A DNA stretch of 40,142 nucleotides from positions 1 through 40,142 of the forward strand of contig PFUL01000172.1 in NCBI GenBank assembly GCA_002790095.1, written 5' to 3'. Position 1 is the first letter of the stretch; every line of letters starts with the position of its first letter. The position numbers and the translations under genes were made by a program. The notes under the pieces are model-generated. The model did no database searches and was not told the origin of the DNA. It saw only the letters and a program-made list of their open reading frames with translations. Below are positions 1-40,142 of the stretch, in pieces. This DNA comes from Elusimicrobia bacterium CG_4_9_14_3_um_filter_62_55 (GTDB lineage: Bacteria > Elusimicrobiota > Elusimicrobia > UBA1565).

Positions 1-160
1 AGGCGTCTAAGACGGCTCCCATGGCCTGCGTGGCCGGGCCGGAGTGGCCGATGAGCTTGACGACGTTGGGAACCATGCCGAAACCCTTCTTGAGATTTGC
101 GTACACGGGCGTCGCTTCGGCGGCTTCCTGTCCTTCGTGGGCGTACGGTGTTTTGGGCAT
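1..160 (-). CDS. Carboxymuconolactone decarboxylase/AhpD-like protein, N-terminal part
   Basis: The first 53 codons of a gene that runs off the left edge. The N-terminus, with the stretch LKKGFGMVPNVVKLIGHSGP at about residues 25-44, resembles the helical start of carboxymuconolactone decarboxylase/alkylhydroperoxidase-D-like proteins, where 'GMVPN...L.HSP' precedes the CxxC active site. The CxxC region lies outside the window, so peroxidase or decarboxylase activity cannot be judged. The start at 160 is fixed by a perfect AGGAGG seven bases upstream. It lies 37 nt behind the DUF3179 gene on the same strand, so it is probably the third gene of the 913-to-1 operon. Family assignment is by pattern recognition only. 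Confidence 0.6.
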   Translation of the reverse strand, partial: MPKTPYAHEGQEAAEATPVYANLKKGFGMVPNVVKLIGHSGPATQAMGAVLDA

Positions 161-197
161 CTGCAATCCTCCTGGGATGAGTCCAGGTGAGTGGCGT

Positions 198-749
198 TTA
201 AGCGTGCATCGTTACGGTCGTGTGCCGGGCGGGAATCTGGGTCAAGGCCGTCCCCTTCTCCGGTCCGCTGACGGCCCGCTTCAGGACCTGCGACCAGAGG
301 CTCTCCGACTCCCGGTCGTAGAGGAGCACATCCGAGTTGTAGAGCAGGCCCGAAACGCCGAACGCGCGCCGACGCCCTCCCGCGACCGCGTCGAAGACCA
401 TCGCCGTGCCGCAGAGCGGACAGTAGGTCACCGCGATCCGGCGCGCGCCGAAGGCGTCGTTGACCACTTCGTGCCAGTTGAGGATGCGAATCGGATAGGC
501 CTTGGCGACTCCGCCCGACGCAACGCCGACGACGCGGTCCTCCGGGGAGAGCTCCGCGTCGGCGGCCGCGACGAAGCGCGGGTCGCTTAGGGCCGGGATC
601 CCGTCCTTGGGCGGGCCGCCGCGATGGATATCGGCGGCCGGCACGAGAGATCCTTCCAGGTCGAAGCCGTTAAGGCGCGCGGGCGCCGCCTGGGCTGAAA
701 CGGCGGCCAGCAAGGCGGCGAACGCCGGGGCAAGGCCCGCGACGCTCAT
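198..749 (-). CDS. Secreted DUF3179-domain protein, short form
   Basis: A 183-residue protein with an N-terminal signal peptide (about residues 1-22, ending AQA-AP). The DUF3179 signature follows: NWHEVVND at 91-98, YCPLCGTAMVFD at 109-120 with two cysteines, and GLLYNSD...LWSQ at 134-154. The biochemical role of DUF3179 is not known to me. The CxxC may bind metal or be redox active. The protein stops soon after the LWSQ block, whereas relatives I know continue through a T-T-W-x-x-W segment, so this copy looks C-terminally shortened. The start at 749 is chosen because its ATG overlaps the TGA of the upstream zinc-ribbon gene (ATGA) and begins the signal peptide; the frame stays open further upstream but only through that gene. 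Confidence 0.75.
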   Translation of the reverse strand: MSVAGLAPAFAALLAAVSAQAAPARLNGFDLEGSLVPAADIHRGGPPKDGIPALSDPRFVAAADAELSPEDRVVGVASGGVAKAYPIRILNWHEVVNDAFGARRIAVTYCPLCGTAMVFDAVAGGRRRAFGVSGLLYNSDVLLYDRESESLWSQVLKRAVSGPEKGTALTQIPARHTTVTMHA

Positions 750-913
750 TCGACCGCCGTCAGCGTTCCTCCCACGCAGTTGGAACACCGGCCGTGTTCG
801 GGGACGCATTTCGGGCACCAGAGCATCGCGCATTTCAGGCAGCGCTTCCAGCCGCCGTCGGCGGTTTCAGACTGATAATTGCATTTCCGGCAGGTTAGGG
901 CGTTGTCTTCCAT
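746..913 (-). CDS. Small protein with four CxxC pairs (zinc ribbon-like)
   Basis: A 55-residue protein with cysteine pairs at C8/C11, C25/C28, C33/C36 and C43/C46, a pattern expected for two interleaved zinc sites of a double zinc ribbon. No signal peptide is visible, so it is probably cytoplasmic. The ATG at 913 gives the compact all-ribbon protein; the frame is open further upstream, but that part reads as non-coding. The stop overlaps the start of the DUF3179 gene by 4 nt, which implies translational coupling. No strong Shine-Dalgarno sequence precedes it. I do not recognise a named family, and a role as regulator or metal carrier is only a guess. Confidence 0.6.
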   Translation of the reverse strand: MEDNALTCRKCNYQSETADGGWKRCLKCAMLWCPKCVPEHGRCSNCVGGTLTAVE

Positions 914-1040
914 GGTAGAGGTAAGTGTTCGAAACCGGCGCCGCGCTACAACTGCGGCCGCACAGGCGGAACGGGTGCCCTCCATCGAGAAACCGAATTT
1001 TTCTTTTTCTCGAGCTTGCGCCGGTCTCTGGTCGAATTGG

Positions 1041-1046
1041 TAAAAT
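1041..1046 (+). promoter_or_regulatory. -10 element TAAAAT of the TPR gene
   Basis: TAAAAT ends nine bases before the ATG at 1056, and no Shine-Dalgarno lies between. No convincing -35 box is present. Transcription would begin within a few bases of the start codon. Confidence 0.4.
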
Positions 1047-1055
1047 AGCGACACG

Positions 1056-2489
1056 ATGCCGCTCTCCGGAGCCCATAAATATTTCAATAAGTTCACGGCA
1101 TGGTCCCGGCATGAAGGCATGATCAGCGTCGAAGAGCCGGAGGCCCTGGATGAATTCTTTGTCAGTCCCGGCCGCATTCCCGAGGACGGCCGCGAACTGA
1201 TAGGAGCTCTTTTCAAGGATTGGTTCCTCCTGGAACGTAGGCTGACGCGGTGTGGATTAACCCCGCTCGATCTTTTCATCAAGACCCACCAGCGGCGTTT
1301 TAGAAAGACCGAGGCGGCCGCCTATCGAGAGATGAGGGAATCCAGCCGCTTCGGCATTTTCAAACTCACCGCACGAAAGGCGGGCGAGTGGCTGGACTTG
1401 ACGCCCATCCCGCGCGGGGAAGCTTGCCGCGTCATCGATGTGAAGGCTTCCGAGGACGGCCGGGAGGGACAGTTTCTGATAGCCCGGCTCTTTCGGTTCC
1501 AAGATTCCTGGGCGCTTTCGAGTTTCGTCGTGCGGCTTCCCGATGTTGCCGACTATCACTTGGAGCGCCTCATGCAGTCGCGCGGCGATAAACTCGAGGA
1601 TGAACCCATCCGCCATCGGTTCGTCCTTGGATTGTTCATGCCCCCCGTGGATTGGGAGAGCGAGGGCCTGCATCGTGTGCGCGCGCGTCTTGCATCGGTC
1701 CTGCAGCGTTGGCGCGTGGCCGATATCAGCGTTGCGCAGATCGAGGACGACATCCTTGCCGCGCATAAGATAGCGGCCACGGAGCACCCCCTTTCCCAGG
1801 TCATTCTAGACAAGGCGCCGTCCGTTGAGGCGGCCAAGGAGGCCGCTCCCCTTCTTCAGGCGATGTGGAACCTGACGCTGCCCGGCGAGACGCCGCGGCC
1901 CGGACCTAAGGAGAGATCCCTGCTCGGGGACTTGCAACGGTTCGTCATGAGCCGCCTTACCGATGAAGAGACGGCAAGCGATGCGCTTAGACCCACGGCG
2001 CGAGAGCTGACGCGGGAGTGGCTTGCAGCGCCGCAGAAGGAGTTGGACGGCAAGAGTCCCGGTGAAGTCATTCGTGAGGAACGACGGGCCCGTGGGAATC
2101 CTCATATGGAAATCGGCTATGACATCCAAGTGACGCCGATGGCCTGCGGTGAAGAGGAGGAGCGTGGATCGATCATGGTCAACCAGGGCATAGATCTGCT
2201 CCAAGCGGGACAGGCTGAGGCCGCTCTTGATCTTTTTTTGAAAGCCTATCCACTGGTCAAGGATGACCCGGAGGCGTTTCGAGTCATGGGCAATATGGCG
2301 ACGGCTTACACCATGCTGGGCAATCGCGAGGAAGCCCTGGCGATGCTGAGGACGGCCTTGAAGGCAAACCCTGATTACGAGGTTGCCCGCAATAACCTGG
2401 GGCTCCTCGAATCCCTAAGCCCCGATGAGTTTAAGCGCAGACACAGAAGCGGGTTTTTCACGAAAATGATCATCATCAAGGAGCGCTGA
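1056..2489 (+). CDS. TPR-containing protein with a WL-P-LdGksP segment
   Basis: A 477-residue, probably cytoplasmic protein without signal peptide. Residues 1-310 match no family I recognise. At about 321-345 there is a segment of the form EWLAAPQKELDGKSPGEVI. This resembles the 'W-L-x-x-P-x-x-x-L-x-G-x-S/T-P' block of MbcA/ParS-type and SEC-C-associated proteins. Residues of about 374-455 form two to three TPR helix pairs (VNQGIDLLQAGQAEAALDLF, then MGNMATAYTMLGNREEALAML). TPRs usually bind other proteins. The gene stands alone and is convergent with the mer-like operon. It is probably transcribed from the TAAAAT at 1041. Function unknown. Confidence 0.7.
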   Translation: MPLSGAHKYFNKFTAWSRHEGMISVEEPEALDEFFVSPGRIPEDGRELIGALFKDWFLLERRLTRCGLTPLDLFIKTHQRRFRKTEAAAYREMRESSRFGIFKLTARKAGEWLDLTPIPRGEACRVIDVKASEDGREGQFLIARLFRFQDSWALSSFVVRLPDVADYHLERLMQSRGDKLEDEPIRHRFVLGLFMPPVDWESEGLHRVRARLASVLQRWRVADISVAQIEDDILAAHKIAATEHPLSQVILDKAPSVEAAKEAAPLLQAMWNLTLPGETPRPGPKERSLLGDLQRFVMSRLTDEETASDALRPTARELTREWLAAPQKELDGKSPGEVIREERRARGNPHMEIGYDIQVTPMACGEEEERGSIMVNQGIDLLQAGQAEAALDLFLKAYPLVKDDPEAFRVMGNMATAYTMLGNREEALAMLRTALKANPDYEVARNNLGLLESLSPDEFKRRHRSGFFTKMIIIKER

Positions 2490-2669
2490 AGGAGGGAGGC
2501 TCTTAAGCCAAATTCCTGAACCAATCCGGCACGGTTTTCAGCTTCTCCACCGGTCGGCCGCGGGAAACGAGTGACCGCGCGTATTCCGGTCAATTCCAGC
2601 CATCGTCTCGGGCGAAACCCACCCAGCGGATCGGACCGAACCCCGCCAGTGTTGAAGCCCAGCGACCGC

Positions 2670-3563
2670 TCAGAACCACAATCGAAAGCTGCCTATTAGT
2701 CGATAGTCCGTTTTGAGGGCGGCCCCGTTGAGGCTTTGCACGGCCGGTAGCTGCGCAGCCAGCTCGAATACGGTCCTCTTGGACACCCACTGCAGCCCAG
2801 GCGTCAGGAACAAATGGTAGCCGCCCGAGTCGTCGTCCGCGACGCCGCCGGCCTGGTTCTTGGCCTGGTAGACGCTGTTGGCCTCCAATACCCCATAAAG
2901 GAAGCTGGGCAGACCCTCCGCCTCCAACCTCCTGGGCCAAAGGCGGTATTGCAGGGAAATATTCTGCTCCAGCGAATCGCCGAACTTGAAGTCATCGGCA
3001 TGCGTGTTCCTCCGGTAAGATAGGTCCGCGTCCACCTGAAAGGCAAGCCACTGGACGCTCCATACCGTGCCGAAGATCGGGTCGTAGGACCCGGACCCAA
3101 GCTGTACGCTGGGCGGCAAGACGCCTAGGGCGTCGGACTCATCGTTTCTGCCGCTGGGCCACTTGAGCCCGGCGAAGACCGCTCCGCGGCTGGTTTGGCC
3201 GGCGCTGCTGCGAGCAAAAACTTCATACCGGCCGACGGTCATAATGTCTCCCAGCCCGGAGGCCCGCCGGACCGCTCCGGTCGACTTGATCTCCAGCCTC
3301 TTGTCCAAATAAGGGAAAACCCCCATCAGCGCCAGCTTCGAAGTGGCCCCGTAAACCAGCGTGGAGGGGACCGCCGCGACATCCATCTCCCGTCCCATGG
3401 AAGAGGGATCATCATGCATTCTCATCCAGACTCCCTGCCCGCGAAAGAGCATTCCGCCCGCATGTACGGGAAGAGCGGTGTTGAAACTGATGGGGGCGGC
3501 TACGGCGTGCGGAACATGGGCGACGAGCAGCGCGCAAGACACGAGAATCCGCAGCGCTTTCAC
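2670..3563 (-). CDS. Outer-membrane beta-barrel protein of the mer-like operon
   Basis: A 297-residue protein with a cleavable signal peptide (about 1-23, ...HAVAA-PI) and alternating hydrophobic/polar strands, ending in a terminal aromatic strand (YRLIGSFRLWF). This is the usual mark of an outer-membrane barrel. The overall look (short loops, 'GLGDI...GRYEVF', 'AGLKWPSG') fits the MetA-type/'transporter' barrel group. It starts with GTG, which overlaps the TGA of the upstream NHL-HMA gene (GTGA), so it is translationally coupled as the last gene of the merR operon. It may let metal or its ligands cross the outer membrane; this is inferred only from context. About 180 bp of apparently empty sequence separate it from the convergent TPR gene. 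Confidence 0.65.
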   Translation of the reverse strand: MKALRILVSCALLVAHVPHAVAAPISFNTALPVHAGGMLFRGQGVWMRMHDDPSSMGREMDVAAVPSTLVYGATSKLALMGVFPYLDKRLEIKSTGAVRRASGLGDIMTVGRYEVFARSSAGQTSRGAVFAGLKWPSGRNDESDALGVLPPSVQLGSGSYDPIFGTVWSVQWLAFQVDADLSYRRNTHADDFKFGDSLEQNISLQYRLWPRRLEAEGLPSFLYGVLEANSVYQAKNQAGGVADDDSGGYHLFLTPGLQWVSKRTVFELAAQLPAVQSLNGAALKTDYRLIGSFRLWF

Positions 3564-4780
3564 GGGTTCTCCTTCCGAGCCGGCGCTATTTCCTTGAGTT
3601 CCGCAGCCTTGAAACCGGCCTTCTCAACGGCCTTGCGGACCTCATCGAAGGAAACGGTCTTGCCCGGCTCAAGATCCAAGATCGCCGTGCCCTGGCCCAG
3701 GTTGACGCGGGCGGAGCGCACGCCGGCAAGGCGGCCTAGGTGTTTTTCGATGCCGTAGGCGCAGAATGGACACGCCATTCCCTCGATCCGCACCAGCATG
3801 TCGCCGGAGACGCGCTCGGCGACCGCGGGGACTTGGACTTCCCGAGCGTCGGCGACCGCCCCGGCGTTGCCGAGGCTCAGGACCAGGATGCGGTCATTGG
3901 CGGTGTCGACCGCGAATACCCGTTCCTCCGGCCCGGCGGCGATACGGGTCGGAGAGTAGACATCCGGGTGTTTGTCGCCTGCCGGTTTCCATTCGCTCCT
4001 GAAGTCTCCCTTGGGTCCGAGCAGGACGACGCGCTTGTTGGCCGAGTCCGCGACATGAACATTGCCGCGGCCATCGACCGCGATGCCGCTGGGCACATGG
4101 AAAGCTCTATGCGAGAAGAATCGCTTCCATGCGGAGCCCCATATTTCCAGCACTCGTCCATCGGGCGTGAGCTTCTGGATTCGGTGGTTATAGGCGTCGG
4201 CCACCATCAGGTTGCCCGAGCCGTCGAAATCCAGGTCCGTCGGGTAGTTGAATTCGCCTTTGCCGCGCCCCTTCTTGCCGATGGACCTAAGCCACCTGCC
4301 TTTGGGATCAAAGACCTGGATGCGGTTGTTGTAGAAATCGGCCACATAGACATGTCCCGCCTTGTCGACCGCGACTCCGGCCGGCGAACGGAATTGGCCG
4401 TTTCCCTCTCCCGGTTCTCCCCATCCCAAAAGACTCTTGCCGTCCGGGGAAAAGGCCTCGACGCGGTCCGCTTCGTAGTCGCACACATACAGCGTTCCGT
4501 CGGCAGCGACCGCCGCGTCCACGGGCTTTTTGAACGCATCCGTTCCGCCGAACTCTGCGAGGAATTTACCTCTCACCGAGAACTTCTGCACCCGACGATT
4601 CCGCGAATCGGCCACATAGAGGTCGCCTTGCGCGTCTACGGCGACGCCCATGGGCTCTTGGAACTCCCCGGGGCCGGAACCGCTCGTCCCCCATGCGGCT
4701 ATGAGGCGATAGCCCGTGACATCAGCCCCGGAGGCCGCCACGGAAGCTGCAAGGAAAACGAGCGCCGACATCGATCTCAT
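3560..4780 (-). CDS. Secreted NHL beta-propeller fused to HMA metal-binding domain
   Basis: A 406-residue protein. A signal peptide covers about 1-18. Residues 25-305 contain about six NHL blades with the typical 'P.GVAVD..G..YVAD..N.RVQ.F' wording (for example 44-67, 134-157, 180-203 and 230-253). Residues 328-397 form a heavy-metal-associated domain with G-M-A-C-P-F-C (C337, C340), as in MerP and copper chaperones. NHL propellers are binding scaffolds, and HMA domains carry Hg(II), Cu(I) or similar soft metals. The pairing suggests a periplasmic or surface metal-capturing scaffold. The ATG overlaps the preceding TGA (ATGA), and the 3' end overlaps the outer-membrane gene. I do not know this fusion as a characterised protein. 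Confidence 0.85.
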   Translation of the reverse strand: MRSMSALVFLAASVAASGADVTGYRLIAAWGTSGSGPGEFQEPMGVAVDAQGDLYVADSRNRRVQKFSVRGKFLAEFGGTDAFKKPVDAAVAADGTLYVCDYEADRVEAFSPDGKSLLGWGEPGEGNGQFRSPAGVAVDKAGHVYVADFYNNRIQVFDPKGRWLRSIGKKGRGKGEFNYPTDLDFDGSGNLMVADAYNHRIQKLTPDGRVLEIWGSAWKRFFSHRAFHVPSGIAVDGRGNVHVADSANKRVVLLGPKGDFRSEWKPAGDKHPDVYSPTRIAAGPEERVFAVDTANDRILVLSLGNAGAVADAREVQVPAVAERVSGDMLVRIEGMACPFCAYGIEKHLGRLAGVRSARVNLGQGTAILDLEPGKTVSFDEVRKAVEKAGFKAAELKEIAPARKENP

Positions 4781-5247
4781 GATATTTCTCCCTTGATCTC
4801 ATTAATGGCTGCGGTGACATTACCTAGGCAGCAGGCGCCCTGGGGGTTCTTGCGTTCGCAGTCGCAAACCCCTGCCTTCACCTGCGCTCTGATCCGCTCG
4901 GGGATGTCCGTCGTTCCCGTTTTAACGATGTCCCGGCGCAGGTCGCCCCGACTGTGCTCGAAGCAGTAGCAGACGAGGACCTCGTCGCCCGCGTCCTTGA
5001 TCGTTATGAGCCTGAGGGTCTCGCCGCGCTTGATCACGAAGCCTTGCGGGTTGCAGTAGACCACCTCGCACTCGGGGTTGAGGCAGAAAGCAGCATCCTC
5101 ACCGATAGACGCCCGCAGGTGTTGTGGGACATGCTGGTCCAAGGTCAGCGCCGTGACCTTGCGTCCCGCGTTGCCGCAGACCGGGCAGGGGCAGGTCGTG
5201 GTTTTTATCTTGCAGCAGGATTCGTGGCTAGGTGCCCGTTCTTCCAT
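4777..5247 (-). CDS. CopZ-like Zn/[2Fe-2S] cysteine-rich protein
   Basis: A 156-residue protein with 14 cysteines. It matches the N-terminal domain of Archaeoglobus CopZ. A CPVC pair at C21/C24 is followed by FCLNPECEVVYCN (C55, C60, C65), VCYCF (C93, C95), VCDC (C128, C130) and CC (139-140). In CopZ such residues hold one zinc and one [2Fe-2S] cluster. It has no HMA domain of its own; that partner domain occurs instead in both neighbours (MerTP and NHL-HMA). No signal peptide, so it is cytoplasmic. The ATG at 5247 lies inside the 3' end of merTP and has an AGGAG site. It may reduce or relay metal on the cytoplasmic side; this role is inferred. Confidence 0.8.
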   Translation of the reverse strand: MEERAPSHESCCKIKTTTCPCPVCGNAGRKVTALTLDQHVPQHLRASIGEDAAFCLNPECEVVYCNPQGFVIKRGETLRLITIKDAGDEVLVCYCFEHSRGDLRRDIVKTGTTDIPERIRAQVKAGVCDCERKNPQGACCLGNVTAAINEIKGEIS

Positions 5248-5827
5248 CGTCGTCTCCTGGCAAGACCTGCGCCTCATATCCGGCGGCCGCGACGGCTTGG
5301 AGTACAGCGTCGGCGCCGACCCCGTCATTGGTCTTGACGAGAGCCGTTCCCTCATCGAAATCTACCTGTGCGGAGTAGACGCCGGGGACCTTCTTGACGG
5401 ACTTCTCGATCGACACGGCGCAGGCCGTGCAGGTCATGCCCGACACCTTGAGCGCTAAGGTCTTCGCGCCCGCGGGAGCCGTGCCCGAGTCGCGGCTCAA
5501 AAGGCAGGCGGACCAGGTTGGGAATGTGGCCAGGGTCACGGTCAGCGCGGTCAGGCCCCAAAGGCCGGCCTTCATCGCTTTGCTTCCGGAACGGATATTG
5601 CAGGAGCCGTCCGCGCAGGCGACCTCGCGTTTGCGGTAGGCGAAGTAGAATCCCGCACCCAAAACGACGGCGGTGACGCCCAGGAATATCGGGCGATACT
5701 GCGTAACTCCCGCGGCCAAGCCAAGGCTGCCCAGGCCCAAGGCTGTGAGAACAAGCGGCCCAATGCAGCAGATCGATGCGAGTCCGGCCGAGAACAGCGC
5801 GGCCAGCCCCATGAGTTTACTGTTCAT
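5228..5827 (-). CDS. merT: Mercuric ion transport protein MerT fused to MerP-like HMA domain
   Basis: A 199-residue inner-membrane protein. Residues 1-110 follow MerT: a first membrane helix with the vicinal pair in SICCIGPLVL (C20, C21), a second helix at about 45-64, a loop pair C71/C76, and a third helix at about 86-108. Residues 124-190 are an HMA domain with GMTCTAC (C133, C136). In MerT these cysteine pairs pass Hg(II) from the periplasm to the cytoplasm, while the HMA domain replaces a separate MerP. The ATG overlaps the merR stop (ATGA). Its use for another soft metal such as copper cannot be excluded, but the MerR regulator argues for mercury. Confidence 0.88.
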   Translation of the reverse strand: MNSKLMGLAALFSAGLASICCIGPLVLTALGLGSLGLAAGVTQYRPIFLGVTAVVLGAGFYFAYRKREVACADGSCNIRSGSKAMKAGLWGLTALTVTLATFPTWSACLLSRDSGTAPAGAKTLALKVSGMTCTACAVSIEKSVKKVPGVYSAQVDFDEGTALVKTNDGVGADAVLQAVAAAGYEAQVLPGDDDGRTGT

Positions 5828-6240
5828 TTCTTTTTCCCTCCTTCTTCCAAGCTCTCCAAGATCGGACAGGCGTCGGTGGTGCCGCGCTTAGCGCAGGTAT
5901 GGACCAGCCGGTTGAGGACCCGTTCCATCCCCCGAAGAGCGGTGATCTTTCCTCGAACGATCTCAAGCCGCGCCTGCGCCTGTTTGCGTACCGCCCCGCA
6001 TTGGGTCCGGCGGCCTATCCGCAGCTTGAGCAGCCGCGCGATCTCGTCCAAGGTGAAGCCTAATTCCTGGGCGTTCTTGATGAAGCGGAGCTTGCGCACG
6101 GTCTCAAGGGCGTAGAGCCGGTAGCCCGAATCGAGCCTGATTTCCGGCGCGATCAAGCCCCGCCGTTCGTAATAGCGCACCGTCTGGATGTTGACGCCGG
6201 CCTCGCGGGCCACGCGCCCGATCTTCAGTTCCGCGTTCAT
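5824..6240 (-). CDS. merR: Mercury-responsive regulator MerR
   Basis: A 138-residue MerR-family activator. The winged helix-turn-helix spans residues 5-70 (IGRVAREAGVNIQTVRYYER). It is followed by the dimerisation helix. The three mercury ligands are C81, C116 and C125. The spacing of 35 and 9 residues is the same as C82/C117/C126 of Tn501 MerR, which separates it from CueR and ZntR types. The ATG at 6240 follows a GGAGG site; an upstream in-frame ATG at 6285 lies in the promoter -35 box and is rejected. It is the first gene of the operon it probably controls, so it autoregulates from the same strand, unlike the divergent merR of Tn501. Confidence 0.92.
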   Translation of the reverse strand: MNAELKIGRVAREAGVNIQTVRYYERRGLIAPEIRLDSGYRLYALETVRKLRFIKNAQELGFTLDEIARLLKLRIGRRTQCGAVRKQAQARLEIVRGKITALRGMERVLNRLVHTCAKRGTTDACPILESLEEGGKKK

Positions 6241-6253
6241 GGTCCTTCCTCCA

Positions 6254-6285
6254 AGTATAAACCGTGTACCTGAGTATAGAGTCAA
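6254..6285 (-). promoter_or_regulatory. MerR-type promoter/operator
   Basis: Read on the minus strand: TTGACT (6285-6280), a 20-bp spacer, TATACT (6259-6254), then GGAGG and the merR ATG. A 19-20 bp spacer is the hallmark of promoters that MerR regulators activate by twisting DNA. The spacer holds a partial dyad, GTAC-CTGA-GTAT on the plus strand (6266-6277), close to the GTAC-ATGA-GTAC core of the Tn501 mer operator. Confidence 0.75.
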
Positions 6286-6392
6286 GGCCCGCGCTTCACA
6301 AATCGGCTTGCCGACCGTTCAGCGGGTAGGGGAGAGGGTTTCCAGCCGCGGCGAACGAGAAGGTGATTTCGTTCCCTATCGGGGACGAATCG

Positions 6393-7031
6393 TCAATTCA
6401 ACGACAGTTGACAGTGCTTCGGGTTTTCCCGTGAAGCGCCCTTCTGGATCTCCAGGAAGTTGTCGAGCGCGGGATTCGCCGCCATCAGCACGCGCGTCAG
6501 CACGCCCGCGTCGCCGGTCAACCGCTTCGCGCACAGCGAGGTCGCGGCTTTAAAGGCCAGGTCGCTCATGTCCTCGTCGGTTTTCGGCTCCCAGCCCGCG
6601 ACGCGCAGGTACTCATTCGAGAACGAGCGCAGCTCCCGCGTCCAGGTGTCGAACAGGCCGTAGCAGGCCGTCCCGGTGCAGTTGTAGCCGAGGGCTTGGT
6701 TGATCTTCTGAAGGCGGCGGCACAAAGTCGTGCCGGGGGTCTTCTTGCAGGTCAGCACCTCCGTCTCTTTATCCGTTTTTGCCGGGGATTCCAGCTTCCG
6801 GGCGGCGGCGGTCTTCCTCTGCGACTCGGGCGCCGCGGCGAGAGTCTTTATGCCGCCGGGAAGCGCCTCGCTTCCTTCGACGGAGTCGAGCGCTTTCGCA
6901 TCGTCGGCGAGTTCGGTCAGGTTGACGGAAAAGGAGGCGGCGCCGCTTTGGGCCTTCGCTGCTTCCAGGGTTTCGGCGTATCCCGCGGCGCTGCAGCTCA
7001 GCGCGAGGACTGCGATCAATATCGTTTTCAT
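6393..7031 (-). CDS. Secreted protein of unknown function
   Basis: A 212-residue protein. The signal peptide is about residues 1-19 (MKTILIAVLALSCSAAGYAE). A low-complexity, Ala/Lys/Glu-rich stretch runs to about 90. The C-terminal half is more ordered, with cysteines in LTCKK, TTLCRR, YNCTGTACYG, SLCAKRL and the final KHCQLSLN, which could form three disulfides in the periplasm. The ATG at 7031 has a clear GGAGG site. It appears monocistronic; a -10 TAGAAT lies at 7067-7062. No family recognised. Confidence 0.7.
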   Translation of the reverse strand: MKTILIAVLALSCSAAGYAETLEAAKAQSGAASFSVNLTELADDAKALDSVEGSEALPGGIKTLAAAPESQRKTAAARKLESPAKTDKETEVLTCKKTPGTTLCRRLQKINQALGYNCTGTACYGLFDTWTRELRSFSNEYLRVAGWEPKTDEDMSDLAFKAATSLCAKRLTGDAGVLTRVLMAANPALDNFLEIQKGASRENPKHCQLSLN

Positions 7032-7061
7032 GTCACCTCCAAGAAAGTTGCGGCCGCCTCT

Positions 7062-7089
7062 ATTCTAAGCGAAAGGGTCTAAACCCTTT
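7062..7089 (-). promoter_or_regulatory. Promoter region with small hairpin upstream of the 7031 gene
   Basis: A -10-like TAGAAT lies at 7067-7062 on the minus strand, about 30 bases before the ATG. Just upstream, AAAGGGT/ACCCTTT arms with a 4-base loop (7072-7089) form a hairpin. It could be a weak end to transcripts coming from 7237 or a regulator site. There is no good -35. Confidence 0.3.
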
Positions 7090-7236
7090 ATGGGTCTGTC
7101 GTCTTGAAAATCAGGGTCGAAGGACCTCCGATAATGTCATGGGCTCTTGGAGCCGGATCGAGCCCCGGCCGTCGCAAACGACCGAGGAAGGAATCGCGCG
7201 GGGCTTCGTGCCCTTGAGCGACCGCTTTTTCCCCGA

Positions 7237-7542
7237 TCATCCGGACGCTGCGGAAGTGTTGTGCCTGCTCGCCAGTCCGCGGATATGCGCCTCGGGGAGG
7301 TATTTGAGGGGACGCAAGGGCAGATTCGGCATGCCGCCGATAAACAGCGTCTTGAACGCAGCGCGCACGGCGCGCATCAGGCCCGGTACGAGGCGGACGC
7401 CGCTGAGCACGCCGTTTTTGTAGACGTGGATCTGAAATGAGCCGGGCCGGTCCCATTCCGCGCGGATCATGCCCCGGCCCGCCGCGCTGACGAAGATCGA
7501 GCGGATGGCCTTAAGTTCGAACAGGACGAGCGCCCCGCCCAA
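7237..7542 (-). pseudogene. Decayed partial duplicate of the 12057-12512 gene
   Basis: This frame translates to a protein whose core (AIRSIFVSAAGRGMIRAEWD, HVYKNGVLSG, FKTLFIGGMPNLPLRPLK) is nearly the same as that of the gene at 12057-12512. The DNA aligns without visible gaps from 7274-7535 to 12190-12451 (constant offset 4916). The first 20 or so codons are missing: the frame has only a TTG start, directly after the stop of the caspase gene. After GLAS the sequence diverges, and the CALC motif region of the intact copy is lost. It is best read as a broken paralogue, though a short product coupled to the caspase gene is possible. Confidence 0.7.
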
Positions 7543-7548
7543 GCCCGG

Positions 7549-8928
7549 TCAGAAGCGCGTAAGTTCGCGTTCCGGCGGCCCCGTCAGCACGGGGGCCTGG
7601 TCGCGGTTTTGCCGGCGAGCGGCGTCCTGCACCTTGGGCTTCAAGTAGCCGAACAGCGAGCGGGCGGTCACGCCCCCGTCGCCGGTCTTCGCCTCACCGG
7701 CAAAGCCTTTCAGGAAGTAATACGTGAAAATCCCGTGGCCTTGGTCGCCGAGCGTGCTGGTGATCTGATCGCCTGCCGCCGCGGCAAACACCGTCATCTC
7801 GGCCGGCGGCGCCGCCGAGCTCACCGTCGTCACCAACGGCCGCGCGCCCTTGGCCAGCACCGACCTCCCGCCCGCGCCCGAGAAGCAGGCGTCGAGTGCG
7901 ACGACCACCTCCTTCGCGTCCAACGCGGACAGGCGCGCGTAGAGGCGCTTGAGGGGGTAGCCGGTGTTTTCCAGGAAGTTCGGGTCCCCGTCCCAGGGGA
8001 TCAGGTAGGCCTCTCCGGTTTTGGGATCAGGCGCTCCGTGGCCCGAGAAGTAAAAGAACACGCGGCTTTCGCGCGTCGCGTTGCGCGGCAGCCAGGATTC
8101 CAAAAACTTCTCCAGCGATGAACGACCGGCCTTCTCGCCGCTCAGTTCGACGACGTTGCGGCTGGGGTAGCCGGCGGCGATCAGATGGTTCTTCATCGCC
8201 TCGGCGTCGTGCTCGGCGTATTGCGCGTCCGGAAGGTCCATGTACTTCTCGATGCCTACGACGATCGCGAAATCGTCCTTGCGCTCGGGATGCCGGTAGC
8301 GCGGCGCGTCCACGTCGGAAACCGGCGCCCGCGCGGGAGCCGTTTGGGCTCGCGTCGCGCCCGCGACCGCGGCCTGCACGATGCCGGCGATGTCCTCTTT
8401 GGAAATGCCGCCGGACGCCCGCACCGAGGCGGCTCGTTCCTCGTCGGTCGGCCCTTCGGCGGCCCGGCGCCGCAGCGCCTTAAGCGCGCGGGCGAAGCGC
8501 AGCGCCGGCTGTTCGTTCGGGAAGAAATACGCCAGGTCGCCGCAGTGCGGACCGAGCGGAATCTCATAGGTCAGCGACCGCGCGCGCCCCGCGCCGCCGG
8601 TCTTGTACTGGTTGATCGCGTCCCCGCCGATCGAATCGTAGGGACAGCCCAGATTGACCGACCGGGTTTGATCGGAAAGGAGTCCGTGGTAGGCGTCGTA
8701 GTTGAGAATCAGACGGTCCTCTTCGACCTGGGCGATCCCGCCGCCTTTCATCGTCGCCATCACGAAGGCCCGCTTCTCCAGGATGCCGCTGCGCGCGGCC
8801 GCGAGCAGTTCCTTCTTCGCTTCTAGGAAGCCGAGGCGGGGGGCTTCGGCGACGGGCTTGCGGGCGACGACCGTGGCGCAGCCGGCGAGCAAAGCGGCGG
8901 CGAGCGCCGCGAGCAGGGATCGTTTCAT
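7549..8928 (-). CDS. Caspase-like (peptidase C14) lipoprotein
   Basis: A 459-residue protein. The signal sequence ends in the lipobox LLAGC (Cys17), so it should be lipid-anchored. Residues 30-205 form an unknown domain. The caspase/metacaspase domain spans about 215-440: strand FAIVVGIEKY at 220-229, catalytic His in YFSGHG (His297), and catalytic Cys in DACFSG (Cys348). Such enzymes cut after Arg/Lys or Asp. Substrates here are unknown. The start at 8928 is chosen because it begins the signal peptide; the frame is open upstream but crosses the papain-like gene region. It lies 92 nt downstream of the papain-like gene on the same strand, so the two proteases may be co-expressed. Confidence 0.88.
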   Translation of the reverse strand: MKRSLLAALAAALLAGCATVVARKPVAEAPRLGFLEAKKELLAAARSGILEKRAFVMATMKGGGIAQVEEDRLILNYDAYHGLLSDQTRSVNLGCPYDSIGGDAINQYKTGGAGRARSLTYEIPLGPHCGDLAYFFPNEQPALRFARALKALRRRAAEGPTDEERAASVRASGGISKEDIAGIVQAAVAGATRAQTAPARAPVSDVDAPRYRHPERKDDFAIVVGIEKYMDLPDAQYAEHDAEAMKNHLIAAGYPSRNVVELSGEKAGRSSLEKFLESWLPRNATRESRVFFYFSGHGAPDPKTGEAYLIPWDGDPNFLENTGYPLKRLYARLSALDAKEVVVALDACFSGAGGRSVLAKGARPLVTTVSSAAPPAEMTVFAAAAGDQITSTLGDQGHGIFTYYFLKGFAGEAKTGDGGVTARSLFGYLKPKVQDAARRQNRDQAPVLTGPPERELTRF

Positions 8929-9020
8929 CGCGAGACTTCCCGGGCGGAATGGGCGACGGCCTTCCCCGTTTGGGGATCCGCACGGAAATATCAGGGGAAC
9001 AGTCCTGCCAGGGGAGGGCC

Positions 9021-10064
9021 TCAGCGGACGCTGAAGATGCCGTGCACCTTGCACATGTCGCGGGGGAACATGTCGAAGTTGCCGCCCGCGCCCCAGGAGT
9101 TGCGGGTCTTAAACACCGCCTTGCCGTCGTCTCCAACCGTGTAGCCGGAGATAATCAGCACGTGGCTGGCGAACATCGCGCCCGAGACGTAGCTGACACC
9201 CACCGGCCGCCCCGCCTTGAGCTCCGCGAGCACCGACTCGGCACGCCCCGCGCCAACCGACTCGCAGCGCGCGTCGGAGAGCTTCAGCTCCTGAGGGGCC
9301 GCCGCGTGCAGGCTTTTGACCACCCGAAATCCCGCGAGTTTTCTGCGCGTCGCTTCGCGCTGGTCCTCGATCGCGCGGTCGTTGCCGAGCAGGTAATTCT
9401 GCAGAATCTTCCGGGAGGCCGGGTCCTTCTGCAGTTTCTTCCAGTGCGTGCGCGGGTTGTAGAGCAGCTTCACGTACCACGGCATCTCCCGGTATTCGCG
9501 CTCGATGCCTTCGAGCGTTCGCCGTTCCGCCTCGCGGTAGCGCCGGTAGCGCCCGAGAAAGTCCGCGTACTGCGGTTCGGTCGCCACGCCGTGCTTGATC
9601 GCGAAGTCGATGTCCCCGGTCGCCAGCAGGGTGATTGAAGACCCGCCTTCTTTTAAATCCGCCTTTCCATTGTAGGTGTACCCCCGGTCCAGGATGCTGC
9701 CGCTGTAGATGTTTCCGTTCAACACCGTGTTCTGCAAAAAGAGGTCGGCGTCCGAGAACGCCTGGTGCTCTCCGTATTTCCGGTAGTACGCCGCCTCGAG
9801 CAGGCCGATCGACGCGAACGCGTGGCAGGAGCCCACGTCGCCTTGGTTGCGCGAGCCTGTGGGGAACTGATCCGAGTGGTCGACGCCTTCGCCCGGCTTG
9901 AACTTCCCGGCCGGGGCCGCGCGGCCGGCGATCGGCGGGGGCAGGACGCCGGTCTCGCCGGTGATCTTGCGCAGCGCGTTAAGCGCGACGGCGCTTTCCC
10001 CGGCGAAGCTCGCCGCCGGCAGGGAAAGCGCCAGGATCGCGAAGAGGCGTCGGATCATGTTCAT
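9021..10064 (-). CDS. Secreted papain-like (C1A) cysteine protease
   Basis: A 347-residue protein with a signal peptide (about 1-21) and a pro-region to about 65. The catalytic set of papain is present: Gln74 and Cys80 in RNQGDVGSCHAF, His301 in FASHVLIISGY, and Asn322 in TRNSWG. Papain normally has GSCWAF; here Trp is replaced by His. An insertion of about 80 mostly charged helical residues (about 170-250) lies between the two halves of the fold. Two ATGs, at 10064 and 10058, are both possible; neither has a strong Shine-Dalgarno. The product probably acts in the periplasm or outside the cell. It is followed by the caspase-like lipoprotein gene. Confidence 0.85.
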   Translation of the reverse strand: MNMIRRLFAILALSLPAASFAGESAVALNALRKITGETGVLPPPIAGRAAPAGKFKPGEGVDHSDQFPTGSRNQGDVGSCHAFASIGLLEAAYYRKYGEHQAFSDADLFLQNTVLNGNIYSGSILDRGYTYNGKADLKEGGSSITLLATGDIDFAIKHGVATEPQYADFLGRYRRYREAERRTLEGIEREYREMPWYVKLLYNPRTHWKKLQKDPASRKILQNYLLGNDRAIEDQREATRRKLAGFRVVKSLHAAAPQELKLSDARCESVGAGRAESVLAELKAGRPVGVSYVSGAMFASHVLIISGYTVGDDGKAVFKTRNSWGAGGNFDMFPRDMCKVHGIFSVR

Positions 10065-10108
10065 ACCATGCCCCCGGCCGCGGTTTCGGGCGACCCCCGT
10101 TCGGGCAG

Positions 10109-10130
10109 GGTCCTTTTAGGCAGAAGGACC
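10109..10130. other. Intergenic hairpin between toxin-antitoxin pair and protease genes
   Basis: Arms GGTCCTT and AAGGACC, both 7 nt and perfect, enclose an 8-nt loop. It lies 69 nt after the end of the nucleotidyltransferase gene and 45 nt before the papain-like gene. No U-run follows on either strand, so a role as intrinsic terminator is doubtful. It could be an RNA-end stabiliser or a protein site. Confidence 0.35.
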
Positions 10131-10198
10131 TGGGAAAAGCGCCGCCACGGTTTCGCGGCGAAAGCATTCCCTGAAATCGGGGGATCGTCTGACGGGTG

Positions 10199-10792
10199 TT
10201 AGCCCCATTCGGGGAGTTCTATGCGTGTGGGTGGAGCGTCGAAGTATTCCCGTTCAACCGTGTTCAGGTTCTTGACGATCCTGGGAAGGCTCTCGCTTCG
10301 AGCGTCCATTGAGAACCAATCCGCGGCTCGGTGGAACCGCTCCAGAAGGCGGGCATGATCGACAAGTCCGCATTCAACCACCATGGCGCGGATGTCCTTA
10401 ATGTCGTCGGGCTTAAAGCGCTTAAGCTTGCTGACGACGACGTCGGCGGCATCCAGGACCTCGACCCGGAAGCGACGCAGGTCGGCGAGCGACTTCGCCG
10501 GATGAAAGTCGGGCCGTTGCGGCAAGAACGGCAGACCCGCCGGAACGAAATCGATGTAGAGGCGGTGTCGTTTGTGAAGATCCGTTCCCGCTCCTGCGAG
10601 GTCGCTCAGTCGCCGCTTGATCGGCGCGGTCAGTTGTCCGGTTTCTAAAACGTCGCCGTCCTTCGTGCCGCGTTCGTAATCGGCTTGGAGCATGAGGGCG
10701 CAGGAGCCGAGGACTTGAAGTGTGATCTTTCCTTCGCCTTCAGGCTTCCAGCGGCCATCGATGTCGCGCAAGAACGCTTCAATCGCCGCCAC
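10199..10792 (-). CDS. DUF6036-like nucleotidyltransferase, probable toxin
   Basis: A 197-residue protein resembling the DUF6036/AbiEii-type nucleotidyltransferase fold: VLGSCALMLQADYERGTKDGDVLE at about 27-50 matches the GGSA...R-T-x-D-x-D core, with DGD as the acidic pair. It is followed by the conserved 'RLYIDFVP...FRVEVLDAADVVVSKLKRFKPDDIKDI' block at about 87-140. Members are often toxins of toxin-antitoxin pairs that modify tRNA or other RNA. It begins with GTG inside the 3' end of the XRE gene (14-nt overlap), the usual antitoxin-first layout. Enzyme activity and target are inferred from the family. Confidence 0.7.
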   Translation of the reverse strand: MAAIEAFLRDIDGRWKPEGEGKITLQVLGSCALMLQADYERGTKDGDVLETGQLTAPIKRRLSDLAGAGTDLHKRHRLYIDFVPAGLPFLPQRPDFHPAKSLADLRRFRVEVLDAADVVVSKLKRFKPDDIKDIRAMVVECGLVDHARLLERFHRAADWFSMDARSESLPRIVKNLNTVEREYFDAPPTRIELPEWG

Positions 10793-11555
10793 GGGCCTGC
10801 CTCAATGCCGACGCGAAATCTTCGGGTTGGAACCGGGTTAGGATGCGCCACCTTTCCGACAATGGCGAGCGTTCCTGCCGGACTTCCCGCACCGATTCGT
10901 CGGTCGTGATGTCGGAGTCGAAAAGGTCTTCGGCCGCCTCGGGCGGCGGCGGATTGTAATCGATTGAGAAGTCGAGAATTTTGCGGGCTCTGCGGTAATC
11001 CAAATTCCACCGGTTGGAAAGCCGCGAAGATTTTAATTCGAGGTCCAGCGCCGCGCGGACGTTTTGGAGCAGCCACCCGAAACGCCGTTCCAGCCGCAGG
11101 CCGACAAGTTCGTCGCGCAGCGCCGGTAGATTGAGAGCCGAGCAGTTTTCAACGATAACCGGAGCCAGCGACGTGATGTGTCGCGGGGATTCCGCGGATA
11201 CCAGGACCTCACGGATAAGTTCGCGGGCGGTGGTGAGTTTTTCGGTCGGGAGGGCGTCTTCGGGCTCGTGCAGGTGTCGCGCGCCGAGTCTGGCCAAGGC
11301 CTTTTGAATCCGCGGCAACGCCGGTCCTCGCTTCTTCGGAAGGAAGATATCAAAGGATACGTTGAATAATTTAACGATGATCAGAAGCTGTTCCGCGGTG
11401 AAGGACCCTTTACCGTGCTCGATTTCGGATAGCCGGTTTTGGGACAGATCGAGGTATTTCGCCAAATCAGCCTGAGTCCAAAGGCGTTGATGGCGGATTT
11501 CCCGGACTTTCTCTCCGATGTGTTTTTGGTACGCGGTAGTGGTTTCTGTCGTCAT
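10779..11555 (-). CDS. XRE-family DNA-binding protein, probable antitoxin
   Basis: A 258-residue protein. A Cro/C1-type helix-turn-helix lies at about residues 10-65 (VREIRHQRLWTQADLAKYLD, LSQNRLSEIEHGKGSFTAEQ). A long C-terminal region (70-258) of no recognised fold is probably where the toxin is bound. The ATG at 11555 is placed inside an inverted repeat that looks like its own operator, so autorepression is likely. The gene overlaps the nucleotidyltransferase start by 14 nt. The size is large for an antitoxin; regulators of AbiEi type have similar lengths. The promoter and leader are far richer in AT than the surroundings, in keeping with a mobile module. Confidence 0.75.
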   Translation of the reverse strand: MTTETTTAYQKHIGEKVREIRHQRLWTQADLAKYLDLSQNRLSEIEHGKGSFTAEQLLIIVKLFNVSFDIFLPKKRGPALPRIQKALARLGARHLHEPEDALPTEKLTTARELIREVLVSAESPRHITSLAPVIVENCSALNLPALRDELVGLRLERRFGWLLQNVRAALDLELKSSRLSNRWNLDYRRARKILDFSIDYNPPPPEAAEDLFDSDITTDESVREVRQERSPLSERWRILTRFQPEDFASALRQARGGD

Positions 11556-11591
11556 ATCGATTATTCGATATAATATCGGTATAGCGATATT
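11554..11591 (-). promoter_or_regulatory. Two adjoining inverted repeats, probable XRE operators
   Basis: Repeat 1 (11554-11571) is ATATCGA, 4 bases, TCGATAT and includes the XRE start codon. Repeat 2 (11572-11591) is AATATCG, 6 bases, CGATATT and overlaps the -10 box. Both are perfect and share the half-site ATATCG, giving four half-sites in 38 bp. Binding here would block both transcription and early elongation. Confidence 0.75.
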
Positions 11592-11617
11592 ATAATAGAA
11601 TAGTGTAATTATTTCAA
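11589..11617 (-). promoter_or_regulatory. Sigma-70-type promoter of the XRE-nucleotidyltransferase pair
   Basis: On the minus strand TTGAAA (11617-11612), a 17-bp AT-rich spacer and TATAAT (11594-11589). Spacing is ideal and the -10 is a perfect consensus. The expected start of transcription is near 11582, between the two operators and about 27 nt before the ATG. Confidence 0.8.
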
Positions 11618-11655
11618 GTGTTTATATTTTAAGAAAATTTAAATAGTGGAGTATT

Positions 11656-12060
11656 TTAGCCGCCTGAATTCTTCTTCTCGTGCTCGCGCAGCATTTGGCA
11701 GAGCGGGCAATCGTCTTCAAAATCCGATTCGAACCCGTCGCCCAACGCGCCCGGGCCGAGCAGGCCTTCCAAATGCTTCATCGGCAGTTTCGGCGCAAAA
11801 CCGCGGAAATACTCTTCCATCGCGGCCCGCGCTTGGCGGACTTCGCCTTTCGGGAGCAGAACCCCCACCAGCGAATCGCCCCGGTCGATCTGTAGCATGA
11901 AGCTTTCGTTTCCGTCCCACTCCGCGCGGCAGAAGCCGGAGCGGCCGTCGCTGAGTTCGATCGTGCCGATCTCTTCCTTTTCGAAGCGGTTGAGTTCGCG
12001 GTCGAGTATTTCCGGGGTCGGGGGAACGCGCAGGCTTTCGTTGTCGATGAAAATGTTCAT
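11656..12060 (-). CDS. Small CPLC-motif protein, distant paralogue of its upstream neighbour
   Basis: A 134-residue acidic cytoplasmic protein. It shares the layout of the upstream gene product: an 'RAEWD...SF' strand pair (CRAEWDGNESFMLQIDRGDS), a 'LLPKGE' turn, then 'LPMKHLEGLLGPGALG' and a C-terminal CPLC (about residues 122-125). The neighbour has RAEWDRPGSF, LPLHPLKDLP and CALC at the corresponding places. The CxxC suggests a metal or redox site. The ATG overlaps the preceding TGA (ATGA) and has an AGGAGG site, so the two are co-translated. No known family. Confidence 0.65.
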   Translation of the reverse strand: MNIFIDNESLRVPPTPEILDRELNRFEKEEIGTIELSDGRSGFCRAEWDGNESFMLQIDRGDSLVGVLLPKGEVRQARAAMEEYFRGFAPKLPMKHLEGLLGPGALGDGFESDFEDDCPLCQMLREHEKKNSGG

Positions 12061-12512
12061 AGTCGCCTCCTCGTGCGGGGTTCTTCCCACAAGTACGCGC
12101 GAGGGGGCGATGGTGTTCCCTCCCCGGGCCCGTACCCCTTCTCCTCGATGCAGAGTGCGCAGTCCTCGGCGCAGCCTTTGCCCGTCGCGAGTCCGCGCAG
12201 ATGCGATTCGGGGAGGTCTTTAAGGGGATGCAGCGGCAGATTCGGCATGCCGCCGATAAGCAGCGTCTTGAACGCGGCGCGCAGGGGGCGCATCAGGCCC
12301 GGCAAGAGGCGGGTTCCGCTAAGCACGCCGTTCTTGTAGACGTGGACCTGAAAGGAGCCGGGCCGGTCCCATTCCGCGCGGATCAATCCCCGGTTCGGCG
12401 CGCCGATGGAGATCGAGCGGACGGCCTTGAGCTCGAACAGGATCAGCGCGCGGGACACGGAACGCGGATCGGCCTCGCGAAGAAACGGCGCGTCATCAAG
12501 TTGCAGCTGCAT
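12057..12512 (-). CDS. Small CALC-motif protein, parent of the 7237 duplicate
   Basis: A 151-residue protein of unknown function. The core (LFELKAVRSI, RAEWDRPGSFQVHVYKNGVL, FKTLLIGGMPNLPLHPLKDL) is almost copied in the broken gene at 7237-7542. The C-terminus carries CAEDCALC, three cysteines that could bind metal, followed by a Pro/Arg-rich tail. The ATG at 12512 has a GGAGG site five bases upstream. It is the first gene of a two-gene operon with its own distant paralogue. Roles in stress or as a chaperone-like adaptor would be guesses. Confidence 0.65.
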   Translation of the reverse strand: MQLQLDDAPFLREADPRSVSRALILFELKAVRSISIGAPNRGLIRAEWDRPGSFQVHVYKNGVLSGTRLLPGLMRPLRAAFKTLLIGGMPNLPLHPLKDLPESHLRGLATGKGCAEDCALCIEEKGYGPGEGTPSPPRAYLWEEPRTRRRL

Positions 12513-12576
12513 ATCGCCTCCCGGAGCCGGCGGGCTCCACCCCTTGTACGGACGAGGAGGCGAAAAGGTTCCTTTC

Positions 12577-12601
12577 TTTACGGGGGTCTGACCCCCGTAA
12601 A
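12577..12601. repeat. REP-like perfect palindrome, copy 1
   Basis: Arms TTTACGGGGGTC and GACCCCCGTAAA around a single T. The centre GGGGTCTGACCCC is the same as in copy 2 at 14264-14284. Such short intergenic palindromes are typical of REP elements mobilised by Y1 (RAYT) transposases; no such transposase is in the window. Confidence 0.7.
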
Positions 12602-12629
12602 AAAAGACCCCGCCGGCGAACCGGCGGGG
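12598..12629 (-). terminator. Intrinsic terminator of the TetR-nitroreductase operon
   Basis: Stem CCCCGCCGG/CCGGCGGGG (12608-12616 and 12621-12629) with a 4-base loop. On the minus strand it is followed by TCTTTTTTT, a strong U-run, 22 nt after the stop of the 9-codon ORF. The run borders copy 1 of the REP palindrome. On the plus strand only CTTTCTT follows. Confidence 0.85.
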
Positions 12630-12650
12630 CTTTCTTCGAATCGGCCGCGC

Positions 12651-12680
12651 TTAGCAGCCGCAGGGGGTTTTCGGTCCCAT
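12651..12680 (-). CDS. Nine-residue ORF MGPKTPCGC with strong ribosome binding site
   Basis: ATG at 12680, eight sense codons and TAA encode MGPKTPCGC. A strong AGGGAGGA site lies at the expected distance and abuts the stop of the SDR remnant; the operon terminator follows directly. The peptide ends in C-G-C, which could bind metal or be modified. It may instead be the tail of a decayed gene whose start survived by chance. Conservation is the only fair test. Confidence 0.4.
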   Translation of the reverse strand: MGPKTPCGC

Positions 12681-12692
12681 GGTATTCCTCCC

Positions 12693-12863
12693 TTAGGCCG
12701 GAGCCTTTTCCTTGGTTTTGAGCACGAGAGCGTCCTGCATGCCGAACGCCTCGTAAATTCCTTTCGCGCTCGTCGCGGCCGCGACCTTGTGTCCGTTCTT
12801 CAAAAGGCTTTCGACGATGAGCTTGCCGAAGCCCGAACTGCTTCCCGTGACGAGTACGTTCAT
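12693..12863 (-). pseudogene. Remnant of a short-chain dehydrogenase (SDR) with internal deletion
   Basis: A 56-codon frame starting MNVLVTGSSSGFGKLIVESL, the Rossmann start of an SDR enzyme with TGSSSGFG at 6-13 (NAD(P)-binding TGxxxGxG). After about residue 32 it jumps to AKGIYEAFGMQDALVLKTKE, where a full SDR would continue for some 200 more residues including the S-Y-K catalytic set. This looks like an in-frame internal deletion that kept the start, stop and ribosome site. It lies 36 nt behind the nitroreductase gene and is probably still transcribed. A stable mini-protein with a new role cannot be excluded. Confidence 0.7.
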
Positions 12864-12899
12864 GTGCGTTCTCTTTCCTTTAGTTAGTGACGAATGAAA

Positions 12900-13553
12900 T
12901 CAGATCGTTTCAACGACTTCATCCAGCGCAAACCGCACCTTCGGCCGCGCCGCGTACGCGTCGTCTTCGGCGCGGCGTCCGAGCGCGCAGAGCACCGCCG
13001 AGCGCAGGCCCTTCTCCTTGAGCCCCAGAATCTCGTCGAAGCCTTCCTTCTCGAAGCCGCCCATCGGGCAGGCGTCGATTCCCGCCTGCGCGGCGGCGAA
13101 GAGCAGGAAGCCGAGCGCGATGTGCACCTGTTCGTTCATGTAGGCCGCGGCGTCTTCCTTGGAAAGCTTCGCGACGAAGCCTGAGAGCATCGACTCGAAG
13201 CCTTCGAGGCTTTTGAGCGGCGCGTTCGTCCGCTCCGCCGTCGCCCGCACGAGCCGCGTGACCGATTCGGCCCCGAGTTCGTCTTCCCGGCAAAGCACGA
13301 CGAGCGCCGACGCGTCTTCAACCTGCGCCTGCCCCCACGCCTTTTCGCGAAGCGCCTTGCGCAGCGCGGGGTCTTCGACGAAGAGGAATCTCCAGGCCTG
13401 GAAGCCGAACGAGGACGGCGCGAGCCGCAGGGCTTCCTTCAGATAGTCGAGTTCCTGCGCGTCCAGCTTCGCGTCCGGTTTGAACTTCTTGATCGCGCGG
13501 CGCCAGTTGAGCGCTTCAAGTACTTCGCCGGTTCGGGTCTGTGCTGCGGGCAT
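12900..13553 (-). CDS. NAD(P)H-dependent nitroreductase family protein (NfsB-like)
   Basis: A 217-residue FMN-dependent oxidoreductase of the nitroreductase fold. The N-terminal LNWRRAIKKFKPDAKL and APSSFGFQAWRFLFVED (about 51-67) are the FMN-binding parts. The 'EQVHIALGFLLFAAAQAGIDACPMGGFE' block (about 141-168) is the conserved central helix and turn. C-terminal ALGRRAEDDAYAARPKVRF fits NfsB-like enzymes. Such enzymes reduce nitroaromatics, quinones or flavins with NAD(P)H. The start at 13553 has an AGGAG site. It lies 58 nt behind tetR and has an operator-like site in the gap, so TetR probably controls it. Confidence 0.85.
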   Translation of the reverse strand: MPAAQTRTGEVLEALNWRRAIKKFKPDAKLDAQELDYLKEALRLAPSSFGFQAWRFLFVEDPALRKALREKAWGQAQVEDASALVVLCREDELGAESVTRLVRATAERTNAPLKSLEGFESMLSGFVAKLSKEDAAAYMNEQVHIALGFLLFAAAQAGIDACPMGGFEKEGFDEILGLKEKGLRSAVLCALGRRAEDDAYAARPKVRFALDEVVETI

Positions 13554-13577
13554 AGGTCGTTCTCCTGTTGTTATTTA

Positions 13578-13591
13578 GACTAATTGTTCCA
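13578..13591. promoter_or_regulatory. Second TetR operator-like site, before the nitroreductase gene
   Basis: GACTAATTGTTCCA shares 10 of 14 positions with GAACGATCGTTCCA in the tetR promoter, and like it is a loose dyad. It lies in the 58-bp gap between tetR and the nitroreductase gene, close to a TAAATA that may be a -10 box. Confidence 0.45.
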
Positions 13592-13611
13592 CAATAAGGC
13601 AAAAAAAGAGT

Positions 13612-14193
13612 TCATACGAGCCCCTCGAAGGCGACGTCGAGGACGGCCTGGCGGTCCTCGCAGCGCGCGCCCCCGCGCGCGGCGACCGCGAGTCCGGTCA
13701 CGGCGGCGTGGAGGCTCCCGGCCACGGCGTCAGGGGAGTGCTTGGTCGGGAGCTCCCCGGCTTTCTGACCGCGGGCGATCACGGCGGCGAGCAGGCGGTG
13801 CTTTTCGGCCATCATCGCGTGGACGACCTTGAGCGCTTCGGGATCGTCTTGGGTCGCGCCGACGAGCGTCGTCACCACGAGGCAGCCCTTGCTGGCCGTC
13901 GGGCAGCGGCACAATTCCTTCAGCTTGTTCTTGAGTTTTTCGAGCACCATGCGCGCGGGCTGCTCGAGGGTGAGAATCTGCCGGGCGTCTTCGAGAGACC
14001 GGCCGCAGTAGGCCTCCAGCGCCTTGAGGTAGAGCGCGCGCTTGTCGCCGAACTCGTTGTACAGGGACTGCCGGTTGACGCCGGTGGCTTGCACCAGGTC
14101 GCAGAGCGTGGTGGCGGCGTAGCCTTTCTCGATGAAGGTCATGAGGGCCTTCTGGAGGGCTTCGGTCGCGTCGAATTCCTTGGTGCGGGCCAT
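13612..14193 (-). CDS. TetR/AcrR-family repressor
   Basis: A 193-residue regulator. The helix-turn-helix lies at about 26-50 (TTLCDLVQATGVNRQSLYNE, then FGDKRALYLKAL), near-perfect for TetR_N. The C-terminal ligand domain contains CRCPTASKGCLVVTTLVG at about 92-109, as in the TetR_C group whose members often control oxidoreductases of electrophile or quinone stress. The ATG at 14193 sits six bases after a perfect TATAAT with no Shine-Dalgarno, so the mRNA is probably leaderless. It heads the operon with the nitroreductase, the SDR remnant and the 9-codon ORF. The inducer is unknown; nitro- or quinone-type compounds are plausible from the neighbours. Confidence 0.88.
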   Translation of the reverse strand: MARTKEFDATEALQKALMTFIEKGYAATTLCDLVQATGVNRQSLYNEFGDKRALYLKALEAYCGRSLEDARQILTLEQPARMVLEKLKNKLKELCRCPTASKGCLVVTTLVGATQDDPEALKVVHAMMAEKHRLLAAVIARGQKAGELPTKHSPDAVAGSLHAAVTGLAVAARGGARCEDRQAVLDVAFEGLV

Positions 14194-14199
14194 GATTTA

Positions 14200-14228
14200 A
14201 TTATAGAACGATCGTTCCAGAATGTCAA
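14200..14228 (-). promoter_or_regulatory. Consensus promoter of tetR with operator in the spacer
   Basis: On the minus strand TTGACA (14228-14223), a 17-bp spacer and TATAAT (14205-14200), identical to the sigma-70 consensus. The spacer contains the perfect 12-bp palindrome GAACGATCGTTC (14206-14217). A repressor bound there would block RNA polymerase. The start of transcription falls on or next to the ATG at 14193. Confidence 0.9.
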
Positions 14229-14262
14229 GGGGAATAAACGGCGGGCGGCTGGGGGTCCGATT

Positions 14263-15399
14263 TTACCGGGGTCTGACCCCGGTACAATCGCCGCGCGTGC
14301 GGCTCAGCAAGGAGGCCGCCAATTTGGGCCAGAGCGTGAGCGCGCGCAGCGTCAGCTCCGAAGCGGCGGGTCGAATCAACAATGCCTGAAGCCGGCGCCC
14401 CACGCGAAGCCGCGAAGAAAAACGCCGCCGCCACGCATCATCCCAACGCCCCGCGAGATCCCCGTCCCCGGCGATCATCAACTCCGCAAGAAGCACCGCC
14501 GACTCCAAGGCCATCGCCTGCCCGTCCCCGCAAAGCGGCGCAATCATCCCTGCCGCGTCGCCGATGAAGAAAACAGAGCCCGAACTCGTCGCCTTCGCCG
14601 TGAATCCCAACTGCGCCACGGCCAGCGGCTTACCGTCCGGCCGCAGCGCTTCCATCCGGCCGCGCAGACTGGGACTCAGCCCCCCTAAGAGCCCCGCCGG
14701 ATCGCGGTGGAGGTTCTTTAAAACGCGCGACCGGGCAAGAAGACAAACATTCACCGCACCGCCGTCGACCGCGTTGACCCCGCAGTAGCCCCCGTCAAAA
14801 AGATGAATCTCCACCGTCCCGCGCAGCTCCGCCGCGATCGACTCGGCGCCGGGCAGGAAGGCGTGGTGACGCTTATAGCCGACGAAGGGGGAATGACGGA
14901 GCAGGCTGCGTCCGGAGGCGGCGACGACTCGGTCGGCGAGCAGGCGACGCTTCTCGCGGGTCCCGTCGGGAAGAGTCCTCTCGATCTCCAGCCGGACGCC
15001 GCCCGAGTCTTCGTTCATACGCGTGACCCTCGCGCCCTCGAAGGCCGACGCTCCCGAGCGTTCGGCATGGCGAAACAAGGTCTCATCCAACGCCGCGCGG
15101 CCGAGCCCCATCGCCTCCGCGCCCAGGTCGATCTCGACGCTGCGGCCGGAGGGAGAGACGAAGCGGGCGCTCGTGATCGCGGCGGGACCCAAGGCGCGCA
15201 CCGCGTCGAGACAGCCGATGCGCTTTAGGAGGGACTGTACCTCCATCGATAGAAACTCGCCGCACAGCTTTTGCCGCGGGAAGCGATCGCGTTCAAGCAG
15301 CACGGGCCGTCTCCCGGCGCGAGCGAGCAAAGCGGCGCACGCGCTTCCGGCCGGGCCGCCGCCGACGATCGCCGTGGAACAGCGCTCGGGCAGGTTCAC
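14263..15399 (-). CDS. FAD-dependent oxidoreductase of the type III PKS operon
   Basis: A 378-residue flavoprotein of the UbiH/geranylgeranyl-reductase type. Residues 10-38 bind the FAD dinucleotide (AIVGGGPAGSACAALLARAG, ending in LLERD), and 277-295 hold the second FAD motif (FFIGDAAGMIAPLCGDGQ). It probably hydroxylates or oxidises the aromatic lipid made by the polyketide synthase. The start is GTG at 15399, overlapping the methyltransferase stop (GTGA); a longer open frame upstream lies inside that gene. The last codons (TGVRPR) and the stop are made by the REP palindrome at 14264-14284, so the natural C-terminus may have been changed by its insertion. Confidence 0.85.
   Translation of the reverse strand: MNLPERCSTAIVGGGPAGSACAALLARAGRRPVLLERDRFPRQKLCGEFLSMEVQSLLKRIGCLDAVRALGPAAITSARFVSPSGRSVEIDLGAEAMGLGRAALDETLFRHAERSGASAFEGARVTRMNEDSGGVRLEIERTLPDGTREKRRLLADRVVAASGRSLLRHSPFVGYKRHHAFLPGAESIAAELRGTVEIHLFDGGYCGVNAVDGGAVNVCLLARSRVLKNLHRDPAGLLGGLSPSLRGRMEALRPDGKPLAVAQLGFTAKATSSGSVFFIGDAAGMIAPLCGDGQAMALESAVLLAELMIAGDGDLAGRWDDAWRRRFSSRLRVGRRLQALLIRPAASELTLRALTLWPKLAASLLSRTRGDCTGVRPR
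14264..14284. repeat. REP-like perfect palindrome, copy 2
   Basis: Arms TACCGGGGTC and GACCCCGGTA around one T, with the same GGGGTCTGACCCC centre as copy 1 at 12577. It overlaps the 3' end of the FAD oxidoreductase gene and may also act as its transcript end. Confidence 0.7.
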
Positions 15400-16094
15400 C
15401 GCGGCACCGCCATCTGCCAGCGGAAGGCCCAGCGCCAGCGGATCTCCGGCGCGGGCAGTCGGGTTTGGCGGCACAACGCCTCGAGTTCGCCGCGGCTGAA
15501 GCCGCGCAGGACGGAGAGCGGCGCGTCGTGGCGGATGAGGCGGTTGCCGGAGAACAGCGCGGTCATCGAGCGTATGCCGAGATAGGCCAGCGGGTGGCGG
15601 TGGAGATCGTTGACGGCGACGCCGAGCCGCGCGCGCTCGTGCATCGCCTTGAGCGCGCGGGCCGCATCATCGCCGGGGCAATGGTGAAGCAGCAGCCCCG
15701 CATGGACGATGTCATAGTCCTCGCCCGCGTCGAGCGAGAAGAGATCGTCTTGCGAGAAGGAAAGTCCAGGTCGCCGCCGCTCCCGGGCCAGGGCCACCGA
15801 CCCTTTGGAGAGGTCGATGCCGTGCAGCTCCGCCGCGATCCCGCGCGACGCGGCCCAATCCAAGATGACGGAGCCAGCGTCCCCGTCGCCGCAGCCCGCG
15901 TCGAGAATCCTCAGGCGCTTCGTGCCGGGCGGGGTCAAGGCGTTTAAGGCGCCGAGCGTGGCGGCATGGCCGCCGAGCCGCCGGTTGATGAAAGCGAGTT
16001 GTCGAAAGGTCTCGCGCAGTTCCGCTTCGGGCGAGTCGTCTGCGTCCATGAGCTCCAAAGCGTCGCTGCGCCGGCTGAAATCGACGGGAGTCAT
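15396..16094 (-). CDS. SAM-dependent methyltransferase of the type III PKS operon
   Basis: A 232-residue class I methyltransferase. Motif I is ILDAGCGDGD at 63-72, an acidic ribose-binding residue is in LHGIDLS at about 92-98, and a post-motif block YDIVHAGLLLHHCPGDDAAR follows at about 126-145, similar to UbiE/COQ5-like enzymes. The ATG overlaps the stop of the polyketide synthase gene (ATGA), and its own stop overlaps the oxidoreductase GTG, so the three proteins are co-translated. It probably methylates the phenolic or quinone product at O or C. The exact substrate is inferred. Confidence 0.85.
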   Translation of the reverse strand: MTPVDFSRRSDALELMDADDSPEAELRETFRQLAFINRRLGGHAATLGALNALTPPGTKRLRILDAGCGDGDAGSVILDWAASRGIAAELHGIDLSKGSVALARERRRPGLSFSQDDLFSLDAGEDYDIVHAGLLLHHCPGDDAARALKAMHERARLGVAVNDLHRHPLAYLGIRSMTALFSGNRLIRHDAPLSVLRGFSRGELEALCRQTRLPAPEIRWRWAFRWQMAVPR

Positions 16095-17218
16095 CGCGGG
16101 GGAAGAAAGAGCGCGCCTTCCATCGTCAGCCCGGGGCCGAAGCCGAGCGCCGCGAGCGGGCCGGTCTCGCCGCGCGCGAACTCGCGCTCGAGTACGAAGA
16201 AGATCGTCGCGCTCGACATGTTGCCGCAGTCGGCCAGCACGCCGCGCGCGGAACGCGTTGAGTCGTCATCGAGGCTGAGCGCCTCGCAGAGCGCCGAAAC
16301 GATGCGCCGCCCGCCGGGATGCGGCGCCCAGCGCCGGAGATCCTCCCGGGCAAGTCCCGCCCGCGCCGACAACTCGGCGACGAAGGCGGGGGCGTGCGCC
16401 CGGATCGTGCCGGGCACGCGCCGATCGAGGCTCATCTCAAAGCCCGTGTCGCCGATGCGCCAGGACATCTGGTCGCGGCTGTCGGGCGCGATGCGCCCAT
16501 GCGTCGCGGCCAAATCGGCCAGGCCGCCCGGCCGCGCACCCGGCGCCGCGAAGACCGCGGCGGCCGCGCCGTCGGCGAATAGACTGTTGGCGACGAGAAA
16601 TTCCGGACGAAGGCGCTTTTGAAAATGAAGCGAGCATAATTCGACGGAGACGACGAGCGCGACGGCGCCCGGGTCGGCCCCGATGAAGGCTGCGGCCAGC
16701 TTCATCGCGTTAAACCCCGCGTAGCAGCCCATGAAGCCGATTTGGGTGCGCGAGACGTCCGCGCGCAGGCCGAGATCGTCGATGAGCTTCAGGTCGGGGC
16801 CGGGGGCGAAGAAGCCCGTGCAGGTCGCGAAGACGAGATGGGTCACCTCTTGCGCCGTGAACCCCGAGCGCGCGAGCGCCGCGCGCGCCGCCGCTTCGGC
16901 GAGGGGCGGCGCCTTAAGTTCGAAAACTTCCATGCGCCGCGCGGTGCTCGGGAAAGGCTCCAAATCCCCGCTTGGGGGGAAGAACTCGAAGTCGGCGGAG
17001 TTCGCCTGCGAGTAATCCTTGAGGACGCTGTGGCGCCGCTCGATGCCCGAGGAGGAATAAAGCCGCTCGATGAACGGCACCGCGCGTTCGCCTTCCTCGC
17101 CGAACGACTCGCACGCCGCCGCCGTCATAAAGCGCATGACGGTATGCTGCGAGGACGCGTTCTCGGGCAGCGCGGTGCCGAGGGCGTACAGGCGAGCGGG
17201 GGGGGAAGAGGGACGCAT
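16091..17218 (-). CDS. Type III polyketide synthase (chalcone/stilbene synthase family)
   Basis: A 375-residue homodimeric ketosynthase. The catalytic triad is present: Cys165 in GFMGCYAGFNA, His300 in WAPHPGG and Asn333 in DCGNMSS. Length and the ending GFGPGLTMEGALF fit the family. With a methyltransferase and an FAD enzyme coupled behind it, the layout recalls the srs-type operons of Streptomyces and similar sets elsewhere. Those make alkylresorcinols or alkylpyrones that are methylated and oxidised to phenolic lipids or quinones. The ATG at 17218 has no Shine-Dalgarno, and a TATCCT five bases upstream suggests a leaderless message. Starter acyl chain and product cannot be read from sequence. 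Confidence 0.92.
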   Translation of the reverse strand: MRPSSPPARLYALGTALPENASSQHTVMRFMTAAACESFGEEGERAVPFIERLYSSSGIERRHSVLKDYSQANSADFEFFPPSGDLEPFPSTARRMEVFELKAPPLAEAAARAALARSGFTAQEVTHLVFATCTGFFAPGPDLKLIDDLGLRADVSRTQIGFMGCYAGFNAMKLAAAFIGADPGAVALVVSVELCSLHFQKRLRPEFLVANSLFADGAAAAVFAAPGARPGGLADLAATHGRIAPDSRDQMSWRIGDTGFEMSLDRRVPGTIRAHAPAFVAELSARAGLAREDLRRWAPHPGGRRIVSALCEALSLDDDSTRSARGVLADCGNMSSATIFFVLEREFARGETGPLAALGFGPGLTMEGALFLPPR

Positions 17219-17223
17219 ACGAA

Positions 17224-17229
17224 AGGATA
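17224..17229 (-). promoter_or_regulatory. -10 element TATCCT of the PKS operon
   Basis: TATCCT on the minus strand ends five bases before the ATG at 17218. No -35 match is seen at the usual distance. Fits the window-wide pattern of leaderless starts. Confidence 0.4.
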
Positions 17230-17269
17230 CGACTCTCCGGCGTGCCGCCGGAACCCAGGCGTCTTTAAC

Positions 17270-17400
17270 TCAAAAGTAGTATCGCAAGCCGATACCGGCG
17301 CCTAGGCCGACGCTGCTGTCCGGAGTGAGCCGGAAGATCGGAACGAGTTCGCCGCAAACATGCAAAACAAGGCCAATAGTGTTTTTATCTTCATTCCCTC
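17270..17400 (-). pseudogene. Possible C-terminal remnant of an outer-membrane protein
   Basis: In the otherwise gene-free stretch 17219-17637, a minus frame ends GELVPIFRLTPDSSVGLGAG then IGLRYYF and stop. This is the wording of the last two strands of an OmpA/OmpW-like barrel, ending in a terminal Phe. Upstream the frame changes to non-coding sequence, and no signal peptide is in reach, so only the end of a former gene seems to survive. The rest of the interval, 17401-17580, holds an AT-rich patch around 17465-17515 without further signals that I can support. Confidence 0.4.
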
Positions 17401-17582
17401 CTCCACGGCGCGAGTGCGAGCGGTGCGATACACGTGCGCCGTAAGCATAGCAGCGCAGATGGATTGCATAAAGTAGATAAACTGTCATATATACATACAG
17501 AAAATAGATACTTTGCCGGGCGCTCGCGCGGCCCGCGGGCGGACCGTCGACTCGCGCGCCGCGAAAGTTTCAAAGTGACAAC

Positions 17583-17612
17583 CTGACGCTGTCGGCCGAA
17601 TTGCTGTAAAAT
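17583..17612 (+). promoter_or_regulatory. Probable promoter of addB-addA
   Basis: CTGACG (17583-17588), an 18-bp spacer and TAAAAT (17607-17612), followed 25 nt later by the addB ATG at 17638. No clear Shine-Dalgarno precedes the ATG. Confidence 0.5.
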
Positions 17613-17637
17613 AGCGCGTCTTCCTGCGCGGCGCGCC

Positions 17638-20600
17638 ATGCCACTCAAAACGATCTGCGGCCCCTTCCAACCCTCCTTAGAATCCGCCTTCGTGAAGGCG
17701 GTTTTGGACGCCGCCCCCGGCCTCAAAAACAAGCTCGCCGTCGTCGCGCCGAGCCGCAAACTCGCCGACCGCCTGGAGCGCCTGCTCGCGAAAGAATCCG
17801 GTCTCAGCCTCCTCAACATCCACTTCCACACCTTTCACTCATTAGCGCATCAGGTCGTCGAAGACTCGCAGCAGCTCTCGTCTAAAATCATCACCGACGG
17901 GTTGTTTCACGACAAGCTCGTCGACCAGCTGCTCAAGGACAACCCCGAGCAGCGCCCCAAGGGTCTCGCCGCCGCCTACCGCAGCTCCATCCGAGACCTC
18001 ATCGACGGCGGTCTCGACCCCGACGAACTCCCCGACGACTTTCTCGATCTCTTCAAAGACCGAGTCGTGCGAGCGCGGATCGAAGACCTGGTCCAACTGC
18101 TCAAGCGATACTTGGAGAGGCTCAATGCGATCGGCGTCTTGCCGCCCGCCGGAGTCGCGAAGCTCGCCGCGCAGGTGGTCGCCAACCAGATGGGCGGCCT
18201 CGGCCGGTACAGCCGATTGCTGTACTACGGCTTCTACGACCTCACCGGAGTGCAGGGCGATTTCTTTCACGCCGTCGCCGCGAACCACCCCGTCACCTTG
18301 TTTTTTCCGCTGCGCATCGACCATCCGGCGTTCGCGTTCGCCAAGAACTCCCTCGATTCCCCCAGACTCCGGCTCGGCGGCGACAAGCCCCTGTATCTGG
18401 ATCACCGCGAAAACGAACGCGCGCTCAAAGGCGCGCTCGACCGGCTTTTCAACGCGCATAAGACCGAACTCCCCGAGCAGAAGCCCGCCCTCACGATCTT
18501 CAACGTCTCCGGAACGCGCGACGAGATCTGGCGCGTCGCGAAGGAAATCCTCCATCTCACGGAAAGGAAGGAAAACCCGCTGCAGTTCCACGAGATCGGA
18601 GTCGCCGCGCGGACTCTCGAGCCCTATCAGGCCGCGATCAAAGAAGTCTTCGACGAGCATCGCATCCCGTACAACCTCTCGGCGGGAGAGCCGTTGCTGC
18701 GCCATCCGGCCGCGAAGCTCGCGCTGACCTTGCTCACGCTCCATAAACGCCAATACCCCTCGCGCAGCGTGCTCGACATTCTCGACAGCCCGCTGATCAG
18801 GAAGGGAGAGCACAACCTCAACGCGTGGAAGAATCTGATTAAGCGCCAGGCGGTCCACAGCGGCTGGCTGCAGTGGGAAGGGAAGATCGAGCCGTTTACG
18901 AAGAAGGACTTCGAGCTGTTCGAGGACGTCAAGCGCGAGGAAGGAGCGGCCGGGCCGGTGATCGACAAGCAGGACACCCGGCAGTTGTGGAATTTCCTCA
19001 CCGGCCTGCGCCAAAAACTGCGCGGCGGACAGGGGCTCAGCGGCTGGACCGCCTGCGCCGAGCACGCGAAGCAAATCCTCGTCGAGACCTTCGACGCGCC
19101 GAAAGACGACCCCGCCTGGGAAGCCGTGCTCGCGGCGCTGGAAAGCGTGAAGGTGTTCGAGCTGGCGCAGCCCGATGCGCTTTGGGAGGATTTCCTGGAG
19201 GTGTTCGAGGAAAGCCTGCGCCGCGGCGTGTTGGAGCGGCGCCGCCGCAATCTCGGCGTGCGGGTGACGGGCGCGATGGACGCGCGCGGCGAGAGCTTCA
19301 AGGCGCTCTTTCTCGTCGGCTGCCGGCAGGGGCTGTTCCCCCGGACGATTCATGAGGATCCGTTGATGCCGGACTCGGCGCGCGAGGTGCTGCGCGGCGC
19401 GCTGGGCTATTGGATCCCGCCGAAGCTGGAGGCGTACGAGGAAGAGAAGCTGCTGTTCTACCTGCTCTGCGCGTCGGCGTCGGAGCGGCTGTACTGCGTT
19501 TTGCCGCGTTCTTCCGATGAGGGCAAGGCGCAGACTCCGTCGACTTATTTGCAGGAACTCTGCCGCGCTGCGGGAACGACGCTCGACGCCGAGCGCAAAG
19601 CCTATGTGCCGCGGCGGCCGTTTGACAAGATCGAGGCGCAGCTGGAAGCGGACGCGGCCTCGCTGTCCCCTAAGGAGATCTCGCTTTTGCTCGCGCGCGG
19701 GCATCACGACGCCAAGCCGTTTTACGAGCGTCTCGGGCATTGGGACGCCCAACTGCTGACGGGCTGCCTGGAGCGGCTCAAACCCCTCAGCTCGGCGAAG
19801 GAACTCACGGCGGTGGATGGGCTGATCGAGCCGCCGACGGAATTTTTGAACGCGCTCAATACGCGCGGGCTTTCGCCGTCGGCGCTGGAGACCTTCTCGG
19901 CGTGCCCGTTTAAGTTCTTTTCGGAGAAGCTGTTGGGGCTGAAGTCCGTCGACGAGCCCTCCGCCTCGGGCGAACTGCTGCCGTGGGTGCAGGGGAAGCT
20001 CTATCACGCCATCCTGGAAGAGTTTTACGAAGCGCTCGGCAAAACGGGGTTTTGGAACAAGGACGACTCGCGATTCGAAGGGGAGTTGGAGAAGGCGATC
20101 GAGACGGTGTTCGGCGCGAACGATTGGCGCACGATCGGCGTGTACCCGGTGTTGTGGGAAGGGGAGAAACGGCGGATGCGCTCGCATCTGTTTAGGATGG
20201 TGCCCCACGACATCGAGCTGCTGCGCGCGATGGGGCTGACTCCGGCGTTGTTCGAGGCGGAACTGAATGCGCAGGCGGGCGGCGTGCGCCTTCACGGGCG
20301 CATCGACCGGGTCGACAAGACCGCCGACGGGCAGTACCGCGTGGTGGACTACAAGACGCGCTGGCATAAGCCGAAGCTGAAAAATCTCGTCGGGGGGATG
20401 AGCCAACTGCAGGCGCCGCTCTATCAAGAACTGCTGGAAGGCGACCCGAAGGTGAAGGCGGGGCCAGGGGACATTCTCGGCGCGTTTTACATCGCCATCG
20501 AGGATTCGCCGGAGACCACCGCGCACGATTGGATGCAGGAGTTCAGCGGGGCCGAGTGGCGCGCGTCGCGGGGCGAGGTGCTGGGCAACATCAAGAAATT

Positions 20601-20820
20601 CCTCGCGCAGATGCGCCGCGGAGAGTTCCCGATCGTCCCGGGCGAGGACCGCGGCGGGGCCTGCGAGTACTGCGACTTCGACTTCGCGTGCCGCAAGGCG
20701 CATCCGGCCTCGCGCTTTCGCGCGGCGCACTCGAAGGCGGTGAAGCTGTTTGAAGCGGCGCACGAGGTTCAGGCGCTGAAGGCGAAAAAGAAGGCGAAAG
20801 GGGGCAAGAACGGTGGCTGA
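17638..20820 (+). CDS. addB: AddB-like nuclease subunit of a RecBCD/AddAB-type complex
   Basis: A 1060-residue protein resembling the AddB half of AddAB, which trims DNA ends for recombinational repair. The C-terminal nuclease is of PD-(D/E)XK type: D890 in HGRIDR, D904 and K906 in VVDYKTR. Four cysteines placed as in the AddB iron-sulfur staple are C756 (FSACPFKFF) and C1009, C1012, C1018 (CEYCDFDFAC). The N-terminal helicase-like half lacks a Walker A: where GxxGxGKT would be, it reads CGPFQPSLESAF. It is therefore probably not an ATPase, unlike Bacillus AddB. The gene overlaps addA by 8 nt. Confidence 0.85.
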   Translation: MPLKTICGPFQPSLESAFVKAVLDAAPGLKNKLAVVAPSRKLADRLERLLAKESGLSLLNIHFHTFHSLAHQVVEDSQQLSSKIITDGLFHDKLVDQLLKDNPEQRPKGLAAAYRSSIRDLIDGGLDPDELPDDFLDLFKDRVVRARIEDLVQLLKRYLERLNAIGVLPPAGVAKLAAQVVANQMGGLGRYSRLLYYGFYDLTGVQGDFFHAVAANHPVTLFFPLRIDHPAFAFAKNSLDSPRLRLGGDKPLYLDHRENERALKGALDRLFNAHKTELPEQKPALTIFNVSGTRDEIWRVAKEILHLTERKENPLQFHEIGVAARTLEPYQAAIKEVFDEHRIPYNLSAGEPLLRHPAAKLALTLLTLHKRQYPSRSVLDILDSPLIRKGEHNLNAWKNLIKRQAVHSGWLQWEGKIEPFTKKDFELFEDVKREEGAAGPVIDKQDTRQLWNFLTGLRQKLRGGQGLSGWTACAEHAKQILVETFDAPKDDPAWEAVLAALESVKVFELAQPDALWEDFLEVFEESLRRGVLERRRRNLGVRVTGAMDARGESFKALFLVGCRQGLFPRTIHEDPLMPDSAREVLRGALGYWIPPKLEAYEEEKLLFYLLCASASERLYCVLPRSSDEGKAQTPSTYLQELCRAAGTTLDAERKAYVPRRPFDKIEAQLEADAASLSPKEISLLLARGHHDAKPFYERLGHWDAQLLTGCLERLKPLSSAKELTAVDGLIEPPTEFLNALNTRGLSPSALETFSACPFKFFSEKLLGLKSVDEPSASGELLPWVQGKLYHAILEEFYEALGKTGFWNKDDSRFEGELEKAIETVFGANDWRTIGVYPVLWEGEKRRMRSHLFRMVPHDIELLRAMGLTPALFEAELNAQAGGVRLHGRIDRVDKTADGQYRVVDYKTRWHKPKLKNLVGGMSQLQAPLYQELLEGDPKVKAGPGDILGAFYIAIEDSPETTAHDWMQEFSGAEWRASRGEVLGNIKKFLAQMRRGEFPIVPGEDRGGACEYCDFDFACRKAHPASRFRAAHSKAVKLFEAAHEVQALKAKKKAKGGKNGG

Positions 20821-23800
20821 ACCCGTCGACCACGCCGACCGCGAGCGCGCGCGCACCGTTCTCGACCGTAATTTCGTGGTTGCGGCGGGGGCGGGCACGG
20901 GCAAGACCACCTTGCTGACCGACCGAATTCTGTTCTTGCTGCTGAAGAAGGGGTTGAGGGTGCAGGAGATCGTCGCCCTGACCTTCACCGAGAAGGCCGC
21001 CGGGGAGATTCGCGAGCGGGTGACGCAGAAGTTGATCGACCTGCTGGCGCCCGAGCGCGGGGAATGGGCCGAGGCGTTCTTGGCCGATCTGGGCAAGGTG
21101 TTGGACGAGGTGAAGCCCTTAATCGAAAAGGCGCTGGAGGCGATGGACCGGGCGCAGATCGGGACCATCCATTCCTTCGCGTCGCATATCCTGAAGCTGT
21201 ATCCGCTGGAGGCCGGCGTGGATCCGGCGTTCGAGGTGGACGACGGCAGCGCGCTCGACGAGTTGTTCGAGTCGGAATGGGCGCTGTGGCTGGAGGGCGA
21301 ACTCGGCGAGGCGCCGGCGGACCGCGAGACGCTCAAGAAATGGACCTTGCGCAAGGAGCGCTGGCTGGAGCTATTGCGCTTGGTGCGGCTTGAGGATTTG
21401 GCGGCGCTGGCGCGGACTCTCTGCGAGGAAGAGGTCTCGTTGGCCGCGTCCGTTTCCACGACTCCTTCGATTTGCGAGCGGATCAAGACCTTGGCGGCCG
21501 CGACTCGGGCGCTGTGCGCGGGCAAGCCCGGCAAGGACAACAAGGGCGGGCGCTACGCGATCGAAGAGGATTTCGAACGCGCGGCGGACGCGCTGGAGGC
21601 GGCGGCCGCGCCCGTGGATTTAGCGGGGCCTTTGCCGGAGACCTTCGCGCGTTTACCCGAAGGGAAGAATCTCCCACGCGACAAGTGGCCTAGGAATTGG
21701 GCCGAGATGGACGAGCGGGAAATCCTTGAGCAGATTTCCATTTACGGCCGCGCGCGCGACGCGGCGCGCAAGATTTCACCCGAGCGCGAACGGCTCATCG
21801 CAAAATCCGTCGATCTCCTGACCCCGGTGGTGCGGCGAGTGCGGCGGTTGTACGCGCGGCGCGGGAATGTGGGCTACTACGGGCTGCTCGCCATCGCGCG
21901 GGATCTGGTGGTCAAGAACACGGCGGTGCGCGAGGCGCTCAAGGGGCGCTTCAAGGCGATCTTGATCGACGAATTCCAGGACACCGACCCGGCGCAGGGG
22001 GAATTGCTGTTGTTTCTCGGCGAGAGACTCGGCCGGTCGGCGAAAACGCGGGACGCGCTGAAATTCGAGCCGGGCAAGTTGTTCGTCGTCGGCGATCCCA
22101 AGCAAAGCATCTATCGCTTTCGCGGCGCCGACATTCGCGCCTACGAGGAATACAAGAACCTGCTGCTGGCCGACGGCGCGGGGCGCTGTTCCTTGGTGCA
22201 GAACTTCCGCTCGCACGCGGGGGTGCTGGGTCCGGTCAACGAAGCTTTTTCGCGCATCATGCGCGAAGAGTCGGGCCTGCAGCCGCCCTATGAGGCGATC
22301 ACCCCGCGGCCGCACGAGAAGGGCGAGCCCAAGGAAAAGGGACTGGAACTGATCGGCATCACCGTCGAAGAGGGGAAGCTCTCTTCCGAGGACTGCCGCG
22401 CGCAGGAAGCGGCTTGGATCGCGCGGTGGATATCGGAGCATTGCGGCGAAGGAAAAAAGTTCCGCTTCGGCGACTCGGCGCTTCTGCTTCGGACCATGTC
22501 GAGCCTGGCGACCTACCTGGAGCCGCTCAAGGACGCGGGCATCCCGTACGTGGTCGAGGCGGAGCGGTTCTTCTACGACACGCAGGAAGTCATTGATTTC
22601 GTGAACCTGCTGCGCGTGCTCGACGACCCGAGCGACCGGATCGCGACGGTGGGGCTTTTGCGCTCGCCGCTGGTCTGCCTCGATGACGAGGAAATCTACC
22701 GCTTGTCGCGACTGCGGCTCTTGTCGTTTTACTCGGCGAAGGAACTCGACCGCGCCGGCATCTCCAAGAAGGCCGAAGACCGTCTTAAGCGCTTTTTCGG
22801 CGTGCTGTCGCGTTTGCACGACCGGGTCGGGCGCGTGCCGCTCGGGGAACTGGTCGGGTCGATTTTGGCGGACAGCTTTATCCTGGAGCTCTGCTCGGAG
22901 GCGTATCAGCGCGATCAGACGGCGTCGAACCTGATGAAATTCGGCCGGATGGCGGCGGAAGCGGGCGACGAGGGCGCGACGCTAAAAGAGTTCATCGGGT
23001 TGATCGTCGAGACGATGCGCGAGTCCGCGCAGGAAGGCGAGAGCCCGTTGGCCGACGAGACGCTCGACGCCGTGCGCGTGCTCACGGTGCACAAGGCGAA
23101 GGGCTTGGAGTTCCCGGTGGTGTTTTTGCCCAACGCGGCGGCGGCGCCCAAGGGCGGCGGCGAGCCTCCCCTTTACAAGGTGGACTGGGTAGCGGGTACG
23201 GCGGGTCTGCGGCTTAAGAAGCGCAATGTCTGCGACGCGGCGATGGCGCTGATCGAGGCGGAGGAGACGCTGCGCGAGGATAAAGAAGGCCTGCGATTGC
23301 TGTACGTGGCGATGACTCGCGCGAAGGAGCATCTCGTCGTGCTCGGCAACGCGACGAAGCGGGACGCGAAGAGCTTCGCGGGCCGGTTGGAGGAGGGCGG
23401 GCTATGGACGCCGGATGCGATCACCGCGGTTTCATTGGAAGAGAAGATCACGGCGAGGACAGTGCCGCAGACGGGCAAGAAGCCGGCGCTCAAGCCCGCC
23501 GCGCTCGGCGACGCCTGGAAGACGCGCGAAACGATTTGCCGTGAAGTGCAGGGGCGCGCTCCGTTCGTCTCGCCTTCTTCCCTCGGCCACGAACCTGAGA
23601 AGCGGCCGCTCGCCGAAGGCGGCGAGGACCCGAACGCGGAGGCCGCGCGCGCGTTCGCCGCGTCGGTGGGCATCGTCTGCCACCGCGTACTGGAACTGTG
23701 GGATTTCGCCAACGAACAGGGCGTCGACGGCGAGCCGTACAAGGCGGTGTTCGAGCGCGCGATCGGGGAACTGACGCGCGCGGAGCCGGGCGTCGACGAA

Positions 23801-24154
23801 CGCCGCCTGCGCGACGAGGCCGAGGCGATTCTGGAATCCTTTCTGCGCTCGGAGGCCGCGTCGGAATTAGGCCGCTCCGAGATCCTCGCGCGCGAACTTC
23901 CCTTTGTGTGCCCGTCGCAGGACGGGCGCGTGATGCACGGCTATATCGACCTGCTCTACCGCGACCCGAAGGGCCGTTTGGTGGTCGGCGACTACAAGAC
24001 CCGCGACCCCAAGCCCGGCGAAGAGGCCGAGACCGCGCGCCGCGAGTTCGGCCCGCAGGGTTCGGCCTACGCGGACGCGATCGAGCACGCGCTCGGAGAG
24101 ACGCCGGAGTTCCGCGTCATTTTTCTGCGCGCGGGGAAGACCGTCGCGTGTTAG
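20813..24154 (+). CDS. addA: AddA-like helicase-nuclease
   Basis: A 1113-residue UvrD/RecB-type (SF1A) helicase with a C-terminal nuclease. Walker A is GAGTGKT at 26-32, motif Ia is VALTFTEKAAGEIRERV, and Walker B is ILIDEFQDTD with D386/E387. Motif III is VVGDPKQSIYRFRGAD, motif V is VHKAKGLEFPVVFLP, and motif VI is LLYVAMTRAKEHLVV. The nuclease residues are D1046 in HGYIDLLY and D1060/K1062 in VVGDYKTRD. It unwinds and degrades duplex ends with the AddB partner. It begins with GTG inside the end of addB, the classical order. Two active nuclease sites are predicted in the complex, one per subunit. Confidence 0.9.
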   Translation: MAEPVDHADRERARTVLDRNFVVAAGAGTGKTTLLTDRILFLLLKKGLRVQEIVALTFTEKAAGEIRERVTQKLIDLLAPERGEWAEAFLADLGKVLDEVKPLIEKALEAMDRAQIGTIHSFASHILKLYPLEAGVDPAFEVDDGSALDELFESEWALWLEGELGEAPADRETLKKWTLRKERWLELLRLVRLEDLAALARTLCEEEVSLAASVSTTPSICERIKTLAAATRALCAGKPGKDNKGGRYAIEEDFERAADALEAAAAPVDLAGPLPETFARLPEGKNLPRDKWPRNWAEMDEREILEQISIYGRARDAARKISPERERLIAKSVDLLTPVVRRVRRLYARRGNVGYYGLLAIARDLVVKNTAVREALKGRFKAILIDEFQDTDPAQGELLLFLGERLGRSAKTRDALKFEPGKLFVVGDPKQSIYRFRGADIRAYEEYKNLLLADGAGRCSLVQNFRSHAGVLGPVNEAFSRIMREESGLQPPYEAITPRPHEKGEPKEKGLELIGITVEEGKLSSEDCRAQEAAWIARWISEHCGEGKKFRFGDSALLLRTMSSLATYLEPLKDAGIPYVVEAERFFYDTQEVIDFVNLLRVLDDPSDRIATVGLLRSPLVCLDDEEIYRLSRLRLLSFYSAKELDRAGISKKAEDRLKRFFGVLSRLHDRVGRVPLGELVGSILADSFILELCSEAYQRDQTASNLMKFGRMAAEAGDEGATLKEFIGLIVETMRESAQEGESPLADETLDAVRVLTVHKAKGLEFPVVFLPNAAAAPKGGGEPPLYKVDWVAGTAGLRLKKRNVCDAAMALIEAEETLREDKEGLRLLYVAMTRAKEHLVVLGNATKRDAKSFAGRLEEGGLWTPDAITAVSLEEKITARTVPQTGKKPALKPAALGDAWKTRETICREVQGRAPFVSPSSLGHEPEKRPLAEGGEDPNAEAARAFAASVGIVCHRVLELWDFANEQGVDGEPYKAVFERAIGELTRAEPGVDERRLRDEAEAILESFLRSEAASELGRSEILARELPFVCPSQDGRVMHGYIDLLYRDPKGRLVVGDYKTRDPKPGEEAETARREFGPQGSAYADAIEHALGETPEFRVIFLRAGKTVAC

Positions 24155-24185
24155 GTCATTCTTGTCCGCGAGGGACGCAGGACAC

Positions 24186-24214
24186 TTGAAATACCGAGCC
24201 GGGTTGTTTACCCT
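24186..24214 (+). promoter_or_regulatory. Promoter of the Cys-rich lipoprotein gene
   Basis: TTGAAA (24186-24191), a 17-bp spacer and TACCCT (24209-24214), then six bases and the ATG at 24221. Predicted transcript start coincides with the start codon. Confidence 0.5.
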
Positions 24215-24220
24215 TTTGGG

Positions 24221-24727
24221 ATGAAAATTCTCAAGCTGCGCCGCGCCCCGCTTGCGATATCCATACTCTTTGCGTCGGTCGCGGCGGCGTTTATCGCCTG
24301 CGACAACGGAAGCAAGGATGAGGAGGATACGAATTATCCCGATATTCCCATCCAATTTCAATGCGTCAAGCCCGGCAAGCATTGTCTGAGCAGCGCCGAC
24401 TGCTGCGGCGGGTCTACCTGCAGCGATAATTTTTGCTCCGGCTCCAACCTAGGCGCCGGCCTGCATTGCCGCTCCAGCTCCGACTGCGGCGGGGCGAGCG
24501 TCTGCACCGGGGACGTCTGCACGGCGACCAGCCCCCAAGCGTGTTCCAAACCCGGAGATCACTGCGATACGAGCGGCGATTGCTGCGGCGGGTCCACCTG
24601 CGGCGGCGGCTTTTGTTCGTCGACTGGGTCGTGCTTCGAGCGCGGCAAGCATTGCGGCACTTCCGCGGATTGCTGCGGCGCGCTGACCTGCAGCTCGGTG
24701 GGAAGCGGGCCGAAGGTCTGCCTCTAG
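24221..24727 (+). CDS. Knottin-like Cys-rich repeat lipoprotein
   Basis: A 168-residue surface or periplasmic protein. A hydrophobic signal ends in AFIAC (Cys27), a somewhat unusual lipobox. The mature part is made of four disulfide-rich repeats of the form C-x-x-x-G-x-H-C-x-x-S-x-D-C-C-G-G-x-x-C-x-x-x-x-C, at about residues 48-72, 81-101, 108-132 and 138-167. The second is degenerate (DCGG instead of DCCGG). The spacing, with vicinal CC, resembles eukaryotic toxin-like or dickkopf-like knots and Cys-rich repeats in some myxobacterial proteins. Function is unknown; adhesion or predation-related roles are guesses. No Shine-Dalgarno is present, and the message seems leaderless. Confidence 0.75.
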   Translation: MKILKLRRAPLAISILFASVAAAFIACDNGSKDEEDTNYPDIPIQFQCVKPGKHCLSSADCCGGSTCSDNFCSGSNLGAGLHCRSSSDCGGASVCTGDVCTATSPQACSKPGDHCDTSGDCCGGSTCGGGFCSSTGSCFERGKHCGTSADCCGALTCSSVGSGPKVCL

Positions 24728-24806
24728 CCGCCCGACATTGTCCTAGGCCATCGGGGGCTTGTGAAATGGGCCCCGACGCCCCTGCAAAGGCGTTCCCCTT
24801 CGACGC

Positions 24807-24830
24807 TAGAATGGGGCATTCCCACGGAGG
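24807..24830 (+). promoter_or_regulatory. -10 TAGAAT and ribosome site of the HEAT-repeat gene
   Basis: TAGAAT at 24807-24812 and GGAGG at 24826-24830, five bases before the ATG at 24836. These decide the start: an earlier in-frame ATG at 24761 would lie before the -10 and would hide the signal peptide. Confidence 0.6.
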
Positions 24831-24835
24831 TGGCG

Positions 24836-25729
24836 ATGCTCTTCATTCTAGTTTCCCTATTCGTCCTGATGCCGCAGGCTTCTCGCGCGGCGGGTTTCCC
24901 GGCGCTGACGCCGGTGACCGTGAGGCCGGCGGTCAACGCGGCCGTCGACAACCGCAGCGCGCTGCTGGTCCTTCTCGATCACCCGAACCCGCAGGTACAG
25001 TTGAACGCGCTGAGATCGCTGCGCTACTCGGTCGGCCAAACCGAGTTCGCCCGTCTGAAGGTCCTGTCGGTGATGGAAGACCCGCGCCGTGCCCGGGACG
25101 TGCGCTATCAGGCGATCAAGACGCTCGCCTGGGTCGCGGGCTACCCCGACGTGCAAAGCCGGTTGATGTTCTACGCCGATCATCCGCAGACGGCGCCCGA
25201 CTTTAAGGCGCTGCACATGAAGGCGCTGTACACCCGCGCCGCGGGAGACCCGCGCGTGCGGCTGTTTCTCATGAACCGCATGGCGACCGAGCGCGATCCG
25301 GTTGCGTTGTCCGGCGCGATCTGGGCGCTGGGCGAGGCGTCGCATTACCCCGACACGGCGGCGGTGCTGATGCGGGCGGCGCGCTTCGCGCCGACTCCCG
25401 CCTTGCAGGACGCGGCGATGCGCAGTCTTTCCCAGGGTACGGGGCGTCCGGAAGTCCGGGCGTTTATCGACGCGGTGATACTCGGCCGCGTTCCCGTTTC
25501 GTTGGAAGCGCGCCAGAGCGCGGTGCGGCTTTCGGGGACGATCCCCGGAACGCAGCGGGCGCTCGCGGTCTTGGCCGCGAATCCCCGCGCGATCGACCCG
25601 CGCTTGAGCGACGCCGAGGCCGCGCGTTTGTCGGCGGTCGCGACCCAGGCCTTGGCGGGGGACCCGCGCGAAACCGCGGTGTACTTCCATCGCGCGTTTT
25701 ACGGCTACGATCCGCTCGACGGCGAATAG
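24836..25729 (+). CDS. Secreted HEAT-repeat protein
   Basis: A 297-residue protein with a short signal peptide (about 1-18, ...SRAAG). Helical HEAT-like repeats follow: LLVLLDHPNPQVQLNALRSL, then VRYQAIKTLAWVAGYPDVQS and LSGAIWALGEASHYPDTAAV. HEAT solenoids bind other proteins and carry no catalysis. It lies between the Cys-rich lipoprotein and a YHYH-type secreted protein, but each has its own -10 element, so they are probably separate transcripts. Partner unknown. Confidence 0.75.
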   Translation: MLFILVSLFVLMPQASRAAGFPALTPVTVRPAVNAAVDNRSALLVLLDHPNPQVQLNALRSLRYSVGQTEFARLKVLSVMEDPRRARDVRYQAIKTLAWVAGYPDVQSRLMFYADHPQTAPDFKALHMKALYTRAAGDPRVRLFLMNRMATERDPVALSGAIWALGEASHYPDTAAVLMRAARFAPTPALQDAAMRSLSQGTGRPEVRAFIDAVILGRVPVSLEARQSAVRLSGTIPGTQRALAVLAANPRAIDPRLSDAEAARLSAVATQALAGDPRETAVYFHRAFYGYDPLDGE

Positions 25730-25765
25730 CGGTTCAGGCGCCTCGTCGTTTTTGACTTTCCCGGC

Positions 25766-25771
25766 TATACT
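25766..25771 (+). promoter_or_regulatory. -10 element TATACT of the YHYH-type gene
   Basis: TATACT is followed by exactly six bases and the ATG at 25778. A TTGACT lies only 8 bp upstream, too near to act as -35. No Shine-Dalgarno. Confidence 0.5.
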
Positions 25772-25777
25772 GCCGGA

Positions 25778-26404
25778 ATGAGAGTCCTACTCCTGCTGCT
25801 TTTCGCCGCGCCGGCCTTCGGGCACGGCGGCGGACTCGACGCGGACGGCTGTCACCGGGACAAGAAGCGCGGCGGCTATCACTGCCACAAGGGCGATTTC
25901 GACGGGCATTTCTGGAAGACGCGCCGCGAAGGGCGCAAGGAAATCGGGAAGTACCGGAAGTCCGTGCTCACGCATCAGGAAGCCAAGGAACTGACCGGGT
26001 TCACCGATCAAGCCTGCGCGCCGCAGGACGGGCGGGGCGCCGGACGCGGACGGGCGTTTTTCGGCTGGGCGTGGACCGGGGTCAGCTGCGGGAAGGTCAC
26101 CGGCTCCCGGTGCGAAGGAAGCGCGTGCGGCGCGCTGCACCGAACGCGGGAAGGCTGCGAGCGGGCGCGCTTTCGCTGTCCGGCGAGTACCGAGTATTAC
26201 CGCCTGCTTGAGAAGGAATGCGGCCGGTTGGATTCCTGCTGCAAAAACTCGGTGGACCGGATGCGAAACAACGGAACGCGGCGCGCGATCGGGAACGCCT
26301 GCCCGGAGGGCTATTCCCGCGACATGTTGAGATGCGAATCCTCCTATGCGTGGTGCGTCCCGGACCGTCCCGCCGAAGAACCCAAGGACGAAGGCGACGA
26401 CTGA
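25778..26404 (+). CDS. Secreted YHYH-type Cys/His-rich protein
   Basis: A 208-residue protein with signal peptide (about 1-15, ...APAFG). Directly after it comes HGGGLDADGCHRDKKRGGYH and CHKG, a YHYH-type domain of about 25 residues with several His/Cys residues, seen in many secreted bacterial proteins and thought to bind metal. The remainder has about ten cysteines (for example VSCGK, SRCEGSACG, EKECGRLDSCCK and NACPEG) that could form disulfides, and an acidic tail. The whole protein matches nothing I can name. The ATG at 25778 stands six bases after TATACT. Confidence 0.7.
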   Translation: MRVLLLLLFAAPAFGHGGGLDADGCHRDKKRGGYHCHKGDFDGHFWKTRREGRKEIGKYRKSVLTHQEAKELTGFTDQACAPQDGRGAGRGRAFFGWAWTGVSCGKVTGSRCEGSACGALHRTREGCERARFRCPASTEYYRLLEKECGRLDSCCKNSVDRMRNNGTRRAIGNACPEGYSRDMLRCESSYAWCVPDRPAEEPKDEGDD

Positions 26405-26418
26405 TCCCGCCGATTTTG

Positions 26419-26424
26419 TAGACT
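26419..26424 (+). promoter_or_regulatory. -10 element TAGACT of the 26431 gene
   Basis: TAGACT, six bases, then the GTG at 26431. The same geometry as at 25766 and 24209. No Shine-Dalgarno. Confidence 0.4.
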
Positions 26425-26430
26425 CGCGAT

Positions 26431-26949
26431 GTGGAAGGGTTGCTCGCGTTGATGCTGCCGCTGGGGGCTGCGCTTAACACCGCACCGGTTCCCTCCGCAC
26501 CTTCCTCTCCCGCCGCCTTCGCCGCCCCGGCGGCGACCGTCGAATTCACAGGGTATCTGTCGTCCTGGTCGCGCGCGGAGGGGGGAATCCCGACGCCGGG
26601 GATTGTCGACCGGAAGGTTTCGATCAAGATGGGGATTCCCGGAAATCCCGGAGAGGCGACCACCGCTTCTTTGAGTATGGAATTGGACGGTCTCGGAGTG
26701 GGGCTCAGCCTCTTCGCGATTTGCCCGCACGGGTCGCCGCTCGGGGCCGACGGTTCTTGTGAGAAGCTCTACTTCCAAGTACAGACCGCTCTCTCCGGAC
26801 GCGCGAAGGCGTTCTGCGCCTCGTCGCTTTCCAGGCACGACGCTCTGCCGTTTCCCGTCCAGCAGTGCGGCGCGCCCGACCTGGACGATGAAAGCCGGAC
26901 GGTGGGCGTGACGCTGCATCGCGATCCGTTCACCGTTCCCCGCGAATAA
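26431..26949 (+). CDS. Secreted protein of unknown function
   Basis: A 172-residue protein with a signal-like N-terminus (EGLLALMLPLGAALNTAP) followed by a Pro/Ala-rich linker to about residue 35. A beta-rich domain with four cysteines follows (ICPHGSPLGADGSCEKL, KAFCASS, VQQCGAPD). The GTG at 26431 is preferred because of the -10 element in front; an internal ATG at 26452 would shorten the signal sequence to a poor one. Its stop overlaps the next frame by one base (TAATG). No family recognised. Confidence 0.6.
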   Translation: MEGLLALMLPLGAALNTAPVPSAPSSPAAFAAPAATVEFTGYLSSWSRAEGGIPTPGIVDRKVSIKMGIPGNPGEATTASLSMELDGLGVGLSLFAICPHGSPLGADGSCEKLYFQVQTALSGRAKAFCASSLSRHDALPFPVQQCGAPDLDDESRTVGVTLHRDPFTVPRE

Positions 26950-26999
26950 TGTCCTCTGGCCGGGGATTTGCTTGCTCTTCACCCGGTAAGCCCTCGCGC

Positions 27000-28052
27000 A
27001 TGGGCTTGCGTCGCCTGCGAGTATTCGGGCTCGCAGCGTTGATGCTGTGCGCCTGCGGGCGCGCCTACCAACCCGGGGACTTCGGCTTCTTCGAACCGCC
27101 GCGTTCCGGCGTGCAGGGCTGGCTCGTTCCGGAGACTTTGGACGGAAAACTGATGTCCCCGGAGAACGTGTTCAATCTCTTCGGCGAGGTGGGGCCGCTG
27201 TTTACCGAGGCCGACATCGAAGCCGTCGAAGTGTACCGGCGCGCGGAGGAAAACGGCAACACGACGCTGACCGGAGAACGGGCGAAGCCGGGGCTCCGCG
27301 TGTATTTCAAGCAAAGCTCCTGGGAGCGCATCCGCGCCGATTCGACGAAGATCACGCGCCGCGTGAAGGCGGCGCTCGCGATGTACCGCGGCAAGGAGGT
27401 CGTCGGGCAAGCGACGGTGCTTGAGCCGTTGGACGCCCAGGCGGCGTTTGGGAGTGAAAACGACCGCATCGGGTTTTTGATGAAAGGGCTCGTGCGCCGC
27501 GACCCCATCGACGAAAAGGAATTCCGCTTCCGGCGCATCGAATGGCTCAAGGAGTTCGTTCGCGGGCATCCGGACGATCTCCGGGCGCTGAAGCATTTGG
27601 CGTGGGCGCTGGACCGGGACGGACAAGACGTTCTGGCGCTGGACGCGTTCGAGGAATTGTGCCGCCTCGCCCCCGTCTCGGACCGGGCGGAGTCGTCGCT
27701 TGCGTCGCCGCCCATCGTCAAACTGGAAGGGTTGGAGACGCTCGCCAAGCTGTACGCGAAGCGCGGGGAGTTCGAGCGGGGGATCAAGTTCCTGCGCGGG
27801 ATTTATCTCGAGGCGGCGGAGGAAGCCGAAGGGGGAAAGATCCCCGCGATCGACGCCTTTCGATTGCGGTCCTCGGTGCGGCGCGCGATTTTGCTGCTCT
27901 ATCTGACGGCGGGGGAGCGGGATCACGCGATGAAGCTGTTGGGAACTTTTTCCGGGGAGATGCGCGAGGAGATTTCCCGTTGGACGATCCCGGATCCGGC
28001 GGCTGCCTTGGAACTCGCGGAGTTGGAACTGCTCCTGCCCCGCATGCGGTAA
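27000..28052 (+). CDS. Lipoprotein with TPR-like C-terminal helices
   Basis: A 350-residue protein. The start at 27000 gives a compact lipoprotein signal (MGLRRLRVFGLAALMLCACG) with Cys19 after LCA. An earlier ATG at 26949 overlaps the preceding stop (TAATG) and would add 17 polar residues; it may still be used for coupling. Residues 25-160 form an unknown domain. From about 175 the sequence has TPR-like helix pairs: RALKHLAWALDRDGQDVLAL, then LEGLETLAKLYAKRGEFERG and AILLLYLTAGERDHAMKLLG. Such solenoids serve in envelope protein complexes. Function unknown. Confidence 0.65.
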   Translation: MGLRRLRVFGLAALMLCACGRAYQPGDFGFFEPPRSGVQGWLVPETLDGKLMSPENVFNLFGEVGPLFTEADIEAVEVYRRAEENGNTTLTGERAKPGLRVYFKQSSWERIRADSTKITRRVKAALAMYRGKEVVGQATVLEPLDAQAAFGSENDRIGFLMKGLVRRDPIDEKEFRFRRIEWLKEFVRGHPDDLRALKHLAWALDRDGQDVLALDAFEELCRLAPVSDRAESSLASPPIVKLEGLETLAKLYAKRGEFERGIKFLRGIYLEAAEEAEGGKIPAIDAFRLRSSVRRAILLLYLTAGERDHAMKLLGTFSGEMREEISRWTIPDPAAALELAELELLLPRMR

Positions 28053-28188
28053 CCCTCCTCAACAGGCGGCAATTCTGTTTCCCGAATACCTCTAGGTTTA
28101 TAGACCTAATTCAGACTATCCCTTATTGCCCTTGGGGGGCGTAAAAGGCGGCGCTACCCTATCGGTAAGACGCGCAGGAGACGCCGCC

Positions 28189-30525
28189 ATGAAAGGGAAT
28201 CGGATCCAACGGATCATCGCCGCATTCACCGCGGGCTCCTTGCTCGCGGCCTCCGTTCCCGAGACGGTCTGGGCGGTGGGGCGGGCGGTGCTTTCGGCGG
28301 CGCCGACGACGGTTTCCGTCAACATCGCGGCGCCGACGGCTTTCGGACCGGCCGCCGCAGGCGCGAATCTTGCGTCCCTTGCGCCCGGCGGACCTTCTCT
28401 TTATTCGAATATGCCCGCGCTCACGCCGGCCTCGTTGGCGCTGCCCGCGGCGCTGCCCTCGGCCCCGGTCGCGGCGGTTTCGCAAGCGGTGCGCGCCGAA
28501 GCGGTTCCCGCGGCCGCGGCGTACCGTTCTCCCGCGGCGCGATCCTCCGCGATCGGCTTAAAGCGTAAAGCCCCGGAAACAACTCCGGCGGGCCGGGATT
28601 TCAAGTCCACGCACAAGCGCGTGAGCGCCGCGCTGGAACTTCCGGGCATTAAGAAAAGCGCGGCGGCGGAATCCTCGCACGGCGCCGCGGCGAAGGTATT
28701 CGCGGCGCTGGAAGGAACGAAGATTTCGGGAAACGACGCCGACGCGGTACCGGCGGGGGGTTCGCTGTCGGGCCGCGCGCGCGGACTCCGGCTCAACCCG
28801 GCGGCGGCTCCTCTGAACGTCCGGCCCGAAGGAATTTCTGAAAAGGTTCCCGGACGAAGCCCGAAGGGGAAGGCCGCTCCGAAGCGCACATGGAAAACGA
28901 TCGGGATGGTCGGCGGCGGCCTCGCGCTGCTGGCGGCCGCGCCGTTTCTGACGGCGTATTCCGGAGTCGCCGCGGCGATGGGGAGCGTCACCCTCGGCGT
29001 GATCGGCATTCCGCAGATCGTGCGAAATTTCAAGCTCAAGCAAAAGGGAGTCGGCGACCTCGCGATCGAGAGCTCTTTGATCTGGTTCGGCGGCGCGGCG
29101 CTGATCTCGGCCGTGTCGATCGGGCAGGTGGTGCTGTCGGGCGCCGCGCTGATGAACCCCGCCTCGCCGGCGTTTTGGTGGAATCTGGTCAACGTTCTGG
29201 GCGTCGCGCAGTCGGCGACGATCCTGGGACAGATCAACTACTACCGCCGGACGAAGTCCGATTTGATTAAGACGCTCGCGACCGCGGCGGCGACCGCGGC
29301 GCCGCTGGCGCTGATGGCGGCCGGCGCGCTGATGTCGCTGACCGCGTGGATCAACGTCGCGTTCACCGGGGCGATGACGCTGTTTTTGATTTTGAACATC
29401 CCGCAGATCCGTCAGAACCTGCACACCTGGCTGACCGAGGGCCGCATTCCCGAGGGCGTTTCGCCGATGTACCCGCTTCTGGTCGCGCTGGGCAGCGCGT
29501 TCCATCTCTACGCGGCGGTCGTGGGCTGGGACCTGCGGTGGATGTTCAACGCGATCCTCGCGATCGCCGGATCCGCCACGGTGCTGACGCAAATTTACGC
29601 GCCGAAGACCTCGAACCGGATTCTCGGACCGCTGGTGCTGGGCGCGGAGAGGTTCGCGGCGGCGGTCGAGAAGCGCTTCTCGTTGTCGAAGAGGGCGCGC
29701 CTGCTGCGCCGCGCGCGGGACGCGGTCTCCCCGGCGTTTGAAGGGGAAGACGTCATGCGCTTCGTGAGCCCGGACGCCGACGCGCAGATCAAGACGATGC
29801 TGGAGGGCGCGGGAGCCCTCCCGGGCCGGAGCGCGATCATTCTCCAGGCTCCGACGGCCGCGGGCAAGTCCACCTTGGCGGTGGAACTCTCCAAAAAGCT
29901 GGGAAACCGGATCAAATCGTTGGAAGTGGACCGCTACTTTAAGGCGCTCAAGGACGTCCCGGTCGACGAGGAAGGGTATCCCGATTTCGACCGTCCGGAC
30001 AGCCTCCATCTCGAGTGGGTGGCCGAAGACATCAAGGCCCTGCTGCGCGGGGAACGGATCGAGCTTCCTTCCCACGACATGGCGAGGGGGACGACGGACC
30101 GTCGTTCAGGGGAGTTCTTCCAACTGGGACCGAACGACGTTTTGGTGATCGATTCCATCTTCGCCTCGCACGACTTGATTCTTGAGGCGATCGGCGATTC
30201 AAAATCCTTGAACCTGCATCTCTTCGCGCCGACCGCCGCGCGTTTGGCGCGCCGCTTGGCGCGGGACACCAAATTGCGCGGCACCTCGGTGGCCGAGAAT
30301 CTCGGACGCTGGCCGAAGATCCTCGAGAACGAAGGGAAGTACATCCGTCCGATGCGCGCGCGGGCCGATCTCGACATCAATCTGATGACGGAGAAGGAAC
30401 TCGCGCGCCTCGAGGAGTTCTATGCGGAGATTTTGGCCGAAGCCTGGGCCAAGAACGGCGAAGACCCGGCCCTTGGGGCGGCTTTGGCCGCGATGATCAA
30501 GGCGTCCTTAAAAGCCGACCGCTGA
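28189..30525 (+). CDS. PQ-loop membrane domain fused to uridine-kinase-like P-loop domain
   Basis: A 778-residue protein. Signal or anchor segment at 1-29 (GSLLAASVPETVWA), an Ala/Pro-rich low-complexity stretch to about 225, then a membrane domain at about 235-470. It has about seven helices and two PQ-loop motifs (VIGIPQIVRNF and LNIPQIRQNL), as in SWEET-like or cystinosin-like transporters. From about 545 to 735 a kinase resembling uridine kinase/phosphoribulokinase follows: Walker A APTAAGKST (first Gly replaced by Ala), EVDRYFK, DFDRPDSLHL, VLVIDSIFASHD, RRLARD and ADLDIN. The start at 28189 has AGGAG; an in-frame ATG at 28126 would bury the signal. The fusion suggests uptake coupled to phosphorylation, which is inferred only. 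Confidence 0.8.
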   Translation: MKGNRIQRIIAAFTAGSLLAASVPETVWAVGRAVLSAAPTTVSVNIAAPTAFGPAAAGANLASLAPGGPSLYSNMPALTPASLALPAALPSAPVAAVSQAVRAEAVPAAAAYRSPAARSSAIGLKRKAPETTPAGRDFKSTHKRVSAALELPGIKKSAAAESSHGAAAKVFAALEGTKISGNDADAVPAGGSLSGRARGLRLNPAAAPLNVRPEGISEKVPGRSPKGKAAPKRTWKTIGMVGGGLALLAAAPFLTAYSGVAAAMGSVTLGVIGIPQIVRNFKLKQKGVGDLAIESSLIWFGGAALISAVSIGQVVLSGAALMNPASPAFWWNLVNVLGVAQSATILGQINYYRRTKSDLIKTLATAAATAAPLALMAAGALMSLTAWINVAFTGAMTLFLILNIPQIRQNLHTWLTEGRIPEGVSPMYPLLVALGSAFHLYAAVVGWDLRWMFNAILAIAGSATVLTQIYAPKTSNRILGPLVLGAERFAAAVEKRFSLSKRARLLRRARDAVSPAFEGEDVMRFVSPDADAQIKTMLEGAGALPGRSAIILQAPTAAGKSTLAVELSKKLGNRIKSLEVDRYFKALKDVPVDEEGYPDFDRPDSLHLEWVAEDIKALLRGERIELPSHDMARGTTDRRSGEFFQLGPNDVLVIDSIFASHDLILEAIGDSKSLNLHLFAPTAARLARRLARDTKLRGTSVAENLGRWPKILENEGKYIRPMRARADLDINLMTEKELARLEEFYAEILAEAWAKNGEDPALGAALAAMIKASLKADR

Positions 30526-30583
30526 TTTTCTTTGTCGACCAGAAGGAGATCCGTTGCGTGTAATTGCGCCCGAACGAACCGGG

Positions 30584-30603
30584 AACTGTCCCCGGGGACA
30601 GTT
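30584..30603. repeat. Perfect 20-bp palindrome, REP-like
   Basis: AACTGTCCCC directly followed by its complement. It is 58 bp behind the PQ-loop/kinase gene. It has no T-run and so is unlikely to be a simple terminator. The style (GTCCCC centre, GC-rich with AT ends) is that of REP elements tied to Y1 transposases, but it differs from the two GGGGTCTGACCCC copies. Confidence 0.55.
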
Positions 30604-30678
30604 GCTCTCAATTGAAATTTCCGTTGCGGCATGCACACGCGTGATGCGCGGGAGCGCGTCGCCTGGAGCCCGTCGGCG

Positions 30679-30765
30679 TAAAATCCATTATGCCGAGGGC
30701 AACTCTCGTATTTCCCCTCGGCGCGCTTGCGCGCCGAGGCCGGACGCCCCCCGCGGGGGCGTCCG
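30679..30765 (+). promoter_or_regulatory. Possible promoter and structured leader with tandem hairpins
   Basis: TAAAAT at 30679-30684 could start a transcript near 30690. Then come two perfect hairpins back to back: CCTCGGCGCGC-TT-complement (30716-30739) and CGGACGCCCCC-3 nt-complement (30741-30765). In addition GCCGAGGG at 30692-30699 can pair with CCCTCGGC at 30715-30722, which would break the first hairpin, so two exclusive folds are possible. The interval 30526-30887 has no gene that I can support besides these elements and the palindrome at 30584. An ATG at 30690 is in frame with the next gene but would add 66 unconserved-looking residues before its signal peptide. Confidence 0.45.
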
Positions 30766-30841
30766 CGCCGTTGGGGCATTCCGTCCTTGAAACTACGGGA
30801 ACATGGAGGCCCGTCCTCTGGCAAAATGGAACATCCGCGCG

Positions 30842-30847
30842 TATATT
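30842..30847 (+). promoter_or_regulatory. -10-like TATATT before the charged secreted protein gene
   Basis: TATATT ends 40 bases before the ATG at 30888. Between them, TTCGGG/CCCGAA arms (30851-30856, 30870-30875) can form a stem in front of the GGGAG ribosome site at 30878-30882. Confidence 0.35.
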
Positions 30848-30887
30848 CAATTCGGGCTCGGTGCGGCTTCCCGAACCGGGAGAATCT

Positions 30888-31490
30888 ATGAAGCGTTGGA
30901 TGCTTGCTCTGTTGGCGTTGTGTCTGGCGGTCGGTCCGTCGCTCGCGCAGGACGATGAGAACCCTGGCGCGGAAGGCGAGCGCGCCGAAGAGGGGATGAA
31001 GCCCGGAAAGGGTTCCCGCGGCAAGGGAGAGCGCGCGGAAAAGCGCAAAGCCCCCAAAGAGGTTCAGGAGTTCCGCGAGGGGATGCGGGCGAAGCAGCAG
31101 GAATTTCAGAACGCGATGAAGGAGAAGCGGGAGGGACTCGCCAAGAAGCTCGAGGGACTCGAGGGCGAGAAATGCCGCGAGCTCCGAAAAACCGAAATGC
31201 AGGCGTTGAAGAAGGAGCGCGAGGCGCATCGCGCCGCGATGGACGCCGAGCGCGACGCCTTCGTGAAGGCGAATCCGGAAGCGGGCCGGTTCTTTGAGAA
31301 GGGCCGCAAAGGGAAGGACGGGAAAGCCGCGAAAGGAAAGAAGGGCGAGCGCATGAAGAAGCGCGCGAAGAAGGGCGGGATGAAGCTCCGCTGCAAGGGC
31401 GACAAGCCCCCGAAGAAGGGCGCGAAGGGCAGGAAGAACAAGGTCGAAGACGAAGCGGACGCCGATGAGGACGGCGAAGCCGAAGACTAA
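30888..31490 (+). CDS. Secreted, highly charged Lys/Glu-rich helical protein
   Basis: A 200-residue protein with a clear signal peptide (MKRWMLALLALCLAVGPSLA-Q). The mature part is mostly Lys, Glu, Arg, Ala and Gly. Residues of about 58-125 should form a long helix or coiled coil (EFREGMRAKQQEFQNAMKEK and EALKKEREAH-like turns). A very basic Gly/Lys stretch follows at about 140-185, and the end is acidic (EDEADADEDGEAED). This charge layout, basic block then acidic tail, could bind polyanions such as lipopolysaccharide or nucleic acid. The start is set by the signal peptide and a GGGAG site. No family recognised. Confidence 0.7.
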   Translation: MKRWMLALLALCLAVGPSLAQDDENPGAEGERAEEGMKPGKGSRGKGERAEKRKAPKEVQEFREGMRAKQQEFQNAMKEKREGLAKKLEGLEGEKCRELRKTEMQALKKEREAHRAAMDAERDAFVKANPEAGRFFEKGRKGKDGKAAKGKKGERMKKRAKKGGMKLRCKGDKPPKKGAKGRKNKVEDEADADEDGEAED

Positions 31491-31499
31491 CGGATCGCG

Positions 31500-31940
31500 A
31501 TGGGGGATTTAAAACGCGCCGACGGCGCACTCTCTTGGCGGTGGATTGGGGTCAGCTACGGGGTGTTTATCGCTTCGGAACTGCTGCTCGGAGGACTCGT
31601 CGCCAGGCTGATCGCTGGGAAATTCGTCGGGCACGTGGCGCAGCTGCGGCTCGAGGCGATCCTGATCCTGGCGAGCTACTACGCGGGCGGCTTCATCGTG
31701 GGCTTCGCCTCGCCGCGCGTGCGCGTGGCGGAGCCTGCGATCGGAGCGGCCCTTTCCGTGGCGACGACCTTCCTGATCGCGTTCTTCTCCCCGTTCGGAT
31801 TCCTGAGCTTCAAGACCGCGCGGGTGGTGATGGGCGGCGTCATCGCCTTCTTCTTGGCGTTCGTGGGCGCGCGCAGCGGGGAGAAGGCCGCGGCGATGAT
31901 GGGCAACGACGCTTCCGCGGACTACGTCGAGCGCTCTTGA
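31500..31940 (+). CDS. Small four-helix membrane protein
   Basis: A 146-residue protein with about four transmembrane helices (approximately 15-38, 50-68, 78-97 and 106-124) and short loops. It begins nine bases after the stop of the charged secreted protein, so the two are probably co-transcribed; no good ribosome site is seen. It resembles small conserved inner-membrane proteins of the DUF/TIGR04086-like kind, but I do not recognise it with certainty. The C-terminus is cytoplasmic-looking and polar. Confidence 0.65.
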   Translation: MGDLKRADGALSWRWIGVSYGVFIASELLLGGLVARLIAGKFVGHVAQLRLEAILILASYYAGGFIVGFASPRVRVAEPAIGAALSVATTFLIAFFSPFGFLSFKTARVVMGGVIAFFLAFVGARSGEKAAAMMGNDASADYVERS

Positions 31941-31949
31941 GACCGGGCG

Positions 31950-32885
31950 CTAGGCTCCCTTTTTCGAGGAGGCCCAGCGGGCGTGCAGGTCGTTTTTGGC
32001 TTCCTCGTAGTAGCGGTTGAGTCCGTCGAGGCGGGCCGGGTCTTCGAGAAAGCGTTCGGCGAGGGCGGCCTTCGCGCGGTCTTCCGCCGCCGCGCCGGCG
32101 CGCGCGTTGGGTCTCACGACCCGCTCGAGGAACTTATCGCGGTCGATCTTGGCCATGACGGGATGCGATCCGTACTGCAGCGCGTTGCGGACCATCGCCT
32201 CGACGCCGCCGAAGATCCCCTTGCCGCCCTTCACGCCTCCGAAGCCGAGGCGCTGGACCAAGGCGTGGTTTTCCGCGTAGAGCGGCTGCCCGCCGTAGGC
32301 GGCGAGAGCCTCGCCGTAGATCCGCTCGATGCGCTCGGCGACGAGCGCTTGATGTCCGAACGCGACGATTTCATCTTCCACCGACCCGTAGGGATAGTCG
32401 GCGCCGAAGCGCTTCTCGATCTGCTCGCGGCTGATTCCATGGCGGGCCTCGTGGGAAATCATCGGCAGGGAGAGCAGCGCGAGATGACGGTACGCGTCCG
32501 GCGCGGGGGCTTTCGCGAACAACTCCCGTCCGAATTCCTCCATCGTCTCCGCATTGATGTACACGAAGCCTTTTTCGTACTGGGCGATCTGCCCCTTCAT
32601 GGCGAAGAGTCCGGGGCGCGGCGCCGCCAAAACGATTTTCGTCCCGCTGCGCTTGAGGAAGGCGTCCACCTCCGGATCGAGTTGCGGGAGCAAGGCCGCC
32701 CACTGAGCCTGAAGGGCCTTTGGCGATCCTTTGAACCATACTTCGCGCGTCGGAGGGTGCGCCGGCGGGGTCCTTCCCTCCGAGGCGGTTTGAAGCTCGG
32801 GCGAGACGGGAAGCCCCATCGGGGTTTGGGCCGATCCCGCGAAGGGGACCGCCAAAAGCAAGGACATGGCCACGAGGCGGCGCAT
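31950..32885 (-). CDS. Secreted protein with HExxH zinc-protease motif
   Basis: A 311-residue protein with signal peptide (about 1-20, ...FAGSAQ-TP). The centre contains ISHEARHGI, a HExxH motif at 145-149. It is followed 20 residues later by a glutamate-rich helix (VEDEIVAF, E170/E172), which fits the third ligand of gluzincin-type metallopeptidases. The rest matches no family I can name. The ATG at 32885 begins the signal peptide; the frame stays open further upstream through apparently non-coding sequence. A -10-like TAAATT lies eight bases in front. It is convergent with the small membrane protein gene. Confidence 0.65.
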   Translation of the reverse strand: MRRLVAMSLLLAVPFAGSAQTPMGLPVSPELQTASEGRTPPAHPPTREVWFKGSPKALQAQWAALLPQLDPEVDAFLKRSGTKIVLAAPRPGLFAMKGQIAQYEKGFVYINAETMEEFGRELFAKAPAPDAYRHLALLSLPMISHEARHGISREQIEKRFGADYPYGSVEDEIVAFGHQALVAERIERIYGEALAAYGGQPLYAENHALVQRLGFGGVKGGKGIFGGVEAMVRNALQYGSHPVMAKIDRDKFLERVVRPNARAGAAAEDRAKAALAERFLEDPARLDGLNRYYEEAKNDLHARWASSKKGA

Positions 32886-32893
32886 ACCCCCAT

Positions 32894-32899
32894 AATTTA
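32894..32899 (-). promoter_or_regulatory. -10-like TAAATT of the HExxH gene
   Basis: TAAATT on the minus strand ends eight bases before the ATG at 32885, with no Shine-Dalgarno between. Confidence 0.35.
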
Positions 32900-32979
32900 C
32901 CCGACGCCCGTCGTCTTCGGGAGCGGCCGACGACCCACCCGAGCAACGGCACAAGGACCTAGGTTGTTTTGCGCCCGGC

Positions 32980-33860
32980 GTGCGCCCGCGCGCGATCGAA
33001 ATTGCGTCCTCTCTGGAGACGACCCCGCGCCGGGACGCCGCGCGGCCGGATCGCAGTTGGTGGAGCACGCAGATGCTCTTCCAGACGGAGGGGGCGTCGA
33101 AGAAATGGACGGCGCGGGCGTTCGCGCTGGCGCGCGAGTACTACCGTTTCGGCTCCGCGGCGGTGACCCTCGATGGTACGCGGCTGGAGGAAAGCGGGGG
33201 TATCGTCGATCGCGGGATGCCGGGCTTCATGGCTCGTCTGCGGCGCGCGGAGAATTTAGAGGCGTTGGAATCGACGGTCTCGGTTTATTATCTGGGCGTC
33301 TACCTCTGCGAATTCTCGTTCGAGGCGTCGTGGGCCCAAGTCTCCCGGCCGTCCGTCGCTTGGTTCAGCGGGAGGCGGGAATTCAGAACAACCGCATCGT
33401 CGCGATCGGGCGGGCGCTTCAGAGCTCGGGCCTGCGGCAGCGCTGGGGCAACGGTCTGGATTCGTTCGACGGGGCGGCGACCTATTTGATGACGCGTTTA
33501 GGCATGTCGGTGTTCAAGGATTTGGCAGAACGCGATCGCTTCCGAGATGATCTGCACCGCACTGTGTGGCTGCGGGGGGCCTGCGCCGGACGCCTGAAAA
33601 AATTCGAACGGGAAAAGCGGTCGGAACCTCAACGCTCGTTGTGGCGCTGCGAACTGTTCGTCTCCACGCAGGGTCAGCCGTTGTCGGTGCTCGATATCGA
33701 AAAACTCCGCCTGGAGAACTCCGGCCGAGTCCTGAGCGTCCGGTGGGAGCTGCACCGATGGCGCCCGGTCGCCGTGGTCGCGACGCCTGCGGACCACGAT
33801 TTATCGGCGCTGCGGGCGATTTTTGGGGACTCCCGGGTCGTCGTGTTGGCTGAAAAATAG
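32980..33860 (+). pseudogene. Unknown gene interrupted by a frameshift
   Basis: Two frames join into one plausible protein. The first, from a GTG at 32980, reads well through MLFQTEGASKKWTARAFALA, YYLGVYLCEFSFEASWAQVS and RPSVAW to about 33370. The second carries on in the -1 frame from about 33370 (IQNNRIVAIGRALQSSGLRQ) to the stop at 33860 (VVVLAEK). Each frame loses its protein-like look at the switch. A loss of one base near the G-rich stretch GGGAGGCGGG at about 33370-33379 explains this. It could be a real mutation or a sequence error. The joined protein of about 290 residues is of no family I recognise. The GTG start is uncertain. Confidence 0.6.
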
Positions 33861-33956
33861 CGAAATTTAAAGGGTTTCCCCATTAGGCCATTGGGCCCCT
33901 TAAAATCGACCCCATCGCCCCACGCGCGCCGCGCGCCTCGCGGCCATCCTTAAGAA

Positions 33957-35924
33957 ATGAGGAGGTGGACTTCCCTTAGCGTCGCGCTCAGCGCGGTGGT
34001 GGCGTGGGTTCCCGCCGTCCAGGCGGGCCCGGTCGCCAAGGGGAACGCCTCGGCGGGGAACGCGTCGGTCTCCGCCCCCGCTTCCCTCGGTCGTCCCGGC
34101 GCGGCGGTCGGCGTCGATTCCTCGATTTCGCTCGCCGCGCCGTCTGTGGCCCCGGGGGTCTTGCCTCAGGTCTCCGCTCCGGCATACGATTTTGACGCGC
34201 CCGGGTTGAAAGCGCGGGCCTACGCGAAAGAAATTCAGGGACGCGAACGCGCGGCGGCGGCGGCGCAATTCCTACAAGACGACCGGACTCAGGACTGGCT
34301 TCGCGCGAACGCGCCGGAGCGCCATCGCGACCTGTTCGAGAAAGCCGCCGGGCTCAACGATCTTCGCCTCATCCTCAAAACCTACGACAACCCCGATACG
34401 CTGCGTTTGGCACTGCTCGCCCGTTCCGACATGACGCAGGCGAACTCCCCGCGAAAGATGCTGTCCTGGATCGATGCGGACCCGTCTTTGCATCCATTTC
34501 GGGACCGGGTGGCTGCGGCGTTCTGGGAGTGGGAGACGCTTGAGGAGCCGCAGCGCTGGGCGTTGAACCGGCGCAGCGTGACGCCCGAACAGTGGGCGGC
34601 CGTTTCCTTTGAAACTCGGCGTCGGTTTCTGCGCGGCGCGGGACAGGAAATGATCCGAGGAACCGGGATCGGGGGGATGCCGAAAAGCGAAACCCATTTG
34701 GAAACGCAGCGCCGGGCGCTGCTTTTGGGTTGGGGAGCGTTCGACAACGACGAAAGATTCGAGCAAAATGAACGATTCAAGAAGGGCGCGACCGCGTTTC
34801 GGAAACTGAAAGAGGCGAAAGAGAAGTTGGAGTCGTCGTTGAGCCCGACGCTGCGCGGCGTGCTCGACCAAGCCGAGAAGGAAACCGATCCGGACCGGGC
34901 GCTGCATTGGCTGAAGATCGTTTTCGACGGGGTGGGAGATAAAACGGCGAGTCGCGTCGTATCGCGGGCCGCCGAGCCGAACGCGGATCAGCGCTTCACC
35001 GATCAGCATCGCCGGGCGCTCGGGCTGTTCATGAAGAGGCATCTGCTTCAGGAAATCGCCGGGACGCAGGCCGGGGACATGTTGCTCGAGTTCTTCCGCA
35101 CCCAGCCGTTGAATTTGCGGATCGGGCCGCTGAAAGGTTCTCGCTACGCGCAGTACGAGCCGAAGAGCAACGAGATCGCGATGAGCGAGAAGATCGTTCT
35201 CGATTATCTCCGGGCCAAGGACATGAGCCTCGACGCGCTGTTTCAAAACGGGCCTGCCCTGTCGGACCTGATCGCGCTGCTCGCTCCCTCGTTCGTGCAC
35301 GAGGCGACCCATCAAACCCAGTTTCAGGCGCTGGTCGAACGGGGCGTTCCCCCGGGGACGGAGCAATGGTACGACACGACCTTGGAGGTCGAGGCGTTCT
35401 CCCGACAGACCTTGTACGTTCACGAAAAGGCCCGCACGAGTGAACGCCACCGCTTGCTTTTTATCGAGGGTCAGCGCTGGATCTCGGCCACGCGCTCGGA
35501 CACGCAGCGGGCGCAGACCTTCAAGGACGATCCCGAGAGATTCCGGATGGAGATCCTCGGAGCCTACGCCGAAGTGAGCAATCTTTCCGGCATGGCGGCC
35601 CGTCGGCTTCGCGACCGCCAAGGGGATCTTAAAGGCGAGCGCGAAGCGCGCCGCGTGATCGGGGCGGAATTAGCCCTTCGGTCGCGCCTTCCGCGCGCTG
35701 AACGGCTGCGGCGTGAGAACGAAGGCATGGATTTGCGGGCATGGTCGGAGCAGGGAAGCACGCCCGTCGACCGGATCAAGACGAGTTCGCTGCGGGCGTC
35801 GCTGCGCCACCGGGATCCGAGCCGCGGATGGGTGTACGACGCTTACCGCTATCTCCGAGACCGCTACTCAACCGGCCTGCGCGAAATAATGACCCGCCTC
35901 ACGGAGCTCTATCCGAAAGGATAG
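33957..35924 (+). CDS. Large secreted protein with HExxH motif
   Basis: A 655-residue protein with signal peptide (about 1-23, ...WVPAVQAG) and an Ala/Pro/Gly-rich mature start to about 75. Most of the rest is helical and charged. At 445-455 it reads FVHEATHQTQF, a HExxH motif (H448, E449, H452). The glutamates E477 and E479 in TLEVEAF lie about 25 residues on, a spacing that fits a zinc metallopeptidase. The C-terminal 170 residues are Arg/Glu-rich. The ATG at 33957 has no Shine-Dalgarno, with CATCCT six bases in front as a weak -10. No family recognised. Confidence 0.7.
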   Translation: MRRWTSLSVALSAVVAWVPAVQAGPVAKGNASAGNASVSAPASLGRPGAAVGVDSSISLAAPSVAPGVLPQVSAPAYDFDAPGLKARAYAKEIQGRERAAAAAQFLQDDRTQDWLRANAPERHRDLFEKAAGLNDLRLILKTYDNPDTLRLALLARSDMTQANSPRKMLSWIDADPSLHPFRDRVAAAFWEWETLEEPQRWALNRRSVTPEQWAAVSFETRRRFLRGAGQEMIRGTGIGGMPKSETHLETQRRALLLGWGAFDNDERFEQNERFKKGATAFRKLKEAKEKLESSLSPTLRGVLDQAEKETDPDRALHWLKIVFDGVGDKTASRVVSRAAEPNADQRFTDQHRRALGLFMKRHLLQEIAGTQAGDMLLEFFRTQPLNLRIGPLKGSRYAQYEPKSNEIAMSEKIVLDYLRAKDMSLDALFQNGPALSDLIALLAPSFVHEATHQTQFQALVERGVPPGTEQWYDTTLEVEAFSRQTLYVHEKARTSERHRLLFIEGQRWISATRSDTQRAQTFKDDPERFRMEILGAYAEVSNLSGMAARRLRDRQGDLKGEREARRVIGAELALRSRLPRAERLRRENEGMDLRAWSEQGSTPVDRIKTSSLRASLRHRDPSRGWVYDAYRYLRDRYSTGLREIMTRLTELYPKG

Positions 35925-35949
35925 AAAGCCCCCCCAATAAGAATATAAG

Positions 35950-35971
35950 TATGGACCAGGTCCCTATTTTT
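35950..35971 (+). terminator. Hairpin with T-run between convergent genes
   Basis: GGACC-A-GGTCC (35953-35963), with a further TA/TA pair outside, followed by TATTTTT. It lies 26 bp after the stop of the large HExxH gene and touches the stop of the minus-strand gene. Probably ends the plus-strand transcript. Its short palindromic form is also REP-like. Confidence 0.5.
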
Positions 35972-36863
35972 AGTTGAACCAAGGGTGCCAGCGTTCGGGA
36001 TCTTGGTGGTCCATGAACGCGACTGCGGTCGCCATCAGGCACGGGTCGAGGGAGGGAACTTCCTTCCAAAAGGAAATCCGGTAGCGGTCGTTGGTGAAGC
36101 CTTCCCGATCGATCTTCCCAACCGTGATGCCGTTGTACCGGATCGAATAGCGGGCGCGGAAATTTCCCCAGAGATGTCCGAACATCTTGCGGGAAAGCGC
36201 GGTCAGAAAGGATTTCTCCACGATCACGGGGCCGGGACCGCCGAGACGATCGTAGAGCCGCCACCGTCTGCGGAAGAACTGGGTTCCGGAACGCTCCAAA
36301 CGGAGGTGTTCCCGCCCGGCGTCGTCCATGAGAGAGAATTGCGCCGAGAAAAATCCGCCCGCCTTGCGCATGACGCAATAGAGCGGCTCCCCTCGGGTCG
36401 TTTCCAGTTCGAGCCGCTTCTTGGAGAAGACACCGAAGAAGGCGCCGGTGCCGAACGCGGTCGCGCCGAACCAGACGAGCATATCCACCCAAAAGGCGGC
36501 GGTGACGGGATCGGCCCTCGGGTGATCGGCGATTCCGTACGCGGCGAGCAGCGCGGCGCTTAGCGCCCAGAAGCCCCAGGCGCGCAGCAGCCGGGCGAGG
36601 CGCGAGGCTTTGGTGCGCAGGACGGCGCCGGTTCCGGTGAGCACGACGGTTTTGTGCCAAACGCGAAAGCGGCGGCGCTTGACGACGATCGGATAGCGTT
36701 CACGATGGTGAATCTCCTCAAGCGCGCGCGGCGGCTTGAGGCCGGGAAGCGGCGGCGGCGCGGCGGCGGGGAGGGCGCGGGCAAGCGTGGCCGTGACGTC
36801 GTATCCGGCCTTCGGGAGCGGGCGCACCCGGATACCGGGGTAGGGTGTTTCAAAACCGTTCAA
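35970..36863 (-). CDS. Membrane protein with tubby/LURP-one (scramblase)-like domain
   Basis: A 297-residue protein. The N-terminal 85 residues are Pro/Arg-rich and cytoplasmic. Two membrane helices lie at about 94-111 and 121-143. Residues 150-297 look like a tubby-C/LURP-one/scramblase barrel, with repeated strands such as PLYCVMRKAGGFFSAQFSLM, EHLRLERSGTQFF and YSIRYNGITVGKIDREGFTN, and a final 'D-P-C-L-M-A-T-A-V-A-F-M-D' helix. Such domains bind phospholipids. It starts at a TTG that overlaps the preceding TGA (TTGA), so it is coupled to the gene at 37663. Domain call is from pattern only. Confidence 0.6.
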   Translation of the reverse strand: MNGFETPYPGIRVRPLPKAGYDVTATLARALPAAAPPPLPGLKPPRALEEIHHRERYPIVVKRRRFRVWHKTVVLTGTGAVLRTKASRLARLLRAWGFWALSAALLAAYGIADHPRADPVTAAFWVDMLVWFGATAFGTGAFFGVFSKKRLELETTRGEPLYCVMRKAGGFFSAQFSLMDDAGREHLRLERSGTQFFRRRWRLYDRLGGPGPVIVEKSFLTALSRKMFGHLWGNFRARYSIRYNGITVGKIDREGFTNDRYRISFWKEVPSLDPCLMATAVAFMDHQDPERWHPWFN

Positions 36864-37663
36864 GCGAAGCCCGCCGGTTCGCGGTCATCCGGCCGGGGAG
36901 GAAGCGGCGTCGTCCCGACGCTCGCGCGGCGAAACGCAGGCAGGTTGGACGCGGAACCCGGAGCGGCGGCGGCGGTTTGTTTTCCGCGCGAGGCGACCCA
37001 GGCGGTGAGACGCCAAACGAAGCCCAGGCCGACCAGGAACATCGTGAACGCGAGCATGACTTCGAAGCGCTGCGGCCACGGGGAAACGCGATCGGGTTCG
37101 TACATCAGCGCGCGCGCCGGTTCAGGCGTGGAAGGGGCGGAGGTTTCTCCTGCGGGAAGCGGCGCGGGGGAGTCGCGAAGTTCCTCGGGCATCGGCATCG
37201 CCGTTGCCGCCCCTTCGCCGGGGAGTTGCAGCGTTTCGACCGCCTTCATGACCTGGGTTCGCGTGAGTCCGGAGGCGAGGAAGGCGTAGGTTTCTTTGGG
37301 TCCGTTCACATAGCCGGTAAAGAGCGGCTTGTCCCGGTGCTGCGACTCGATCGCGAGCAGACGGCGTCCATCCGCGGTCGTGAACGCGCGGATGCGCGGT
37401 TGCACGGTCGCACCTTGAGCCTTGAGCCGATCGGCGTCGCGGCCGTTGAGCGCGAGCTGGTCGGCCACCGTGATCTTCGACTTCATCCGGGTCAGGCGCA
37501 GGCGCGCGTACGGAGAATGGGCTTCCAGGACGATGTCGTCGCGCCAGGCTTTCGCGGGTTCCATATCCGCCGGGAGCTTCATCGCGGGCGCGTCGAGCGA
37601 GGCGATTGCGGCTCCGGGGAAGGAGAGCAGCGGGAGCAGGAAGAGAAAGAGGGCTGATTTCAT
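36860..37663 (-). CDS. Signal-peptide protein with C-terminal membrane anchor
   Basis: A 267-residue protein. Signal peptide at about 1-21 (MKSALFLFLLPLLSFPGAAI), a periplasmic domain to about 150, a Pro/Ala-rich linker at 155-190, then a single membrane helix at about 203-222 (VMLAFTMFLVGLGFVWRLTA) and a short polar cytoplasmic tail. It is the first gene of a coupled pair with the tubby-like membrane protein. A TACAAT in the upstream region (37730-37725) may be its -10. Function unknown; together the two may act at the inner membrane surface. Confidence 0.6.
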   Translation of the reverse strand: MKSALFLFLLPLLSFPGAAIASLDAPAMKLPADMEPAKAWRDDIVLEAHSPYARLRLTRMKSKITVADQLALNGRDADRLKAQGATVQPRIRAFTTADGRRLLAIESQHRDKPLFTGYVNGPKETYAFLASGLTRTQVMKAVETLQLPGEGAATAMPMPEELRDSPAPLPAGETSAPSTPEPARALMYEPDRVSPWPQRFEVMLAFTMFLVGLGFVWRLTAWVASRGKQTAAAAPGSASNLPAFRRASVGTTPLPPRPDDREPAGFA

Positions 37664-37841
37664 GGTCTCGGCGTTCGCGGCCTCGTCTTAATCTCTACAC
37701 CCCCGGCCACCGAGGGCACGGCCTATTGTACCCCAATTATGTCCGAAATTTACTGATCCAGATCAACACGCAACGGTAGGCCTTTCGGCCCGCTTTTCGC
37801 GGGGATGCGCGCGCTCAAGGCGGCGGCAGGCACAAGAAAGC

Positions 37842-37847
37842 TATAAT
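37842..37847 (+). promoter_or_regulatory. -10 element TATAAT of the ABC-F gene
   Basis: A perfect TATAAT 14 bases before the ATG at 37862. No -35 at the right distance, and no Shine-Dalgarno in the very short leader. Confidence 0.5.
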
Positions 37848-37861
37848 GGGCCTGCGTTTCC

Positions 37862-39646
37862 ATGATTACCCTTCGCGACCTCCATAAATCCTTTCACAAG
37901 CAGGAGCTCTACGACCGGGCGAACCTGCAGATCAATGTCGGTGATCGGTATGCCTTGGTCGGCCCGAACGGGGCCGGAAAATCGACGCTTTTTAAAATGA
38001 TTTTGGGAGAAGTCGATCCGGACGGCGGCGAGATCGCGGTCAAGCGAGGGGTTACCTACGGGTATTTGCCTCAAGAGAACGCCCCCCTTGGAAACCGCAC
38101 CGTTTTGGACGAGGCGATGGCCGGCCAGGACAGCCCGGACGGGCGCAAGATCGCGGAATGCAAATCGATCCTGATGGGACTGGGATTTAAGGAAGGGGAA
38201 TTTTCCAAGCCTTGCGGGGAGCTCTCCGGCGGTTGGGCCATGCGCGTCGCGATCGCACGGCTGCTGCTCGACGAGCCCGACATGCTCATGCTCGACGAGC
38301 CGACAAATCATCTCGATCTTGCGAGCCTGCTGTGGCTGCAGGAGTATCTGGAAGTTTATCCGGGCGCGATCTTTCTGATCTCGCACGACCGCGACTTCAT
38401 CAACAACGTCTGCAATTCCATCGTCAGCGTGCAGAACCATACGCTGAAGGTGTACCGCGGCGATTACGAGTACTACCTCCGAGAAAAGGAAAACGAAAAG
38501 CGTCTTCTCATTAAAGCCTGGAACGAGCAGAAAGCCGAAATCGCGGCGATGGAGGACTTCATCGCCCGCAACCGCGTGCGCGCGTCCACGGCCAACCGCG
38601 CGCAGAGCATGATCAAGCGCTTGGACAAGCTCGAGCGGATCACCTTGCCGGAGGAAGAAAAGAAGGTAAAGATCCGGTTTCCGCAGCCCAGCCGTACCGG
38701 CGTGCGGGCGATCGAACTGAAGGGACTGTATAAGTCCTACGGTGACGTGAATGTGTACGAGGGGCTCGATTTCGAGATCGAACGGGGATTCAAGATGGCC
38801 TTCGTCGGGCACAACGGGGCGGGGAAGTCCACCTTGCTCAAGGTGTTGGCCGGCGAAATCCCGTTTGAGAGGGGCGAGCGGAAAATCGGTTTAAATGTGA
38901 AGGTCGGATACTTTTCCCAGCATCGCGCGCATCAGTTCGCGGGCAACCGGACCGTGCTGCAGGAGGCGATGGATAACAACCGCCTCAATCCGGAACTGAC
39001 GGTCCGCACGATTTTGGGGACCTTCCTCTTCCCCGGCGACACGGTGTTTAAGAAAACCGAGGTGCTGTCCGGCGGGGAGAAAAGCCGCCTTGCACTCGCG
39101 AAGCTGCTGCTGGATCCGCCGAACGTGCTGCTGCTCGACGAGCCCACCACGCATTTGGACATGAACTCCGTGGACGCGCTCGTCGCAGCGCTGCGGGAAT
39201 TCGAAGGGACGATTTGCGTGATCAGTCACGACGTCTACTTCATCAATCAGCTTTGCACTCACGTGGTGCACGTGGATCACGGGCACGTGACGGTCTACCC
39301 CGGCAATTACGAATATTTTCAGCGCCGTCAGCGCCAGAAGGAAGCCGAGGCGGCGGTGCTGGCCGGCGGCTCCGGCGCGGCGGCGGCCGAGGCCGCGTCG
39401 AAGCTCACCGAAAGGGACTACCGCAAGCGGAAATCGGCGGAGCGCGAGAAGGAGCGCACGGCGAAGCGGCTCGAAGAATCGTTGGAGGAAGGGCATCAGC
39501 GGCTGGAGGAACTCGCCAACCGCTTGGGCGACCCGAAGGTCTACGAGGATTTCGCTCTCACGCAGAAGATCGGCGATGAGATTCAGGCGCTACAGGATTC
39601 CATCCAAGCGCAGGAAATGGAACTCTCCCGCCTGAAGTCCGCGTAG
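37862..39646 (+). CDS. ABC-F family ATPase (Uup/EttA/YheS type)
   Basis: A 594-residue soluble protein with two ABC domains and no membrane helices. The first has GPNGAGKST at 34-42, LSGGW and LMLDEPTNHLD. The second has GHNGAGKS at 316-323, LSGGEKS at 402-408 and LLLDEPTTHLD, where Thr takes the usual Asn place. The linker between them (about 210-280, rich in Lys/Glu and Arg) is the P-site-tRNA interaction motif of ABC-F proteins. A C-terminal coiled coil (about 510-594) recalls Uup. ABC-F proteins act on the ribosome, in translation control or antibiotic protection. Which sub-type this is cannot be settled by eye. Confidence 0.9.
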   Translation: MITLRDLHKSFHKQELYDRANLQINVGDRYALVGPNGAGKSTLFKMILGEVDPDGGEIAVKRGVTYGYLPQENAPLGNRTVLDEAMAGQDSPDGRKIAECKSILMGLGFKEGEFSKPCGELSGGWAMRVAIARLLLDEPDMLMLDEPTNHLDLASLLWLQEYLEVYPGAIFLISHDRDFINNVCNSIVSVQNHTLKVYRGDYEYYLREKENEKRLLIKAWNEQKAEIAAMEDFIARNRVRASTANRAQSMIKRLDKLERITLPEEEKKVKIRFPQPSRTGVRAIELKGLYKSYGDVNVYEGLDFEIERGFKMAFVGHNGAGKSTLLKVLAGEIPFERGERKIGLNVKVGYFSQHRAHQFAGNRTVLQEAMDNNRLNPELTVRTILGTFLFPGDTVFKKTEVLSGGEKSRLALAKLLLDPPNVLLLDEPTTHLDMNSVDALVAALREFEGTICVISHDVYFINQLCTHVVHVDHGHVTVYPGNYEYFQRRQRQKEAEAAVLAGGSGAAAAEAASKLTERDYRKRKSAEREKERTAKRLEESLEEGHQRLEELANRLGDPKVYEDFALTQKIGDEIQALQDSIQAQEMELSRLKSA

Positions 39647-39650
39647 CGGG

Positions 39651-40142
39651 CTACTCGTCCGGTACGAACAGCGCCCCGATCGCCCTCCGGAACCGCTCCA
39701 TCTCGCCCGCGCGGTCTTTCGGCGCAGAGTACATGTAGGCGACGGTGATGCGGTTCGGCCCGTCGATAATCGTGAAATAGTCGTGATGCGCCTGGGGCCG
39801 TCCGTCCTCGGGCGTCGGCACGTTCGCGCAGATGCCGACCTTCCTCCTCCGGTACTCGGAGGGTTTCGGCTCCCGTCCCGCGCGCGAGCAATAATCCCGC
39901 GCGTAGTCCTGATCCCCGGCGAGCACGTCGATCCTGTGCGCTCCGCGCGCCCAGAAGGCGACGGCCTCGTGTCCGGTGATGAACTGAAAACCCTCAAGGC
40001 CCGATTTGACGAGCAGCCACCCGGTTTCGCGGACCGGATGGGTCTCGCCGGCCGCGGGCGCGTCTGTTTTCGAGGTTCGGGCGGCCTCCTTCAGCATCTC
40101 GAGCGAGGTTTTCGCCTTCTTCTCGAAGGTCCGGCCGGTCAA
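39651..40142 (-). CDS. Hypothetical protein, cut by the right edge
   Basis: At least 163 residues; the frame is open to the edge and only a TTG lies there, so the N-terminus is probably outside the window. The visible part has an alpha/beta look with SGLEGFQFITGHEAVAFW, RIDVLAGDQDYARDYC, DYFTIIDGPNRITVAYMYSA and RFRRAIGALF. It could be a small ligand-binding or PsbP/ 'lipoprotein-like' domain, but no family is recognised. Its stop lies four bases from the ABC-F stop on the other strand, so the genes converge without room for a separate terminator. Confidence 0.6.
   Translation of the reverse strand: MTGRTFEKKAKTSLEMLKEAARTSKTDAPAAGETHPVRETGWLLVKSGLEGFQFITGHEAVAFWARGAHRIDVLAGDQDYARDYCSRAGREPKPSEYRRRKVGICANVPTPEDGRPQAHHDYFTIIDGPNRITVAYMYSAPKDRAGEMERFRRAIGALFVPDE

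Follow-up and report, generated by a model that had tools for sequence, protein, structure and literature searches.

Mercury resistance has been viewed as centred on MerA, and its operons have been catalogued around merA; units that lack this gene have therefore been overlooked. The classical systems, of the Tn501/Tn21 and Bacillus RC607 types, comprise merR, merT, merP and merA, while in Synechocystis the MerR protein Slr0701 controls the distant merA-like gene slr1849 under Hg (PMC6741143). A survey from 2021 counted 906 genomes with MerB and without MerA, and asked what becomes of the released Hg(II) (PMC8261052). Outside the mercury field, the CopZ protein of Archaeoglobus fulgidus is a copper chaperone, the Fe-S domain of which reduces Cu(II) according to a review (PMC7558416).

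Here we describe a five-gene locus in a 40,142-nucleotide stretch of DNA (the window) from an Elusimicrobiota metagenome-assembled genome (MAG; 4.3 Mb, 95% complete) of a groundwater bacterium. The locus is probably a MerR-controlled mercuric-ion operon in which the Hg(II) sensor and importer are paired in the cytoplasm with a conserved CopZ-like protein rather than with MerA. No described merR-copZ or mer-NHL system was found in the open-access literature.

Results

An earlier sequence-only reading of the window had named five genes, encoding a MerR, a MerT-MerP fusion, a CopZ-like protein, an NHL-HMA protein and an outer-membrane barrel. The list of open reading frames and their translations contains all five on the minus strand, and each assignment is backed by Pfam/NCBIfam (Table 1). 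Successive genes overlap by 4 (merR/merTP), 20 (merTP/copZ), 4 and 4 bases; the 4-base overlaps reported earlier are thus present at three of the four junctions, the MerT-MerP/CopZ junction being the exception. One promoter for all five genes had also been proposed, and a single MerR-type site was indeed identified. Since the same gene order recurs in other genomes, it is not due to chance. All five are thus genuine genes, which make up one transcription unit behind this promoter. The flanking genes, a TPR gene (1056-2489, plus strand) and an unknown ORF (6393-7031, minus strand), have no recognisable tie to the operon in Pfam/NCBIfam.

Table 1. Features of the operon, with positions in the window
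Feature	Position	Strand	Basis
MerR regulator, 138 aa	5824..6240	-	TIGR02051 is the best model; three cysteines at MerR positions
MerT-MerP fusion	5228..5827	-	Pfam/NCBIfam: MerT and HMA, both above cut-off
CopZ-like Zn/[2Fe-2S] protein	4777..5247	-	passes NF047645
Exported NHL-HMA protein	3560..4780	-	Pfam NHL and HMA
Outer-membrane beta-barrel channel	2670..3563	-	PF13557; COG4313/FapF-like fold
MerR-type promoter/operator	6254..6285	-	TTGACT, 20 bp spacer with dyad, TATACT

The regulator had been called a true Hg-type MerR. TIGR02051 ranks best on it, with 125.2 bits, which does not reach the curated cut-off of 150.85, and several MerR-family models score close to one another on it. Its three cysteines are invariant in 19 aligned MerR proteins including that of the window, and their spacing is that of Tn501 MerR. 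A similar score below the cut-off (122.7 bits) was obtained for the MerR of a merA-bearing operon in another genome of the phylum, G138. Hence the assignment is carried by the cysteines and the operator, and not by the curated cut-off. The operator has the dyad and the 19-20 bp spacer length of mer operons, and its Elusimicrobiota consensus, TTGACTCTATACNNNNGTATAGGGTNTATACT with a 20-bp spacer, is located upstream of merR in 24 of the 25 clusters checked. In a scan of ~1.9 Mb of retrieved, partly redundant sequence, strong matches occurred solely upstream of merR.

In the MerT-MerP fusion, the MerT domain (41.9 bits) and the HMA domain (53.6 bits) both score above their Pfam/NCBIfam cut-offs, while the MerTP_fusion equivalog model gives 95.7 bits, below its cut-off of 180. 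The protein displays three helices with CC in helix 1, a C-x4-C loop and a C-terminal HMA domain with GMTCxxC, and so has the paired cysteines of MerT and MerP.

The product of the third gene scores 107.8 bits against NF047645 (cut-off 100). It carries an N-terminal CC, the zf_CopZ Zn site and the cysteines of a [2Fe-2S]-type site (CYC...CDC...CC), and lacks an HMA domain. The Zn and [2Fe-2S] cysteines are kept across the alignments, and the N-terminal cysteine pair is found in most members. The sole solid relative in the PDB is the N-terminal Zn/[2Fe-2S] domain of A. fulgidus CopZ (2hu9; 80.7 bits by profile).

To place the operon in its phylum, 341 Elusimicrobiota genomes were searched with NF047645, yielding 28 loci above the cut-off in 22 genomes. 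When the neighbourhoods were read, merR was found beside copZ in 25 of the 28 clusters and a MerT-MerP gene in 24; two clusters consist of merR-copZ without merT. The window's own genome contains a second merR-merTP-copZ cluster on contig C180, followed by a gene for a 90-aa thioredoxin-like protein. The expected conservation of the neighbourhood was therefore confirmed, as the merR-merTP-copZ order and the operator recur, and the close homologues of NHL-HMA and of the barrel in the phylum all lie beside copZ.

The operon in G138 has the order merR-merTP-merA-copZ-thioredoxin and the same operator as the other clusters. Its MerA (521 bits, ending in ...SCCT and thus with the C-terminal CC) is the only one above the cut-off in the 23 genomes searched. 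Since a true merA lies within this operon behind the same operator, mercury is very probably the signal of the operon family, and the G138 operon is the best evidence that the family responds to mercury. A merA as a normal part of the operon in close relatives was one of the findings that would have refuted the earlier reading. G138 bears this out in part, but with merA in only one of the 28 clusters of the phylum, this is not the normal state.

The claim that the operon lacks merA was upheld. In profile searches with the family cut-off, neither the operon nor its own MAG yielded a canonical merA or a MerA with a C-terminal cysteine pair. MAGs, however, are incomplete, and the assemblies may lack a merA carried on a plasmid. 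The best full-length matches in the genome scored 397 and 391 bits, below the cut-off of 454. They belong to FAD oxidoreductases of family NF004991, encoded behind a TVP38/TMEM64-like gene, and end without the CC. No match to MerB was obtained in 26 genomes including the cluster genomes, and none in the control either, which makes this a weak negative. A link to mercury methylation was discarded as well: HgcA is absent from the genome and, among 23 cluster genomes, occurs only in G138.

By analogy with Slr1849, these NF004991 enzymes might complete a split mer system, in which import and chaperoning of Hg(II) would fall to the operon, and its reduction, in trans, to the MerA-like oxidoreductase. 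The window's genome encodes two full copies and one fragment of the enzyme, which is present in 13 of the 22 copZ genomes compared with 28 of 341 overall (Fisher p ~1e-10, kinship ignored), is encoded at a distance of 2-17 kb from the copZ cluster in 10 of these 13 genomes, and has matches in Synechococcus elongatus and not in the remaining control genomes. The flavoenzymes of the 13 copZ genomes could be the real reductase. However, they lack the C-terminal cysteine pair by which MerA is defined, no copZ-type MerR operator was found upstream of their genes in the sequenced loci retrieved, the genes share an island with arsenic-methylation and arsenosugar genes, and 15 genomes have the enzyme without copZ. 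Taken together, we consider reduction in trans rather unlikely, and favour the CopZ-like protein as the partner of MerR and MerT-MerP.

Other phyla were reached by scanning a genome collection with the CopZ alignment. One Krumholzibacteriota MAG contains the full set as separate genes, with copZ divergent from exported HMA-barrel-NHL lipoprotein-merR-merTP and both sides behind a MerR-like promoter; no MerA above the cut-off was found in this genome. A second Krumholzibacteriota genome and one Planctomycetota genome encode merR, an exported HMA protein and the barrel, and a third Krumholzibacteriota genome has HMA-barrel. A Myxococcales MAG shows copZ-merTP-merA-merP-copZ. In Planctomycetota, CopZ, MerT and MerP also occur as one fused ORF (plasmid pK2D_1, where it is deposited as 'mercuric reductase', and L109).

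Among plasmids, a CopZ-like match was obtained in 25 records. In 16 of them a co-oriented MerR-family gene precedes it, either immediately or with merF in between (15 merR calls from annotation, one from a near-identical sister record). Two-gene merR-copZ units are found on plasmids of Peribacillus, Stenotrophomonas and Cytobacillus, and their MerR proteins score 173-183 bits, above the TIGR02051 cut-off; a Cohnella plasmid has an annotated unit that resembles them. The Stenotrophomonas, Cytobacillus and Cohnella units share the promoter TTGACCCTGTACTATGGTACAGGGTTTATACT or a near-identical one, a mer-type operator. Neither merA nor merT is annotated beside the plasmid units within the 2-5 kb examined on either side. 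Two Deinococcus plasmids carry MerR-CopZ-MerB; their MerB matches PF03243 and retains the C-x2-D motif as well as the second cysteine motif, and their MerR is a weaker match to TIGR02051. Cyanobacterial plasmids have the order thioredoxin-merR-merF-copZ. The system is thus less unusual than first assumed: its inner part is a widespread mer variant, and the NHL-HMA and barrel part is rarer.

Exceptions among the plasmids are a Halorussus copZ near merA-merB and, in Enterococcus and Paenibacillus, copZ genes that lie without MerR behind heavy-metal P-type ATPases. Because of the latter, the CopZ-like family is not Hg-specific, and the window operon might serve copper or another thiophilic metal, sensed by MerR, imported by a MerT-like protein and delivered by a CopZ-type chaperone. 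The copper chaperone function of A. fulgidus CopZ and the similar scores of the window MerR on several MerR-family models agree with such a supply route. Nevertheless, the MerR model ranks best, the three MerR cysteines are invariant and the operon lacks a copper ATPase. The presence of merA and merB in sister operons also speaks against copper, the handling of which we regard as improbable compared with a response to mercury.

The last two genes encode the outer module. The exported NHL-HMA protein matches NHL (137.9 bits) and, in its C-terminal domain with ACPFCAYGIEKHL, HMA (40.9 bits); its single-sequence model shows a six-bladed propeller with four strands per blade, followed by a flexible linker and the HMA domain. 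The barrel protein scores 34.7 bits against PF13557 (cut-off 22), and its AlphaFold2 model predicts 15 strands behind a signal helix (pTM 0.74), i.e., the signal peptide and beta barrel expected of PF13557/COG4313 channels. In Foldseek, the model is most similar to FapF and to 4rl8, a COG4313 channel, with E values as low as 1.8e-9 and TM ~0.6.

In the 341 genomes, the barrel profile detects six strong loci (407-522 bits) before scores drop to 157, and all six adjoin copZ. Three genomes encode the complete NHL-HMA protein, and in G166 NHL and HMA are separate frames; these four loci likewise all adjoin copZ, and the remaining NHL proteins of the phylum score far below them. Further clusters have an exported HMA protein of ~110-200 aa instead of NHL-HMA. 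With barrel loci at six of the 28 clusters, NHL-HMA and the barrel are a rarer add-on to the widespread mer variant. On plasmids, NHL-HMA has distant NHL relatives only, while barrel relatives share 23-36% identity, two of them with an adjoining HMA gene.

That the operon would span the whole envelope is plausible from the signal peptides and the barrel model; the direction of flow is our inference. Instead of feeding MerT, NHL-HMA and the barrel may clear periplasmic metal outward, which would be compatible with the reading of the operon favoured here. On a Marinobacter salarius plasmid, a P-type ATPase, an exported HMA protein that shares the CPFCAYGIEK motif, and a homologue of the barrel stand in a row, with a weak MerR-like site upstream, and the barrel model resembles the passive COG4313/FapF channels. 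The window operon, however, has no energy source for export, and the Marinobacter case is the single ATPase-linked one seen. Outward clearance is possible, though somewhat less likely than not.

Discussion

The key finding of this study is the merA-independent merR-copZ core, which recurs across several phyla and is more notable than the envelope-spanning set in the window. As the recurrent minimum consists of the sensor and the CopZ-like protein, the latter is the likeliest effector. The suggestion that the Fe-S protein acts as reductant or relay is thereby strengthened as far as an effector role is concerned, by the two-gene merR-copZ operons, while reduction or relay themselves are conjectural.

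We propose that Hg(II) entering the cytoplasm would flip MerR from repressor to activator, and that MerT-MerP would pass periplasmic Hg(II) inward via its cysteine pairs, a feeder role in the larger operons. The CopZ-like protein would then accept Hg(II) through its N-terminal cysteine pair and hold it in the cytoplasm. Its [2Fe-2S] cluster may reduce Hg(II), or the protein may hand the ion to a reductase from another locus. In the periplasm, the exported NHL-HMA protein would bind a thiophilic metal and cooperate with the outer-membrane channel.

In unrelated bacteria, the pair of merR and a CopZ-like gene may serve to cope with mercury in the absence of MerA. More tentatively, we suggest a MerA-independent Hg detoxification module in several phyla, in which a cytoplasmic Zn/[2Fe-2S] protein with vicinal cysteines would take charge of Hg(II) and might reduce it. 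Such a module would be the Hg(II) sink that is otherwise lacking in some MerB+ MerA- organisms; in the window, it would be joined to an outer-membrane mercury route. For the question raised by organisms of this kind, the merR-copZ and MerR-CopZ-MerB operons are a concrete candidate, in culturable Peribacillus, Stenotrophomonas, Cytobacillus and Deinococcus, and the question becomes testable. In the window, the module takes a large form, extended by periplasmic and outer-membrane components that are absent from generic mer schemes in the open-access literature.

Among known proteins, the CopZ-like protein is closest to A. fulgidus CopZ and to the 'putative iron-sulfur cluster-binding metallochaperone' family NF047645, through its whole-protein NF047645 match and its profile match to 2hu9. 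Unlike A. fulgidus CopZ, it lacks a C-terminal HMA domain, and its partners are MerR and MerT-MerP instead of a copper ATPase. The predicted barrel fold is like that of the COG4313/PF13557 channels (4rl8) and FapF, but identity is ~15%, and the context is metal resistance and not phenol degradation or amyloid secretion.

With the cyanobacterial split mer (Slr0701 as MerR, Slr1849 as MerA-like enzyme), the operon shares a MerR without a linked canonical MerA and a MerA-like enzyme encoded elsewhere. The Synechocystis system, however, has no MerT/MerP, and no common operator was found upstream of the MerA-like genes considered here in the loci scanned. With classical mer operons, the operon shares the three-cysteine MerR, the long-spacer operator and the MerT-MerP cysteine pairs; merR comes first and is co-oriented with the other genes, which is a minority arrangement among known mer operons (PMC3466566). 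It differs from them in having no MerA, a CopZ-like protein in the place of MerA, and an additional exported NHL-HMA protein and outer-membrane channel.

Genomic context of the copZ clusters

Sharing of a genomic island with the copZ cluster is a frequent arrangement (loci L147, L148, L149, L150, L152, L153, L154 and L155). Island genes at these loci are TVP38 and a MerA-like FAD reductase, ArsM/radical-SAM, a TIGR04283 arsenosugar glycosyltransferase and a phosphate permease; an ECF-type sigma factor, paired with a small anti-sigma-like zinc protein, also belongs to the set. The single sigma-NHL-HMA frame of the Elusimicrobiota genome G195 may be a true fusion or two genes joined in frame.

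Coordinates of the features
Feature	Location	Source
ECF-type sigma factor joined to NHL-HMA, single 595-aa open frame	L148:3838-5625	G195
Second merR-merTP-copZ cluster	L158:8617-10399	Own genome, contig C180
HgcA, 386 bits	G138:C23:28079-28999 (L146)	G138
CopZ-MerT-MerP fusion, database name 'merA mercuric reductase'	L113:4833-6068	CP036351.1
MerR-CopZ-MerB	L229:1484-2913	Deinococcus plasmid
MerR-CopZ-MerB	L232:1478-2913	Deinococcus plasmid

The second cluster of the genome containing the window is followed by a 90-aa thioredoxin-like gene, which is also present in G214; in G138 it stands downstream of merA-copZ. G138 is the sole Elusimicrobiota cluster genome with a true merA and, as HgcA was found there too, one MAG combines reduction and methylation genes.

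Two further groups of window genes were recognised by eye only. At 14263-17218, a gene resembling type III polyketide synthases lies with methyltransferase-like and FAD monooxygenase-like genes, possibly forming a small pathway; a related synthase gene occurs near copZ in G203, G206 and G209. At 7549-10064, a lipoprotein of caspase-like peptidase type adjoins a papain-like exported protease.

Plasmid-borne copZ genes

The database name of the planctomycete CopZ-MerT-MerP fusion is likely a misannotation. No annotated merA was found next to MerR-CopZ-MerB in the two Deinococcus plasmid loci, which bear on the question of merB without merA.
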